DNA of 64,000 nucleotides from Polynucleobacter sp. 71A-WALBACH (GTDB lineage Bacteria > Pseudomonadota > Gammaproteobacteria > Burkholderiales > Burkholderiaceae), in assembly GCF_018882365.1 (NCBI RefSeq), contig NZ_JACVOP010000001.1, forward strand, positions 124,001 through 188,000. Reading direction: 5' to 3'. Positions 1 through 64,000 of the stretch are shown in pieces (the stretch's first letter is position 1; each line of letters opens with the position of its first letter). A program made the position numbers and the translations under genes. The notes under the pieces are model-generated. The model ran no database searches, was not told the DNA's origin, and saw only the letters and a program-made list of their open reading frames with translations.

Positions 1-3154
<3,154 letters not shown>

Positions 3155-3173
3155 TTCAGAGAATTAAACATGC

Positions 3174-4328
3174 TTAGGCGGAAATAATTCCGCCGCCTAA
3201 GCAAATATCACCGTCATACAAAACAGCGGATTGGCCAGGGGTCACTGCCCACTGCGCCTCCGGAAAAGCCAACTGAAAACTCAAAGCACCTTCTGCTCCT
3301 GCGGCAAGCGAGCACGCAGAGTCTGCTTGGCGATAACGGGTTTTTGCTGAATACTGCCCAGACACAGGCATTTCCCCCGCAACCCAGCTGGCATCAATTG
3401 CAGAAAGCTGATTGGCTAATAGCCATGGGTGCTCGTGGCCTTGAGCCACATATAGAGTGTTGTTAGCTACATCTTTGCGAGCCACATACCAAGCATCACC
3501 ATTGCCGTCTTGACTACCCCCTAAGCCAATGCCTTTGCGCTGACCTAGAGTGAAGAAAGCAAGCCCCATATGCTCTCCCACCGTTTTACCTTCAGGAGTT
3601 TTGATGGGTCCAGGGGTACGAGGTAAGTAACGATTTAAGAACTCGCGGAAGGGGCGCTCACCAATAAAACAAATACCAGTGGAATCTTTTTTGCGTGCAT
3701 TGTGCAAACCAATTTGTTCAGCAATTTTGCGCACTTCCGTTTTTGGGATTTCTCCCAAAGGAAAAAGAACATTTGCTAATTGGCTTTGAGTTAAGCGATG
3801 CAAAAAATAGCTTTGATCTTTGGTGGCATCAAGCGCCTTCAATAATTGCACTCGGCCACCCTCATGACGCACCCGCGCGTAGTGGCCAGTAGCAATAGCA
3901 TCTGCGCCCAAACTCATGGCATGGTCCAAAAAGGCTTTGAACTTAATTTCTGCATTGCACAATACATCGGGGTTAGGCGTTCTGCCGGCAGCATATTCGC
4001 GCAAAAACTCTGCAAAAACCCGCTCACGGTACTCAGCTGCGAAATTGACTGCCTCAACATCAATTCCAATGAGGTCAGCCACAGAAACGACATCTAGCCA
4101 ATCCTGGCGTGAGGAGCAATATTCGTCGTTATCATCGTCTTCCCAGTTTTTCATAAAAAGACCAATAACTTCATAGCCTTGTTGCTTGAGCATCCAAGCT
4201 GCTACAGACGAATCCACCCCTCCAGACATCCCAACGACGACTTTGGACGGTTTTGAGGCGGGTATTGCGGAAGAATTGAGCGGGATCATCAAAAAATGCG
4301 AGAATTCAATATAAGCTGAAAACCCCAT
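3174..4328 (-). CDS. mnmA: tRNA-uridine 2-thiolase MnmA
   Basis: Thiolates U34 of tRNA-Lys, -Glu and -Gln using sulfur relayed from IscS. The sequence shows the PP-loop GMSGGVDSS, the catalytic cysteine in [12 protein letters not shown], the second cysteine in [13 protein letters not shown], and the C-terminal beta-barrel ending [18 protein letters not shown]. It aligns end to end with E. coli MnmA. Start choice is open: the ATG at 4328 has a GAAGGAAG about 9 bases upstream, while the ATG at 4289 (MIPLNSS) gives a more typical N-terminus of 371 residues but has no visible ribosome site. The 3' end is convergent with the GST gene, 19 bases away. Confidence 0.93.
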
Positions 4329-4463
4329 TGTAGAAGTCTTCCTTCAAACTTACCAAGATTTGAAGTAAACCAAACGAATGGTGATCAGGGTAAATAGATA
4401 GGTAGTTTTTTGCCTATTTAACTAAAATAGATTTTTCGAAAAATTTGTATTTGGAGACATGCC

Positions 4464-5594
4464 ATGCGCATAGGCGTACCGCTGGAAATCAGACCCGGGG
4501 AAACTCGTGTTGCTGCCACACCAGAAACCGTTAAGAAACTGATTGGTCAAGGCCACACCGTTGTTATTCAAAAGAATGCAGGTGTAACCGCCAGCCAGCC
4601 AGATGCTGCATATGAAGCAGTGGGCGCAACCATTGGTAGCGCCGCTGATGCCTTTGGAGCGGAGATCGTTCTCAAGGTTCGCGCTCCCGAAGCTGCAGAA
4701 CTCAAACAAATTAAATCTGGCAGCGTGCTCATCGGCATGCTCGATCCATTTGATAACGACAATATTGCCGCAATGGCTGCGCAAGGTGTAACCGCATTCT
4801 CATTAGAGGCTGCCCCACGCACTACTCGCGCCCAAAGCATGGACGTCTTGTCATCACAAGCCAATATTGCTGGATACAAAGCAGTCATAGTTGCCGCAAA
4901 TGAATATCAGCGCTTTATGCCAATGCTCATGACCGCTGCAGGAACCGTCAAAGCTGCGCGCGTGCTCATCTTGGGTGCTGGTGTTGCCGGCCTCCAAGCA
5001 ATTGCGACTGCTAAGCGTTTGGGTGCCGTCATCGAAGCATCTGATGTACGCCCTGCTGCTAAAGAGCAAATTGAATCCCTCGGCGCGAAGTTCGTCGATG
5101 TTCCTTATGAAACTGACGAAGAGCGTGAAATCGCACAAGGTGTTGGTGGCTATGCCCGCCCAATGCCAGAAGCCTGGATGAAGCGTCAAGCAGCCCTTGT
5201 TGCGGAGCGCGCTCAACAAGCTGACATCGTGATTACTACCGCTTTGATTCCAGGACGTAAGCCACCAGTCTTATTGCACAGCGATACCGTTGCCAATATG
5301 AAACCTGGCTCCATCGTGATCGACTTGGCAGCAGGTCGAGGTGAAAACGGTTCAGGTAACTGCCCTTTGACTGAAGCAGACAAGATTGTTGAAAAGAATG
5401 GTGTGAAGATTATTGGTTACACCAACCTTGCCAGCATGGTTGCCGCAGATGCTTCGGCTTTGTATTCACGTAACTTGCTCGACTTCATGAAACTCATCGT
5501 CGATCCAGAAGCGAAGTTAGTGATCCCAACAGATGACGACATCGTAACTGCCTGCCTCATGTGTCGTGATGGCCAAGCTGTCCGTAAAAACTAA
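4464..5594 (+). CDS. pntAA: NAD(P) transhydrogenase subunit alpha, part 1 (NAD(H)-binding dI)
   Basis: First of three genes encoding the proton-translocating transhydrogenase, which uses the proton gradient to drive NADH + NADP+ to NAD+ + NADPH. At 376 residues it is the soluble NAD(H)-binding domain I alone, resembling alanine dehydrogenase: N-terminal MRIGVPLEIRPGETRVAATPE, the Rossmann loop GAGVAGLQAIATAKRLGA, and RxxGGYARP-like segments. A GGAG lies about 8 bases before the ATG. In E. coli this domain is fused to the membrane part; here it is split off, as in Rhodospirillum and many betaproteobacteria. Confidence 0.95.
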   Translation: MRIGVPLEIRPGETRVAATPETVKKLIGQGHTVVIQKNAGVTASQPDAAYEAVGATIGSAADAFGAEIVLKVRAPEAAELKQIKSGSVLIGMLDPFDNDNIAAMAAQGVTAFSLEAAPRTTRAQSMDVLSSQANIAGYKAVIVAANEYQRFMPMLMTAAGTVKAARVLILGAGVAGLQAIATAKRLGAVIEASDVRPAAKEQIESLGAKFVDVPYETDEEREIAQGVGGYARPMPEAWMKRQAALVAERAQQADIVITTALIPGRKPPVLLHSDTVANMKPGSIVIDLAAGRGENGSGNCPLTEADKIVEKNGVKIIGYTNLASMVAADASALYSRNLLDFMKLIVDPEAKLVIPTDDDIVTACLMCRDGQAVRKN

Positions 5595-5618
5595 TAAAGA
5601 ACATTCGAAGGAAATATC

Positions 5619-5957
5619 ATGGATCTCGCTGCTTTTCAAAGCATCCTCACCGTCCAAAACATCACCGTGTTTGTACTGGCTATTTTTGTTGGCTACCACG
5701 TAGTTTGGAACGTCACTCCTGCACTACATACACCACTCATGGCGGTTACTAATGCTATTTCTGGAATCATTATTGTTGGCGCCCTACTTCAAACTGAAGT
5801 GATTGGTGGCGATGAGATCACTCTCACCAGCATTATTGGCGCCGTAGCAGTCTTCCTGGCCTCAATCAATATTTTTGGTGGCTTTATGGTTACCCGTCGC
5901 ATGCTTGAGATGTTCAAGAAAAAAGCTCCCAAGGCTGATGCGACTGGAACTAAATAA
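5619..5957 (+). CDS. pntAB: NAD(P) transhydrogenase subunit alpha, part 2 (membrane dII, short)
   Basis: A 112-residue membrane subunit with three hydrophobic segments (about residues 14-32, 42-60 and 65-85) and the conserved [21 protein letters not shown] stretch of the transhydrogenase membrane domain. It completes the split alpha subunit and contributes part of the proton channel with PntB. The gene follows pntAA by 24 bases and has a GAAGGAAA just before its ATG. All three pnt genes are evidently one transcript ending at the hairpin after pntB. Confidence 0.95.
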
Positions 5958-5989
5958 AACTAGAACAAGATCTTATAGAGACCACAATA

Positions 5990-7357
5990 ATGTCAAACAT
6001 AACCGCGATTTCCTACCTCATTTCATCAGTGCTCTTCATCCTCGCCTTGCGTGGATTGTCATCACCAACCACTTCACGTCAAGGTAATACCTTTGGCATG
6101 ATCGGCATGTTGCTTGCCGTGATTACCACCTTCATGATCCCTGACTTTAAGCCAGTCTTCTCATTGATTATTGGCGCCATTGTTGGCGGCGCGATCATTG
6201 GAACGCTCGCAGCCAAGCGTGTGCAGATGACGAAGATGCCTGAGCTCGTTGCGCTCATGCACTCCTTTGTTGGTTTGTCGGCTGTCTTAATTGCTATTGC
6301 AGCGGTATACAACCCAGCTCATGACCATACCGGCGCGCAAAAGATTGAACTCTTTATCGGCGCATTTATTGGTGCAATTACCTTTACCGCTTCTGTAATC
6401 GCTTTCGGAAAACTATCTGGCAAGGTTAGCGGCAAGCCAGTGACATTTGCTGGCCAACATTTACTCAACCTCATCCTTGCTATCGGTATGGTTTCTGGTG
6501 GAGTCATGTACTTCATGACGGGTAGCCATGAAGCATTCTTGGTCATGTGTGCGATCGCCCTGGTATTGGGTGTTACTTTAATTATCCCAATCGGTGGCGC
6601 GGATATGCCAGTGGTGGTATCGATGCTCAACAGCTACTCTGGTTGGGCAGCTGCAGGTATTGGTTTCACATTGAACAATCCAGTATTGATTATTGCAGGC
6701 GCTTGCGTTGGCTCTTCTGGTGCCATTCTGTCTTACATTATGTGTAAGGCGATGAACCGCTCTATCTTGGCAGTGTTGCTTGGTGGCTTCGGTGCCGAAG
6801 CTTCTGCTGGTGGCGCTGATGATGGTGGTCCAAAAAATTACAAAACTGGCTCTCCAGAAGATGCGGCTTTCCTAATGGAAAATGCCGACACAGTTGTGAT
6901 TGTTCCTGGATATGGCTTAGCAGTTGCCCGTGCTCAACACGCTCTGAAAGAATTGACAGAGAAATTGACTCATCACGGCGTAACTGTAAAGTATGCGATC
7001 CACCCTGTTGCAGGCCGTATGCCTGGTCACATGAACGTTCTCTTGGCTGAAGCTGAAGTTCCATACGATCAAGTATTTGAAATGGAAGATATCAATAGCG
7101 ACTTTGGTCAGGCTGATGTGGTGTTGGTGCTGGGTGCAAACGACGTAGTAAATCCTGCTGCTCGCACTCCAGGTAGCCCTATCTTCGGCATGCCGATTTT
7201 GGAAGCTTTCAAAGCTAAAACAATTATTGTGAACAAGCGCTCCATGGCTGCTGGTTATGCCGGTCTTGATAACGAACTCTTCTATATGGATAAAACGATG
7301 ATGGTCTTCGGTGATGCGAAGAAAGTTGTAGAAGATATGGTGAAGTCTGTTAGCTAA
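5990..7357 (+). CDS. pntB: NAD(P) transhydrogenase subunit beta
   Basis: Beta subunit of the membrane transhydrogenase, 455 residues. The N-terminal half has about eight or nine membrane segments. The C-terminal domain III, from about residue 280, binds NADP(H) and shows VPGYGLAVARAQHAL, HPVAGRMPGHMNVLLAEA and VLGANDVVNPAA. It ends in the usual KRSMAAGYAGLDNELFY and DAKKVVEDMVK. The last 117 bases recur in decayed form at 9426-9544. The operon is the likely main NADPH source linked to the proton gradient. Confidence 0.96.
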   Translation: MSNITAISYLISSVLFILALRGLSSPTTSRQGNTFGMIGMLLAVITTFMIPDFKPVFSLIIGAIVGGAIIGTLAAKRVQMTKMPELVALMHSFVGLSAVLIAIAAVYNPAHDHTGAQKIELFIGAFIGAITFTASVIAFGKLSGKVSGKPVTFAGQHLLNLILAIGMVSGGVMYFMTGSHEAFLVMCAIALVLGVTLIIPIGGADMPVVVSMLNSYSGWAAAGIGFTLNNPVLIIAGACVGSSGAILSYIMCKAMNRSILAVLLGGFGAEASAGGADDGGPKNYKTGSPEDAAFLMENADTVVIVPGYGLAVARAQHALKELTEKLTHHGVTVKYAIHPVAGRMPGHMNVLLAEAEVPYDQVFEMEDINSDFGQADVVLVLGANDVVNPAARTPGSPIFGMPILEAFKAKTIIVNKRSMAAGYAGLDNELFYMDKTMMVFGDAKKVVEDMVKSVS

Positions 7358-7393
7358 TGTAAGTAATTTAGAGTTGTAATAGCACTAAACCAG

Positions 7394-7428
7394 AATGGCT
7401 AGTAAGTTAATTTACTAGCCATTTTTTA
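7394..7428 (+). terminator. Rho-independent terminator after pntB
   Basis: A perfect 12-bp inverted repeat (arms 7394-7405 and 7412-7423, core GGCTAGTAA / TTACTAGCC) with a 6-base loop, followed by a T run. It lies 37 bases after the pntB stop and closes the pnt operon. Confidence 0.88.
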
Positions 7429-7452
7429 TGTCGAATATCAAGAAAAACTCTA

Positions 7453-7899
7453 ATGACATTACCTAAAAAAATTTTAATAGCTTTTGCGTTGACGTACTCT
7501 TGGCATAGCCATGCTGAGGACACTCAAAAGCACTATTACACAGATATTCCAGGCGTAGAGGCGAATGTTTTAATCAAAACTACCAAGTCTTGGAATGGAT
7601 CCACACTTCCAGCATACAGCGAAGGTCAGCCTGAAATTACCATCGTGAGATATACATTTGCCCCTGGGGCGTCAATACCGATGCATATGCACCCCGTCAT
7701 TAATGCCGGCGTTTTACTAAAGGGTGAGCTCAATATCCTGACCAAAGCCGGCGAAAAAGTAATAGTGAAAGCAGGCGAACCATTGGTTGAACTTTTTAAA
7801 GAGTGGCATTTGGGCTCCAATCCAGGGACCGAGCCAGTTGACCTAATCATTGTCTATGCAGGGACAGTAGGCACCGCCTTAGTTATACGTGAGCACTAG
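7453..7899 (+). CDS. Secreted cupin-domain protein
   Basis: A 148-residue protein with an N-terminal signal peptide (KK then hydrophobic, cleavage near SHAED, about residue 21) and a single cupin barrel. Cupin motif 1 metal ligands are visible in PGASIPMHMHP and motif 2 is represented around the late LFKEWHLGSNPG. The protein is probably periplasmic and metal-binding; the substrate cannot be told. No strong ribosome site is seen before the ATG. It lies between the pnt terminator and a bidirectional terminator, so it is probably monocistronic. Confidence 0.75.
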   Translation: MTLPKKILIAFALTYSWHSHAEDTQKHYYTDIPGVEANVLIKTTKSWNGSTLPAYSEGQPEITIVRYTFAPGASIPMHMHPVINAGVLLKGELNILTKAGEKVIVKAGEPLVELFKEWHLGSNPGTEPVDLIIVYAGTVGTALVIREH

Positions 7900-7931
7900 G
7901 ATTCGTAAGGACAAGGAAATGAACTGCAAAT

Positions 7932-7960
7932 AAAAATAGAGCTACAAGAGCTCTATTTTT
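7932..7960. terminator. Bidirectional terminator between cupin and transporter genes
   Basis: A 12-bp perfect inverted repeat (AAAAATAGAGCT, 7932-7943, and its complement 7949-7960) around a 5-base loop. The A and T ends of the stem give a T run on either strand. It serves the plus-strand cupin gene and the minus-strand transporter gene. Confidence 0.85.
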
Positions 7961-7981
7961 ACAATTTCAAAAATATTAAAC

Positions 7982-9250
7982 CTATGCTGCTTTAGCCTTT
8001 AGGTAATTTGCGCGCATTGGACGCAATACAAAGAAGGCAAGAAGTGCTGCGGTTGCATCTAAAGCAATCATGATGGCAAACACTGGGATCCAACTCTCAG
8101 TAACACCATGGATGTAAGCTGCAATTGGGCCACCGATGATGGATCCAACACCTTGAGCCATGTACAAGAAACCATAGTTAGTTGTTGCATGCTTTTGACC
8201 AAAAGTATCTGTCAAGGTTGATGGGAATAAAGAGAAAATCTCACCCCAGCCAAAGAACACGATACCCGACAAAATCACAAACATGACGGGATCAGAGCGT
8301 GTCATTACCCAGAAAAACATTGCTACTGCCTCAAGACCAAATGCAATGGTCATTGTGTATTCGCGTCCGATTTTATCTGATACCCAACCAAATAATGGAC
8401 GTGTCAAGCCATTGGTTACACGGTCAATAGTTAAAGCCAAAGGCAATGCAGCCATTCCAAAAACCATTGCTCCAGTAATGCCAAAATCTTTCGCAAATGC
8501 ACCCATTTGAGAAATTACCATCAAACCTGATGTGGACATCATGGACATCATCAAGAACATCAACCAAAAAACTGGGGTCTTGAGCATTGCTTTAGGAGTA
8601 ACACCTGACGCAGCGGCTTCAATCTGGCCAGCAGTTTGAATACGGTCAGCATGTGGCACTCGAATACCTTGCGCAGCTAGCAGGCCTACGGCGCCAATAA
8701 TGTACCCAAAGAATGTTAAAGTGCCTTGGAGACCAGTCTCAGTGAGGCTGGTAGCGATAGGAAATGTGGTTAAAAGTGCGCCGATACCATATCCAGCGGC
8801 AACCATTCCGACTGCAAAACCTCGGTTATTGGGAAACCAGCGAACCATCAGACCCACAACGCCGATGTACACAATTCCGGTACCCAGACCACCAAGCACA
8901 CCATAAGTGATGTAGAGGTTAGAAACTGTTGTGAGGTTTGCGGAGAGAACCCAGCTTAGACCAGTGAGAATCGTACCAATAGATAGCAAAAGACGAGGTC
9001 CAAATTTATCTACCAAATAACCCTGAAATGGCGAGAAGAAAGTTTGCAGCACAATCAAAATCGAAAAGGTTACCTGCAACTCAGTCAGAGTTACACCAAG
9101 CTGACCCATGATGGGTTTGGTAAATAGCGCCCAGACATACTGAGGGCTTGAAATCGACATCATGCAAATGACGCCAAGGGCAAGCTGCACCCATTTGGAC
9201 TTCAGGGGGTTAGTGCTAGCAGGTGCCGCACTCATTGTTACTGAACTCAT
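7982..9250 (-). CDS. MFS transporter, oxalate/formate antiporter (OFA) family
   Basis: An inner-membrane permease of 422 residues with about twelve hydrophobic segments. It has the OFA-type start of TM1 (VICMMSISSPQYVWALFTKPI), the GYLVDKFGPRLLL MFS loop, and RPLFGWVSDKIGREYTM in the second half. OFA members exchange oxalate with formate or move other small organic anions; the substrate here is unproven. The frame opens at a TTG 6 codons upstream, but the ATG at 9250 has AAGGAG six bases ahead and is the likely start. Inverted repeats lie upstream at 9316-9335 and 9351-9380. Confidence 0.86.
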   Translation of the reverse strand: MSSVTMSAAPASTNPLKSKWVQLALGVICMMSISSPQYVWALFTKPIMGQLGVTLTELQVTFSILIVLQTFFSPFQGYLVDKFGPRLLLSIGTILTGLSWVLSANLTTVSNLYITYGVLGGLGTGIVYIGVVGLMVRWFPNNRGFAVGMVAAGYGIGALLTTFPIATSLTETGLQGTLTFFGYIIGAVGLLAAQGIRVPHADRIQTAGQIEAAASGVTPKAMLKTPVFWLMFLMMSMMSTSGLMVISQMGAFAKDFGITGAMVFGMAALPLALTIDRVTNGLTRPLFGWVSDKIGREYTMTIAFGLEAVAMFFWVMTRSDPVMFVILSGIVFFGWGEIFSLFPSTLTDTFGQKHATTNYGFLYMAQGVGSIIGGPIAAYIHGVTESWIPVFAIMIALDATAALLAFFVLRPMRANYLKAKAA

Positions 9251-9315
9251 ACAAGTCTCCTTATTCAAAATACTAGAATTTTTAAATTCAATCCTTAGGA
9301 GTTCATTGTGTTCCT

Positions 9316-9380
9316 TAGGGCAAGGGGAATCCCTAGCTCAATCACCGCTTTGGTGCATCATGCATTCCATGGATGCACCA
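9316..9380. promoter_or_regulatory. Two inverted repeats upstream of the OFA transporter
   Basis: Two dyads lie 66-130 bases upstream of the transporter ATG. The first is TAGGG-N10-CCCTA (9316-9335). The second is TGGTGCATC-N12-GATGCACCA (9351-9380). Both look like operator sites, but I recognise no specific regulator. Confidence 0.35.
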
Positions 9381-9389
9381 ATCTAGAGC

Positions 9390-9544
9390 AATAAAAAACG
9401 TCTACTCTTTTGGAGCTTCGCAGACTCCATGGCTGCAGGTAATGCCGACCTTGATAGCAAACCTTTTTCTATATAGATAAAACCATGATGGTCTTTAGTG
9501 ATACGAAGAAGGTTGTAGAGGATATGGTTAGGTCAGCTTCTTGA
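9390..9544. pseudogene. Composite relic: groEL 3' flank joined to pntB 3' end
   Basis: Bases 9426-9544 match the last 117 bases of pntB (7241-7357), with many substitutions, a net 2-base insertion and an in-frame TAG. Shared blocks include TCCATGGCTGC and GATGATGGTCTT-like runs. The 35 bases just before it match two pieces of the groEL 3' region: 9390-9411 resembles the groEL terminator arm at 10412-10433 (first 11 bases identical), and 9409-9424 is identical over 16 bases to 10559-10574 inside groEL. Neither part can be translated into a protein. The order groEL-end then pntB-end is what a tandem-duplication junction would leave. Confidence 0.8.
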
Positions 9545-9569
9545 AGATCTACTAGTTGGATTCAAATTT

Positions 9570-9592
9570 AAAAACCGCCCAGAGGCGGTTTT
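9570..9592 (-). terminator. Terminator after the small secreted protein gene
   Basis: A 9-bp stem (AAAACCGCC, 9571-9579, with GGCGGTTTT, 9584-9592) and a 4-base loop. Read on the minus strand it is followed by a T-rich tail. It lies 27 bases past the stop at 9619. Confidence 0.75.
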
Positions 9593-9618
9593 GGTCTGAC
9601 ATAGCGTAAGCAAGAGGC

Positions 9619-9969
9619 CTACCAGCTTCCTTTGCTAGCTTTCTGAATCGAGATAGCCACACTTCCAATAATCAACTTACCCCAGTCTGGGCAGACAACG
9701 ACAGCGCCCCCATTGTATGGAGAAATCGTTTGATATTGACCACCAGAAACCTTCCAACTAGAACCATCGGATGGCTGAAAAGTATCACCAGAGAATCCCA
9801 TAAATGAATAAGGGTTTTTAATAGACTCTCTATAACAAATGATTTGTTTGGTATCGACTGTTTGAGCAAGCGCATTCGATGAATGCAGTCCCACAAATAG
9901 TATGGCCAAAAAAGCCAAGGGCTTAAAAATTTCTTTCGCCCTGCAGATGGAAGAGCAGAATATTTTCAT
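9619..9969 (-). CDS. Small secreted protein of unknown function
   Basis: A 116-residue protein not recognised by sequence. A signal peptide is clear: hydrophobic PLAFLAILFVGL then SNALAQ, with cleavage after ALA near residue 36. The mature part has two cysteines, in IICYRE and VVCPDW, that could form a disulfide. I start at the ATG at 9969, whose bases overlap the stop of the upstream regulator gene (ATGA), implying coupled translation. The frame runs 12 codons further back inside that gene. The pairing with a MarR-like regulator suggests it is that regulator's target. Confidence 0.65.
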   Translation of the reverse strand: MKIFCSSICRAKEIFKPLAFLAILFVGLHSSNALAQTVDTKQIICYRESIKNPYSFMGFSGDTFQPSDGSSWKVSGGQYQTISPYNGGAVVVCPDWGKLIIGSVAISIQKASKGSW

Positions 9970-10313
9970 CGCTTCTTTTGGATTTTTTGCAACAATGCTT
10001 CGCACTCTTTTAGCCTTTTTAGGGCGAGCTTTGTGGGCAGCACAATTTTTACCCGACCATCTTCAGAATCGACTTTGGTAAGCAGTAGATTCTTTGCAAT
10101 TAATTTCTTCAATATGGCATGCAGGGTTGGCTGGGAGGCAATGTCCTCCATAAGCAAAATATCAAGCACTCTTAAGCGATTGTTATCCAACACTGCAGAA
10201 TGCACGGCATTAAGAACTGACACCTCATTGTAAGAAGTAAGTCCATACCGCTTATTGATTGCTACAACTTCCGCAAAAAGCAATAAATACTCTGATTGGT
10301 CATTTTTTTGCAT
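9966..10313 (-). CDS. MarR-like winged-helix regulator
   Basis: A protein of about 115 residues with a winged-helix pattern: helices around NEVSVLNAVHSAVL, a recognition-helix region in QPTLHAILKKLIAKNLL, and a wing with DSEDGRVKIVLPTKLA. This DxDDxR-like wing is typical of MarR proteins, though the protein is shorter than most of the family (about 140). The start at the ATG (10313) is preferred over an upstream TTG at 10358; neither has a clear ribosome site. It overlaps the secreted-protein gene by 4 bases. An 18-bp palindrome 73 bases upstream is a plausible operator. Confidence 0.65.
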   Translation of the reverse strand: MQKNDQSEYLLLFAEVVAINKRYGLTSYNEVSVLNAVHSAVLDNNRLRVLDILLMEDIASQPTLHAILKKLIAKNLLLTKVDSEDGRVKIVLPTKLALKRLKECEALLQKIQKKR

Positions 10314-10385
10314 ATGCAAATGGTATTGTGAATGCCCCGCAAACACCACGACTTTCAATTAAAGTTATTTATGTCACTTTTCATA

Positions 10386-10403
10386 TTGATTATTAATAAT
10401 CAA
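10386..10403. promoter_or_regulatory. 18-bp palindrome upstream of the MarR-like gene
   Basis: A perfect palindrome, TTGATTATT followed by its complement AATAATCAA, sits in the AT-rich gap between the MarR-like gene and the groEL terminator. Such sites are typical MarR operators, so autoregulation is likely but unproven. Confidence 0.5.
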
Positions 10404-10412
10404 AGTACATAA

Positions 10413-10443
10413 ATAAAAAACGCCTGGTCTTTTGAACCAGGCG
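10413..10443 (-). terminator. Terminator of the groES-groEL operon
   Basis: An 8-bp stem CGCCTGGT (10421-10428) / ACCAGGCG (10436-10443). Read on the minus strand it is followed by a run of T from 10420 down. It lies 43 bases after the groEL stop. Confidence 0.88.
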
Positions 10444-10485
10444 TATTTGTTTCTACAGCTTGAGAGCTGAGGAAATTGACGGCAA

Positions 10486-12150
<1,665 letters not shown>

Positions 12151-12161
12151 TTAGGTACCGA

Positions 12162-12452
12162 TTACTTCTGTACAACAGCCATGATGTCTTCTTCGCGCAT
12201 TACGAGAAGCTCATCGCTGCCGACCTTAACTGTTTGACCTGCATATTTGCCAAATAACACGCGATCGCCAACTTTGACGTCTGGTGCATTCAACTTACCG
12301 CTGTCATCACGCTTGCCTGGGCCAACTGCCAATACTTCGCCTTGGTCAGGCTTTTCAGCAGCAGCATCCGGGATGATGATTCCAGAGGCAGTTTTTGATT
12401 CTTGATCTAAACGTTTAATGATTACGCGATCATGTAAAGGACGCAGATTCAT
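12162..12452 (-). CDS. groS: Co-chaperonin GroES
   Basis: The 96-residue lid of the chaperonin. It has the family start [16 protein letters not shown], the mobile loop [17 protein letters not shown] and the end [23 protein letters not shown] ribosome site is visible just before the ATG. First gene of the operon, with CIRCE and a sigma70-like promoter about 110-165 bases upstream. Confidence 0.98.
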
Positions 12453-12561
12453 TCCTTCTCCTATGTTAGTAAGTGTTAACTAATTAAAAAACCAATATAA
12501 ATCAATGTGTTGCAATCTCTTAACACGAAGGCAACAAGCTTTTAAGCTTAGTAAGCCTGTT

Positions 12562-12588
12562 TTAGCACTCGCGTGTAGGGAGTGCTGA
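12562..12588 (-). promoter_or_regulatory. CIRCE operator (HrcA site)
   Basis: TTAGCACTC-N9-GAGTGCTGA, one base off the consensus inverted repeat bound by the heat-shock repressor HrcA. It sits directly downstream of the -10 box of the groES promoter. Confidence 0.93.
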
Positions 12589-12617
12589 TTATATAGGTCT
12601 GATTCTAGGGATTTCAA
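12588..12617 (-). promoter_or_regulatory. Promoter of groES-groEL
   Basis: On the minus strand TTGAAA (12612-12617) and TATAAT (12588-12593) are 18 bases apart, a good sigma70 match. The CTTGAAA is also the -35 type of sigma32 promoters. The -10 touches CIRCE, which fits repression by HrcA. The rest of the gap from 12618 to 12880 shows no gene or clear structure. Confidence 0.7.
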
Positions 12618-12880
12618 GGGCAAATTGTTGGAGTTTCTTAAGGATTGAACTCTGGATACCCGTGATTGAACTGAGAAATCCATAAAAATCATAGAGATAT
12701 GATTTTTCCACAAATTTTGACATTAAATATAGGCGAATATTTATTGAGGGAAGTTATCTAATTTTTCTGTAAATAATGCCGTCAGCAACCAAAGTCACGG
12801 CAACGGTTAATTAGGTGCCGACCGCTTTTCATTCAATTGCAGTCATTCAAAATAGAGTATTTAGGATTCCTGTGGGGCGG

Positions 12881-12900
12881 AGATCGGCCAGTAAGAGACG
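12881..12900 (-). repeat. Copy 1 of a dispersed intergenic repeat
   Basis: Reading the minus strand, CGTCTCTTACTGGCCGATCT differs at only two positions from 38857-38876 on the plus strand, and its centre matches 22748-22757. No coding frame crosses it. It lies between the groE region and the DUF779 gene. Confidence 0.55.
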
Positions 12901-12920
12901 TTTACATATTGAATATTGTT

Positions 12921-13298
12921 TCAGCTCAAATCTTTCAGGACCTGGGATTCAATTAACTGCCATTCTTGATCAGTAAAGAGGCGTGAACGAGTATGAAATG
13001 CTTTTCCAGTTGAGCCTTCAAGAGAAAATGTTCCACCATGCCCCTCGATTACATCCAGAATTAGTTGTGTATGTTTCCAATACTCATATTGGAGCTTGCC
13101 AATAAAAAATGGCACACCACCAACTTCACCCAATTTGATGTCATATGGACCAATGGTCAAGTCCGTTGGTAAATAGCAATTAGCTGCACTGTTATCGCAG
13201 CATCCCCCAGATTGATGAAACATGATTTCACTATGCTCAGCCTGTAGCTGAGCAATCAGGGCTAGCGCCTCATCTGTAGCTATAACGCGTTCAACCAT
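12921..13298 (-). CDS. DUF779 family protein
   Basis: A 125-residue cytosolic protein of the DUF779 family, commonly found beside aldehyde dehydrogenase genes. Visible features are MFHQSGGCCDNSAANCY, with three cysteines that could bind metal, and a conserved YEYWKHTQLILDVIEGHGGTFSLEG. I start at the ATG at 13298, with AGGAAAGGA upstream, rather than in the longer open frame. It follows the aldehyde dehydrogenase gene; a terminator hairpin lies between, so it is probably expressed by read-through or partial attenuation. Confidence 0.82.
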   Translation of the reverse strand: MVERVIATDEALALIAQLQAEHSEIMFHQSGGCCDNSAANCYLPTDLTIGPYDIKLGEVGGVPFFIGKLQYEYWKHTQLILDVIEGHGGTFSLEGSTGKAFHTRSRLFTDQEWQLIESQVLKDLS

Positions 13299-13328
13299 AT
13301 TTAATCCTTTCCTAACTCCAAGAATAAA

Positions 13329-13352
13329 AAAGGGCGGATTACTCCGCCCTTT
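13329..13352 (-). terminator. Hairpin between aldehyde dehydrogenase and DUF779 genes
   Basis: A perfect 10-bp stem AAAGGGCGGA / TCCGCCCTTT with a 4-base loop and a T run on the minus strand. It lies 22 bases after the aldehyde dehydrogenase stop and would reduce transcription into the DUF779 gene. Confidence 0.85.
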
Positions 13353-13374
13353 GATTAAATCACTAACTATCCAC

Positions 13375-14895
13375 TTAGAAGAATCCCAGCTTAGTTTCAC
13401 TGTAACTGACTAATAAGTTTTTGGTTTGCTGATAGTGGTCGAGCATTACTTTATGGGTTTCTCTTCCAATGCCAGACTCTTTATAGCCACCAAAGGCTGC
13501 ATGGGCAGGGTATGCATGGTAGCAATTAGTCCAGACACGGCCAGCTTTAATGGCGCGGCCCATGCGGTATGCCACGTTGCCATTACGGCTCCATACTCCA
13601 GCACCCAAACCATAGAGTGTGTCATTGGCAATTTCTAAAGCTTCAGCTTCATCTTTAAATGTCGTTACCGCTAAGACTGGTCCAAAAATTTCTTCTTGGA
13701 AGATGCGCATCTTATTGTGACCTTTAAATAAGGTGGGCTGAACATAGTAGCCGCCTTCAAGGTCTCCGCCCAAGTTCGCTTGTGCGCCACCGATTAACAC
13801 TTCTGCACCTTCTTGTTTCCCTAAATCTAAATATGACAAGATCTTAGTAAGCTGCTCTTTGGAGGCTTGCGCACCCATCATGCTGTCTGTATCAAGAGGA
13901 TTGGCATGTTGAATAGCCGCTACACGCTTGAGAACTTTTTCCATAAATTTCTCATAAATGCTTTCTTGGATAAGGGCTCTAGATGGGCAAGTACAAACTT
14001 CACCCTGATTAAAGGCAAATAGCACCAAACCTTCAATGGCCTTGTCTAAGAAGCCATCATCCTTATCCATTACATCCGCAAAGAAGATATTCGGAGATTT
14101 TCCGCCTAATTCGAGGGTGGCTGGAATTAAGTTGTTCGCAGCAGCTTGAGCAATGACTCGACCAGTAGAGGTGGATCCAGTAAAGGCAATCTTCGCAATA
14201 CGTTTGCTTGTGGCCAATGGCATCCCGGCTTCACGTCCATAGCCATTGACGATATTGAGTACTCCAGGTGGCAACAGATCGGCAATTAACTCCATTAATA
14301 CCAAGATGGAAACAGGGGTAGATTCTGCTGGTTTTAGTACTACGCAATTACCAGCCGCGATTGCGGGCGCTAATTTCCAAGCTGCCATCAAAATAGGGAA
14401 GTTCCAGGGAATAATTTGACCCACCACTCCCAAAGGCTCGTGATAGTGATAAGCCACAGAGGTCTCGTCGATTTGAGAGAGTGCCCCTTCTTGAGCGCGA
14501 ATACAGCCTGCAAAATAACGGAAATGATCAACTGTGAGGGGAATATCCGCATTGAGAGTTTCGCGAATAGCCTTTCCGTTATCTACAGTTTCAGCATAAG
14601 CAAGGAGCTCTAGGTTGGCTTCAATGCGATCAGCAATCTTTAATAAGACATTGGCTCGATCAGCAGCAGCTGTCTTACCCCAAGCATCAGCCGCTTTGTG
14701 AGCGGCGTCTAGCGCCAACTCGATATCTTCCGCGCTTGAACGCGCAGCTTTTGTATATACCTTGCCACTTATTGGGGTGATGACGTCAAAGTACTGGCCT
14801 TTCACCGGCGGAGTCCACTTGCCGCCAATAAAGTTGTCGTACTGAGATTTGTATTGAATTTTTGCGCCTGCAGCGCCGGGGGCTTCGTAGATCAA
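13375..14895 (-). CDS. NAD-dependent aldehyde dehydrogenase, ExaC/AcoD type
   Basis: Oxidises an aldehyde, probably acetaldehyde, to the acid with NAD+. The 506-residue protein has [21 protein letters not shown] (cofactor site), the glutamate motif [10 protein letters not shown] and the catalytic cysteine in [15 protein letters not shown]. The doublet CTC and the end [14 protein letters not shown] are typical of ExaC/AldB. The start is a TTG with AGGAGA six bases upstream; no ATG competes. It is divergent from a GAF-Fis regulator, as acoD and exaC often are from AcoR-like proteins, so induction by alcohol or aldehyde breakdown is likely. Confidence 0.93.
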
Positions 14896-15068
14896 GATTT
14901 TCTCCTATGAATGTGCTTATGAAATGCTATTTATTCCAATTAAGAAATAGCAATAGAGCGCAATTTCATCGAAGCAGAAAAATTACGCAATCAGATGCAG
15001 TGCAGCAATTTTTCAAATATTCAAAAAGAGCTATAAACAAGGGTATTTCCTGAGTGGCGAAATAAACA

Positions 15069-15089
15069 AGTGTTCATTTATGTGACACT
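15069..15089. promoter_or_regulatory. Dyad in the aldehyde dehydrogenase / regulator gap
   Basis: AGTGT-N11-ACACT is centred about 48 bases before the regulator ATG and 184 bases before the dehydrogenase start. It is a candidate binding site for the Fis-type HTH of the adjacent regulator. I found no convincing -24/-12 sigma54 promoter in this gap. Confidence 0.4.
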
Positions 15090-15126
15090 CTAGCGAGTAC
15101 TGACCTAACTCATTAGTGGACTCAAA

Positions 15127-16287
15127 ATGAAAGTTTCCAATCTCCGGGATATCAGAAGAAGCTGGCTTCTTCGCGGAGACGTGCCTGCCGGAAATCTCGA
15201 GTCACAATTAGGCTTAACGGTTTACCGTTCTTGGCAAAGGTGCTTGCACTCGGGGCTGGAGGCATTTCAAAAGCAGTTACCTGACAATATTTTAAGTGGC
15301 TCTATATTGCAATCTCGCATTGATCAACGACGTGATCTCATTGCTTTAGCGAAACCCACCATGAATTATTTGCATGGATTAATGTCTGGCAGTGGCGGGG
15401 TTATTATTTTGTCTGACCACCAAGGAGTTATTGTCCATTCTGTGGGAGATGCTCAATTTGTTTCTAAAGCTGATCGAGTATTACTTAAGACGGGCGCTTC
15501 ATGGCAAGAAAAGCATCGCGGGACCAATGCAATTGGCACTGCTTTAGTTGAACGAACTGCAGTTTCAATTAATGGACCTGAACATTTTTTAGAAAACAAT
15601 GGGTTTTTAAGCTGTACAGCTGCACCAATCTTTGCGCCAGATGGAAGCATTAGTGGTGTTTTAGATATCTCAACGGACAAAAACGCTTATCACCCCCACA
15701 CCATTGGACTCGTCAAAGCAACTGTTCACTCCCTAGAAAAACAATTGTTTTGCTCTATTGAGTCCCAATACACTCTTGTCCTAAAAGTGCATAGTAGTCC
15801 TGAGGGACTTGGGTCAATGGGAGAGGGTCTCATGGGACTCGATGAAAATGGCACTGTACTTGGAGTAGATCGTGCCGCGCTTTCGCTAATGGAAATCAAT
15901 GCCTTGGATATTGGAGCTGTAAAGATTCAACAACTTTTAGATATTTCATTGGATCGAATATTGGATTACGCCAAAAAAGACCAAAGTAAGATATATGAAT
16001 TAAGAACCCATTTTTCTAAATCTTTATTTTTTAAATTTGCTTTGAACTCATCATATGCCCGCTCTCACCAAACGAAGAACTTCGATATTGCCGTCGACTT
16101 ATCTGAGGAACAAGCTAATGTGAGCCACATTGAAGAATTTGAATCGGGAGCGTTAAAACAGCTTTCTAGAATTGCTATTCAGAAAACCCTAGAGAAGACA
16201 AATGGCAACATCTCTCTTGCAGCCAAGCTTTTAAGTATTAGTAGGAATACCTTATATCGCTATCTTAAAAGCGAGCCCAAAAGATAG
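15127..16287 (+). CDS. GAF-domain / Fis-type HTH regulator lacking an AAA+ domain
   Basis: A 386-residue regulator like AcoR at both ends. Residues about 1-215 hold the AcoR-type N-terminus (LTVYRSWQRCLHSGL) and a GAF domain with the pattern WQEKHRGTNAIGTAL and CTAAPIFAPDGSISGVLDIS. A weaker PAS-like stretch follows (GEGLMGLDENGTVLGVDRAALSLM). The C-terminus is a Fis HTH (TNGNISLAAKLLSISRNTLYRYL). The central sigma54-activating ATPase, with its GAFTGA loop and Walker motifs, is absent, and full AcoR proteins are about 650 residues. It therefore cannot act as a normal sigma54 activator. It probably controls the divergent aldehyde dehydrogenase. Confidence 0.82.
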   Translation: MKVSNLRDIRRSWLLRGDVPAGNLESQLGLTVYRSWQRCLHSGLEAFQKQLPDNILSGSILQSRIDQRRDLIALAKPTMNYLHGLMSGSGGVIILSDHQGVIVHSVGDAQFVSKADRVLLKTGASWQEKHRGTNAIGTALVERTAVSINGPEHFLENNGFLSCTAAPIFAPDGSISGVLDISTDKNAYHPHTIGLVKATVHSLEKQLFCSIESQYTLVLKVHSSPEGLGSMGEGLMGLDENGTVLGVDRAALSLMEINALDIGAVKIQQLLDISLDRILDYAKKDQSKIYELRTHFSKSLFFKFALNSSYARSHQTKNFDIAVDLSEEQANVSHIEEFESGALKQLSRIAIQKTLEKTNGNISLAAKLLSISRNTLYRYLKSEPKR

Positions 16288-16356
16288 GCGATACCTAGAA
16301 AATGTCTTTTAATGGGAGCATAAGTAAATACGTCTCCAAGTAAGAGCAGGGCAATG

Positions 16357-16432
16357 CGGCTCTTAGCTCAGTTGGTAGAGCAGAAGACTCTTAATCTTTT
16401 GGTCGCGTGTTCGAGTCACGCAGGGCCCACCA
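16357..16432 (+). tRNA. tRNA-Lys (anticodon CUU)
   Basis: A 76-base cloverleaf with D stem GCTC/GAGC, anticodon stem GAAGA/TCTTT around the loop CTCTTAA (anticodon CTT, lysine AAG), T stem GCGTG/CACGC, and an encoded CCA. The acceptor stem is CGGCTCT / AGGGCCC. Pairs 2-7 form, but position 1 is C opposite C72, where G1-C72 would be expected. It is the only tRNA gene in the window, and the integrase at 18.2 kb is not adjacent to it. Confidence 0.93.
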
Positions 16433-16462
16433 AGAATCATTAAATTAAGTATTGGTATCAAT

Positions 16463-16771
16463 ATGCGTTTTCATAATCTCTATTTGTCTCCCTTGATCAT
16501 GATTCTTGCCTCCTGTGCAACTCAGTCGGGCGTATGGATCAAGAGCGGTGTTGCGCCACTGCAATTTAATCAGGATAACTACGCTTGTCTTCAGGAGTCG
16601 CAGCAACCCTATGGGTACAGTCAAGGCGGTTATGGTTGGGGCAATGGATGGGGTCCTGGATGGGGAGGATATAACGGCTACTCTGGCGTTCAAACAAATC
16701 AAGAGCTTTATTCAGCGTGCATGAAGGCGCGTGGATATAGTTGGCAGCCGGATAAAGTACCGGGTCAATAA
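16463..16771 (+). CDS. Small Gly/Tyr/Trp-rich lipoprotein
   Basis: A 102-residue protein with a lipoprotein signal: MRFHNLYLSPLIMILASC, lipobox LASC, modified cysteine at residue 18. The mature part has NYACLQES, a glycine-tyrosine-tryptophan-rich stretch (about residues 51-76) and ELYSACMKARGYSW. The last motif, with its cysteine and 'C.mK.RGY' pattern, is common in small outer-membrane lipoproteins of betaproteobacteria. Function unknown. It stands alone between tRNA-Lys and the riboswitch. The stretch 16772-16949 that follows shows no gene. Confidence 0.72.
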   Translation: MRFHNLYLSPLIMILASCATQSGVWIKSGVAPLQFNQDNYACLQESQQPYGYSQGGYGWGNGWGPGWGGYNGYSGVQTNQELYSACMKARGYSWQPDKVPGQ

Positions 16772-16949
16772 AGCTTCTATTTCGTTGGCGAAGGGATTGC
16801 TCTGCCATAGTCCCTTATGGGTCGAATTACGCCATCTTGGCTTGGTTGGGATGAAGGCCTGCTCACCATCTCGTAAACGCCATAACCAGATACTCAAATA
16901 AAGAGCTGCAGTACATTCTTTAGTGGTTGGGCTTAGAGTTTAACGATAT

Positions 16950-17155
16950 ACTCTGCTTAAGCAGGAGAGTGAGGTTTTATCTCCACCGAAGGCGCAAACT
17001 CCCATGAACGCTCAGGTATCCGATAGGAAGGTACTGCTTATCCTAAATAGCCGTCTGGAGAGTCACCATCTTTATGGTGCACCGAAGGAGCAAGCACTCA
17101 GCCACGCTGCAGTGTGAATCTCTCAGGTATCAGGGACAGGGGGAGCGGCAGCCAT
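16950..17155 (+). promoter_or_regulatory. Tandem glycine riboswitch (two aptamers)
   Basis: Two consecutive copies of the gcvT-motif core are visible. Aptamer 1 has GGAGAG (16964-16969), CACCGAAGGCGCAAAC and GCTCAGGTA, closed by a perfect 7-bp P1 (TAAGCAG 16958-16964 / CTGCTTA 17034-17040). Aptamer 2 has CTGGAGAG, CACCGAAGGAGCAAGC and CTCTCAGGTATCAGGGAC, with P1 GCCG 17050-17053 / CGGC 17146-17149. This is the standard tandem glycine sensor, which normally precedes gcv genes or amino-acid symporters. Here the next genes are a short broken-looking ORF and panD. No strong terminator is seen after it; a weak hairpin with an AT tail sits at 17186-17212. Confidence 0.92.
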
Positions 17156-17183
17156 ATTGCTATGGCACTTTAGGAGAACTCGC

Positions 17184-17204
17184 ATGCATAGCCTTCCTGG
17201 CTAA
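17184..17204 (+). other. Mini-ORF after the glycine riboswitch
   Basis: ATG followed by five codons (MHSLPG) and TAA, with TAGGAG seven bases upstream. It could be a leader peptide or the remains of the start of a lost gene. It overlaps a short hairpin (TAGCC / GGCTA). Confidence 0.3.
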
Positions 17205-17259
17205 TTTATTTCTGAACTTTTGTTATTTAAATTTTCATTTATTAAATTAGGAATTCATC

Positions 17260-17448
17260 ATGACTAACAAATTCGTTGAAGAAGCCCCATTCCACCCTGG
17301 ATATGAGGATGCCGCTTATCAACATGAGGTTTCACCAATGTTGGCAGAATTAGAGAGCTTTAGAAAAATCAATGCTCGCTACCTTAGATTTTCAGAGGTA
17401 ATAGTACATTTCTGCAAGTCTTCAAAAATAAGCCCATCTACCCCATAG
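17260..17448 (+). pseudogene. Short ORF under the riboswitch, apparently frame-shifted
   Basis: A 62-residue reading frame, MTNKFVEEAPFHPGYEDAAYQ and onward, with TTAGGA eight bases before the ATG. I do not recognise it. Its last 16 residues ([16 protein letters not shown]) look unlike the acidic helical part before them. Meanwhile the panD frame is open from 17388 and reads [20 protein letters not shown] right up to PanD. A one-base shift near 17390-17410 would join the two into a small helical protein that would then run into PanD. So this may be a broken gene, or a real short protein with a chance open frame behind it. Confidence 0.4.
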
Positions 17449-17507
17449 ATGATGCGATAGCCCAGCTAGGAATAGCCGTGGCTTTACTTTTAAAATTGGA
17501 AAATCAA

Positions 17508-17867
17508 GTGAATCGAATTATGCTTTTAGCAAAATTGCATCGTGTAAAAGTTACTGAGGCTGACTTGCACTATGAAGGCTCATGTGGGATTGATGAGGAC
17601 TTGTTAGATGCGGCAGATATGCGGGAGTTTGAAAAAATTGAGCTATATAACATTAATAATGGCGAGCGCTTTTCAACATACATTATTAAAGCGGCTCGTG
17701 GATCTGGAGTGATCTCTCTTAACGGAGCGGCCGCAAGAAGAGCGCATGTTGGGGATCATTTAATCATCTGTACCTATGGTCAGGTTAGTGAAGTTGATCT
17801 GGAAAGCCATACCCCTAAAATTATCTTAGTTGGAGAAGGTAATAACATCAAAGAAATTAAAAAATAG
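17508..17867 (+). CDS. panD: Aspartate 1-decarboxylase
   Basis: Makes beta-alanine from aspartate for pantothenate and CoA synthesis, using a pyruvoyl group formed by self-cleavage at Gly24-Ser25. The sequence has this site in [10 protein letters not shown], the family start [18 protein letters not shown], and [20 protein letters not shown] start at the GTG at 17508, which gives the usual N-terminus and a 119-residue protein (E. coli 126), with GGAA upstream. The frame is open upstream to 17388. A glycine riboswitch lies 350 bases upstream, an unexpected controller for this enzyme. Confidence 0.92.
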
Positions 17868-18074
17868 TCTCTGAGTGACCGCAAATCCGTTGCTATCCAT
17901 CGATGTTGATATGTTTTTCAGTCTTTCTCTGCCCAATTTGGATCTTAGGCCTTTCCGAATGCAGCCTCTATGGACTATCTATAGACAAGAAGCTTAACAA
18001 GCAGTTTCTACAACTACTGTGATGGCGACTTATACGGTTGGTTTGTAAAGTTGGTAACTCAGCCCTCGATAAGA

Positions 18075-18100
18075 GGCCCGCTTTTGAGCAGGTCTTTTTT
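18075..18100 (+). terminator. Possible terminator downstream of panD
   Basis: Stem GGCCCGCT / AGCAGGTC with one mismatch and a TTTG loop, followed by six T. It lies about 210 bases after panD. The rest of 17868-18218 shows no gene. Around 18121-18150 a sequence like the dispersed repeat (TTGGGTCGGATTGAG) appears in diverged form. Confidence 0.55.
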
Positions 18101-18218
18101 GTTAAGTGCGAGGGGCTGCTTTGGGTCGGATTGAGCCTATCGCCCAAAGTCCATCTGACTGTCTGCTTATGTGAGAGGGGTAGACTGCGGCGATGGCATT
18201 AACGCAGCCTCCCCAATT

Positions 18219-18842
18219 TCAAACCTCAGTTTGTTCTGCCATCTCTAAAGCATCATCTACTTCAATGCCTAGGTAACGAACTGTACTTTCCAGCTTGGTA
18301 TGACCCAGCAGCAGCTGAATTGCTCGTAGGTTTTTAGTCCGGCGATAGATTAAAGAAACCTTAGTGCGGCGCATGGTGTGCGTTCCATAGTTTGCTGATT
18401 CCAAGCCAATAGAGCTAACCCAACTATGCACAATCCTAGCGTACTGCCTAGTCGATAAATGTGGGGATTCTTTAATCCGACTGGGGAATAGATAATCCTC
18501 CAGGTGCAAACCATCCGCCTGAATCCATTGCTCAACTGCAGTCCTTGTTAATTCAGTAATTTCAAACTGAACTGGTCGATGGGTCTTTTGTTGCAATATG
18601 TTGGCTCTAGATGAAACATGGTCTCCAGTCGCGATATCTCGAACTTTTAACTTAACTAGGTCACAAGCTCTTAATTTGCTGTCGATAGCCAAATTAAATA
18701 AAGCTAAATCCCGCTTGTTGCCATTTAGTTGAAGTCGGACCCGAATGGCCCAAATATCTTTTAACTTAAGTGGTGCTTTCTGCCCTGTCAGTTTGCCTTT
18801 GTTCCAGGGTTCTTTATGCGTAGTTGCAATAAGCTGTTCCAT
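18219..18842 (-). CDS. Tyrosine recombinase (phage-type integrase)
   Basis: A 207-residue protein with the catalytic domain of tyrosine recombinases: first arginine in SKLRACDLVKLKVRD, the H-x-x-R box in THTMRRTKVSLIY, the late histidine in LLLGHTKLES and the tyrosine nucleophile in VRYLGIEVDD. It has little N-terminal DNA-binding domain, so it is shorter than most integrases (300-400) but looks catalytically complete. It stands alone, next to the arsenic cluster, and may be what brought that block in. A ribosome site (AAGGAGAATGTC) precedes the ATG. The following gap (18843-19019) has no gene. Confidence 0.85.
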   Translation of the reverse strand: MEQLIATTHKEPWNKGKLTGQKAPLKLKDIWAIRVRLQLNGNKRDLALFNLAIDSKLRACDLVKLKVRDIATGDHVSSRANILQQKTHRPVQFEITELTRTAVEQWIQADGLHLEDYLFPSRIKESPHLSTRQYARIVHSWVSSIGLESANYGTHTMRRTKVSLIYRRTKNLRAIQLLLGHTKLESTVRYLGIEVDDALEMAEQTEV

Positions 18843-19019
18843 GACATTCTCCTTATGTGAAAGGGAATATCACTTTGCGCTGAATTAATGGCATCAGCAA
18901 GGACTCTAGAAATCTCAAAAGCAGCCATTCAAGCTAGTTAGCTACTGGAGGCAAATATCGACCCAAAGGAGCCCTTGAGGTCTGACCCGACCTCATGGCT
19001 AATCCACCAAACAATAACC

Positions 19020-19679
19020 CTACATTCCAAAATTTGGTTTTTTTGCCGAACGACAGAACAGCGCCATAAAAATTACTACAGCGGCAATTTCAGCTATCAG
19101 AAATGGGCCAATATCCTTTGGTGAAATCCCTACAAAAGTATTTGTAAAGCCCCTAGCAACTGCCACAGCAGGATTACTAAAGAAGGTGGAAGAGGTAAAC
19201 CAGTAGCCAGCAGTCACTGTTAGCGCAACCAGCATGGGAACTTTATCTTTAGCCACTTTATCCCCCAAGTGAATCACAGAGAGCAGAACCAGGGTAGAAA
19301 TTAATTCACTAACCCAAATTCCTGTACCCGTTCGCACCTTAACTGACTCTTGAAGAATGGGTGATCCGAACATAGTGTGGGTAAGCCAAATTCCAGCAAT
19401 AGCGCCACAAAATTGAACAAGCCAGTAACCAAAGAGCTTGTTCTTACTAATGTGCCCGAGCTTCCAAAACATAGCACTAACCACTGGATTAAAGTGCGCC
19501 CCTGAAATAGGTCCAAGTAGGGTAATTAATACATACAATCCTGCCCCAGTAGCAATGCTATTACCGAGTAGAGCTACAGCGTTATTGCCACTTGCCAATG
19601 ACTCGCCCATCATTCCTGAGCCCGTCACAATTGCCAACAATAAAGCTGTACCTACAAATTCACTTACATAACTTCTCAT
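19020..19679 (-). CDS. aqpS: Aquaporin-family channel of the arsenic cluster
   Basis: A 219-residue major intrinsic protein with six membrane segments and two pore motifs: HFNPVV after TM2 and FSNPAVAVAR after TM5. The arginine of the selectivity filter follows the second NPA. In Sinorhizobium, AqpS replaces the ArsB pump and lets arsenite made by ArsC leave the cell down its gradient. Here it overlaps arsC by 4 bases in the same transcript, which supports that role. Name given by context and family resemblance. Confidence 0.85.
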   Translation of the reverse strand: MRSYVSEFVGTALLLAIVTGSGMMGESLASGNNAVALLGNSIATGAGLYVLITLLGPISGAHFNPVVSAMFWKLGHISKNKLFGYWLVQFCGAIAGIWLTHTMFGSPILQESVKVRTGTGIWVSELISTLVLLSVIHLGDKVAKDKVPMLVALTVTAGYWFTSSTFFSNPAVAVARGFTNTFVGISPKDIGPFLIAEIAAVVIFMALFCRSAKKPNFGM

Positions 19680-20155
19680 GCTTTTGTGTGGATTTCTTTC
19701 AAGCTCATTGAATCTAATTTGTCCAAAGGCATGGCAGCAAGAATATCAATACGCTTCTTGAGGCCGTTCATTACATTTACAAAAGCCGCTTTCTTCTCCA
19801 GGTCTGTACCCTCTACCTGCGATGGGTCAGGAAAGCCCCAATGTGCTGTTGCTGGGTTTCCTGGCCATATTGGGCAAACTTCGCCAGCCGCATTGTCACA
19901 AACAGTGATGATGAAATCCATCTTAGGAGCACCAGCCTCTCCAAATACATCCCAGCTTTTAGACTTTAATTTCGCTGGGTCCAAACCCATCTCCAACGCT
20001 AGCTCTCTAGCAATTGGGTTAACAGATGTGCCTGGAGTAGAGCCAGCAGAAAAACCAACAAACTTACCACTTGGATGTGTAGATGCTAGTGCTTCACCCA
20101 AGATAGAGCGAGCAGAGTTATGAGTACACAAGAACAGGATGTTGTATTGCTTCAT
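19676..20155 (-). CDS. arsC: Arsenate reductase, thioredoxin/LMW-phosphatase type
   Basis: Reduces arsenate to arsenite. The 159-residue protein has the low-molecular-weight phosphatase fold with the P-loop CTHNSAR (Cys10-Arg16), SAGSTPG, and downstream cysteines in TVCDNAAGEVCPIWPG that fit the redox relay. FPDPSQVEGT carries the catalytic aspartate (DP). It overlaps arsR and aqpS by 4 bases each, so arsR-arsC-aqpS is one tightly coupled operon. Confidence 0.92.
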   Translation of the reverse strand: MKQYNILFLCTHNSARSILGEALASTHPSGKFVGFSAGSTPGTSVNPIARELALEMGLDPAKLKSKSWDVFGEAGAPKMDFIITVCDNAAGEVCPIWPGNPATAHWGFPDPSQVEGTDLEKKAAFVNVMNGLKKRIDILAAMPLDKLDSMSLKEIHTKA

Positions 20156-20481
20156 GGTGCTTTAACCTTTTTGGAAGATTTAATAGGTAAACAGGATTGA
20201 CCGCCACAACAGTTATCCAGCAAAAACTGGCTTAACTCTTGAACTAAATTGGCATTAGGGCGATAGATTAGGTTGCGACTTTGACGCTCTACCGAAATTA
20301 AATTGGCTTGATAGAGCTCTTTTAAATGAAAACTCAGCGTGGCATTGGGTATACCCAGCATCTCATGGATCTGAGACGGCGTTAAACCCTTATCCCCTTT
20401 TTGAACAATCAATCGAAACACGTTAAGGCGTGATTCCTGTCCTAAGGCGATAAATGCTTGTACGGCTTCTGTATTTTTCAT
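20152..20481 (-). CDS. arsR: Arsenic-responsive repressor ArsR
   Basis: A 109-residue winged-helix repressor that releases DNA on binding arsenite. HTH: LTPSQIHEMLGIPNATLSFHLKEL. A C-terminal cysteine group, NCCGGQSC, likely binds As(III), as in the C-terminal site of the Acidithiobacillus type. I start at the ATG at 20481 (MKNTEAVQAF); the longer open frame upstream covers the promoter. No ribosome site is seen. It is divergent from arsD, and a dyad directly upstream could be its operator. Confidence 0.9.
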   Translation of the reverse strand: MKNTEAVQAFIALGQESRLNVFRLIVQKGDKGLTPSQIHEMLGIPNATLSFHLKELYQANLISVERQSRNLIYRPNANLVQELSQFLLDNCCGGQSCLPIKSSKKVKAP

Positions 20482-20501
20482 ATTTCGATGATAATGGAAA
20501 T
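20482..20501. promoter_or_regulatory. Candidate ArsR operator
   Basis: ATTTC-N10-GAAAT directly abutting the arsR start codon, in the gap between divergent arsR and arsD. ArsR sites are imperfect AT-rich dyads, so this fits, but the match is short. Confidence 0.4.
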
Positions 20502-20593
20502 AATATGACAGTTTTATGACATGGATCAAATGATTGGCTAAACCTTTTTGCCACAATAAAGGCATAGACTAGCCACGTTAACAAGGAGTTCTT

Positions 20594-20953
20594 ATGAAGA
20601 CAATTCAAGTATTTGACCCAGCAATGTGCTGCAGCTCAGGTGTATGCGGCGTCGATGTAGACCAAGCATTAGTCACCTTTTCTGCTGATGTGGAATGGGC
20701 AAAACAAAATGGCGCCAAGATTGAGCGATTTAATCTTTCATCTGAACCAATGGCATTTGCTGACAACAAAACAGTGAGTTCATTTTTAGAACGCTCTGGC
20801 GCAGAAGCCCTGCCATTAATACTGGTCGATGGTGAAATGGCTCTAGCTGGTCGTTATCCCAATCGTACTGAATTAACTCGTTGGGCAGGCATTATTCAAA
20901 CTGCAGAAGCAAAGCCTGCCTCAAGCTGCTGCGCTGGAAGTAAGTGCTGTTAA
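20594..20953 (+). CDS. arsD: Arsenite metallochaperone ArsD
   Basis: Carries As(III) to the ATPase ArsA and raises its affinity. The 119-residue protein has the conserved MCCSSGVCG (Cys12, Cys13, Cys18) near the N-terminus, the FLERSGAEALPLILVDGE segment, and extra cysteine pairs at the C-terminus (SSCCAGSKCC). An AAGGAG lies ahead of the ATG. It starts the plus-strand transcript, 16 bases before arsA. Confidence 0.93.
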   Translation: MKTIQVFDPAMCCSSGVCGVDVDQALVTFSADVEWAKQNGAKIERFNLSSEPMAFADNKTVSSFLERSGAEALPLILVDGEMALAGRYPNRTELTRWAGIIQTAEAKPASSCCAGSKCC

Positions 20954-20969
20954 TTAAGGATTTTTTATA

Positions 20970-22733
20970 ATGATGCAATTTCTCAACTCCCCTCCTCGCT
21001 TTTTATTCTTTACTGGTAAGGGTGGTGTTGGGAAGACTTCTATTGCCTGCGCCACAGCGATTGAATTAGCTGAATCAGGCAAACAAATCTTGCTAGTGAG
21101 TACCGACCCTGCATCGAACGTTGGCCAAGTATTTGGCATAAAAATTGGCAATAACATCACTGCTATACCCGCTGTACCGAATTTATCGGCCCTAGAGATT
21201 GACCCACAAGCTGCCGCCCAACTCTATCGGGATCGCATTGTTGGCCCCGTAAGAGGTAAGCTACCTGATACGGTGGTTAAAGGCATTGAAGAGCAGCTTT
21301 CGGGCGCATGTACTACTGAAATTGCGGCCTTTGATGAGTTCACTGCACTGTTGACCAACAGCGTATTAACTGCTCAATATGATCATGTCATTTTTGATAC
21401 AGCCCCTACAGGTCACACCATTCGACTATTGCAACTGCCAGGGGCTTGGAGTGGATTTTTAGAGGAAGGTAAAGGAGACGCCTCGTGCTTAGGTCCTTTA
21501 GCTGGACTAGAAAAGCAGCGCACCCAATACAAAGAAGCAGTTGATGCGCTAGCAAATCCTGAGCGTACACGCTTGATATTGGTGGCTAGAGCCCAAGCAT
21601 CTACCTTGCGTGAAGCTGCCCGTACCCATGATGAATTAGCTGGCATTGGCTTATCTAAACAACACCTAGTTATCAATGGTGTTCTACCAAAGAGTGAAGC
21701 ATCTCAAGATGAGTTAGCAAAAGCCATATATGAGAGAGAGCAAAAAGTTCTTGCCTCCATTCCGGAGGTCCTTAAGACCTTACCTACCGACATCATTGAA
21801 TTAAAGCCGTTCAACCTGGTTGGCTTAGATGCATTGCATCTATTACTTAAAGATCAGATTATTGAGCCTGACCCTTCTGAATTTAAAGCAATTACCCTTA
21901 ATGCCCCTAACTTATCCACCTTGGTAGATGAAATTGCCAAAGATGGTCACGGCTTAGTAATGACCATGGGTAAAGGTGGGGTTGGTAAAACTACGATTGC
22001 TGCAGCAGTTGCCGTAGAGCTTGCCCATCGCGGCCTGGCTGTTCATCTCACCACTTCGGACCCAGCAGCGCACATCAATGAAACCTTAAATGGCGCCATG
22101 GATAACTTAACAGTTAGTCGCATAGATCCTCATGCCGAGATTGATCGATACAAACAACACGTCATGGACACCAAAGGTAAAGAACTTGATGACGCTGGGC
22201 GCAGATTATTAGAAGAAGATTTGCGCTCCCCTTGCACAGAGGAGATCGCAGTATTCCAAGCCTTTTCTAGAATTATTCGTGAGGCTGGCAAGAAGTTTGT
22301 TGTTATGGATACTGCTCCAACTGGGCATACATTGCTATTGCTAGATGCTACCGGCTCATACCATCGTGATATTGAGCGCCAAATGGGTAAAACCAATACG
22401 CATTACACAACGCCAATGATGCAGCTACAAGATCCAAAACAAACCAAAGTACTCTTGGTCACATTAGCCGAAACGACCCCAGTACTGGAAGCTGCCAACC
22501 TACAGGCAGACTTAAGAAGAGCGGGAATCGAGCCGTGGGCTTGGGTAATCAACAATAGTGTGGCAGCATCAAACCCCCATTCACCACTTCTTAGAAAGCG
22601 GGCACAAAACGAATTGGTTGAAATTGATCTAGTAGCCAACACCTACGCCACTAGATATGCAGTGTTACCCCTTCTTAAAGATGAGCCCATTGGCGTTGAA
22701 AAATTGCTGGGGCTATCCAGACACCAGAAGTAA
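20970..22733 (+). CDS. arsA: Arsenite-stimulated ATPase ArsA
   Basis: A soluble ATPase that normally drives the ArsB efflux pump. The 587-residue protein has two homologous halves, each with a P-loop (FTGKGGVGKTS at about residue 14; MGKGGVGKTT at about 333) and a DTAPTGHT signature. The As(III)-binding cysteines are visible in GACTTEIAAF, GDASCLGPL and SPCTEEIAVF. The start may be either ATG of the ATGATG pair. No arsB or acr3 follows; the next 300 bases are non-coding, so the partner pump must be elsewhere or absent. Confidence 0.94.
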   Translation: MMQFLNSPPRFLFFTGKGGVGKTSIACATAIELAESGKQILLVSTDPASNVGQVFGIKIGNNITAIPAVPNLSALEIDPQAAAQLYRDRIVGPVRGKLPDTVVKGIEEQLSGACTTEIAAFDEFTALLTNSVLTAQYDHVIFDTAPTGHTIRLLQLPGAWSGFLEEGKGDASCLGPLAGLEKQRTQYKEAVDALANPERTRLILVARAQASTLREAARTHDELAGIGLSKQHLVINGVLPKSEASQDELAKAIYEREQKVLASIPEVLKTLPTDIIELKPFNLVGLDALHLLLKDQIIEPDPSEFKAITLNAPNLSTLVDEIAKDGHGLVMTMGKGGVGKTTIAAAVAVELAHRGLAVHLTTSDPAAHINETLNGAMDNLTVSRIDPHAEIDRYKQHVMDTKGKELDDAGRRLLEEDLRSPCTEEIAVFQAFSRIIREAGKKFVVMDTAPTGHTLLLLDATGSYHRDIERQMGKTNTHYTTPMMQLQDPKQTKVLLVTLAETTPVLEAANLQADLRRAGIEPWAWVINNSVAASNPHSPLLRKRAQNELVEIDLVANTYATRYAVLPLLKDEPIGVEKLLGLSRHQK

Positions 22734-23060
22734 CCACAGGCTCATATTGGCCGATTTGAGACTATGAAGTCAATTGCAACTAACGGTCGCATCTCGACCC
22801 ATAGCCGTCATTAGTGTGAAACCAATTAGTACCAATGAAAAAGTTGGGGGGCTTTTAGCAGATTATCTCTTTGGACGATCTGAATCAACTACTGGGTATG
22901 CATCATCCCACTGCATTTTGGCTGAAAGCCTATAACAGATTGCCAAGTCAATACGAGATTGCTTTTCTTGGGCAGATATTTCTCCCAAGCAATCCCAGGA
23001 TCGATTGTGGATTGAAAAATAATGTTCAATATCAAGCATCTGATCTGACTAACGGCCTGT
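22734..23060. other. Gap after arsA with copy 2 of the dispersed repeat
   Basis: 327 bases with no gene I can support. Bases 22745-22762 are identical over 18 positions to 38864-38881 (core TTGGCCGATTTGAGAC). A 68-codon frame at 22871-23077 has no ribosome site and no family features. An overlapping frame reads LADYLFGRSESTTGYASSH before a stop, so decayed coding sequence is possible. Confidence 0.5.
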
Positions 23061-23522
23061 TTAGATTTCAGTTGTAGATAAATTTCGTAGATTATGAACT
23101 TTCTCATGATACTGGTCATAAATCGGCTTAAGGACGGCGTCAGAGGATGCCATAAAATAATTTATCGCTGTATCTAGAAAGCATTCATGCGCTATCAAAA
23201 TAAATTCTGAGAGCACCTTTTGACTATTAACGGGATCTGCAATTCTTTTTTGAATAGGTACAAACAAATTCTTGCTAAGCATAACTACTAAATCTTTGTA
23301 ATAAGAATCCAATTGATGCTCGTTTGCTAAATATGAAAGTCGCTCGAATGAATTCTGAATCAGCTCTTGATGTAGTTGCAAAATTTCATTTGCATTTAAT
23401 AACTGCTGAGACCAATAATGAACAATAGCCTCTGAGTCTAACTCACAAGACTTATATAACAAATCCAGTATTGGAAATGTACGGGATGACCTTTTATTTC
23501 TCATCATATAAGCTTGTAACAT
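23061..23522 (-). CDS. Unknown helical protein, last gene of the glycolate operon
   Basis: A 153-residue protein not recognised. It is almost entirely helical in pattern, soluble, without signal or membrane segment. It starts RNKRSSRTFPILDLLYKSCELDSE and has regular heptad-like leucines and isoleucines, somewhat like phasins, though I would not claim that. The ATG is 2 bases past the enolase stop, so it is almost surely cotranslated with eno. The position points to a role in, or protein partner of, the glyoxylate-to-pyruvate enzymes. Confidence 0.7.
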   Translation of the reverse strand: MLQAYMMRNKRSSRTFPILDLLYKSCELDSEAIVHYWSQQLLNANEILQLHQELIQNSFERLSYLANEHQLDSYYKDLVVMLSKNLFVPIQKRIADPVNSQKVLSEFILIAHECFLDTAINYFMASSDAVLKPIYDQYHEKVHNLRNLSTTEI

Positions 23523-23524
23523 GG

Positions 23525-26223
<2,699 letters not shown>

Positions 26224-26225
26224 GA

Positions 26226-27530
26226 TTAGCTTTCTAAAATTAAAATTGCCCGAAAATCATTTACATTAGTTCTGGTTGGCCCAGTTCTAATTAAGGCATC
26301 TACTTGTTGAAAATAGGTATAGGCATCATTGCGCGCCATATAGCCCTTAATAGAAAGACCCTTTTCAGCAGCTAACTGAATAGTCTCTGGCGTTGTAATT
26401 GCACCCGCGTTATCTTCTGAGCCATCAATTCCATCAGTGTCAGCCGCAAGGGCGAAAATTCTTTTATCTCCATGCAATGATTCTGTAAGACCCAGCAAAA
26501 ACTCGGCATTGCGACCACCCCTTCCACTGCCTTTAACTGTTACGGTAGTTTCTCCACCGCTTAATAGGAGTAAAGGCTTGGTAAAGGCCTCGGACTTTAT
26601 ATTAGCTAAGCCCAAGGCAATTGAACCCAGCACCCCGCCAACTTCTCTAGCCTCGCCTTCTATACAGTCAGATAACACGACAGCGTTAATTCCCTGCTTC
26701 TCTGCAAACTCTTTCGCCGCATCCAATGATTGTTTTGCAGTACCCATCACCACAGGTTTTGCAACGTTGCTAAAGATAGGATTTGTTTTTTTCGGGGTTT
26801 CTAGTTCACCATTAGCAAGGCTATTTAATATCCGCATCGGCAATTGAATGTTGTACTTTTTAATAATTTCCAACGCATCTCTGCAAGTAGTCTCATCTGG
26901 CAAAGTAGGCCCGCTGGCAATCACACTAGGATCATCACCCGGTACATCAGAGATGACAAAAGTTACTACCCTGGCCGGGGAGGAAAATTGTGCAAAACGT
27001 CCACCCTTAATTTTTGAGAGATGCTTCCTTACGCAATTAATTTCTGAAATAGATGCTCCGCAAGACAGCAATTGCTTATTGACATCTTTTTTTTCATCCA
27101 GACTAATTCCATCGGCTGGCACAGTCAATAAAGCTGACCCTCCACCAGAAATCAAGCAAACGACTAAATCATCCGCGGATAAGCCGCTAACTCTTTGGAT
27201 TATCTGATGAGCTGCTTGCTCACCGGCCTCATCGGGAACTGGATGAGATGCTTCAACCACCTCGATTTTGTCGCAACCTAGCCCATGCTGATAACGCGTA
27301 ATTACTAGTCCAGAGATTTTTTCGTACTCACTCTCCGGCCATAGAGCTTTAGCTGCCTGCTCAAAGGACTTGGCCATAGATGCGGATGCTTTGCCAGCAC
27401 CCACCACAATCACTTTGCCTTTAGGTGGATCAGGAAACAAGTCCGTGAATTTTAAAAAATCTGGACTTGCTGCCTTGACTGCAACAGCAAAGAGTTCTTT
27501 TAATAAATTCTGTGCTGAGCTTGAGTTCAT
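26226..27530 (-). CDS. ttuD: Glycerate 2-kinase (MOFRL family)
   Basis: Phosphorylates D-glycerate to 2-phosphoglycerate. The 434-residue protein belongs to the GckA/TtuD family: N-terminal domain with VVGAGKASASMAKSFE and LISGGGSALL, C-terminal MOFRL domain with LLLSGGETTVTVKGSGRGGRNAEFLLG and AADTDGIDG. Its product feeds enolase, two genes downstream. Spacing to neighbours is 11 and 2 bases. Confidence 0.93.
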   Translation of the reverse strand: MNSSSAQNLLKELFAVAVKAASPDFLKFTDLFPDPPKGKVIVVGAGKASASMAKSFEQAAKALWPESEYEKISGLVITRYQHGLGCDKIEVVEASHPVPDEAGEQAAHQIIQRVSGLSADDLVVCLISGGGSALLTVPADGISLDEKKDVNKQLLSCGASISEINCVRKHLSKIKGGRFAQFSSPARVVTFVISDVPGDDPSVIASGPTLPDETTCRDALEIIKKYNIQLPMRILNSLANGELETPKKTNPIFSNVAKPVVMGTAKQSLDAAKEFAEKQGINAVVLSDCIEGEAREVGGVLGSIALGLANIKSEAFTKPLLLLSGGETTVTVKGSGRGGRNAEFLLGLTESLHGDKRIFALAADTDGIDGSEDNAGAITTPETIQLAAEKGLSIKGYMARNDAYTYFQQVDALIRTGPTRTNVNDFRAILILES

Positions 27531-27541
27531 ATTGCGCTTAC

Positions 27542-28438
27542 TTAATTTGCAATCTGATGATTTGACATAATCTCAATGGCTCTGCATAGGGCTGAATGAT
27601 CCATTTTGCTTAAGCCATTGGCTGCACAAGCATTCATTAGCTCCTGAGTAGTTGCAGTATTTGGCAACGAAATATTGAGCTGTTTTGCGCCCTGTAGAGC
27701 CAAATTTAGATCTTTTTGGTGAAGCTCAATCCTAAATCCTGGCTCAAATGTTCTTTTAACAATTCGCTCACCATGAACTTCGAGAATCCTTGATGAGGCA
27801 AATCCACCCATAAGAGCCTCCCTCACCTTAGCTGGGTTTGCGCCAGCTTTAGATGCAAACAATAAAGCCTCTGATACAGCCTGAATATTTAAAGCTACGA
27901 TAATTTGATTTGCCACTTTGGTTGTTTGGCCATCACCATTGCCGCCAACTAAGGTAATATTCTTGCCCATTAACTCAAATAATGGTTTGGCGCGATCAAA
28001 ATCTGCTTGCGAACCACCAACCATGATAGTCAAGCTTGCAGCTTTTGCACCCACTTCACCGCCAGAAACTGGCGCATCGAGATAGGTGGCTCCAATGTCA
28101 TTAATCTTTTTAGCGAATTCCTTTGTTGCCATCGGTGATATAGAGCTCATATCCACAATGATTTTTCCTTTGGCGCCTGATTTCAGACCATCAGCAATAC
28201 CATTTTCACCAAATAGAACGGCTTCTACATGTGGCGTATCGGGAACCATCGTAATGATGATGTTTGATTTTATTGCCACATCTTCTGAGCTATTGCAAAC
28301 CACAGCACCAGCATCTAAAAGATCTTTAGATGGAGCCTTAAAATCAAAGACATTAACTTCGTAGCCACCCTTTAACAAGTTAAAAGCCATGGGCGTACCC
28401 ATAATGCCTAAACCAATAAATCCAATTTTCTCTTTCAT
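27542..28438 (-). CDS. glxR: Tartronate semialdehyde reductase
   Basis: Reduces tartronate semialdehyde to D-glycerate with NAD(P)H. The 298-residue beta-hydroxyacid dehydrogenase has the Rossmann start GFIGLGIMGTPMAFNLLKGG, the substrate-site DAPVSGGEVGAKAASLTIMVGG and the catalytic lysine region GDGQTTKVANQIIVALN. Family members with other substrates exist (3-hydroxyisobutyrate), but position between hyi and ttuD decides the call. Confidence 0.92.
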   Translation of the reverse strand: MKEKIGFIGLGIMGTPMAFNLLKGGYEVNVFDFKAPSKDLLDAGAVVCNSSEDVAIKSNIIITMVPDTPHVEAVLFGENGIADGLKSGAKGKIIVDMSSISPMATKEFAKKINDIGATYLDAPVSGGEVGAKAASLTIMVGGSQADFDRAKPLFELMGKNITLVGGNGDGQTTKVANQIIVALNIQAVSEALLFASKAGANPAKVREALMGGFASSRILEVHGERIVKRTFEPGFRIELHQKDLNLALQGAKQLNISLPNTATTQELMNACAANGLSKMDHSALCRAIEIMSNHQIAN

Positions 28439-28459
28439 GTTTTATCCCTTATATTTTTG

Positions 28460-29248
28460 CTACTGATGATTTAAACCATGTGTATCAACCCATACGAGCC
28501 CCAAAACCGTATCTTTGGCCGGCTTATATTCGCAACCTACCCAACCTTGATAGTTAAGCCTGTTTAGCGACTTAAATATATTTTTGTAGTTAATCTCACC
28601 AGTTCCAGGCTCATTTCGACCCGGGTTATCGGCTATTTGAATATGGGCGATCCGATCAAAATACTTTGAGATATTGCCCAATAGTTCACCTTCCATGCGC
28701 TGCGCATGGTAAATGTCATATTGCAGGTAGATATTGTCACTACCCACTGCATCCATGATTCCAATGGCTTTTTTAGTTGAATTCAAAATAAAGCCAGGAA
28801 TATCATAGTTATTGATAGGCTCAATCAGCAACTTAATATTTGCACCCTTTAGTTTTTCAGCAGCGTACTGTAGATTGCTAATGAGTGTATTTTCCGCATC
28901 CTCATCGCTGACATTTTCTGGCTTAATTCCCGACAGACAGTTCAATTGATTAACGCCTAGAGCATTCGCGTACTCAATTGCAAGATCTACACCCTTCTTA
29001 AATTCATCAACGCGGCTAGGAATACAGGCTATCCCTCGTTCACCAGATTCCCAATTTCCCGCCGGAAGGTTATGTAAAACAATTTTTAAGTGGAATTGTT
29101 TTAGCTTTTCTTGTATCTCTTCCACCTTGTATTCATAGGGAAAAAGAAATTCAACCGCTGCAAATCCATTATCTGCTGCGCGTTTAAAGCGGCGCAGAAA
29201 TGAGTCTTCAGTAAAGAGCATCGATAAATTGGCTGATAACTTAATCAT
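28460..29248 (-). CDS. hyi: Hydroxypyruvate isomerase
   Basis: Interconverts hydroxypyruvate and tartronate semialdehyde. The 262-residue TIM-barrel of the xylose-isomerase-like family has MLFTEDSFLRRFKRAADNGFAAVEFLFPY at the N-terminus, LLIEPINNYDIPGF with a metal-binding glutamate, YDIYHAQRMEG and GCEYKPA near the C-terminus. It lies 9 bases downstream of gcl, the usual gcl-hyi-glxR order. Confidence 0.93.
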   Translation of the reverse strand: MIKLSANLSMLFTEDSFLRRFKRAADNGFAAVEFLFPYEYKVEEIQEKLKQFHLKIVLHNLPAGNWESGERGIACIPSRVDEFKKGVDLAIEYANALGVNQLNCLSGIKPENVSDEDAENTLISNLQYAAEKLKGANIKLLIEPINNYDIPGFILNSTKKAIGIMDAVGSDNIYLQYDIYHAQRMEGELLGNISKYFDRIAHIQIADNPGRNEPGTGEINYKNIFKSLNRLNYQGWVGCEYKPAKDTVLGLVWVDTHGLNHQ

Positions 29249-29257
29249 GTCATCTCC

Positions 29258-31048
29258 TTAATCAAGCAAGCCAGCAAGCTCAAGCCCCTTAATACCTTCT
29301 GGGTGCTTACAATCAATCTCTTCAAATTCCATGATGTTGTCAATTTCAGTACCCATAGCGATATTGGTTACTTTTTCTAAAATTACCTCGACAACTACTG
29401 GGACACTAAACTCACGTGCCATCTTTTGGGCCTGCACTAAAGCATCCTGAATCTCTCCTGGATCAGTTACGCGCAATGTCTTACATCCCAAGCCCTCAAT
29501 TACCGCTTGATGATCCACTCCATACCCTTTTAGGTTTGGATCTTCTACATTTTGATTTTCAAAAGCTAACTGAACACAATAGTCCATATCAAAGCCGCGT
29601 TGTGCCTGACGAATCAAACCTAGATAACTGTTATTAACCAATACATGTACATAGGGCAGATTAAATTGCGCACCAACTGCTAACTCCTCAATTAAAAACT
29701 GGAAGTCATAATCACCTGAGAGACCTACTACGGTTCTCGTTGGATCAGAGGCAACAACGCCTAAGGCCGCCGGTATTGTCCAACCAAGTGGGCCTGCCTG
29801 TCCGCAGTTGATCCAATTTCTTGGACCATATACATGCAAGAACTGGGCACCTGCAATTTGAGATAGCCCAATTGTCGATACAAAAATCGTATCCCGTGGG
29901 AATGCCTTATTCATCTCCTCGTAAACTCTTTGCGGTTTTACTGGGATGTTGTCAAAGTGACTCTTACGTAACATCATCTTCTTACGATCCGCGCAACGTT
30001 CCGCCCACTCGTTAAAATCTTTTAGCTGGCCTTTTGCCTTTCTCTCTTTGGCGACTTCAACTAAAAGTTTCAATGCAGAGCCAGCATCAGAAGCGATGCC
30101 TAAATCTGGCGTAAATACACGACCAATTTGAGTGGGCTCAATATCAATGTGCACAAAACGACGACCTTTAGTGTATGTTTCAACTGAGCCTGTATGACGA
30201 TTTGCCCAGCGGTTACCGATACCGATTACAAAATCACTGGCGAGCATCGAAGCATTTCCATAGCGATGGCTTGTTTGCAAGCCGCACATTCCCGCCATCA
30301 AGGGATGGTCATCAGGAATAGTTCCCCAGCCCATAAGGGTTGGAATTACCGGTATTCCCGTAATTTCTGCAAACTCAACCAATAAATCCGATGCATCCGC
30401 ATTGATAATTCCACCGCCAGCGACAATCAAGGGCTTCTCAGCACTCATTAACATATCGATTGCTTTTTCGATCTGTTTACGCGATGCATGTGGCTTGTAA
30501 ACCGGCAATGGTTCATAAGTATCGATATCAAATTCAATCTCTGCCAACTGCACATCAATTGGAAGATCGATTAAGACGGGCCCAGGTCTTGCTGAGCGCA
30601 TTAGGTGGAAGGCTTGCTGGAATGCACGAGGTACCAAGCCTGGTTCACGTACTGTGACAGCCCATTTAGTAACAGGCTTAGCGATTGACTCAATATCAAC
30701 CGCCTGGAAGTCTTCCTTATACAAACGTGCTCTAGGGGCCTGCCCTGTAATGCATAAAATTGGAATTGAGTCAGCACTCGCAGAGTACAAGCCGGTAATC
30801 ATGTCAGTACCAGCCGGTCCAGATGTACCAATGCAAACTCCAATGTTGCCCGCTCTCGCACGGGTATAGCCTTCAGCCATATGTGAAGCGCCTTCAACAT
30901 GTCGCGCAAGGATATGACTTATCCCACCATGCTTTTTCAAAGCGGAATACATTGGGTTAATTGCGGCCCCCGGAACACCGAATGCTTGATTCACACCCTC
31001 CTTCTCCATTACCAATACCGCCGCATCAATTGCCCGCATCTTTGCCAT
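29258..31048 (-). CDS. gcl: Glyoxylate carboligase
   Basis: Joins two glyoxylates to tartronate semialdehyde with release of CO2, using thiamine diphosphate. The 596-residue protein starts [19 protein letters not shown] like E. coli Gcl. The valine of [10 protein letters not shown] stands where related ThDP enzymes have the catalytic glutamate, a known Gcl trait. [29 protein letters not shown] is the ThDP/Mg motif. The frame opens 4 codons earlier, but GGAG six bases before the ATG at 31048 fixes the start. First gene of a seven-gene operon. Confidence 0.96.
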
Positions 31049-31129
31049 ATCGATCTCCATTAAAAGTTTTATTAGGTTCGAATCATAGGTATACTTTTTG
31101 GAAACATCGACAATGCTTTAATCAACTGA

Positions 31130-31146
31130 ATACTTAAAAAAAGTAT
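31130..31146. promoter_or_regulatory. Candidate LysR-type operator between gcl and lysR
   Basis: ATACTT-N5-AAGTAT (31130-31146) ends 3 bases before the LysR gene, and a further half-site TATACTTTTTG occurs at 31090-31100 nearer gcl. Dyads of this kind in a divergent LysR gap usually bind that regulator. Confidence 0.5.
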
Positions 31147-31149
31147 CGA

Positions 31150-32058
31150 ATGGATAAATTCAGAGAAGCAAAAGCACTTATTCTGGTTGCTGATTTTGGC
31201 AGTCTTGCAAAAGCAGCGGTTCAGGAAAACGTTACTCCAGCAGTCATTAGCAGGCGTTTAGACTCGCTTGAGAGAAGGCTTGGAGTTAAGCTATTGCACC
31301 GCAGCACAAGATCCATTAAGTTCACGGATGTAGGTATTGCATTTTTAGAAGACTGTCGCAGACTGACTAAAGAATGGGATCAAGTAGAGGATGGGATCTC
31401 ATTGGGTCCGCGAGAAGTCTCCGGCTATCTCAATGTCACAGCACCTGCAGCTTTTGGACGAATCCACATTGCGCCACATGCAACTTCATTTTTAAAGCAG
31501 CATCCAAAAGTTAAGCTCTCCTTTAACTTCACTGACAAAGTGTTGGGCTTTGTTCAGGAGGGTTACGATTTATCTATTCGTATCGGGGGCACCATTGACC
31601 CAAACCTTGTGGCAACAGAACTTGCAGTCAATAAGCGGGTTGTATGTGCAAGCCCGAGCTATCTTAAGAAGATGGGAATGCCAAAGCACCCTAAAGACTT
31701 GCTCAATCACGAATGCTTAGTTCTCAATTACAGAGATACCTCATCTAATGCCTGGCACTTTCAAGAGAATGGGGTACCTTTCCAAGTAAAAACCCATGGT
31801 ACGATTGATTGCAATGATGGTGAGATTTTGAAAAATTGGGCAATTGATGGACTTGGACTTGTTTGGAGATCTACCTGGGAAGTCCAGAATGAGTTACTTA
31901 ATGGCAAACTAATCACAGTTCTTGATGAGTTTAGTATTCCAGGGTACAACATCATGGCGGTATACCCGCACCAAAGAATCGTGCCAACTAAGGTTAAAGA
32001 ATTTATCAATCATCTTAAAAAAATATATACGATTGAAATTCCTCCGCCTAAGGGCTAA
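31150..32058 (+). CDS. LysR-family regulator divergent from gcl
   Basis: A 302-residue LysR regulator: HTH at residues about 3-60 (GSLAKAAVQENVTPAVISRRLDSLERRLGVKLLHRSTR) and a substrate-binding-like effector domain from about 90. Divergence from gcl across 100 bases, with a dyad at its start, makes it the likely activator of the gcl operon and its own repressor. Glyoxylate or glycolate as the effector is a guess from context. Confidence 0.88.
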   Translation: MDKFREAKALILVADFGSLAKAAVQENVTPAVISRRLDSLERRLGVKLLHRSTRSIKFTDVGIAFLEDCRRLTKEWDQVEDGISLGPREVSGYLNVTAPAAFGRIHIAPHATSFLKQHPKVKLSFNFTDKVLGFVQEGYDLSIRIGGTIDPNLVATELAVNKRVVCASPSYLKKMGMPKHPKDLLNHECLVLNYRDTSSNAWHFQENGVPFQVKTHGTIDCNDGEILKNWAIDGLGLVWRSTWEVQNELLNGKLITVLDEFSIPGYNIMAVYPHQRIVPTKVKEFINHLKKIYTIEIPPPKG

Positions 32059-32073
32059 TGGAATACATTGCCC

Positions 32074-32973
32074 ATGACTAACCAGTTCAATCGAATTCCT
32101 CCACTGCATCTGCTAATTGCATTTGAGGCGATAGCCCGTCATAGTAGTTTTGCAAGAGCATCAGAAGAGTTGGCCCTCACTCCATCAGCTATTTCCCATC
32201 GAATAAAGAATTTAGAGGAGTTGTGGGGTATCGAGCTTTTCAATCGAACCGGCAATCAACTTCGACTTACAACTGCTGGAGCAAGGTATTTACGCGAGGT
32301 GAAAGAATCACTCACGTCGCTAAATACCCTCGCAAGACCCGAGTTCAAGGCTAAGAAGACCAGGCTTCGTATTGCGACTCCACCAACATTCGGTAGACAA
32401 CATTTGCTGCCAAAACTAAGTGAATTTACAAGGCTTCACCCAGAAATAGACATAGAGCTTCACATTCAGATCCCTTTAATGGATGTCAATGCAGAAGAAG
32501 TAGACATTGAGATTCGATTTGGGGATGGCCACTATCCTGGATTCGAAGTAATTACCCTGATTGCTGAGCCCTGTGTACCCGCCTGCAGCAGAAATTACTT
32601 TCAGAAAATTGGCGGCTCATCAATCTTCAACCCAGTACAGAAACCAAAAGATCTCAAAGACCTGGTTTTACTGAGAAGCCCGCTAGAGCCATGGAAACCC
32701 TGGTTTGATGCCGCTGGTCTAGATTGGAAAGAGCCCGATGTGGGTCCACAATTTAATGATCTTGGCTTGCTGATTGAGGCAGTAGTTGCTGACATGGGAG
32801 TCGGATTGGTGCGGCCTAGAATGGTTAGATCCTTGATGGGCACGGGTCAAATTATTAAATTGATCGATATTGAATCTACCTCTCCACACAACTACTATAT
32901 TGTCAAAAACCCTAATAAGAACTTCTCAGAAATTCAATCTTTTGTAAATTGGCTAACTCTGCAGCAATGGTGA
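32074..32973 (+). CDS. LysR-family regulator, GcvA-like
   Basis: A 299-residue LysR protein of the GcvA subgroup: PPLHLLIAFEAIARHSSFARASEELALTPSAISHRIKNLEE, then an effector domain with a GVGLVRPRMV segment. I use the ATG at 32074; a TTG two codons upstream is possible. It follows the first LysR gene by 15 bases and precedes glcD by 67 bases on the same strand. It may control glcDEF or respond to a related metabolite. Confidence 0.86.
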   Translation: MTNQFNRIPPLHLLIAFEAIARHSSFARASEELALTPSAISHRIKNLEELWGIELFNRTGNQLRLTTAGARYLREVKESLTSLNTLARPEFKAKKTRLRIATPPTFGRQHLLPKLSEFTRLHPEIDIELHIQIPLMDVNAEEVDIEIRFGDGHYPGFEVITLIAEPCVPACSRNYFQKIGGSSIFNPVQKPKDLKDLVLLRSPLEPWKPWFDAAGLDWKEPDVGPQFNDLGLLIEAVVADMGVGLVRPRMVRSLMGTGQIIKLIDIESTSPHNYYIVKNPNKNFSEIQSFVNWLTLQQW

Positions 32974-33040
32974 ATTTTATTCACCTTCTACATGTAAATC
33001 TTCCATCACCGATTGGCTCCTTTCTTCGTAAAGTGAGCCC

Positions 33041-34552
33041 ATGGAAACCACATCAACCACTGCTGACAACTTAGATGAAGTGACTGCCGCTCTACTAAGC
33101 AAGCAGTCACTATTAGTATCGGCCCTGCGCCCCATCCTCCCGGAGCATGCTTTGCTTTGGGAGCCTGAGGACACGATTCCCTACGAATGTGACGGCTTAG
33201 CAGCATATCGGCGCATGCCACTGGCAGTTGCCCTTCCAGAGACTGAGGAGCAGGTTGCCAAGATTCTGAAGATTTGCTTTGAAATGCAAGTGCCCATCGT
33301 CCCACGCGGATCTGGCACGGGCCTATCTGGCGGTGCCATGCCCATTTCTCAGGGTTTAGTGCTCTCACTAGCCAAACTCAAAAAGATCGTCAGCGTTGAC
33401 CCCTTTACCAGAACTGCGGTGGTACAGCCAGGCGTACGAAATTTAGCCATCTCCGAGGCAGTTGCCCATCTTGGCCTTTATTACGCGCCAGATCCATCAT
33501 CACAGATTGCCTGCTCTATTGGCGGCAATGTGAATGAAAACTCTGGTGGTGTGCACTGCCTTAAATATGGACTCACGCTTCACAACGTATTAAAAGTCCG
33601 CGGCATTTTGATGAACGGCGAGATTGTGGAATTTGGCAGTCTTGCGCCAGACTCTCCAGGGCTTGATTTATTAGCAATCGTGATGGGTAGCGAAGGCATG
33701 CTTGCGGTTGTGACTGAAGTTACAGTGAAGTTAATTGCTAAGCCAAAATTGGCGCGCGTCATCATGGCGAGCTTTGACGATATTGAAAAAGGTGCAGATG
33801 CTGTTGCCGCCATCATTGCTGCTGGCATTATTCCGGCAGGCCTAGAGATGATGGATAAAGCCACTACTCGTGCCGTTGAAGAATTTGTTCATGCAGGCTA
33901 TGACCTTGAAGCTGAGACCATTCTCCTATGCGAGTCAGATGGAACGCCTGAAGAGGTAGCGGAAGAAATTGAGCGTATGACTAAAGTGCTCGAACAAGCA
34001 GGTGCTAGCGGTATTCAGATTTCTCAAAATGAAGCTGAGCGCCTGAAGTTTTGGAGCGGTCGTAAGAATGCATTCCCTGCAGCTGGACGCTTAGCGCCTG
34101 ACTACTACTGCATGGACGGCACGATCCCACGCAGAAATATCGGCACTCTACTAAGACGCATTCAGGGAATGGAAAAGAAATATGGCCTTGCTTGCTTGAA
34201 TGTATTTCATGCGGGCGATGGCAATATGCATCCACTCATTTTATTTAATGGTGCTGACCAAGAAGAGTGGCATCGCGCTGAAGAATTCGGTACTGAAATT
34301 TTAGAAGCCTGTGTTGAGCTCGATGGCACGATTACCGGTGAGCATGGTGTTGGTATTGAAAAGATCAATTCCATGTGCGTTCAATTCGGCGAAGGTGAAC
34401 GTGAATCTTTCTGGGGCGTTAAAGCCGCATTTGACCCAGAAAAACTCCTTAATCCTGATAAAGCCATTCCGACTTTAAATCGCTGCGCTGAATATGGTCG
34501 TATGCGCATTAGTGGTGGCAACTTGCCGCATCCTGAGTTGGAGCGCTTCTAA
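33041..34552 (+). CDS. glcD: Glycolate oxidase subunit GlcD
   Basis: FAD-linked subunit of glycolate dehydrogenase, which oxidises glycolate to glyoxylate and passes electrons to the respiratory chain. At 503 residues it has the FAD-binding PCMH motif VPRGSGTGLSGGAMP, NSGGVHCLKYG, GSEGMLAVVTEVT and the C-terminal HAGDGNMHP and GEHGVGIEKI. D-lactate dehydrogenases are similar, but glcE and glcF follow directly. The stop overlaps the glcE start (TAATG). Confidence 0.95.
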   Translation: METTSTTADNLDEVTAALLSKQSLLVSALRPILPEHALLWEPEDTIPYECDGLAAYRRMPLAVALPETEEQVAKILKICFEMQVPIVPRGSGTGLSGGAMPISQGLVLSLAKLKKIVSVDPFTRTAVVQPGVRNLAISEAVAHLGLYYAPDPSSQIACSIGGNVNENSGGVHCLKYGLTLHNVLKVRGILMNGEIVEFGSLAPDSPGLDLLAIVMGSEGMLAVVTEVTVKLIAKPKLARVIMASFDDIEKGADAVAAIIAAGIIPAGLEMMDKATTRAVEEFVHAGYDLEAETILLCESDGTPEEVAEEIERMTKVLEQAGASGIQISQNEAERLKFWSGRKNAFPAAGRLAPDYYCMDGTIPRRNIGTLLRRIQGMEKKYGLACLNVFHAGDGNMHPLILFNGADQEEWHRAEEFGTEILEACVELDGTITGEHGVGIEKINSMCVQFGEGERESFWGVKAAFDPEKLLNPDKAIPTLNRCAEYGRMRISGGNLPHPELERF

Positions 34553-35697
34553 TGTCTCAGTCCAATAATATGAATATTGATTTATTTCGTGAGCAAATTT
34601 TGGCGGCAGCCAAAAACAAAACCCCGTTATCCATTGAAGGTGGCGGTACGAAATCCTGGTATGGAAACGCTAATTCTTTTGCCAAGCTAGATACCCGTTC
34701 CTACTCTGGGATCTTGGAGTACCAGCCTGAAGAGCTGGTGATTACGGCTTGTGCCGGCACACCTTTAAAGGAGATTGAAGCGGCTCTGGCTGAGAAGAAT
34801 CAAGTGCTGGCTTTTGAGCCACCCCATTTTGGTGATAACACTACTTTTGGTGGCGCCATTGCCGCAGGCTTAGCTGGGCCTGGCCGCATTAGTGCTGGCA
34901 ACTTGCGTGACTTTGTTCTAGGCGCACGCATCCTCGATGGCAAAGGTCAAGACTTATCGTTTGGCGGCAAGGTTATGAAGAACGTCGCTGGATATGACGT
35001 TTCACGTTTACTGCCTGGATCCATGGGAACCTTGTCACTGTTACTTGAGGCTTCTGTCAAAGTATTGCCCAAGCCAGCAGCGACTGCAACGCTCCGCTGC
35101 CAGATCTCTCAAGAAAAAGCCTTACGGGTTTTAAATGAATGGGCTGGGCAACCGCTGCCACTATCAGCCAGTTGCTGGATTGGTAAGCCAAGACAAGATG
35201 GCGAGCTGACAATTCGCTTGGCTGGTGCTCTTGCAGCGGTTAAAGCCGCTATCCCCCTAATGAATGCCGCTATTGATGCTGTTGAATTGGATTCGACAAT
35301 TGCACAAGTATTTTGGAATGATTTACGTGAACAGCGTTTAGCTGTTTTCACAAACCTAGATAGCGTTGACACACTCTATCGCTTAGCTCTACCAGCCGCA
35401 TGCGGCCCGCTAGCAATTGAGAATGCCGTTGGCGATATTGCTTTGGAATGGCATGGTCAGCAGCGCTGGATTAAAGCGCCTGGCGATGATGCAACTTTTG
35501 CATTATTCAAAGCCTTAGCTCACTGTCACGGCGGACATGCCACTCGATTTAAACAAGGAAATGATGTTGACCCAAGTAATCAACGCTTTACCCTTCTGAG
35601 TGAGCAAGCACACTCAACTGCTTTAGAAGCAGTACAAGCACGCCTAAGAGCCGCCTTTGATCCAGCAGGCGTATTTGCTACTTCACGCCTTCCTTAA
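34552..35697 (+). CDS. glcE: Glycolate oxidase subunit GlcE
   Basis: Second flavin-domain subunit of glycolate dehydrogenase, 381 residues. It has an FAD-binding PCMH fold with TPLSIEGGGTKSWYG, FGDNTTFGGAIAAGLAGPGR and KNVAGYDVSRLLPGSMGTL, a standard GlcE pattern. It overlaps glcD by one base and precedes glcF by 8 bases. Required with GlcD and GlcF for activity in E. coli. Confidence 0.95.
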   Translation: MSQSNNMNIDLFREQILAAAKNKTPLSIEGGGTKSWYGNANSFAKLDTRSYSGILEYQPEELVITACAGTPLKEIEAALAEKNQVLAFEPPHFGDNTTFGGAIAAGLAGPGRISAGNLRDFVLGARILDGKGQDLSFGGKVMKNVAGYDVSRLLPGSMGTLSLLLEASVKVLPKPAATATLRCQISQEKALRVLNEWAGQPLPLSASCWIGKPRQDGELTIRLAGALAAVKAAIPLMNAAIDAVELDSTIAQVFWNDLREQRLAVFTNLDSVDTLYRLALPAACGPLAIENAVGDIALEWHGQQRWIKAPGDDATFALFKALAHCHGGHATRFKQGNDVDPSNQRFTLLSEQAHSTALEAVQARLRAAFDPAGVFATSRLP

Positions 35698-35705
35698 ATC
35701 TTTAT

Positions 35706-37049
35706 ATGCAAACTCAACTCGCCCCCCAATTCGCCAATACCCCTGAGGGTATTGAGGCCGCCAGAATTCTTGGTAAATGTGTGCACTGTGGCTTCTGCAC
35801 CGCCACTTGCCCCACCTATCAAATTCTGGGTGATGAACTCGATGGACCACGTGGTCGCATCTATCTCATTAAGCAAATAGCTGAAGGGCAAGCTCCGACT
35901 GAAAAAACACGCATGCATTTAGATCGCTGCCTCACTTGCCGCAATTGTGAGAGTACTTGTCCGAGCGGCGTGCAATACGGCAACCTGGTAGATATTGGTC
36001 GCAAGTGGGCAGAAGAAAACACCCCTGAGCGCCCCCTTGGTCAGCGCCTAACCCGCTGGGCTCTCAAAGAAGGTTTAACTAGCCCTAAATTATTTAATTC
36101 CGCAATGGCAATTGGTCGCTTGGTTCGCCCACTCATGCCCGCTGGCATCCAACGCAAAATTCCAGAAGTCAAAAATAAAGCGTTAGCCAGTAATACCAAT
36201 CCCTACGCTAGGCCACAAGCAAGTCACTCTCGTAAGATGCTCTTGCTCGAGGGTTGCGTACAGCCAGGTATGCTGCCAAACATTAACTCAGCAACGGCAC
36301 GTGTTTTAGATGCACTCAAGATTGAATTGATTAGCGCGCCTAATGCCACTTGCTGTGGCGCATTGCGTTACCACCTAAACGATCAAGCTGGCGGCCTTGA
36401 TAACGCCAAACAGAATATCGACGCTTGGTGGCCACAAGTCGAGCAAGGTGTAGAAGCCATCGTGATGACTGCATCTGGTTGCGGCGTCATGGTGAAAGAC
36501 TATGGACATCTATTTGCAAATGACCCTCAATATGCAAGTAAAGCAAAAAAGATCTCTGATCTCACTAAAGATATTTCAGAAATCTTGCCAGCACTTCAAG
36601 AAGAGCTCATCACCCTAATCGGAGCAGACCCCAAACCTGGCGTGGTATATCACCCGCCATGCACCCTGCAACATGGCCAACAAATTCGGGGCAAGGTTGA
36701 AGGTCTGCTATCTAGCATTGGTATTGGTGTACGCCTGTGTGCCGATAGCCATCTGTGCTGTGGCTCAGCAGGAACTTACTCTGTTACTCAACCAGAGTTA
36801 TCAGAGCAGCTGCGTCATAACAAACTCACCCATCTCAATGCTGCTTGCGAAGAGTCCGGCGCTCAAGTGATTGTTTCTGGAAACATTGGTTGCATCACCC
36901 ATTTACAGCAAGATGACACTCCAGTGCTGCATTGGATCGAGATCGTTGATCAATTGATATCAAAAGTATCAACACAAAAGTCAGTTAAAACAATTCACCA
37001 ACCAGGTGAAAAGTTTGATGAGTTTTTAGGTATTAGCCCTAGAGCCTGA
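35706..37049 (+). CDS. glcF: Glycolate oxidase iron-sulfur subunit GlcF
   Basis: A 447-residue membrane-associated electron-transfer subunit with two [4Fe-4S] ferredoxin motifs near the N-terminus (CVHCGFCTATCP and CLTCRNCESTCP). It also has two CCG-type cysteine-rich domains (residues about 175-310, ATCCGALRYH; and about 316-400, HLCCGSAGTY). The last 35 residues form a polar tail. Third gene of glcDEF. Confidence 0.95.
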   Translation: MQTQLAPQFANTPEGIEAARILGKCVHCGFCTATCPTYQILGDELDGPRGRIYLIKQIAEGQAPTEKTRMHLDRCLTCRNCESTCPSGVQYGNLVDIGRKWAEENTPERPLGQRLTRWALKEGLTSPKLFNSAMAIGRLVRPLMPAGIQRKIPEVKNKALASNTNPYARPQASHSRKMLLLEGCVQPGMLPNINSATARVLDALKIELISAPNATCCGALRYHLNDQAGGLDNAKQNIDAWWPQVEQGVEAIVMTASGCGVMVKDYGHLFANDPQYASKAKKISDLTKDISEILPALQEELITLIGADPKPGVVYHPPCTLQHGQQIRGKVEGLLSSIGIGVRLCADSHLCCGSAGTYSVTQPELSEQLRHNKLTHLNAACEESGAQVIVSGNIGCITHLQQDDTPVLHWIEIVDQLISKVSTQKSVKTIHQPGEKFDEFLGISPRA

Positions 37050-37114
37050 ATGCAATTCTGAGGAATAGGATTCACATCTAGTTTTACTTTAAAAAATTAT
37101 TTAAGGAGATCATC

Positions 37115-38776
37115 ATGGTTTGGCAACAAATTTATGACCCAATTGGGAATATGGTCCTCTCCACCCTTCTTGCGGCTATCCCTGTTGTCGTCATGTTGGT
37201 TGGATTAGGATTTTTACATTTAAAAGCACATATAGCTGCAGGAGCAGGCTTATTAAGCGCAATTATCGTTGCAGTCTTTGTATACGGAATGCCTGGAGAG
37301 ATGGCAGGTAAAGCCGCTCTCATGGGGGGTCTAACAGGCTTACTCCCAATTGGCTGGATTGTATTGAACATCATCTACCTTCACCAACTTACCGAGCAGA
37401 ATGGTTCATTCAAAATTCTGCAGGACTCAATCGCTGGTATTACTGAAGATCGACGCCTGCAATTACTTTTGATTGCCTTCGCTTTTGGCGCCTTCTTTGA
37501 GGGCGCTGCAGGTTTTGGTACGCCAGTAGCGGTAACAGCTGCTATTTTGATTGGCCTAGGCTTCTCACCTCTTGCCGCATCTGGTCTTTCTTTAATTGCC
37601 AATACTGCACCGGTAGCCTTTGGTGCGCTCGGTACCCCAATTATTACTTTAGCGAAAGTGCATGACTACGATTTAATGGAAATCTCAGCGATGGTTGGGC
37701 GTCAACTTCCACTTTTCTCTCTGATCGTTCCCTTCTGGTTGATTTGGGCTTTCGCCGGCAGAAAAGGTATGATGCAAATTTGGCCGGCTATTCTGGTAAC
37801 TGGCGCAACATTCGCAATCGCTCAATTCTTGGTATCCAATTACATCGGGCCAGAATTAGTAGACGTTATCGCTGCTATTGTTTCAATGGCATCTTTGGTC
37901 ATGTTCCTAAAAGTTTGGAAACCAAAAGAGATTTGGAGATCTACATCCCTCAAGGGGCATGAAAGTGATGGAGGCGCATCCATTGCCCCAACTGTCCCAA
38001 CCGTTCACCCACGTGCAGATGTAATACGAGCTTGGATGCCTTGGTGTATTTTGACTGTGTTCGTCTTTATTTGGGGCTTGCCAGATGTTAAGAATTACTT
38101 AAACAGTATCTTTGCACCTAAATTCCCAATCGAAGGCTTGCATTTGATGGTTGAGAAGATTGCCCCTGTAGTCTCTAAGCCAACCAAAGAGTCTGCAGTC
38201 TATGTATTAAACCTACTATCTGCCACCGGAACTGGGATTCTATTTTCAGCAATCCTAGGCGGCTTGTTTATGAAGTACAACCCTATTACCCTAGTAACAA
38301 GCTATTTCAGAACATTCTGGCTCGTTCGTTACTCATTAATCACTATCGTGTTGATGCTAGGTCTTGGTACATTGACGCGCTACTCCGGCCTTGATACCAC
38401 TCTCGGTTTAGCATTTGCTGCTACAGGTATGTTCTATCCATTCTTTGGCACTTTAATGGGATGGATGGGTGTAGCTCTTACAGGCTCTGATACAGCATCT
38501 AACGTTCTATTTGGTGGCATGCAAAAAGTTGCCGCTGAGCAAATTGGAATAAGCCCCAATCTAATGGGTGCCGCTAATAGTTCTGGAGGTGTAATGGGCA
38601 AAATGATTGATGCACAATCTATTGTTGTCGCCTCAACAGCAACCCGTTGGTTTAATCATGAAGGCGATATCTTGCGTTATGTCTTCTTCCACTCAGTAGC
38701 ACTTGCTTGCTTAGTGGGTATTTTTGTGACACTTCAAGCATATGTATATCCATTTACTTTGATGGTCATTCAGTAA
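37115..38776 (+). CDS. glcA: L-lactate / glycolate permease (LldP/GlcA family)
   Basis: A 553-residue inner-membrane permease with about thirteen hydrophobic segments. Family motifs: GAFFEGAAGFGTPVAVTAAIL, FGALGTPIITLAK and GSDTASNVLFGGMQ. LldP and GlcA of E. coli both move glycolate and lactate with protons, so the symbol rests on location directly after glcF. A GGAG precedes the ATG and a strong terminator follows the stop. Confidence 0.9.
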   Translation: MVWQQIYDPIGNMVLSTLLAAIPVVVMLVGLGFLHLKAHIAAGAGLLSAIIVAVFVYGMPGEMAGKAALMGGLTGLLPIGWIVLNIIYLHQLTEQNGSFKILQDSIAGITEDRRLQLLLIAFAFGAFFEGAAGFGTPVAVTAAILIGLGFSPLAASGLSLIANTAPVAFGALGTPIITLAKVHDYDLMEISAMVGRQLPLFSLIVPFWLIWAFAGRKGMMQIWPAILVTGATFAIAQFLVSNYIGPELVDVIAAIVSMASLVMFLKVWKPKEIWRSTSLKGHESDGGASIAPTVPTVHPRADVIRAWMPWCILTVFVFIWGLPDVKNYLNSIFAPKFPIEGLHLMVEKIAPVVSKPTKESAVYVLNLLSATGTGILFSAILGGLFMKYNPITLVTSYFRTFWLVRYSLITIVLMLGLGTLTRYSGLDTTLGLAFAATGMFYPFFGTLMGWMGVALTGSDTASNVLFGGMQKVAAEQIGISPNLMGAANSSGGVMGKMIDAQSIVVASTATRWFNHEGDILRYVFFHSVALACLVGIFVTLQAYVYPFTLMVIQ

Positions 38777-38795
38777 CAACTTGTAGCTCCCTTTC

Positions 38796-38822
38796 AAGAC
38801 CGCCTTGTGCGGTCTTTTTTTT
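38796..38822 (+). terminator. Terminator of the glcDEF-glcA operon
   Basis: Perfect 8-bp stem AAGACCGC (38796-38803) / GCGGTCTT (38809-38816) with a 5-base loop, followed by a long T run. It starts 20 bases after the permease stop. Confidence 0.92.
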
Positions 38823-38856
38823 GACTTGGCGGAGGAGGTTTATAACTGCTCTCTAG

Positions 38857-38881
38857 CGTCTCTTATTGGCCGATTTGAGAC
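38857..38881 (+). repeat. Copy 3 of the dispersed intergenic repeat
   Basis: CGTCTCTTATTGGCCGATTT (38857-38876) matches the minus strand of 12881-12900 at 18 of 20 positions. Bases 38864-38881 match 22745-22762 exactly over 18. It sits between the permease terminator and the accessory block with the transposon. Confidence 0.6.
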
Positions 38882-38950
38882 GGCCAAATCTATAAAATTT
38901 CCCAGCTTTAATGGCTGCAATTGCTTAAATAAGGGGCTAGAGCTTGCTGG

Positions 38951-39694
38951 CTAGGGCGCTTCAAAAACGCGAATTACCTGAACATTTTGAATGCTCTTGA
39001 GCGCCACTAAAAAACACTCCTGACCAAAATCCCCCAGCCTTTCCTCGAAATAATCTCTTAATGCATCTGTATGAAGCTTAAGGACCCGCTCAGATCTGGC
39101 TGCTATTGTTGTTTTAACAAAAAAATAGAAAAGTATTGTCAGATACATCCAAGTAATTTTGTTTAAATTTGCCGCCTGTAAACCTAGCATCTCCAATGGG
39201 CTTACTGGATGCTGAACATCTATCTCGGGATTTCTTCCGTAACGCCAGCTTTCAATCTGCGGGAGGGGGTGTCGTTTCACTTGATGATCAAGAAACACCT
39301 CGTCAATTCGCTTAAGTACCTCTGCTTCACTAATTGAGTTCAGCTCAAATAAGTCCCAAAGCCTGGAATTGAAAACAATCGAGGTGCCCTGAAAATCAGG
39401 ATGCATCTCTACAACTTCAACCAGCTCTTCAATACCTCTTCTATGGCCAGCTTCCCGAGGATATATTCCACGTCGCCATATTTTTTCAAATGCTTTAGGG
39501 GGCTCAAAAAAAACTTCCCCAGGATCCTTGCCCAAGAACATCTCGTCCAGCGCCTTATAGGGAAGGGCTGTGCGCTCTTTTACCTCCAGGCACCATAACT
39601 TAGCCCGCGCTATTGCAAGGGATGTCTTTCTTTGTCCGCCTCTAGACTTTTTTACTTCCAATTCCATGGGCAGGGGCGATTGAATCTGATTCAT
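38951..39694 (-). CDS. Unknown protein left of the Tn7-like genes
   Basis: A 247-residue protein not recognised. It is basic at the N-terminus (KKSRGGQRKTSLAIARAKLWC). A middle part has EELVEVVEMHPDFQGTSIVFNSRLWDLFEL, and a stretch around residues 180-205 (LNKITWMYLTILFYFFVKTTI) is hydrophobic enough to be one membrane helix or a buried core helix. No catalytic motif is seen. It reads opposite to the transposon genes and could be cargo or a flanking accessory gene. Confidence 0.6.
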   Translation of the reverse strand: MNQIQSPLPMELEVKKSRGGQRKTSLAIARAKLWCLEVKERTALPYKALDEMFLGKDPGEVFFEPPKAFEKIWRRGIYPREAGHRRGIEELVEVVEMHPDFQGTSIVFNSRLWDLFELNSISEAEVLKRIDEVFLDHQVKRHPLPQIESWRYGRNPEIDVQHPVSPLEMLGLQAANLNKITWMYLTILFYFFVKTTIAARSERVLKLHTDALRDYFEERLGDFGQECFLVALKSIQNVQVIRVFEAP

Positions 39695-39877
39695 TGTTCC
39701 TTGAGTTTATGTGAACCCCGTCCCAAAATGAGCGAAATTTTGATACTCGCTAAATGATAAGAAACCCAGTTAATCAGGTTTGCCCATCTCAATAGGCTAT
39801 AGCGCGCCTAAAGTTGGGCTGCCTCAAGTACCCAACGACCCATTCAACTATTTACACGGGGCCAGTCAATACCCCCC

Positions 39878-40363
39878 ATGCGCCTAAAGAGCCTTATGAA
39901 CACACCAGAAAAATACCGTACCTTAAGCAGGCCATTCCACTGGCCAACAAGCTCTAAAATTATTTGTTCAAAATTTAGAAAAAGTGTTGACATTTACAAA
40001 ATTATCATGTGGGGTATTGACAAATCGACGATCTTGGATTATGATGGCTACTCTCTCATAGCAAATCGTCGTCCTTCAAGGGGATGGCTCTTCGGAAAGT
40101 CAGCAATTAATATGAATGCATCGAGCATCATTACAACCCGGTTCAACACTTGTGCAACCTGGTTTCAATATCCAAAAGCTTCTCAACAATATGGCAAGCT
40201 AATCAATAAGGCTCTCATAAGCCTCTTATCTCGCGTTTACACAATTAACGCATCTTCGAAAAAATTGCAGTATTTAGCACCAACAAAGCTGTTGCATGGA
40301 CAAAGCCGTCCAAGCCTGCCCCTCGAATTCAACTCAGAAGAAAACGAGGCACCCAAAATGTAA
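39878..40363 (+). CDS. Doubtful ORF upstream of tnsA
   Basis: A 161-codon frame with no recognised domain. The part from about residue 44 (MWGIDKSTILDYDGYSLIANR) has reasonable codon use, and a stem-loop follows the stop directly. There is no clear ribosome site, and the composition (many Ser, Lys, Asn) is unlike a known family. The sequence may instead be the left end of the transposon with transposase-binding sites. The rest of 39695-40568 holds two hairpins and no other gene. Confidence 0.3.
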   Translation: MRLKSLMNTPEKYRTLSRPFHWPTSSKIICSKFRKSVDIYKIIMWGIDKSTILDYDGYSLIANRRPSRGWLFGKSAINMNASSIITTRFNTCATWFQYPKASQQYGKLINKALISLLSRVYTINASSKKLQYLAPTKLLHGQSRPSLPLEFNSEENEAPKM

Positions 40364-40364
40364 A

Positions 40365-40397
40365 AAGCCGAGTTAACCTTGAGGGTTAAACCGGCTT
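40365..40397. other. Inverted repeat after the doubtful ORF
   Basis: Arms of 14 bases (40365-40378 and 40384-40397) with two mismatches and a 5-base loop, starting just past the TAA at 40361. A T run follows on the minus strand only, so as a terminator it would act on leftward transcription. Confidence 0.5.
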
Positions 40398-40409
40398 GTC
40401 CGATTAAAT

Positions 40410-40453
40410 CGGGTTACTGCGTATCGTAGCGAAAGTATACCCGCTTCTTTTTT
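40410..40453 (+). terminator. Possible terminator ahead of tnsA
   Basis: CGGGTTAC (40410-40417) pairs with GTA-T-ACCCG (40435-40443), one bulge, followed by CTTCTTTTTT. It would stop rightward transcription before the transposon genes, a common way of shielding transposition genes from outside promoters. Confidence 0.5.
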
Positions 40454-40568
40454 GACAAGCAAATAAATTCCCTCAATTTTTTTAATGAAAAACGCTCTAT
40501 CGAGCGAGGGGGATTCTTTACCTAAAAAACAAAGAATTCGCAAAGTAAATGTCATGAAGGAGAAATAC

Positions 40569-41267
40569 ATGAACACAATTAATGCAACATCAAACGGAAA
40601 TTTAATTTCCACTAAAAACCAAGTAAGCACAACTTACAAACCTGTAAGGCAACCTGGAGGTAAAAGAAAAGCGCCACATCGCCGGATTAACTATCTCAAT
40701 ATTCCAGCGCTGCAAGATGATCTCATCATCTGCGAATCCATACTAGAGCGTGATTGCGCCTTAATTCTTGCACTCAATCCAGAAGTGGTTCGCATTGAGT
40801 GTCAGCCCGAGACCATCAGCTTAGGTGAATGCGGGGAATATACACCTGATTTTCGGGTTATTTATAAGTCAGGGCCACCATCTTATGTAGAAGTAAAACC
40901 AACTGTATTTGCATATGAGAAAAAAATGTGGGCAAAGATTTGTGCTGCCTTTGAATACTACAAATCTCAAGGAATCCATTATGAGTGGATATCGGACTGG
41001 GAAATAGAAAAGAAAGACAGGCATCTCAGAGCCGCATATATTCATCGTTGCGCAAGATTATTAATACCTGTAGAGCAAAGTCAAAAAATCATTCAAGCAG
41101 TGAGCAATTACCCCCAGGGAATACGAATGGATGATTTGCAAGCTATTACTGGCCTATTAACTGACCATATTCTTCACTGCGTTGGCTTACGTCAACTCAA
41201 GCTCAATCATTTTTTTGAGTACTCCCTAGACAGTCTTGTATTTCCATTGAAAGGAGAATGCAAATGA
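40569..41267 (+). CDS. tnsA: TnsA-like transposon endonuclease
   Basis: Cuts the 5' ends of the element so that it moves by cut-and-paste. The 232-residue protein has the TnsA N-terminal nuclease pattern: CESILERDCALIL, EYTPDFRVIY and the E-x-K box in SYVEVKPT. A helical C-terminal region (about 150-232, WISDWEIEK onward) fits the TnsA C-terminal domain that contacts TnsC. The frame opens at 40485, but the ATG at 40569 has AAGGAG six bases ahead. It overlaps tnsB by 4 bases. Confidence 0.86.
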   Translation: MNTINATSNGNLISTKNQVSTTYKPVRQPGGKRKAPHRRINYLNIPALQDDLIICESILERDCALILALNPEVVRIECQPETISLGECGEYTPDFRVIYKSGPPSYVEVKPTVFAYEKKMWAKICAAFEYYKSQGIHYEWISDWEIEKKDRHLRAAYIHRCARLLIPVEQSQKIIQAVSNYPQGIRMDDLQAITGLLTDHILHCVGLRQLKLNHFFEYSLDSLVFPLKGECK

Positions 41268-43231
41268 TTGGATATTCAATTCAAAACGGATTTTCAGCAA
41301 GCTATGGCGGCGTAGAGTTTTCATTCGAACGCATGAGTGCCCCTGGACCACAAGAACGTACCGTATCACTCATTAATCGGGCAGAAAACCGACCCGTTGA
41401 ATTTTTAGAGCATGAAATTTGCCAAAAGATTGACCATGGCGAAATGAAAGTACTCACCAGCGGGCTAATGACCAAGCCAGGCCAAGTTGAGAATGTACAC
41501 GTACAAAAATCTCCATACCAGCTCCACTACGAAGCCCAAGTCTATGCCTACTGCAAAGGATTAGAGCAAAGAGGCATCTCCAAAGGGATGCGCAAACAAA
41601 TTGAGGCAGCAATACGACAGATTGCTCAAGAAATTGTAGATGACAAACCGCCCAGCACATCAACCGCAATGCGCTGGATGCGAGAAGCCGGCGGAAATCC
41701 CGCCAACTATAAAAACGTCACCCAGAGCTTCCTATTGCAAAAACGAGCCTCCAAGAAACCACTAGCAATTCTTGAAATTGCCAAAGAAATTCTTGATGAC
41801 TACTATTTCATCCCTAAAACAGGCATCCAAAAACCGGATGATATTGAAACCTGTACCGCCAGAATTAATCTAGAGTTTGAAAGACGTGGCATTGACGAGA
41901 GCATGAGCATGAGCGCTGTCAAAAGAATGATTTACAGAGTGCCAGCTTACGAAAGAGACCGCATTCGCCTTGGAACGGCAGAGGCAAAGTACAAACATCG
42001 CCACTCATCAGGTGGCAGATGGCCAACCAGAGCTTTTGAAACGGTTGAGCTTGACCATACCGTGCTGGACTTAAACGTAGTAGACCGCCTTACAGGAAAG
42101 CAAATGGCAAGGCCTACGATTACGGTTCTCAAAGACCGCTATACGGGCTACATCCTTAGCATGTGGATTGGCTATGAAGGCGAATCCATTGGGCGAATTG
42201 TGAGGGCTATTAGCGGGGCACTAGAAGACAAGAGGCATCTTAAAGATGAATATGGACTTTCACACGAATGGCTCACTACACCCATCGTTTGGGAGAAACT
42301 GGTTCTAGATAACGCCTTATCTCATCACTCAGAGATTTTGCACTCGATGGCTAAAAACCTTGGCTTTAGTATCGAATTTTCTGCAGTTCGCTCGCCATGG
42401 GAAAAAGGTTCTGTTGAAAATTTAATGCTGCAATTTACTAGAGCGCTGCCACATCATGGTCGCCCCACTAAGCCCACTGAAGTTAAGTCAAAGCAGTCCA
42501 AGAAACTAGAAAAGGCTCGGGTGTATTTTGATGATTTAGTTCAATACCTTCATCAGTTTGTAGTGGATATTTATCCCCACAAACTGAATAAGAGAACCAA
42601 TACCAGCCCTTATATTGAGATGGAGAAAGCCCTTAGAGAGCATGGCAGTCTACCTAAGATTCACTTCACACCCTTATCGGATGAGTTAAGAATCCTCACC
42701 TCCCTCCCTTTTGACAGAGCTTGCAAGCATGGGGGGATTGAGCTCAATGGGCTAACTTACAGAAGTCGCGAGTTAAGCGAACTAGTCCACTCTATAGGCC
42801 CTAAGCAAAAACTGAGAATTTGCCAAGACGTCAATGATATTGGCGAAGTTTTTGTACTGCATCCTAAAACCAATCAATGGATTAGCGTTCCAGAAAAAAA
42901 CTATTCCCAGGCCAAAGGCAAGCCCCTTTACAAACATAAGTTAGAGCGTAAAAAAATAAATCAAGACCTTCTTGATAATGGCATTAAGCAAAAGGACTGG
43001 AATGCACGCATAACTCAATCTGATGCCGTAACGCAACTCGTTGCTAATGGGGTAAGACCTGAAAAAATTAGCGGCAAAGAAGCAAGGGCTAGCAACATTC
43101 ATGGGGGTAATCCGAACGGTGATAGAGGGCTTATCGATGTCGAGGTAAAGGAAATTACCCAAAACACAATTGGGCGGGACTTTATGCCCGAGACTGTTGG
43201 CACATCCAATAACAAGCTTATCGAAGAATAA
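41264..43231 (+). CDS. tnsB: TnsB-like DDE transposase
   Basis: Joins the 3' ends of the element to target DNA. The 655-residue protein has N-terminal HTH regions (STAMRWMREAGG) and an rve-type integrase core with catalytic residues at about D264 (VELDHTVLDL), D349 (LVLDNALSHH) and E385 (WEKGSVENLMLQF), spacing D-35-E. A Mu-type beta-barrel domain follows (GGIELNGLTYRS). AAGGAG lies seven bases before the ATG at 41264; the ATG at 41258 is too close to it. Confidence 0.92.
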   Translation: MIGYSIQNGFSASYGGVEFSFERMSAPGPQERTVSLINRAENRPVEFLEHEICQKIDHGEMKVLTSGLMTKPGQVENVHVQKSPYQLHYEAQVYAYCKGLEQRGISKGMRKQIEAAIRQIAQEIVDDKPPSTSTAMRWMREAGGNPANYKNVTQSFLLQKRASKKPLAILEIAKEILDDYYFIPKTGIQKPDDIETCTARINLEFERRGIDESMSMSAVKRMIYRVPAYERDRIRLGTAEAKYKHRHSSGGRWPTRAFETVELDHTVLDLNVVDRLTGKQMARPTITVLKDRYTGYILSMWIGYEGESIGRIVRAISGALEDKRHLKDEYGLSHEWLTTPIVWEKLVLDNALSHHSEILHSMAKNLGFSIEFSAVRSPWEKGSVENLMLQFTRALPHHGRPTKPTEVKSKQSKKLEKARVYFDDLVQYLHQFVVDIYPHKLNKRTNTSPYIEMEKALREHGSLPKIHFTPLSDELRILTSLPFDRACKHGGIELNGLTYRSRELSELVHSIGPKQKLRICQDVNDIGEVFVLHPKTNQWISVPEKNYSQAKGKPLYKHKLERKKINQDLLDNGIKQKDWNARITQSDAVTQLVANGVRPEKISGKEARASNIHGGNPNGDRGLIDVEVKEITQNTIGRDFMPETVGTSNNKLIEE

Positions 43232-43245
43232 AAAAGGAGGCACAT

Positions 43246-44103
43246 ATGAACATCATCAAACCAATTTCAGTAGCCGAGCAGATGAGAAATGTAATTATTA
43301 CCCATGATGCCTATGCAAAAGTGGTTAATGGGTGCATTAAGATTATCCAATCTGGCGAGCGCATTAATCGCTCAAATAAAGGTATCGCCATTATGGGTAG
43401 CGGTGGTACCGGCAAATCCACTGCCATAGAACACCTTAAGAGCTATCTAAATAAAAAGTATGCCGGGCAATTTAATGCCCCCGTATTGCTTACCAAGGTT
43501 TCTAGCGACACAACTATTAAATCTTTTTACATTGGTATTTTGGGCGAACTTAACCATCCCATTACCGACAAGCGAGAAGATAAAAATATTACGGCAGATA
43601 AGCTACAAAAGCTTGTGGTGTGCGCACTTAAAGGGCATGTTGGCACGCTCTTTATTGACGAAGTCAGCGATGTCTTTAGTAATCGCAATAAAAAACAATT
43701 TGCACAAGACTTCTTGGTGATGATTAAGCATCTACTGAGCGATACCTCAATCAACATTATTTTGGTTGGAACGCCAGCTCTTGAACAATTGTTTGAAATT
43801 GCAGATGAACAATTTCGTACACGCTTTCCATCAAAGTTTGAGCTGCCGATATTCGCAATGGATACCAGTTGGGTGCGTCTTTTAAATGATTATGTTGCAC
43901 AAACAACCAAAATCTATGACATCAGCATCCTTCCAAATCTATTTTCACAACTGCATGAGTGGACTGGAGGCAACCTGCGTAACTTAGCCAATCTGCTAAC
44001 TACCGCAATTGATGCGGCTGAGCAGGAAAAGGCGCCAGCATTAACGGCGCAGCACCTGCTAGATGCAAGAGACCTAATCTTTCCATCCCTCATGGCCGCT
44101 TAA
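43246..44103 (+). CDS. tnsC: TnsC-like AAA+ target regulator
   Basis: ATP-dependent matchmaker between target selector and transposase. The 285-residue AAA+ protein has Walker A GSGGTGKST (51-59), Walker B TLFIDEVSD and sensor-like IILVGTP, with the FRTRFPSKFEL stretch typical of TnsC/TniB. At this length it is close to TniB rather than the longer TnsC of Tn7. AAAGGAGG precedes the ATG; tniQ starts one base after its stop. Confidence 0.91.
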   Translation: MNIIKPISVAEQMRNVIITHDAYAKVVNGCIKIIQSGERINRSNKGIAIMGSGGTGKSTAIEHLKSYLNKKYAGQFNAPVLLTKVSSDTTIKSFYIGILGELNHPITDKREDKNITADKLQKLVVCALKGHVGTLFIDEVSDVFSNRNKKQFAQDFLVMIKHLLSDTSINIILVGTPALEQLFEIADEQFRTRFPSKFELPIFAMDTSWVRLLNDYVAQTTKIYDISILPNLFSQLHEWTGGNLRNLANLLTTAIDAAEQEKAPALTAQHLLDARDLIFPSLMAA

Positions 44104-44104
44104 G

Positions 44105-45118
44105 ATGCAATTGGACTGGCTAAGGCCCACCACCTTTCCCAATCATGACCAGATTCACGACGAGGAATCGGGTCCTGGCTACGTCCTGCGCATGTGCGAT
44201 TTAAATCTTGTGCAATTTTGCGATATCTCCAATATTTTGGGATTAACTGGCTTTACTTACATTCCCGATAATCGTATTCCTGAGATTTGCAGGCTATTTG
44301 GAGCCAACCACTCTAAGCTTGTGCCAAGATTTGTCGCTCAATCCAAACAAAAGAGTGTTGTTACTACTTTTGTATTGGGTCATAAGCTTCAAAAGCCATA
44401 CTTAGCACGTCAGCGTCACCCGCAGATATGTCCACATTGCTTGGCAAGCAAGCGCATTGTGCAATTAGCGTGGGATATTACGCTAGTGACCGCCTGTCAC
44501 ATTCACCACAATCAACTCATTGATAGCTGTGCTCAATGTGGACGGAAAATCACATGGCGTAGAAGTAGCCTAATCAACTGCCAATGCGGGGCATCTTTTT
44601 TGCCCATGCATCAACCAAGTAAATTGGCTAGCAAAGCAGAAATATATGTATCTCGATTAATTTGGGAAAAACTATTTGGGATTTTTGAACCAAAAAATCA
44701 CTCCCTATCATTTCTAAATAATCTTCAATTAGATACGGCTTTACGCCTCATTTGGTCATTTGGACAGTTAGAAGACGATGGGCATAGCCTTGCAGTTCGG
44801 CCCGGAAAGGTTCCAAGCACTGCTATTGCGGGGCAAGTAGTACAAAAGGGAATAGAGCGTATTTACAAGACCCTTAACCACCAAGTCAAGAGAAGAAAAC
44901 TCTCATCAAGTATTTATATCAACGGAATTAAACAACTCAAGAAAGACACCCCATGGAATGACCAGCTAAAAATTCAATATCTAATTAACTTAATTATCGA
45001 AAAAGACCTCACTACGTCAAAGCTACCTAGCTTGACCACTCACAATCAACTTACTCTTTTCGGAACTACTACACATGAGAAAACACTACAGACTTTTAAC
45101 CGCCCCGCGCGTTATTGA
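44105..45118 (+). CDS. tniQ: TniQ-family target selector 1
   Basis: A 337-residue TniQ/TnsD-family protein with zinc-binding cysteines in ICPHCLASKRIVQLAWDIT, VTACHIHHNQLIDSCAQCGRKI and the extra pair CQCG. The N-terminal part carries the EESGPGYVLRMCDLN motif, the TniQ version of 'ExxxSWLxR'. A C-terminal helical domain of about 150 residues could bind an attachment site, as TnsD does. Its 3' end overlaps the second tniQ by 44 bases. Confidence 0.86.
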   Translation: MQLDWLRPTTFPNHDQIHDEESGPGYVLRMCDLNLVQFCDISNILGLTGFTYIPDNRIPEICRLFGANHSKLVPRFVAQSKQKSVVTTFVLGHKLQKPYLARQRHPQICPHCLASKRIVQLAWDITLVTACHIHHNQLIDSCAQCGRKITWRRSSLINCQCGASFLPMHQPSKLASKAEIYVSRLIWEKLFGIFEPKNHSLSFLNNLQLDTALRLIWSFGQLEDDGHSLAVRPGKVPSTAIAGQVVQKGIERIYKTLNHQVKRRKLSSSIYINGIKQLKKDTPWNDQLKIQYLINLIIEKDLTTSKLPSLTTHNQLTLFGTTTHEKTLQTFNRPARY

Positions 45119-45887
45119 AACAGAATCGCCTGCTTCTTGGCTACTAAGATTATGTTATTTACATCAAATGAAATTCGATGATGTATTTACCTCTCACAGA
45201 TTAGGCCCGCCAAAAGATATTGATATCGCCTCTTATTGCAAATTATTCAAACGATTTGCCTACAGCGGCGATATACCGCCAAGCCACCTAGATGCAATAG
45301 CAAAATGGTTTGAGCCCTTAGTGAGAAGCTCACGAGCCAAACCAGCGGTTTTAAAGGAAATTAATAAAACCCCTTATTCTCGCTTTTGTCCTCACTGCCT
45401 AGAACAAGACAAGATTCCGCACTTTCGCCCAGAGTGGCGCCTCAAATTTTGGACAGTCTGCCCAGAGCATCAAGGCAAAATGCACGATGAATGCCCAGAA
45501 TGCGGGGAACATCAACATACAAATAAGGTCAACCTCAAGCTTGATGCACAGAAAAATGAACGAGCCTTGCAATACTGCCTCCATTGCAATGCAGACCTTA
45601 CGAAATCATGCGCTCGACACTCTTCCGACAAAGAAACCCATGACAAGCTGATTGCGCAAGATTACCTGCTCAAAATTTGCCGATTCGGTAAATATTCAGT
45701 AGAGCCCTACATTCTGAATTCAGAAAATCAAGCAGTCTCAATAAATTCTAGCTATGCCCTCACTGATACTCAGCGACTGATAGTTAATTTTCATATGGCT
45801 TATATTGAATGCTCAGATAACAACCGCATCTTTATTGGCTTTAAAAATCCAATCAGAAAGAGAAGCAGCGAAGAACTCTATATGTAG
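45075..45887 (+). CDS. tniQ: TniQ-family target selector 2
   Basis: A second, different 270-residue TniQ protein: VIETESPASWLLRLCYLHQM at the N-terminus and zinc ligands in RFCPHCLEQD, WTVCPEHQGKMHDECPECGEH and YCLHCNADL. It is shorter at the C-terminus than the first, so it may act with another partner or use a different target route. The ATG lies inside tniQ 1, so the two are translationally coupled. A UUCG-loop terminator follows 22 bases after the stop. Confidence 0.86.
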   Translation: MRKHYRLLTAPRVIETESPASWLLRLCYLHQMKFDDVFTSHRLGPPKDIDIASYCKLFKRFAYSGDIPPSHLDAIAKWFEPLVRSSRAKPAVLKEINKTPYSRFCPHCLEQDKIPHFRPEWRLKFWTVCPEHQGKMHDECPECGEHQHTNKVNLKLDAQKNERALQYCLHCNADLTKSCARHSSDKETHDKLIAQDYLLKICRFGKYSVEPYILNSENQAVSINSSYALTDTQRLIVNFHMAYIECSDNNRIFIGFKNPIRKRSSEELYM

Positions 45888-45908
45888 ATAGAGTGTCAGC
45901 TAGACTAG

Positions 45909-45933
45909 AGACTGCTTCGGCGGTCTTTTTTTT
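45909..45933 (+). terminator. Terminator of the transposon operon
   Basis: Stem AGACTGC / GCGGTCT closed by a TTCG tetraloop and followed by eight T. Strong intrinsic terminator after tniQ 2. Confidence 0.92.
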
Positions 45934-46247
45934 GGATCTCATCTCAAAAAGTATCATCGCTATCGAACTTTTTACTCATAAGTTCCTTCGTTAACGAACC
46001 ATATCAAGAAGTATCTTCTTTTGGATAATTTAGTACCTCGTTGTTTTTAAAGAGAATCTTTGTTTTTAAGAATTCAATCCTTAAAGAACCCCAACAGCAA
46101 AATTGCCTTAAATTTCAAATGGGCTTCCTGCACTTTCTATAATAGGGGCAGGCAAGTAGGTAGATTCCTACAAATAAATAAGCCTTAAGCCCTTACCGCT
46201 CCAATCTGTCCTGCCTAGACTGGCTATTCAATGATTGGAGAATGCTG
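45934..46247. promoter_or_regulatory. AT-rich gap with a possible promoter for the EAL / BvgA-like genes
   Basis: Holds a 12-bp palindrome (TTCGTTAACGAA at about 45989-46000), a repeated TTGTTTTTAA (46042 and 46063 regions) and TATAAT at 46138-46143, about 105 bases ahead of the next gene. The repeats could be regulator sites or transposon-end sites. No gene is seen here. Confidence 0.35.
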
Positions 46248-46820
46248 ATGAGCCCGAAATCCCGGCTGTACACGCTTGTAAAGGCTTGGAAGAACAAACC
46301 CTTCCAAGAAGTGCGCGATGCCTGCGGCCAGCCTTGGCTTGGTCTTAGCGGCGAAGTGCTTGAAGAACACCAATCCTGGTCCCAGCGACAAGCGATTAGT
46401 AACGAACCCATCTTTAATAGCCAAGGAAGCAAGCTGACCAGTTCTTTATTTAGACCATTACTGACCGCCACCGACACGCAGCTCCTTAGATTATTCATGG
46501 AGGGCTTAGACACCATTACGTATTGGTACCGTAGCGGTCGCTTCATTCCGGGCATCTTGCCCCTGCCAGCGCAACACCTGGCGTCCAGCAACTTCATAGA
46601 CGCTTTAAGCGACCTGATTCTGAACTCTCGACTACCTGTTGGTCTCGTAAGCTTAGGAGTCCACAAACTCAACGAGGCCGACTCCGTGGATTCCTGTATG
46701 GAGGGCTTATTACGAATGCGTCGTCTTGGCGTCCTAATCCATGCTCTCGATTTTGTGGGACAAACTCACAAATTCAATGGATTGAACAAATGGAGCCAGA
46801 GGGTATCCACATTGAGATAG
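46248..46820 (+). pseudogene. Degenerate EAL-like protein, N-terminal part
   Basis: 190 codons resembling a worn EAL (cyclic-di-GMP phosphodiesterase) domain: SRLYTLVKAWKNKPF, then WYRSGRFIPGILPLPAQHLASSNF, where a working enzyme has RW..P..G.I.P..FI, and RMRRLGVLIHALDFVG at the place of the conserved DDFG. The EAL motif itself and the metal-binding residues are missing, so enzymatic activity is unlikely. The frame then ends, while the following ORF continues the domain in another frame. GGAG lies seven bases before the ATG at 46248. In Bordetella, an EAL protein (BvgR) also neighbours bvgAS. Confidence 0.6.
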
Positions 46821-47074
46821 GGCAATTCCGAGCCAATGGTTTGCCAAACGAGATGATTTCTCTTGGCCAGAAATTCCACACTGAAATCTATGCCAGCAAC
46901 ATCACCTTAGCGAAGGATTTAGACAATGTCATCGCAATGGGCGCACACCATAGCTATGGCGGACTCATGATGCCGCCGGTAAGCCGACATCAAATGCTAC
47001 ACCTGAACGATAGCCGTATCGCTAAGGCCATTTTTTCGCTGCACCCTCATAAAAACCTAAATGGAGACAAGTAA
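46790..47074 (+). pseudogene. Degenerate EAL-like protein, C-terminal part
   Basis: 94 codons, MEPEGIHIEIGQFRANGLPNE onward, matching the end of an EAL domain by pattern: a search-helix (EMISLGQKFHTEIYASNI, where enzymes have a V(A)EGVE strand) and IAMGAHHSYGGLMMPPVS for 'lGcdyvQGylfgrP'. It overlaps the previous frame by 31 bases in a different phase and has no good ribosome site, so a one-base frameshift is likely. Its stop overlaps the response-regulator start (TAATG). Confidence 0.55.
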
Positions 47075-47697
47075 TGAGAAAACGCGTGATGTTGGTGGAT
47101 GACCATCCAGCTATGCTGATGGCTTTAAAAAGTATGTTGCAGGACCAATTGCTTTTTGAGATAGCGGGACAAGCGCAGCATGGTGAAGAGTGTCTACGCT
47201 CAATCAAAGAGGTCAATCCAAATATGGTGATTTTAGATTTGGATATGCCTAAGACGGATGGGTTTGATGTCATCCGCCGGATTGGCTTGATGCATCCCGA
47301 AGTTCGTATTCTGGTCTTATCTAGCCTAGATGAGGCGGTCTATGGTGGCAGGGTGAGATCTTTAGGCGCCCATGGGTTTGTTAATAAGACCGCTGGAGCA
47401 GATGTCATCCTAGCGGCATGTGTTGCCATCTCACAGGGATATACGTTTTTCACGCACGGAAAGAACGGCAATACCTCTCTAAGTGATAACGATAAATTGG
47501 CATTGATATCTGATCGCGAGCTGCAAGTCATGAAATATCTTGGCAAAGGCAATAGTAATCAGCAGATATCAGACCTTCTACATATCAGCAATAAGACAGT
47601 AGCAACCTACAAGACTAGAGTCTTTGACAAACTAGGCATTAACAATATTGCCGATTTGATCTTGTTCTGCCGCATGAATAACATCATCGAAAGCTAA
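47074..47697 (+). CDS. NarL/BvgA-type response regulator
   Basis: A 207-residue two-component regulator: receiver domain (MLVDDHP, phospho-acceptor Asp55 in [12 protein letters not shown], then the K in VNKTAGAD) and a C-terminal LuxR-type HTH ([42 protein letters not shown]). This is the BvgA/EvgA architecture. A GGAGACAAGTA ribosome site precedes the ATG. The kinase gene follows by 7 bases and is the evident partner. Confidence 0.93.
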
Positions 47698-47704
47698 AGC
47701 CAGT

Positions 47705-50128
47705 ATGCATCGATCCATATTGAAAAAAGTATTACCCCTCTGCTGCATTTATGCAGGTCTGGCTCAGGCTGGACCGTTCAGTGCTGAAGAGCAATCATGG
47801 ATCGATGCCCATCCGATCGTACGATATAGTATTCACGAGAAATACGCACCCTACCTTGCTCAATCAAATAATCAAGAAGGCACTGGTCCCTTTAAAGCGC
47901 TACTGTCACAGATTGAAGAGTGCACTCATCAGCAGTATTTACCAGTATGGAGAAAATCTGATCTAGAAGGTCTACGACAACTTAGCAAAGGCGAGGTAGA
48001 TTTCATCATCGATCCGCCTAGTATTAACGACCACGTATTGCAATTTGGCTCTCTATCAGAAGCCATTTTTTGGGGGCATGATGCTGTCATCACTCAAAAC
48101 TCAATTAAGCTGGACTCGCCCAATCTAAAAATTGCGTACTTCGATCGAGGTCTGGAGAATGCGCCCTCACATACCCATGGTCAAAACAAAGAAATATATT
48201 CTGCTAATGACTTAATTCAATCACTGATTAAACGTGATATCGAGGCACTAGTCATGCCCATTCGCTTAGCACGTCAACTCCTCCAAAGCTCCCAAAATTC
48301 AGACTTAAAGATAGACGGCCTATACAGTCGAACTCCTTTTGCCTATCGCTGGTTGATCTCAGATCAAGATGCGCCCTTGCACGATGTACTAAGTCACTTT
48401 TTAGATGACTTGGATCCAATTGCATCACGCAAGCTCTTTGCATTAGGCGATGAGCCTCCAGTAAGAGCAACCATGTTGCCCTGGTTAAGCGCTATCTTTA
48501 TCTTCGTGTTTGGCGGGGCGATGTTGTATCAACTCCAAAGAAAATATTTTCATCAGAAGCAAATCACCCTTGCATTACAGCACTCCAAAGAGTCAGCCGA
48601 AAAAGCGAATGCTGCCAAGTCCGCATTTCTGGCGACCATGAGCCATGAAATTCGCACGCCGATGAATGCCATTTTGGGGGTACAAGAACTACTACTTGGA
48701 AGCGCACAATTTCCTACAAAAGATAAATCACTCCTCAAGAGTGCTCAAGCTTCAGCAGAATCTCTTTTAGGCATGCTGAACCAAGTATTGGATATTTCTA
48801 AGATTGAAGCTGGCAAGCTGACTCTTAATCTAGAACCTTGTAATCCACATCAATTGATCATGGATATTCATGCTGCATTTTCTACGGTGGCCAAAAAACA
48901 GAATCTACTGCTCCATACTTCGATTGATCCTAGGATCGCTGAAGTGCTCATGATTGACTCCTTGCGTCTGAGACAAGTTCTTCAGAATTTACTCAGTAAC
49001 GCAATTAAGTTCACCACCGAGGGCGAGGTGTACTTTTCCATTACCGTACTTGCTGATGATCATGCTGGACAATTATTAGAGTTCAGAGTGATTGATACTG
49101 GAATGGGAATGGGTAGTGAGCAAGTCAAATTGGCTCTGCAAGCCTTTGAGCAATTGCCCGCTACACAAGAGTCTTACTTATCAGAGCAAAATAGGGGGAC
49201 AGGCCTTGGACTCACCATCACGAATCATCTGGTGAATTCCATGAATAGTCATCTCTATTTTGAAAGCGCTCCGGGCTTTGGCAGCAATGTTCACTTTTCA
49301 GTAGCACTCCCTAGAACTAGTATTGCCGCTCCACAGGTTACAGGTGTCGACTCTCTCGGACCGTCGTCTACAAACTTAATCTCAAAAAGGCCAGGTCGAA
49401 AAAACTGTCGCATTCATGCATTGGTAGTGGAAGATCACCCAGCCAGCCGCCAAATTTTATCGCTGCAATTAGAGGCGCTCGGGATTGAGGCTTGCGTTTG
49501 TGAGAGTGCCGCCATGGCACTAGAGTTAATGAAGGATCATCATTTCGATCTCATGCTGACAGATCAATCTATGCCCGGTATGCAAGGCTCCGAATTGGCC
49601 AAACAAATTCGATCTCTTGGAAATCGTGACTTAATCATTATTGGCGTCACAGCGGATATTTATGCCCTAGACTCGCGACATCAATTTTTATCATCCGGCA
49701 TGAATGGCGTACTCATCAAACCGCTGAGCTTGAGCGCCCTTGAGAATGAACTCATGCGCTATTTTGAGTCCGGCAAAGAACCCATCTTTACTAATGATGC
49801 TTATTCGTTTGATGCCTTCTCCAGTCTCATCAAAAACGACCCCCACCAAATCGTCGTCATCCTAGAAGAAATTGAAAAGGTTCATCTTGAAACTCTGGGT
49901 CAATTAAGCTCAGACGGCAATCAAGTAGCAATGGATGAAGCGCAATTTCAGAGTCTGGTTCATAAAGTCAAAGGTGGGGCGCAACTGCTGCAAGCTACTG
50001 AATTTATCTATGCCTGTGATTCACTTGAAGTTGAAGGTTCACTTTCAGGGCGCATTGAGCGATTCATCACCCTTCTTGAAGAACAAAACCAAATTATTGA
50101 GACTTACAGGAAAAGATACCAACAGTAA
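47705..50128 (+). CDS. BvgS-like hybrid sensor histidine kinase
   Basis: An 807-residue unorthodox kinase. In order: signal peptide (cut near AQAGPF), one periplasmic solute-binding-like domain (about 25-250), membrane helix (about 257-280), HisKA with His314 ([12 protein letters not shown]), HATPase ([24 protein letters not shown]), receiver with Asp620 ([12 protein letters not shown]) and Hpt with His753 ([10 protein letters not shown]). BvgS has two Venus-flytrap domains and a PAS; here only one sensing domain and no PAS are seen. The phosphorelay would end on the adjacent response regulator. Confidence 0.92.
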
Positions 50129-50185
50129 TTTAGGATGGCTAAGATAGTTATTGGGCGGTGAGCGCCAAGGTTTATCCTATGGGGA

Positions 50186-51745
50186 ATGCGCAACCAAAAC
50201 CCTTCGCCCACCACTGCTGCACTGCTAGCCAGCCTCTTAGTCTGCTTGTTAGCTAGTCAACAGGCCTATTCTGCCGATCTAGTCTCTCAAGAGACTGCTT
50301 TGCAGTACATCCCCAAAGCTGTTGCTGCTAGCCTTGAAAAGAATCAGATCCCTAAAGATGCGATCAGCATTTCAGTAGTTGAAATTGAGCCAGGACGACC
50401 AGGAAAAATTACTGCCAAAACAGAATTGGACTGGCGCTCTAAGCAGGCAATGAACCCTGCATCCACTATGAAGCTGGTCACTACGCTCACAGGGCTCGAT
50501 GTCTTGGGGCCTCAATATCGCTGGCGCACGAATGTCTATACCGACGGACTCATTCGTCAAGGAACCCTCAAGGGGAATGTCTATTTACAAGGTACTGGTG
50601 ATCCAAAGCTAGTCCCTGAAGAAATGGCCAAGATGATGAAGGCTTTACAAAATCTAGGCATTCAGAAAATTGATGGCAACCTATTCTTTGATAGAAGCGC
50701 CTATGCTCCCAGCGTCATGGAGCACAACACTATTGATGGCGAGTCATTGCGCGCCTATAACGTGCCCCCAGATCCCCTGCTTTACGCCTTTAGAACCCTG
50801 TCATTCCAGCTAGGAAAATCGCGTACCGCAGACTTTATTGACATCAGCTACACACCGCCACTCTCTCAACTCAAGGTGATCAACCAAATGCAATTGGTCG
50901 ATCAATCCTGCGATAGCTGGAAAAGCAATATTCGCTTTAACCTGGATCCCGAAGGAGATGAAGCCACTACCAACCAACTCCTAACTGCGCAGTTCTCTGG
51001 TAGCTTTCCCAATGCCTGCAAGGGAGTGAACTACAACGTCGTTGCTTTAGATGCCAATACTTTCCTTACCCAGGGATTTGCTGCAGCCTGGGAGTTGGCT
51101 GGTGGAACGTGGATCCAGGCACCAACCGGAAAGTCTGGCGCCGTTCCCCTAGCAGCTCGACTGCTACTGCAGTTTGAAGGCATCGCTTTGGCAGACGATG
51201 TACAAGATATTAATAAGTACTCCAATAATGTGATGGCTCGGCAATTAATGTTGACCTTAGCCCTTGAGAAAATGGGTAGGCCAGCAACTACTGAAAATGG
51301 TGAGCTCGTCATTCAGAGTTGGTTAAAGGGTGTGGGACTGCAGTTTCCAGAGTTGGTAATTGAGAATGGTTCGGGCCTATCTCGTAATGAGGCAATCTCT
51401 GCCCAGCATATGACTCAATTATTAGTGGCAGCTCGTAACTTATCCGTAGCGGATACTTTTTATAACAGCCTACCCATTGCCGGAACAGACGGCACCATGA
51501 GAAATCGCCTCATGGCGCATTTACGGAAATTTCTGCATTTAAAGAAAAAGCCTGAAGCCAGAATTAAAACAGGATCACTTGCCGATGTTAGAGCGATATC
51601 AGGTTATGTGATGAGTAAATCTGGAAAGATGTATGCCGTGACCTCCTTCATAAACCACCCCAATGCATGGAGAGGCCTAGAGGCACACGATCAACTATTG
51701 GCGTGGCTACTAGACGATGGGCCAGAACCAAAACAGGCGCGCTGA
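50186..51745 (+). CDS. dacB: D-alanyl-D-alanine carboxypeptidase/endopeptidase (PBP4, DacB)
   Basis: A 519-residue periplasmic peptidoglycan hydrolase. Signal peptide (LLASLLVCLLASQQAYSA), then the S-x-x-K box PASTMKLV (Ser93, Lys96), the S-x-N box YSNNVMARQL and the K-T-G box IKTGSLADV, with the inserted domain between the first two as usual for PBP4. The last 55 bases overlap the 3' end of the convergent sua5 gene. Confidence 0.92.
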   Translation: MRNQNPSPTTAALLASLLVCLLASQQAYSADLVSQETALQYIPKAVAASLEKNQIPKDAISISVVEIEPGRPGKITAKTELDWRSKQAMNPASTMKLVTTLTGLDVLGPQYRWRTNVYTDGLIRQGTLKGNVYLQGTGDPKLVPEEMAKMMKALQNLGIQKIDGNLFFDRSAYAPSVMEHNTIDGESLRAYNVPPDPLLYAFRTLSFQLGKSRTADFIDISYTPPLSQLKVINQMQLVDQSCDSWKSNIRFNLDPEGDEATTNQLLTAQFSGSFPNACKGVNYNVVALDANTFLTQGFAAAWELAGGTWIQAPTGKSGAVPLAARLLLQFEGIALADDVQDINKYSNNVMARQLMLTLALEKMGRPATTENGELVIQSWLKGVGLQFPELVIENGSGLSRNEAISAQHMTQLLVAARNLSVADTFYNSLPIAGTDGTMRNRLMAHLRKFLHLKKKPEARIKTGSLADVRAISGYVMSKSGKMYAVTSFINHPNAWRGLEAHDQLLAWLLDDGPEPKQAR

Positions 51746-52785
51746 AGTCGGTCTCTAACACCATCCCACTCCTCGCCTGCTGGCGGCTCCGGAAACAGAA
51801 TCAGATCCCAACCCTGTTGATCTAAATCTCGTAAAGAACGATACAAGCGACTTGCGAAGGCGGTACTATTACTGGGAACGATGACTTCCTCAAAGTGCAC
51901 AGAAGGATGACCATCATGCCCCAAAGAAGAATCTGAATCCCACACTGCAACCGCTACCCGTGACTTGATATCTGGAAACTCACTGAGTGCATCCAAGACT
52001 CTGCCCGGTGCATACATTCTTAATGGGGTTGTAGGGGCATAGTGGGCACGCAGACTGCCAGAGACCCTAGGTAGGTCGCCATGCTGCTGTGTTGAGGTGT
52101 TTTCACCAGGCAAATAGACTTTGATGCCTGTCTTGGCAAAAATTTCTCCAGGAGTAATGAGTCCAGGGCGCAATAAGACAGGATGATCACCAGACGATAA
52201 ATCAATGATGGTCGATTCAATGCCAACCTCGCAATCACCGCCATCCAAAATCATGAGATCCAACATGCCTTCAAATTCGCTACGGACATCTGAGGCACTC
52301 GTTGGAGATACTTTACCGAAACGATTGGCAGAAGGGGCAACTACTCCACCTTTAAATTTGCGCAGCAGCTCTTGTGCAATGGGATGGGCAGGCGCCCGAA
52401 TCGCTACCGTATCCTGACCGCCTGTAAGTTCATTCAAAACACTTTTATCTTTTTTAAAGACTAGGGTTAGCGGACCCGGCCAAAATGCATTGATAAGCTT
52501 TAATGCATCCTCTGATAAATCCCTTACCCATGGCGCTAATACTGGCACCCAGTCAACTTGAGCCTGATCGAACTTATTAGGGGCTGCCAAGTGAACAATC
52601 AGCGGGTGATTAGAAGGTCTACCCTTGGCAGTGAAAATCTGTTTAATTGCTTCAGGATTCTTCGCATCCGCACCCAAGCCATATACCGTCTCCGTCGGAA
52701 ACGCGACTAAGCCACCATCTCGCAAAGTTTGCACTGCTTCATTAATGACTGCGGAAGAATGCAGTGCGCTACTATCGCTGGACAT
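51691..52785 (-). CDS. sua5: L-threonylcarbamoyladenylate synthase, Sua5 type
   Basis: Makes threonylcarbamoyl-AMP for the t6A37 tRNA modification. The 364-residue protein has the YrdC domain (GGLVAFPTETVYGLGADA, FTAKGRPSNHPLIVHL, APSANRFGKVSPTSA) plus a C-terminal Sua5 domain joined by PRVSGSLRAHYAPTTPLRMY, so it is the two-domain form rather than short TsaC. It starts 2 bases after the purK stop and is probably cotranscribed with purE-purK. Confidence 0.93.
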   Translation of the reverse strand: MSSDSSALHSSAVINEAVQTLRDGGLVAFPTETVYGLGADAKNPEAIKQIFTAKGRPSNHPLIVHLAAPNKFDQAQVDWVPVLAPWVRDLSEDALKLINAFWPGPLTLVFKKDKSVLNELTGGQDTVAIRAPAHPIAQELLRKFKGGVVAPSANRFGKVSPTSASDVRSEFEGMLDLMILDGGDCEVGIESTIIDLSSGDHPVLLRPGLITPGEIFAKTGIKVYLPGENTSTQQHGDLPRVSGSLRAHYAPTTPLRMYAPGRVLDALSEFPDIKSRVAVAVWDSDSSLGHDGHPSVHFEEVIVPSNSTAFASRLYRSLRDLDQQGWDLILFPEPPAGEEWDGVRDRLQRACFGSGPSSSSHANS

Positions 52786-52787
52786 TT

Positions 52788-53972
52788 CTAGGGCTCGATC
52801 CCTAATTCAACAGCGACGGCTGCGCAATTTTGGCGCGCCTGATTGAGCGACTCACCTAAACAGTTGATATGGCCCATCTTGCGACCCATACGTGGATCGG
52901 ATTTACCGTAAAGATGCAACTTCGCATCTGGATGAGAAAGTACTTTATCCCAGGCAGGCTCCCTTGCCTTATCTTCACTGCCTTCGTACCAAAGATCACC
53001 CAAGAGGTTAAGCATAGAGACTGGGGCTAACAGGCGGGTATCGCCTAAGGGTAAGCGGGCCATGCTTCTAACTTGCTGCTCAAACTGACTGCTGATACAG
53101 GCATCCATCGTGTAGTGACCAGAGTTATGTGGGCGTGGTGCGATTTCGTTTGCTACGATATCGCCACTCTTGAGCACAAAGAACTCCACACATAAAACAC
53201 CCACGTAATCAATCTTACGAATGAGTGCTTTAGCAGCTTCAATAATCTTTTTCTCCTGGGCGGGCTTAAGTGATGGTGCCGGCACAGTCGAGGTATGCAA
53301 GATACCATCGCGATGAATATTTTGCGAAACTGGATATGCCACGACTGCATCATCATATCCACGCACTACTAAAGCAGACACTTCAAAGTCCAAGTCCATC
53401 CGCTTTTCCAGAACACAAGGTACCTTACCTAATTCAGACCAAGCGGCAACTAGGTTGGCAGAGTCATAAACCGTAATTTGACCTTTACCGTCATAACCCA
53501 TGCGGGCGGTTTTCAGAATGCCAGGAAATAACTCTGCAGGAACATGCTCAATATCGGCATCGTGCTCGACTACACAGTAAGGCGCAGGGCCAATATTAGT
53601 TTCCGCTTTCCAGGTAGCTAAGAATTTTTTCTCAGCAACACGATTTTGAGCCAAGGAAACACAGCTGCTGCGGGGCGCCACGAAGACACCTAAAGATTCC
53701 AACTCATCTAAAGCTTGTGCGGGAACATTTTCAAATTCAGTGCTAACGGATTTGCATAAAACTGCCATCTCTTTTAATGCGGCGGAGTCGGTGTAATCTG
53801 CTTGAATGAATTTTTCAGCGATGGAACCGGCGGGACTATCAGATCCAGGATCAAGAACGCAGACTTTGTAGCCCATAGCTTGAGCGGCTTGTGTAAACAT
53901 CCGCCCCAATTGACCGCCACCTAAAATTCCTAAATACGAGCCCGGTAATATGGGCTCCAAACGATCTGCCAT
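52788..53972 (-). CDS. purK: N5-carboxyaminoimidazole ribonucleotide synthase
   Basis: ATP-grasp enzyme that carboxylates AIR to N5-CAIR in purine synthesis. Full length at 394 residues, with the N-terminal LGILGGGQLGRMFTQAAQAMGYKV, the ATP-grasp GILKTARMGYDGKGQ, and NEIAPRPHNSGHYTMDAC. It follows purE by 1 base, and the product passes to PurE. Confidence 0.96.
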   Translation of the reverse strand: MADRLEPILPGSYLGILGGGQLGRMFTQAAQAMGYKVCVLDPGSDSPAGSIAEKFIQADYTDSAALKEMAVLCKSVSTEFENVPAQALDELESLGVFVAPRSSCVSLAQNRVAEKKFLATWKAETNIGPAPYCVVEHDADIEHVPAELFPGILKTARMGYDGKGQITVYDSANLVAAWSELGKVPCVLEKRMDLDFEVSALVVRGYDDAVVAYPVSQNIHRDGILHTSTVPAPSLKPAQEKKIIEAAKALIRKIDYVGVLCVEFFVLKSGDIVANEIAPRPHNSGHYTMDACISSQFEQQVRSMARLPLGDTRLLAPVSMLNLLGDLWYEGSEDKAREPAWDKVLSHPDAKLHLYGKSDPRMGRKMGHINCLGESLNQARQNCAAVAVELGIEP

Positions 53973-53973
53973 C

Positions 53974-54471
53974 TTATGAATATCCTGGCAAATTCATGGA
54001 GCGCGCGGTATCTGACTGCTTTGCACGAAACTCTTCTAGCTGTTTTGCTAAAGCAGGATCATTGACTGCTAAATTGGCAATCACGTGTAAGGCTGCATTT
54101 GCAGCTCCTGCTTCACCAATAGCAAATGTTGCCACTGGAATGCCCTTAGGCATTTGCACGATGGAATACAGAGAGTCCTCACCGCGTAAATATTTGCTAG
54201 CTACTGGAACGCCATAGATAGGGACAATTGTTTTCGATGCCAGCATACCCGGCAAATGCGCCGCACCACCAGCACCAGCAATAATGGCCTTGAGACCATT
54301 TTTAGAGGCATTTTCTGCATAAGAAAACATATCGTCTGGCATGCGATGGGCGGAGACGACTTTAGCCTCGTGAGCGATGCCGAATTGCTCCAGCATTTGA
54401 GCGGCGTGCTGCATGGTGTCCCAATCTGAATTGGAGCCCATTACTATTCCGACGACTGGCTTCTTACTCAT
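53974..54471 (-). CDS. purE: N5-CAIR mutase
   Basis: Converts N5-CAIR to CAIR. The 165-residue protein has VVGIVMGSNSDWDTM, the catalytic histidine region VVSAHRMPDD and GAGGAAHLPGMLAS. The start at the ATG 54471 (MSKKP) with GGAGAGG upstream is preferred over the TTG four codons earlier. Purine genes purC, purE and purK lie in sequence here. Confidence 0.96.
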   Translation of the reverse strand: MSKKPVVGIVMGSNSDWDTMQHAAQMLEQFGIAHEAKVVSAHRMPDDMFSYAENASKNGLKAIIAGAGGAAHLPGMLASKTIVPIYGVPVASKYLRGEDSLYSIVQMPKGIPVATFAIGEAGAANAALHVIANLAVNDPALAKQLEEFRAKQSDTARSMNLPGYS

Positions 54472-54552
54472 TGACCTCTCCAAATGCCCTGATCTAATTC
54501 ATTAATTTATCTAAGGCCTTATTATCCCAGCCTTTTTAGGGCCCCAAGAAAA

Positions 54553-55449
54553 TTAGACCTTAGTTAAGCGAGCGAGGGCTTCGCGGTACTTTTCGGCTGT
54601 TTTATCAATTACATCGACTGGAAGAGTCGGTGCTGGAGCTGTTTTTGACCAAAGCTTGCCATCCACCATGGCCGTTTCGAGCCAGTCCCGTACAAATTGC
54701 TTGTCATAGGAGGGAGGATTTGCGCCCACATAATAGGTTTCAGCAGGCCAGAAGCGGGAGGAATCTGCGGTCAATATCTCATCCATCAATACCAATTGAC
54801 CAGCGTCATCTAAACCAAATTCAAACTTAGTATCAGCAATGATGATCCCGCGAGTTGCAGCGTACTCAGAAGCCTCTTTGTACAAACGAATGCTGACCTC
54901 ACGAATCTGATTGGCTAACTTCTCACCAATCATCTCAATTACTTTATCAAAAGAGATATTTTCATCATGCTCACCCGCCTCTGCTTTTGCAGCAGGAGTA
55001 AAAATAGGTTCAGGTAATTTCTGGGCATTTTCAAGGCCTTCTGGCAATGCGATGCCACATACCTTGCCAGTCTCTTTGTAGTCTTTCCAGCCGCTACCAG
55101 CGAGGTAGCCACGCACTACCGCTTCAACCAAGATCGGTTTGAGTCTTTTAGCCACTACAGCTCGCCCCTTCACTTGCTCTACTTCATCGGCAAGCACAAC
55201 ACTTTCGGGGGCAATCCCAGTTAAGTGGTTGGGGATCACCTTAGCTAACCTATTGAACCAAAAGTTGGCCATTTGATTGAGCACAATGCCCTTCTCAGGA
55301 ATAGGTTGACCCATCACAACGTCAAAGGCAGATAGACGATCAGTCGTGATCATTAATAGCTTGTCTTCACCAAGGGCATAAACATCGCGCACTTTCCCTT
55401 TTGATAGCAAAGGCAGCGACTTGATGGAGGATGCGTATAAAGCTGGCAT
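54553..55449 (-). CDS. purC: SAICAR synthetase
   Basis: Phosphoribosylaminoimidazole-succinocarboxamide synthase, 298 residues. Family motifs: [28 protein letters not shown] near the N-terminus, [17 protein letters not shown], and [16 protein letters not shown]. It starts 7 bases after the fba stop, so the purine genes appear to share a transcript with the glycolytic genes upstream. Confidence 0.96.
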
Positions 55450-55456
55450 ATTTATC

Positions 55457-56521
55457 TCACTTCACAATCTGGGCTAATTTGCCGCTCTTGTACAGCTCGG
55501 CCATTTTTTCCAAAGGAATTGGCTTGATTTTGGATGCTTGGCCTGCACTACCAAACGCATTGAAGCGCGCAATACACACTTTCTTAGCCGCTTCACGCGC
55601 AGGCTTCAGATAATCCCGTGGATCAAACTTGCTTGGGTTCTCAAACATATAGCGGCGGATAGCGCCAGTCATCGCCAAACGAATATCGGTATCGATATTG
55701 ATCTTACGAACGCCGTTCTTAATACCCTCTTGAATTTCCTCAACAGGAACACCGTAAGTTTCTTTCATATCGCCGCCGAATTCACGAATCTCAGCAAGCA
55801 GCTCCTGCGGAACGCTAGAGGAACCATGCATGACTAAATGCGTATTCGGAATACGTGTATGAATTTCTTTAATACGCTCGATTGCTAAGATATCGCCTGT
55901 TGGCTTCTTAGTAAATTTATAGGCACCGTGGCTAGTACCAATTGCAATAGCTAGAGCATCACACTGCGTAGCTTTTACAAAGTCAGCCGCTTGCTCAACA
56001 TCAGTCAACAACTGCTCACGCGTCATCTTGCCATCAGCCCCGTGACCATCTTCTTTGTCGCCTTGCATGGTCTCTAGTGAGCCAAGTACACCTAACTCAG
56101 CTTCAACAGTAACTCCAATAGAGTGGGAAAACTTCACTACTTCTCTAGATACTTCGACGTTGTATTCATAGCTGGCTACCGTCTTACCGTCGGCCTCTAA
56201 AGAACCATCCATCATCACACTGGTAAAGCCGCTCTTAATCGCAGCCATACACACCGCTGGACTTTGACCGTGATCTTGATGCATGACGACAGGAATATGC
56301 GGATACGCCTCAACCGCAGCAGAAATTAAATGGCGTAAGAATGATTCGCCAGCATATTTACGAGCACCAGCAGAGGCTTGCATGATGACTGGAGAATCTG
56401 CCTCATTGGCAGCTTCCATAATCGCAGTAACCTGCTCTAAATTGTTAACGTTAAATGCTGGCAAGCCATAGCCATTTTCAGCTGCGTGATCCAATAGTTG
56501 TCGTAAAGATACTAAAGCCAT
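55457..56521 (-). CDS. fba: Fructose-bisphosphate aldolase, class II
   Basis: Zinc-dependent aldolase, 354 residues, splitting fructose 1,6-bisphosphate to the triose phosphates. It has [15 protein letters not shown] with zinc-binding histidine, VEAELGVLG, and [15 protein letters not shown], as in the CbbA/Fba type of proteobacteria. Between pyk and purC on the same strand. Confidence 0.96.
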
Positions 56522-56583
56522 GATGGTCTCTTAATTGAAATGTTAGTAATAAATGATATGAATCAAAATCTTAAAAAAGTGAA

Positions 56584-58020
56584 TTACTTCACCTGAATAA
56601 TCTTGAGCGAATTAGTACCGCCAGGCTCACCCATGGGTTCACCTGAAGTCAAAACCACTACATCGCCTTTATTCACTGCCCCTAACTTCTTCAAGCAATC
56701 CTCCACCTCTTGCAAAGCAGTATCGCGTTGCTTGGTGTAATTCAAGCCAATTGGAAACACATTGCGATAAGTGCTCAAGGCACGCTGAGTTGCAATCTTT
56801 GAAGTTAAAGCAAAGATAGGTAAATGAATATTGTGACGACTCATCCATACCGCAGTAGATCCGGAGTCTGTTAAGGCGGCAATCGCAGTGGCATTGAGGT
56901 GATGCGCCGTAAATAGCGCGCCCAAGGCAATGGTTTGATCGATGCGTGAGAAAGTTTGATCCAAGAAATCAGTATCGAGTTTTACGCGGTCCGACTTTTC
57001 AGCTTCAACACAAATCTCAGCCATCGCCTTGATAGTTTGCACCGGGTACATACCAGCAGCAGATTCCGCGGACAACATCACAGCATCCGTTCCATCCAAG
57101 ACCGCATTAGCTACGTCGCTCACTTCAGCACGCGTAGGCACTGGAGCATTGATCATGGACTCCATCATTTGGGTCGCAGTAATTGTAAATTTATCAGCCT
57201 CGAGTGCTAACTTGATCATGCGCTTTTGCAAGGCTGGGACAGCGGCGTTACCAACTTCAATCGCTAAATCTCCACGCGCGACCATGATGCCGTCACTCTC
57301 AGCAATGATGCTATTGAGTGCATCAGGCTCAATTGCTTCTGCGCGCTCAACCTTAGCAATCGTACGAACTTTACCAACGCCATGCTTTGTACTAGCGGCA
57401 TCTGCTAACTTGCGGGCGTAAGCCATGTCTGCGCCGTCTTTTGGAAAACTGATCGCCAGAAAATCAACGCCCATCGCGATCGCGGCATCCAAATCCGCAA
57501 TATCTTTTTCTGTCAGCGCTGGCGCAGTCAAACCCCCACCGGCGCGGTTAATACCTTTGTTATTCGAGAGTGGCCCGCCCTGCTCGACGAGGGTAATGAT
57601 TTCTCCACCCTTCACGGCCTCTACTCGCAGTACAACTAAGCCATCATTCAATAGGAGTCGATCACCTGGTTTGACATCTTGCGGCAGCTCTTTGTAATCC
57701 AAACCGACGCGCTCTTGATTGCCGAGCTCACAAGCGACATCTAGAATAAATTGTGCGCCCTCTTTTAAAAGAATTTTGTTTTCTGCAAATTTGCCAACGC
57801 GAATTTTTGGACCTTGAAGATCGGCCATGATGCCGACCTCTTTGCCGACTTCCGCAGAAATACTCCGAACTAAATCATGGCGAGCCTTATGGTCAGCAAC
57901 AGTGCCATGAGAAAAGTTCATTCTCACGACATCCACACCTGCACGAATCATCTCGCGTAATACCTCAGGCTTTTCGGATGCAGGCCCTAATGTGGCAATG
58001 ATCTTTGTTGCTCTCAACAT
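56584..58020 (-). CDS. pyk: Pyruvate kinase (glycolytic-run copy)
   Basis: Second pyruvate kinase gene of the window, 478 residues. KIIATLGPASEKPEVLREMI, AKVERAEAIEPDALN, ARGDLAIEVGNAAVPALQKRMI and TQMMESMINAPVPTRAEVSD are all family motifs. It differs clearly in sequence from the copy at 24808-26223. Placed between pgk (2 bases) and fba, it is the likely housekeeping enzyme. Confidence 0.95.
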   Translation of the reverse strand: MLRATKIIATLGPASEKPEVLREMIRAGVDVVRMNFSHGTVADHKARHDLVRSISAEVGKEVGIMADLQGPKIRVGKFAENKILLKEGAQFILDVACELGNQERVGLDYKELPQDVKPGDRLLLNDGLVVLRVEAVKGGEIITLVEQGGPLSNNKGINRAGGGLTAPALTEKDIADLDAAIAMGVDFLAISFPKDGADMAYARKLADAASTKHGVGKVRTIAKVERAEAIEPDALNSIIAESDGIMVARGDLAIEVGNAAVPALQKRMIKLALEADKFTITATQMMESMINAPVPTRAEVSDVANAVLDGTDAVMLSAESAAGMYPVQTIKAMAEICVEAEKSDRVKLDTDFLDQTFSRIDQTIALGALFTAHHLNATAIAALTDSGSTAVWMSRHNIHLPIFALTSKIATQRALSTYRNVFPIGLNYTKQRDTALQEVEDCLKKLGAVNKGDVVVLTSGEPMGEPGGTNSLKIIQVK

Positions 58021-58022
58021 AT

Positions 58023-59234
58023 TTAGTCTTTCGCTCTTTCAGCCAATACCGCAAAGGCTGGCAAGGTCTTGCCTTCTAAGAATTCTAGGAAGGCGCCACC
58101 GCCAGTAGAGATGTAATCCACTTGATTTTCAATGCCGTACTTCGCAATTGCCGCCAAGGTATCGCCACCCCCCGCAATCGAAAATGCCGGTGAATGTGCA
58201 ATGGCTGCTGCCAACATTTTGGTGCCACCGCCAAACTGATCAATCTCAAATACACCCAAGGGACCATTCCAGACAATCGTGCCAGCATGCGCCAACATGA
58301 TGGATAAACGCGCAGCAGTTTTAGGCCCAATATCTAAAATCATGTCATCTTCCGCGACCTGATCTGCGGGTACACGGTTAGCGCGTGCCAAGGGAGAGAG
58401 TTCATTCGCCACCACTACGTCTTCAGGAATGGGAACGTGCGCGCCGCGCTTTTCCATAATCTCCATGATTTCTCGAGCCTCATCAACTAAGTCTGGCTCT
58501 GCCAATGACTTACCGATTGGCAAACCTTTAGCCAACATAAAAGTATTAGCAATACCGCCCCCCACAATCAACTCGTCCACCTTGTCAGCCAGCGCTTTAA
58601 GAATGGTAAGTTTCGAAGATACTTTGGAGCCTGCCACAATCGCCACAAGCGGACGCTTAGGGCTTGCAAGAGCGCGACTCAAGGCATCTAACTCTGCGGC
58701 CATCAAAGGACCGGCGCAAGCAATCGGAGCAAATTTAGCCACACCATTTGTAGTTGCCTCTGCACGGTGAGCGGTACCAAAGGCGTCATTGACATACACA
58801 TCACAAAGAGCGGCAATCTTCTTAGCTAGCTCATCGTTATTCTTTTTCTCACCCACATTGAGACGACAGTTCTCCAGCAATACCAACTCGCCTGGATTCA
58901 CTTCAAAACCACCATCCACCCAATCGCTAATTAAAGGAACTTTACGATTTAAGAGTGCGGCAATTCGGTCTGCCACCGGAGCCAAACTATCCTCAGGCTT
59001 AAATTCACCTTCAGTTGGGCGACCTAAGTGGGATGTGACCATGACAGCCGCACCAGCATCCAAACACATTTGCACTGCCGGCATGGAGGCTCTAATACGA
59101 GTATCTTCGGTAATATTGCCCACATCATCCTGGGGAACATTGAGGTCGGCACGGATTAAAACCCGTTTTCCCTTAAGAAGACCCGCTGCAGCTAGTTCAC
59201 TAAGGCGTTTTACTTTGAAGAGAGATTCCGGCAT
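58023..59234 (-). CDS. pgk: Phosphoglycerate kinase
   Basis: Transfers phosphate from 1,3-bisphosphoglycerate to ADP. Full length at 403 residues, with [27 protein letters not shown], a conserved [11 protein letters not shown]-like stretch and [19 protein letters not shown]. First gene of the run pgk-pyk-fba-purC-purE-purK-sua5. The 211-base gap to divergent ilvE should hold both promoters; no ribosome site is obvious. Confidence 0.96.
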
Positions 59235-59445
59235 GAGAATGGGCGAATTAAGTGGTTTAAGGGGAATGCTCTATTCTAAATCGTCTGGGCTTGCCACCAC
59301 AAAGGAATTGGGCTCCTCTAATGCGCTCCCTGCTCTACAATAAAGGCTTGGACGTAATTCAGGTCTTGGGGCTTCCCAGCGGCCTGGCACACTGTTTTAC
59401 CCAATTGAATCACCCAATTTATTAAATATTTAAAAGGTAGAGAAA

Positions 59446-60369
59446 ATGTCGATGTCCGACCGCGATGGCTTTATTTGGTCCGATGGGAAGCTGATTCCTT
59501 GGCGTGAGGCCAATATTCATGTGCTAACCCACAGTCTTCACTACGGAATGGGTGTATTTGAAGGTATTCGCGCCTACAAAACCCCTCAAGGCACTGCCAT
59601 TTTCCGCCTGCCAGAGCATGTTAAGCGTCTATTCAATGGCACCAAGATTTTCCAGATGAATATGCCATGGACTCCTGAGCAGATTTCCAGCGGGATTATT
59701 GATGTTGTGAATAGCAACAAGTTGGAATCTTGCTATATCCGCCCAATTATCTTTATCGGCTCCCAAAAGCTCGGCATCTCACCCAAAGGCAATAGCATTC
59801 ATACCGCGATCGCCGCTTGGGAGTGGGGCGCTTATTTGGGTGAAGATGGTCTCAACAAGGGCATCCGCGTTAAAACTTCCTCGTTTACCCGCCATTTCGT
59901 GAACTCCTCACTAGTTCGCGCTAAGGCATCCGGTTACTACATCAACTCCATTTTGGCCAATCAAGAAGTAACGGCAAATGGTTACGATGAAGCCCTTCTG
60001 CTCGATACAGAGGGCTATGTCTCCGAAGGTTCTGGCGAAAATATCTTCATCGTTAACAACGGAATTATTTACACCCCAGACTTGGCATCTTGTTTAGATG
60101 GCATTACTCGTAACTCCATCATGCAAATCGCCAAAGACCTTGGCTACGAATTGCGTGAGAAACGCATCACTCGTGATGAGGTGTATTCAGCGGATGAAGC
60201 TTTCTTCACCGGCACCGCCGCTGAAGTAACACCAATCCGCGAGTTGGATGATCGCACTATCGGTGATGGTAAACGGGGTCCGATTACTGAGAAAATCCAA
60301 AAGACCTACTTTGATGCGGTCTACGGTAGAAGTGATCAGTACAAAGCTTGGTTAACTTACGTTAAGTAA
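59446..60369 (+). CDS. ilvE: Branched-chain amino acid aminotransferase
   Basis: PLP enzyme making valine, leucine and isoleucine from their keto acids. The 307-residue class IV aminotransferase shows LTHSLHYGMGVFEGIRAYKT, the PLP lysine region SSLVRAKASGYYINSILANQEVTANGYDEALLLD (Lys at AKASG), GYVSEGSGENIFIV and FFTGTAAEVTPIREL. An AAAAGG stretch precedes the ATG. Its stop overlaps the start of the zinc-finger gene. Confidence 0.95.
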   Translation: MSMSDRDGFIWSDGKLIPWREANIHVLTHSLHYGMGVFEGIRAYKTPQGTAIFRLPEHVKRLFNGTKIFQMNMPWTPEQISSGIIDVVNSNKLESCYIRPIIFIGSQKLGISPKGNSIHTAIAAWEWGAYLGEDGLNKGIRVKTSSFTRHFVNSSLVRAKASGYYINSILANQEVTANGYDEALLLDTEGYVSEGSGENIFIVNNGIIYTPDLASCLDGITRNSIMQIAKDLGYELREKRITRDEVYSADEAFFTGTAAEVTPIRELDDRTIGDGKRGPITEKIQKTYFDAVYGRSDQYKAWLTYVK

Positions 60370-60575
60370 TGGGAAATCAGAGAATGAGTGATGCTCAAGT
60401 TGTAATGGTTAATGGCAATACCGATTTACCTTTGCATTGCCCTACCAATAAAACCCCTAGCTGGAATTCGCATCCACGTGTATTTCTAGATGTTGCTAAA
60501 ACGGGTGAAGCAAAGTGTCCGTACTGCGGCACCAAGTACAAACTCATTCCTGGTACCGAGCCCCACGGGCACTAA
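60369..60575 (+). CDS. CHCC zinc-finger domain protein
   Basis: A 68-residue protein of the zf-CHCC family: LHCPTNKTPSWNSHPRVFLDVAKTGEAKCPYCGTKYKLI, with Cys, His, Cys, Cys zinc ligands, related to the small mitochondrial complex I subunit NDUFS6. The gene overlaps ilvE by one base (TAATG); an ATG at 60384 (MSDAQ) is an alternative start. It is often found beside ilvE and LPS genes in Burkholderiales. Confidence 0.85.
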   Translation: MGNQRMSDAQVVMVNGNTDLPLHCPTNKTPSWNSHPRVFLDVAKTGEAKCPYCGTKYKLIPGTEPHGH

Positions 60576-60581
60576 GCCTAT

Positions 60582-60604
60582 CAGCACCCCTAAGTGGGGT
60601 GCTG
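60582..60604. other. Hairpin between zinc-finger and heptosyltransferase genes
   Basis: CAGCACCCC-N5-GGGGTGCTG, a perfect 9-bp stem directly after the zinc-finger stop. There is no T run on either side, so it is more likely an mRNA processing or stability element than a terminator. Confidence 0.55.
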
Positions 60605-60620
60605 TGTCGGGATACCTCAT

Positions 60621-61658
60621 ATGAATCGTATTCTGATCATCGCGCCCAACTGGATTGGCGATGCCGTAATGTCCCAGCCTCTGCTGGCGAATCTCAAAGT
60701 AATTTACCCGCAGTCTCAAATTGATGTTTTAGCAAGCCCTTGGGTTGCGCCGATTTATCGCGCCTGCGCAGAAGTACAGCAAGTCATCGAAGCGCGGCTA
60801 GAACACAAGCAATTGCAATGGAGCTTACGCAAGCAACTCGCAAAGCAACTGGAGTCGAATCAATACGATGCCTGCTTTGTTCTGCCCAATAGCTTGAAAT
60901 CTGCCCTCATTCCTTGGCTCGCCAACATTCCGCTTCGGATTGGCTATCGTGGAGAGATGCGCTTTGGTTTAATTAATTTTGCTTTAGATAATCCAAGCAA
61001 GATTCATCGTCCACCCATGGCAAATCATTACCTTGCGCTCTGCAATGTAATGAACCATTTAAAAGAAATTGATAGCAAAAAGCCTGCAGACCCTAAACTC
61101 AATATTTCACCTGTAGCCAAAGCATCTATCGGCACAAAGTTGCAAGCGGCATCCATTAATGAGAAATCAATCTATGTGCTGTGTCCGGGTGCCGAGTACG
61201 GAGCAACAAAACGCTGGCCTACCGAGCACTTCGCTAATCTTGCGCAGCAGTTAATTGAAAACGAACCAGACGCTCATGTGATTCTTCTGGGTAGCAAGAG
61301 TGATCACGCTTTAGGCGAACAAATTCTTTCAAAAATGGCAAATACTTCTCAGATACAGAACTGGTGTGGGGAGACTTCACTCGATGAAGCGATCGCGCTC
61401 ATTGGCTTAAGTAAGGCACTGGTCAGTAATGACTCTGGCTTAATGCATATTGGTGCTGCTTTAAAAGTACCGCAGGTGGCGATTTTTGGGTCAAGCGACC
61501 CACACCATACTCCACCACTGTCCGATAGAGCCGAAGTGATTTGGCTTAACTTACCATGTAGTCCTTGCCATAAAAGAGAGTGTCCACTGGGCCATCTCAA
61601 ATGCTTAAAAGATATTTCGCCTACAACAGTATTAGGCGCAATACAAACGCTCCACTAA
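60621..61658 (+). CDS. waaF: Lipopolysaccharide heptosyltransferase II
   Basis: Adds the second heptose of the LPS inner core at the cytoplasmic face. The 345-residue GT9 enzyme starts MNRILIIAPNWIGDAVMSQPLL and has LCPGAEYGATKRWP, VSNDSGLMHIGAALKVPQVAIFGSSDPHHTPP and the CSPCHKRECPLGHLKCL end typical of WaaF. The ATG at 60621 is chosen over an upstream non-ATG start. Confidence 0.94.
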   Translation: MNRILIIAPNWIGDAVMSQPLLANLKVIYPQSQIDVLASPWVAPIYRACAEVQQVIEARLEHKQLQWSLRKQLAKQLESNQYDACFVLPNSLKSALIPWLANIPLRIGYRGEMRFGLINFALDNPSKIHRPPMANHYLALCNVMNHLKEIDSKKPADPKLNISPVAKASIGTKLQAASINEKSIYVLCPGAEYGATKRWPTEHFANLAQQLIENEPDAHVILLGSKSDHALGEQILSKMANTSQIQNWCGETSLDEAIALIGLSKALVSNDSGLMHIGAALKVPQVAIFGSSDPHHTPPLSDRAEVIWLNLPCSPCHKRECPLGHLKCLKDISPTTVLGAIQTLH

Positions 61659-61705
61659 AACACTCGATTAATTTTGTAGATTCTTACATCATCAGAAAGT
61701 AAGCT

Positions 61706-62140
61706 ATGTCTAAACTTGCCAGACTTTTTCATAACGCCGATGAGGTAGTAGAAGCATGGCGCGATGCCTTAAAACATCGTGATGTTAAAGGGGCTCTAGC
61801 AATCTGGTTAGATGATGACTCGATTACTTGTGTACTTCCAGAGGGTCAACGCCTGAGTGGTCATGCAGAAATCAGGGCGGGCTTAGAGCGCCTCTTGGCG
61901 AAACAAGCTCTTTTTTTAGAGCCGATTGCCTGCATTAGCCATTCTGTTTTAGGTGCTGCGGTATACGACACTACTGAAGCAGTGCATCTGCGCGATGATC
62001 AAATTGAGGCGGAGTTCTTTCTCAACATCACCCTGGTTCTCCTGCAGGATAGTCAAGGTTGGCGCATTGCCCACCTGCATGCCAGTCACTCGACCGAAGA
62101 GACCTTTGATGCACCTTCTACTCCACACGGACTGCATTAA
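61706..62140 (+). CDS. NTF2-like (SnoaL / DUF4440-type) protein
   Basis: A 144-residue protein with the cone-shaped NTF2 fold pattern: an N-terminal helix pair (DEVVEAWRDALKHRDVKGALAIWLDDDSITCVLPEG) followed by strands, ending GWRIAHLHASHS. These small proteins range from isomerases to binding proteins, and no catalytic residues single out a role. It lies between waaF and the conserved protein, same strand. Confidence 0.75.
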   Translation: MSKLARLFHNADEVVEAWRDALKHRDVKGALAIWLDDDSITCVLPEGQRLSGHAEIRAGLERLLAKQALFLEPIACISHSVLGAAVYDTTEAVHLRDDQIEAEFFLNITLVLLQDSQGWRIAHLHASHSTEETFDAPSTPHGLH

Positions 62141-62168
62141 TTGGTAATGTTGCCAAGATTGCCACGCT

Positions 62169-62783
62169 ATGGATGAGCAAGTACTGCGGTCTCTAATCAA
62201 GTGGCCCAATGTACCTCATTGTTTTGGCTGGCTAGCCCTTGATCGCCGCGGTCAATGGCGTATGCGTGATGAATTCGCACAAGCCAATCACTTAGCTGGG
62301 AGCGTAATCCAGCACGCCGCCCTCAATGAATTTATCTCCAGAAATTATGCGCATGATTCTTTGGGTAGGTATTTTTTTCAGAATGGCCCTCAAAGGGTTT
62401 TCATCACACTAGATGCAACGCCCTGGATTGCCAGAATCATTCCCAGTGAAAGTGGTCATCAACTATTAACCCAGTGTGGTACAGAGATAAGACCAGATGG
62501 CGCCCTGAGTGATGAAAAAGGCAATATCTACATCACTGGATTAATACCGCAATCACATTCCGATCAAATTGATGGCGCAGTATTTACTAAAACAGAATCT
62601 CTATCAGTTGCACTATTACACGATCACGACTTAGATCTTTTTTCAGAGCAATCCAAAGTGCAAGAAGATGCTTGTAGCTTTAGGGGTACTTGGCAATGGG
62701 AAGGCAAGGACCTACCAATTGAGCCCATTCTCTCCGCTGAACTGAGTGAGCGATTTCAATTCGTTAAAGCACCTAGCAATTAA
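62169..62783 (+). CDS. Conserved Burkholderiales protein (DUF2946-like)
   Basis: A 204-residue cytosolic protein beginning MDEQVLRSLIKWPNVPHCFGWLALDRRGQWRMRD and containing HAALNEFISRNYAHD and YFFQNGPQRVFITLDATPWI. I recall this pattern as a conserved protein of Burkholderiales often labelled DUF2946; that label is from memory. No known catalytic motif. It ends one base before the convergent M48 protease gene ends. Confidence 0.7.
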   Translation: MDEQVLRSLIKWPNVPHCFGWLALDRRGQWRMRDEFAQANHLAGSVIQHAALNEFISRNYAHDSLGRYFFQNGPQRVFITLDATPWIARIIPSESGHQLLTQCGTEIRPDGALSDEKGNIYITGLIPQSHSDQIDGAVFTKTESLSVALLHDHDLDLFSEQSKVQEDACSFRGTWQWEGKDLPIEPILSAELSERFQFVKAPSN

Positions 62784-64000
62784 TTAGCTGGGCATATTTT
62801 TGCCCTGCTCCTTCAATTCCTCTTGATATTGCTTTTGTATTTCACGAAGGCGCGCATCAATGCTGGAGGCTTGATAAAAGTCAGCACCACCAGAGCTTCT
62901 AGCAATTTTGAGCTGCTCAATTGCTGAAGGCCATGCACCCTCAAGCGCATACTTTTCCCCAAGCGCGTAATGACGCATCGGGATATTTTTAGCCTGATCA
63001 TAGGCATTGGATAGCATGGTCCACCACACCACCTCATTGGGTTGCGCTCTAGTTCGCGCCTTTAACCAAGTAATGGCGTCATTGGTACGACCCAGCTTGA
63101 GATAAGCATTCATCATCGCCGCACCAGCGGCATAGGACTGTGGGTAAGCTTTTAAAGTAGCCTGCGCAATTTGCAAGGCTTCATCACCCTTACCTTTAGC
63201 CAATGCTAACTCAGAAGCCGTGATATCTAAAGAGAGGCTTTGCCGCTGAATAGGTGATCCTGGAGCGCTAGCGCTATTAGCAAGATTACGCGCTTGTTGC
63301 AAATAGCTGGTGGCCTGATCAAACTTACCTTGTTTTTGGGCAACGAGTGCAAGCCCATAAAAGCCTTCCATCTGCTTGCCAGGAGCTGACTGTTTACTCA
63401 AACCTTCAAAGGTATTTTTTAAGTCGTACATCTGACTAGAACTTCCAGATTGCTCCATGCGGGCGCGCGCCTTTACCAAGTAAAACTCAACGGCCGTAGG
63501 TACATTGCGATTAGGGATATTGCGAGCACGATCTTGCATATCCGCAATACGATCTGTAGTTAACGGGTGAGTACGTACATAGGCTGGAACCCCGTTATCC
63601 ATGATGCCAGTTGCTTTTTGTAGGCGCTGGAAAAAACCTGGCGCACCATTGACGTCATAACCACTTGCACTAAGTATCTGAAAGCCAATACGGTCAGCCT
63701 CGCGCTCAGCATCTCTTGAGTAGGAGAGTTGGTTATTCACGGCCATCGCTTGACCGCCCTGCATTAACCCAGAAGCTGCGCCAGGATTACGTGAAGCCGC
63801 TAGCGCACCTAGCAAAATACCAGCAAGCGCAATCATGGTGTTGGTAGCTTGCTTATCCATTTGACGTGCTAGATGACGCTGCAAAACGTGGCCCGTCTCG
63901 TGACCCATAACTGAGGCTACTTCAGAATCTGTTTCAGCGCTAACCAATAACCCGGTATGGAAACCAATAAACCCACCAGGCAATGCAAACGCATTAATAC
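62784..64000 (-). CDS. bepA: M48-family metalloprotease with TPR repeats (BepA-like), 5' end beyond window
   Basis: A periplasmic protease/chaperone thought to check outer-membrane protein assembly. The visible 405 codons include the zinc site HETGH (in GHETGHVLQRHL), the third ligand region READRIGFQILSASGYD, and about five C-terminal TPR-like repeats (from about LVKARARMEQ). This order matches E. coli BepA. The frame is open to the right edge with INAFALPGG before the first visible methionine, so the signal peptide and true start lie outside. Confidence 0.9.
   Translation of the reverse strand, partial: INAFALPGGFIGFHTGLLVSAETDSEVASVMGHETGHVLQRHLARQMDKQATNTMIALAGILLGALAASRNPGAASGLMQGGQAMAVNNQLSYSRDAEREADRIGFQILSASGYDVNGAPGFFQRLQKATGIMDNGVPAYVRTHPLTTDRIADMQDRARNIPNRNVPTAVEFYLVKARARMEQSGSSSQMYDLKNTFEGLSKQSAPGKQMEGFYGLALVAQKQGKFDQATSYLQQARNLANSASAPGSPIQRQSLSLDITASELALAKGKGDEALQIAQATLKAYPQSYAAGAAMMNAYLKLGRTNDAITWLKARTRAQPNEVVWWTMLSNAYDQAKNIPMRHYALGEKYALEGAWPSAIEQLKIARSSGGADFYQASSIDARLREIQKQYQEELKEQGKNMPS

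Follow-up and report, generated by a model that had tools for sequence, protein, structure and literature searches.

The window analysed here, a 64,000-nucleotide stretch of the Polynucleobacter sp. 71A-WALBACH genome, contains the converging genes pntB and groEL and, between them, two sets of accessory genes separated by a broken end of each flank gene. We call the segment from working pntB to the broken groEL end (groEL') unit 1 and that from the broken pntB end (pntB') to working groEL unit 2, and denote the pntB-downstream loci of relatives by L numbers (140 loci, or 141 with the window's own). Only the names cupin, MFS, regulator and integrase were checked against Pfam; Bug, TPR and YQRR, used below, are presumptive labels of our own. 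The features are as follows.

5990-7357, forward strand: working pntB, whose downstream region resembles some cupin-type relatives
7394-7423, forward strand: probable pntB terminator, an inverted repeat as in L011, L045 and L017 (by alignment)
7453-7899, forward strand: gene for a cupin-domain protein, unit 1 content (Pfam PF07883, E 2.6e-10)
7982-9268, reverse strand: MFS transporter gene, unit 1 content (Pfam PF07690, E 1.5e-38)
9251-9389, no strand: MFS-to-groEL intergenic flank of an MFS-type haplotype, in collinear alignment with relatives such as L014 as far as the groEL terminator
9390-9424, reverse strand: groEL', decayed, its terminator arm brought up against C-terminal codons through a small deletion
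9425-9544, forward strand: pntB', a decayed pntB 3' end with frameshift and stops
9571-9592, forward strand: GC-rich terminator after pntB', unlike that of working pntB
9619-10005, reverse strand: sec, gene for a small secreted-looking protein, unit 2 content (no Pfam match at E 0.1)
9966-10358, reverse strand: MarR/SarA-like regulator gene, unit 2 content (Pfam PF22381, E 9.6e-06; at 26.1 bits just below the cut-off of 27)
10420-10444, reverse strand: intact groEL terminator hairpin
10486-12135, reverse strand: working groEL

The initial annotation had described the seam at 9390-9544 as a groEL end running straight into a pntB end. The identities on which its groEL half relied are present in the window's own groEL 3' region (16 bases, 9409-9424 / 10559-10574; 11 bases in the terminator arm, 9390-9400 / 10412-10422), and none of 1000 dinucleotide-preserving shuffles scored as high against that region as either part of the seam (9404-9424, score 33, shuffle maximum 24; 9385-9413, score 31, shuffle maximum 22). 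The scar lacks about 125 bases of groEL that separate its two matches in the intact gene region. The groEL terminator loop contains TCTTTTG, which 60 of 124 relatives also have, as TCTTTTGG, in the groEL 3' end; a later small deletion at this direct repeat can explain the gap.

The pntB half (9425-9544) corresponds to 7240-7357, the last 118 bases of pntB, with 84% identity over 9425-9534 in a search of the own genome (E 1.2e-26) and 80% at full length with gaps included. Two inserted bases, a stop codon within the shifted frame and a terminal TGA where pntB has TAA agree with the frameshift and internal stop that had been noted, and by shuffles and E value the pairwise alignments show identity well above chance. 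Homology extends beyond the seam on both sides: on the groEL side it reaches left past 9390 as far as the MFS gene, and on the pntB side right past 9544, through the terminator, to about 9592. Microhomology at the junction is scant. At the level of sequence, these comparisons confirm 9390-9424 as a decayed groEL 3' end and 9425-9544 as a decayed pntB 3' end in the order of a tandem junction. The 155-base stretch is an inactive scar, and the geometry first proposed holds: two pntB-groEL units in tandem meet groEL end to pntB end, the cupin and transporter genes belonging to unit 1 and those for the secreted protein and the MarR-like regulator to unit 2.

We compared the interval among Polynucleobacter genomes, 177 of 186 of which have a PntB match (counting the window's own genome, 2.33 Mb and 99.94% complete). 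The stretch downstream of pntB was taken from 140 of the 185 other genomes; 45 were left out, 9 of these having no PntB match. The complete pntB-to-groEL interval was available in 124 of the 140 relatives, and the other 16, in which groEL was not reached, give no length. Complete intervals span 63-11,923 bp (median 1674), and 25 of the 124 are shorter than 260 bp. Searched with a set of query proteins taken from the window and from some of the loci, their contents prove modular: the cupin is the only module in five complete intervals (in one of them in two pieces), MFS occurs in 21 of the 140 other intervals and as sole module in two, a Bug-type gene stands alone in 17 intervals of 1160-1190 bp, and a gene for a 263-residue protein (DUF263) accompanies a gene ending in YQRR in 10 complete intervals. 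The remaining intervals hold module combinations, TPR-protein clusters, integrase genes or no query match. Comparison of the flank genes in complete relatives showed that one pntB-end allele accompanies near-empty intervals. The pntB-groEL interval is a gene-exchange hotspot, with alternative contents between conserved flanks.

On the left of the seam, the stretch upstream of the MFS gene (9251-9412) aligns collinearly with L014 across the MFS-to-groEL intergenic region and on into the groEL terminator loop (score 188; best of 200 shuffles 45), and L018 gives a similar picture (139; shuffle best 31). Eleven of the 12 MFS relatives tested score above their own shuffles on this flank, L085 being the exception; in three of them the excess is slight to moderate (L109, 38 vs 32; L092, 37 vs 30; L060, 51 vs 34). 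Beyond the terminator loop the scar runs on into groEL C-terminal codons. Hence the left unit once closed with a real groEL 3' end. An earlier merger, of a cupin with an MFS haplotype, was also considered and rejected: the linker carries no flank remnant (28 vs a shuffle maximum of 27; 30 vs 40).

On the right of the seam, the stub and its downstream region (9425-9625) score best with L023, L025, L035 and L026 (185, 180, 179 and 179), whose intervals measure 154-203 bp; own pntB scores 154 and ranks 39th of 141, and three loci with full intervals (L064, L021, L016) score 176-177. When only the coding part of the stub is compared, the contrast is small: own pntB is tenth of 141 at 80.0% identity, the best being L031 at 82.5%, and some of the top matches (L031, L064) have full intervals. 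The region downstream of working pntB (7358-7460) matches a different set, scoring 89, 84 and 75 with L045, L011 and L017 and no more than 36 with the remaining loci. These three are cupin carriers that share the terminator of working pntB; the cupin carriers L015, L019 and L049 have a pntB downstream region unlike the window's, and the terminator-type pattern also matches L100, a locus without cupin. The two units differ, then, both in pntB terminator and in best-matching relatives.

In its last codons and first downstream bases the stub resembles relatives with empty-type intervals, and a terminator of GC-rich type follows it; working pntB has a different gene end. Six empty-type relatives give a consensus from which own pntB departs at eight coding sites, and at these the stub goes with the relatives six times and with own pntB twice; against three cupin-type rows, one site goes with own pntB, one with the cupin type and one otherwise. 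The gene end TTTCTTAA, which the stub resembles, occurs in nine complete relatives, eight of them with an interval below 260 bp, compared with 3 of 38 for other Ser-ending PntB alleles (47 complete relatives, Fisher p 4e-6). A tree of 42 rows, comprising the stub and 41 of the 141 pntB ends picked as near relatives and best matches, put the stub near L035, L036, L016, L030 and L025, whereas the neighbours of own pntB were L019, L015 and L014. The stub is short and old and has a long branch, and in this tree placing it as sister to own pntB was 20 log units worse and not rejected (AU p 0.152), while a single clade of the stub and eight empty-type rows was 4.9 worse and not favoured (p 0.245). 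We infer that the pntB ends of the two units are different alleles by descent, for which the evidence is good but not conclusive.

Our data point to the seam as, quite probably, the join of two alternative pntB-groEL haplotypes in tandem, with both sets of cargo kept. The starting point is what can be read directly off the locus: both stubs, their order, their contiguity with fitting flanks and the unlike terminators of the two pntB ends. On this basis the left unit would be pntB-cupin-MFS-groEL' and the right unit pntB'-(sec-MarR)-groEL. DNA from a related strain with the left unit would have entered the cell, the roles of donor and recipient and the route by transformation being our reconstruction. 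Homologous recombination within pntB would have taken in one end of the donor DNA; the other, in the groEL 3' end, would have been joined illegitimately to the recipient pntB about 118 bases before its stop. Working pntB would thereby have gained a new 3' end, and the old one would have been displaced downstream as the stub of about 120 bases. This homologous-plus-illegitimate mode of entry is our reconstruction from the scar; entry of a circle by a single crossover would give the same product.

Several observations weigh against this reading. Neither half of the stack (cupin-MFS or sec-MarR) is present singly among the 140 other intervals, none of which contains cupin and MFS together, sec, or MarR, and microhomology at the junction is, as noted, scant. 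Among the relatives compared, whose pntB is at best 90.8% identical to the window's over the upstream part of the gene, no close relative is in the pre-merger state. Of the unit 1 contents, cupin alone occurs in five relatives and MFS alone in two. Elsewhere in the genus, sec and the MarR/SarA-like regulator form a two-gene cassette: of the 20 other genomes with sec, at least 15 have a MarR-type gene beside it, by coordinates away from pntB. The pair may have arrived in the right unit before the merger or after it.

In keeping with such an event, the genome has no mutS1 or mutL match in searches that find one in 11 and 14, respectively, of 14 control genomes (above the cut-off in 11 each), and it contains DprA and ComEC. 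Homology-facilitated illegitimate recombination can add longer DNA as well as very short segments. The process has been described in Acinetobacter, Pseudomonas stutzeri and pneumococcus, with segments of 3-10 bases in the cases that an excerpt of PMC6382021 describes; the same excerpt gives a roughly 100-fold higher transformation by DNA of more than 15% divergence in Bacillus subtilis without MutS or MutSL. Loss of mutS/mutL in part of Polynucleobacter is recorded in PMC5644125 (excerpt).

Comparable seams occur in relatives. In L138 a groEL end is fused to a pntB end, at pntB bases other than the window's. Seemingly the same seam recurs, more decayed, in L058 and L074, and in L139 the groEL end is almost gone. 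The order in L138, L058 and L074 is DUF263-YQRR-groEL' followed by pntB'-Bug, and both halves exist singly, in the 10 and 17 intervals described above. We read this group as an independent stack of the same order as that of the window. In L017, a cupin lies ahead of a Bug haplotype with the pntB terminator kept (176 vs a shuffle maximum of 46). Because of the L138 group, L017 and L064, whole-haplotype stacking has very likely happened more than once. L064 has a lone groEL 3'-end stub about 1623-1750 bases past the pntB stop, between a YQRR-type gene and further genes, and this stub breaks at bases other than those of the window and L138. A separate observation concerns interval positions 216-2772 of L138, a TPR-protein region whose translations contain runs of X, probably reflecting runs of N. 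A 25-base pattern scan for the exact junction of the window gave no match in the GTDB genomes, a set from which the window's own genome is possibly absent.

The initial annotation had put self-duplication first: the stretch between the pntB 3' end and the groEL 3' end would have been doubled in tandem. Different interior genes would then have been lost or replaced in each copy. Such a duplication predicts the observed geometry, with both stubs in the expected order, and it can draw on the tree, in which sister placement of the stub and own pntB was not rejected, and on the coding identity of own pntB, just 2.5 points under the best. Against it stand the unlike terminators and best-matching relatives of the two units, the lack of any gene common to both, and the need to suppose that the left pntB end, together with one or more entire interiors, was replaced afterwards; moreover, the comparable L138 stack consists of two haplotypes known separately. 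For these reasons (terminators and relatives, no common gene, and the separate occurrence of the L138 halves) the addition of a foreign segment, offered initially as the alternative, is the better supported origin, and we regard self-duplication as unlikely.

A further explanation for a displaced pntB end is offered by tyrosine-integrase islands, of which pntB' would be the attR remnant after loss of an island inserted in the pntB 3' end. Twelve of the 140 other intervals contain stubs of pntB ends at E 3e-4 or better, each oriented like pntB itself, and control searches of reversed intervals gave no pntB match and one weak groEL match. This count leaves out L114, whose match at E 6e-3 with a single query is no better than the groEL match in the reversed intervals, and L102, where a contig end interrupts groEL. 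In 9 of the 12 stub-bearing intervals a whole or broken tyrosine-integrase gene (PF00589) directly follows pntB. An integrase gene or piece is present in 13 of the 141 intervals (L012, L040, L056, L061, L070, L087, L117, L119, L123, L124, L126, L146, L150), and in the four of these without a stub the sequence stops early, at the contig end or the limit of the stretch analysed. The integrase of L126 and the broken copy in L061 are identical in their first 60 residues, the displaced pntB end of L040 still precedes a terminator and a piece of cupin, and crossover sites vary among the elements. These loci have the appearance of islands that integrate at the pntB 3' end, where they rebuild the gene and displace the old end downstream, and their pntB ends are probable attachment remnants.

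The stub of L146 begins at the same pntB position as that of the window, which would suit an attR origin for pntB' as well. In the window, however, the stub abuts a groEL end that is contiguous with the MFS-haplotype flank, and no relative of this integrase was found in the interval at E 1e-5 or in the whole own genome at E 1e-60. We rejected an attR origin of the window scar on account of this abutting groEL end and an interval without that integrase family, and consider it very unlikely. Distant integrase copies (56-63% identical) lie about 21-38 kb downstream of pntB in other genomes (G081, G085, G091, G095, G112, G125, G146, G075, G104, G013, G044), and their roughly similar distance from pntB suggests another island site.

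A related but highly improbable scenario has the whole interval mobilised: a pntB-targeting integrase, using its site in the pntB end together with a look-alike in the groEL end, would excise the interval as a circle (with a groEL'/pntB' joint), which would re-enter at pntB in another cell. If true, the scar would be an attachment-site product and interval haplotypes would travel as cassettes. In groEL, about 10 bases at most separate the breakpoints of the window and L138, and the L138 pntB breakpoint lies at the most groEL-like spot of its pntB end, with a best match reached by 2 of 60 shuffles; against the scenario, the pntB breakpoint of the window lies about 60 bases from that spot. An attachment-like core common to groEL and pntB was sought in 125 genomes and rejected as chance-level (on average 53% of shuffles scored as high; 38 of 60 for the window). 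Finally, chance similarity or the remnant of an unrelated gene, to which the mere 35 bases of the groEL-like part might have lent some colour, is refuted by the shuffle controls on both groEL parts, as well as by the E value of the pntB part and the independent groEL'/pntB' junction in L138, and deserves practically no credence.

On the preferred reading, a join of two haplotypes, the scar shows how a swap-type accessory locus can grow by stacking rather than swapping, and its signature, the end of the right flank gene followed by that of the left, is searchable at any hotspot between converging genes. A host without recognisable mutS and mutL also makes addition versus replacement of divergent DNA directly testable.

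The kind of locus is already known from core-gene hotspots and from replacement and additive islands; this site is a new and instructive example, and we found no report of the Polynucleobacter pntB-groEL site in the open-licence literature. Hotspots between core genes turn over by recombination in their flanks, often without recognisable mobile elements, and are commoner in transformable species (PMC5635113, excerpt). The pntB-groEL interval resembles those hotspots, as excerpted, in its conserved core flanks, its turnover of contents, the many intervals without the integrase family searched for and the competence genes of the organism, and departs from them in that the window preserves a frozen intermediate, two versions side by side with broken flank ends between. 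SXT without prfC has the pntB 5' end as its preferred secondary integration site (PMC2297512, excerpt). That element shares with our locus pntB as target, and relatives of the window carry tyrosine-integrase genes directly after pntB; unlike the part of SXT biology that the excerpt covers, the 3' rather than the 5' end is involved, and the window scar is not an element end.

Homology-facilitated illegitimate recombination offers a parallel in mechanism, as one homologous and one illegitimate end would yield the additive geometry of the window; unlike the 3-10 base segments in the excerpted cases (PMC6382021), the mode proposed here is reconstructed from a scar. A structural likeness exists to flexible genomic islands, of which replacement and additive kinds are known (PMC10872708; in Polynucleobacter, PMC5644125; both in excerpt). 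There, too, alternative contents occupy one site between conserved flanks, and the additive islands of Methylophilaceae repeat tRNA-Lys gene ends much as pntB ends recur here. In contrast to the islands these excerpts describe, the repeated ends in the window come from two protein genes, and a replacement-type site has seemingly turned additive by stacking.
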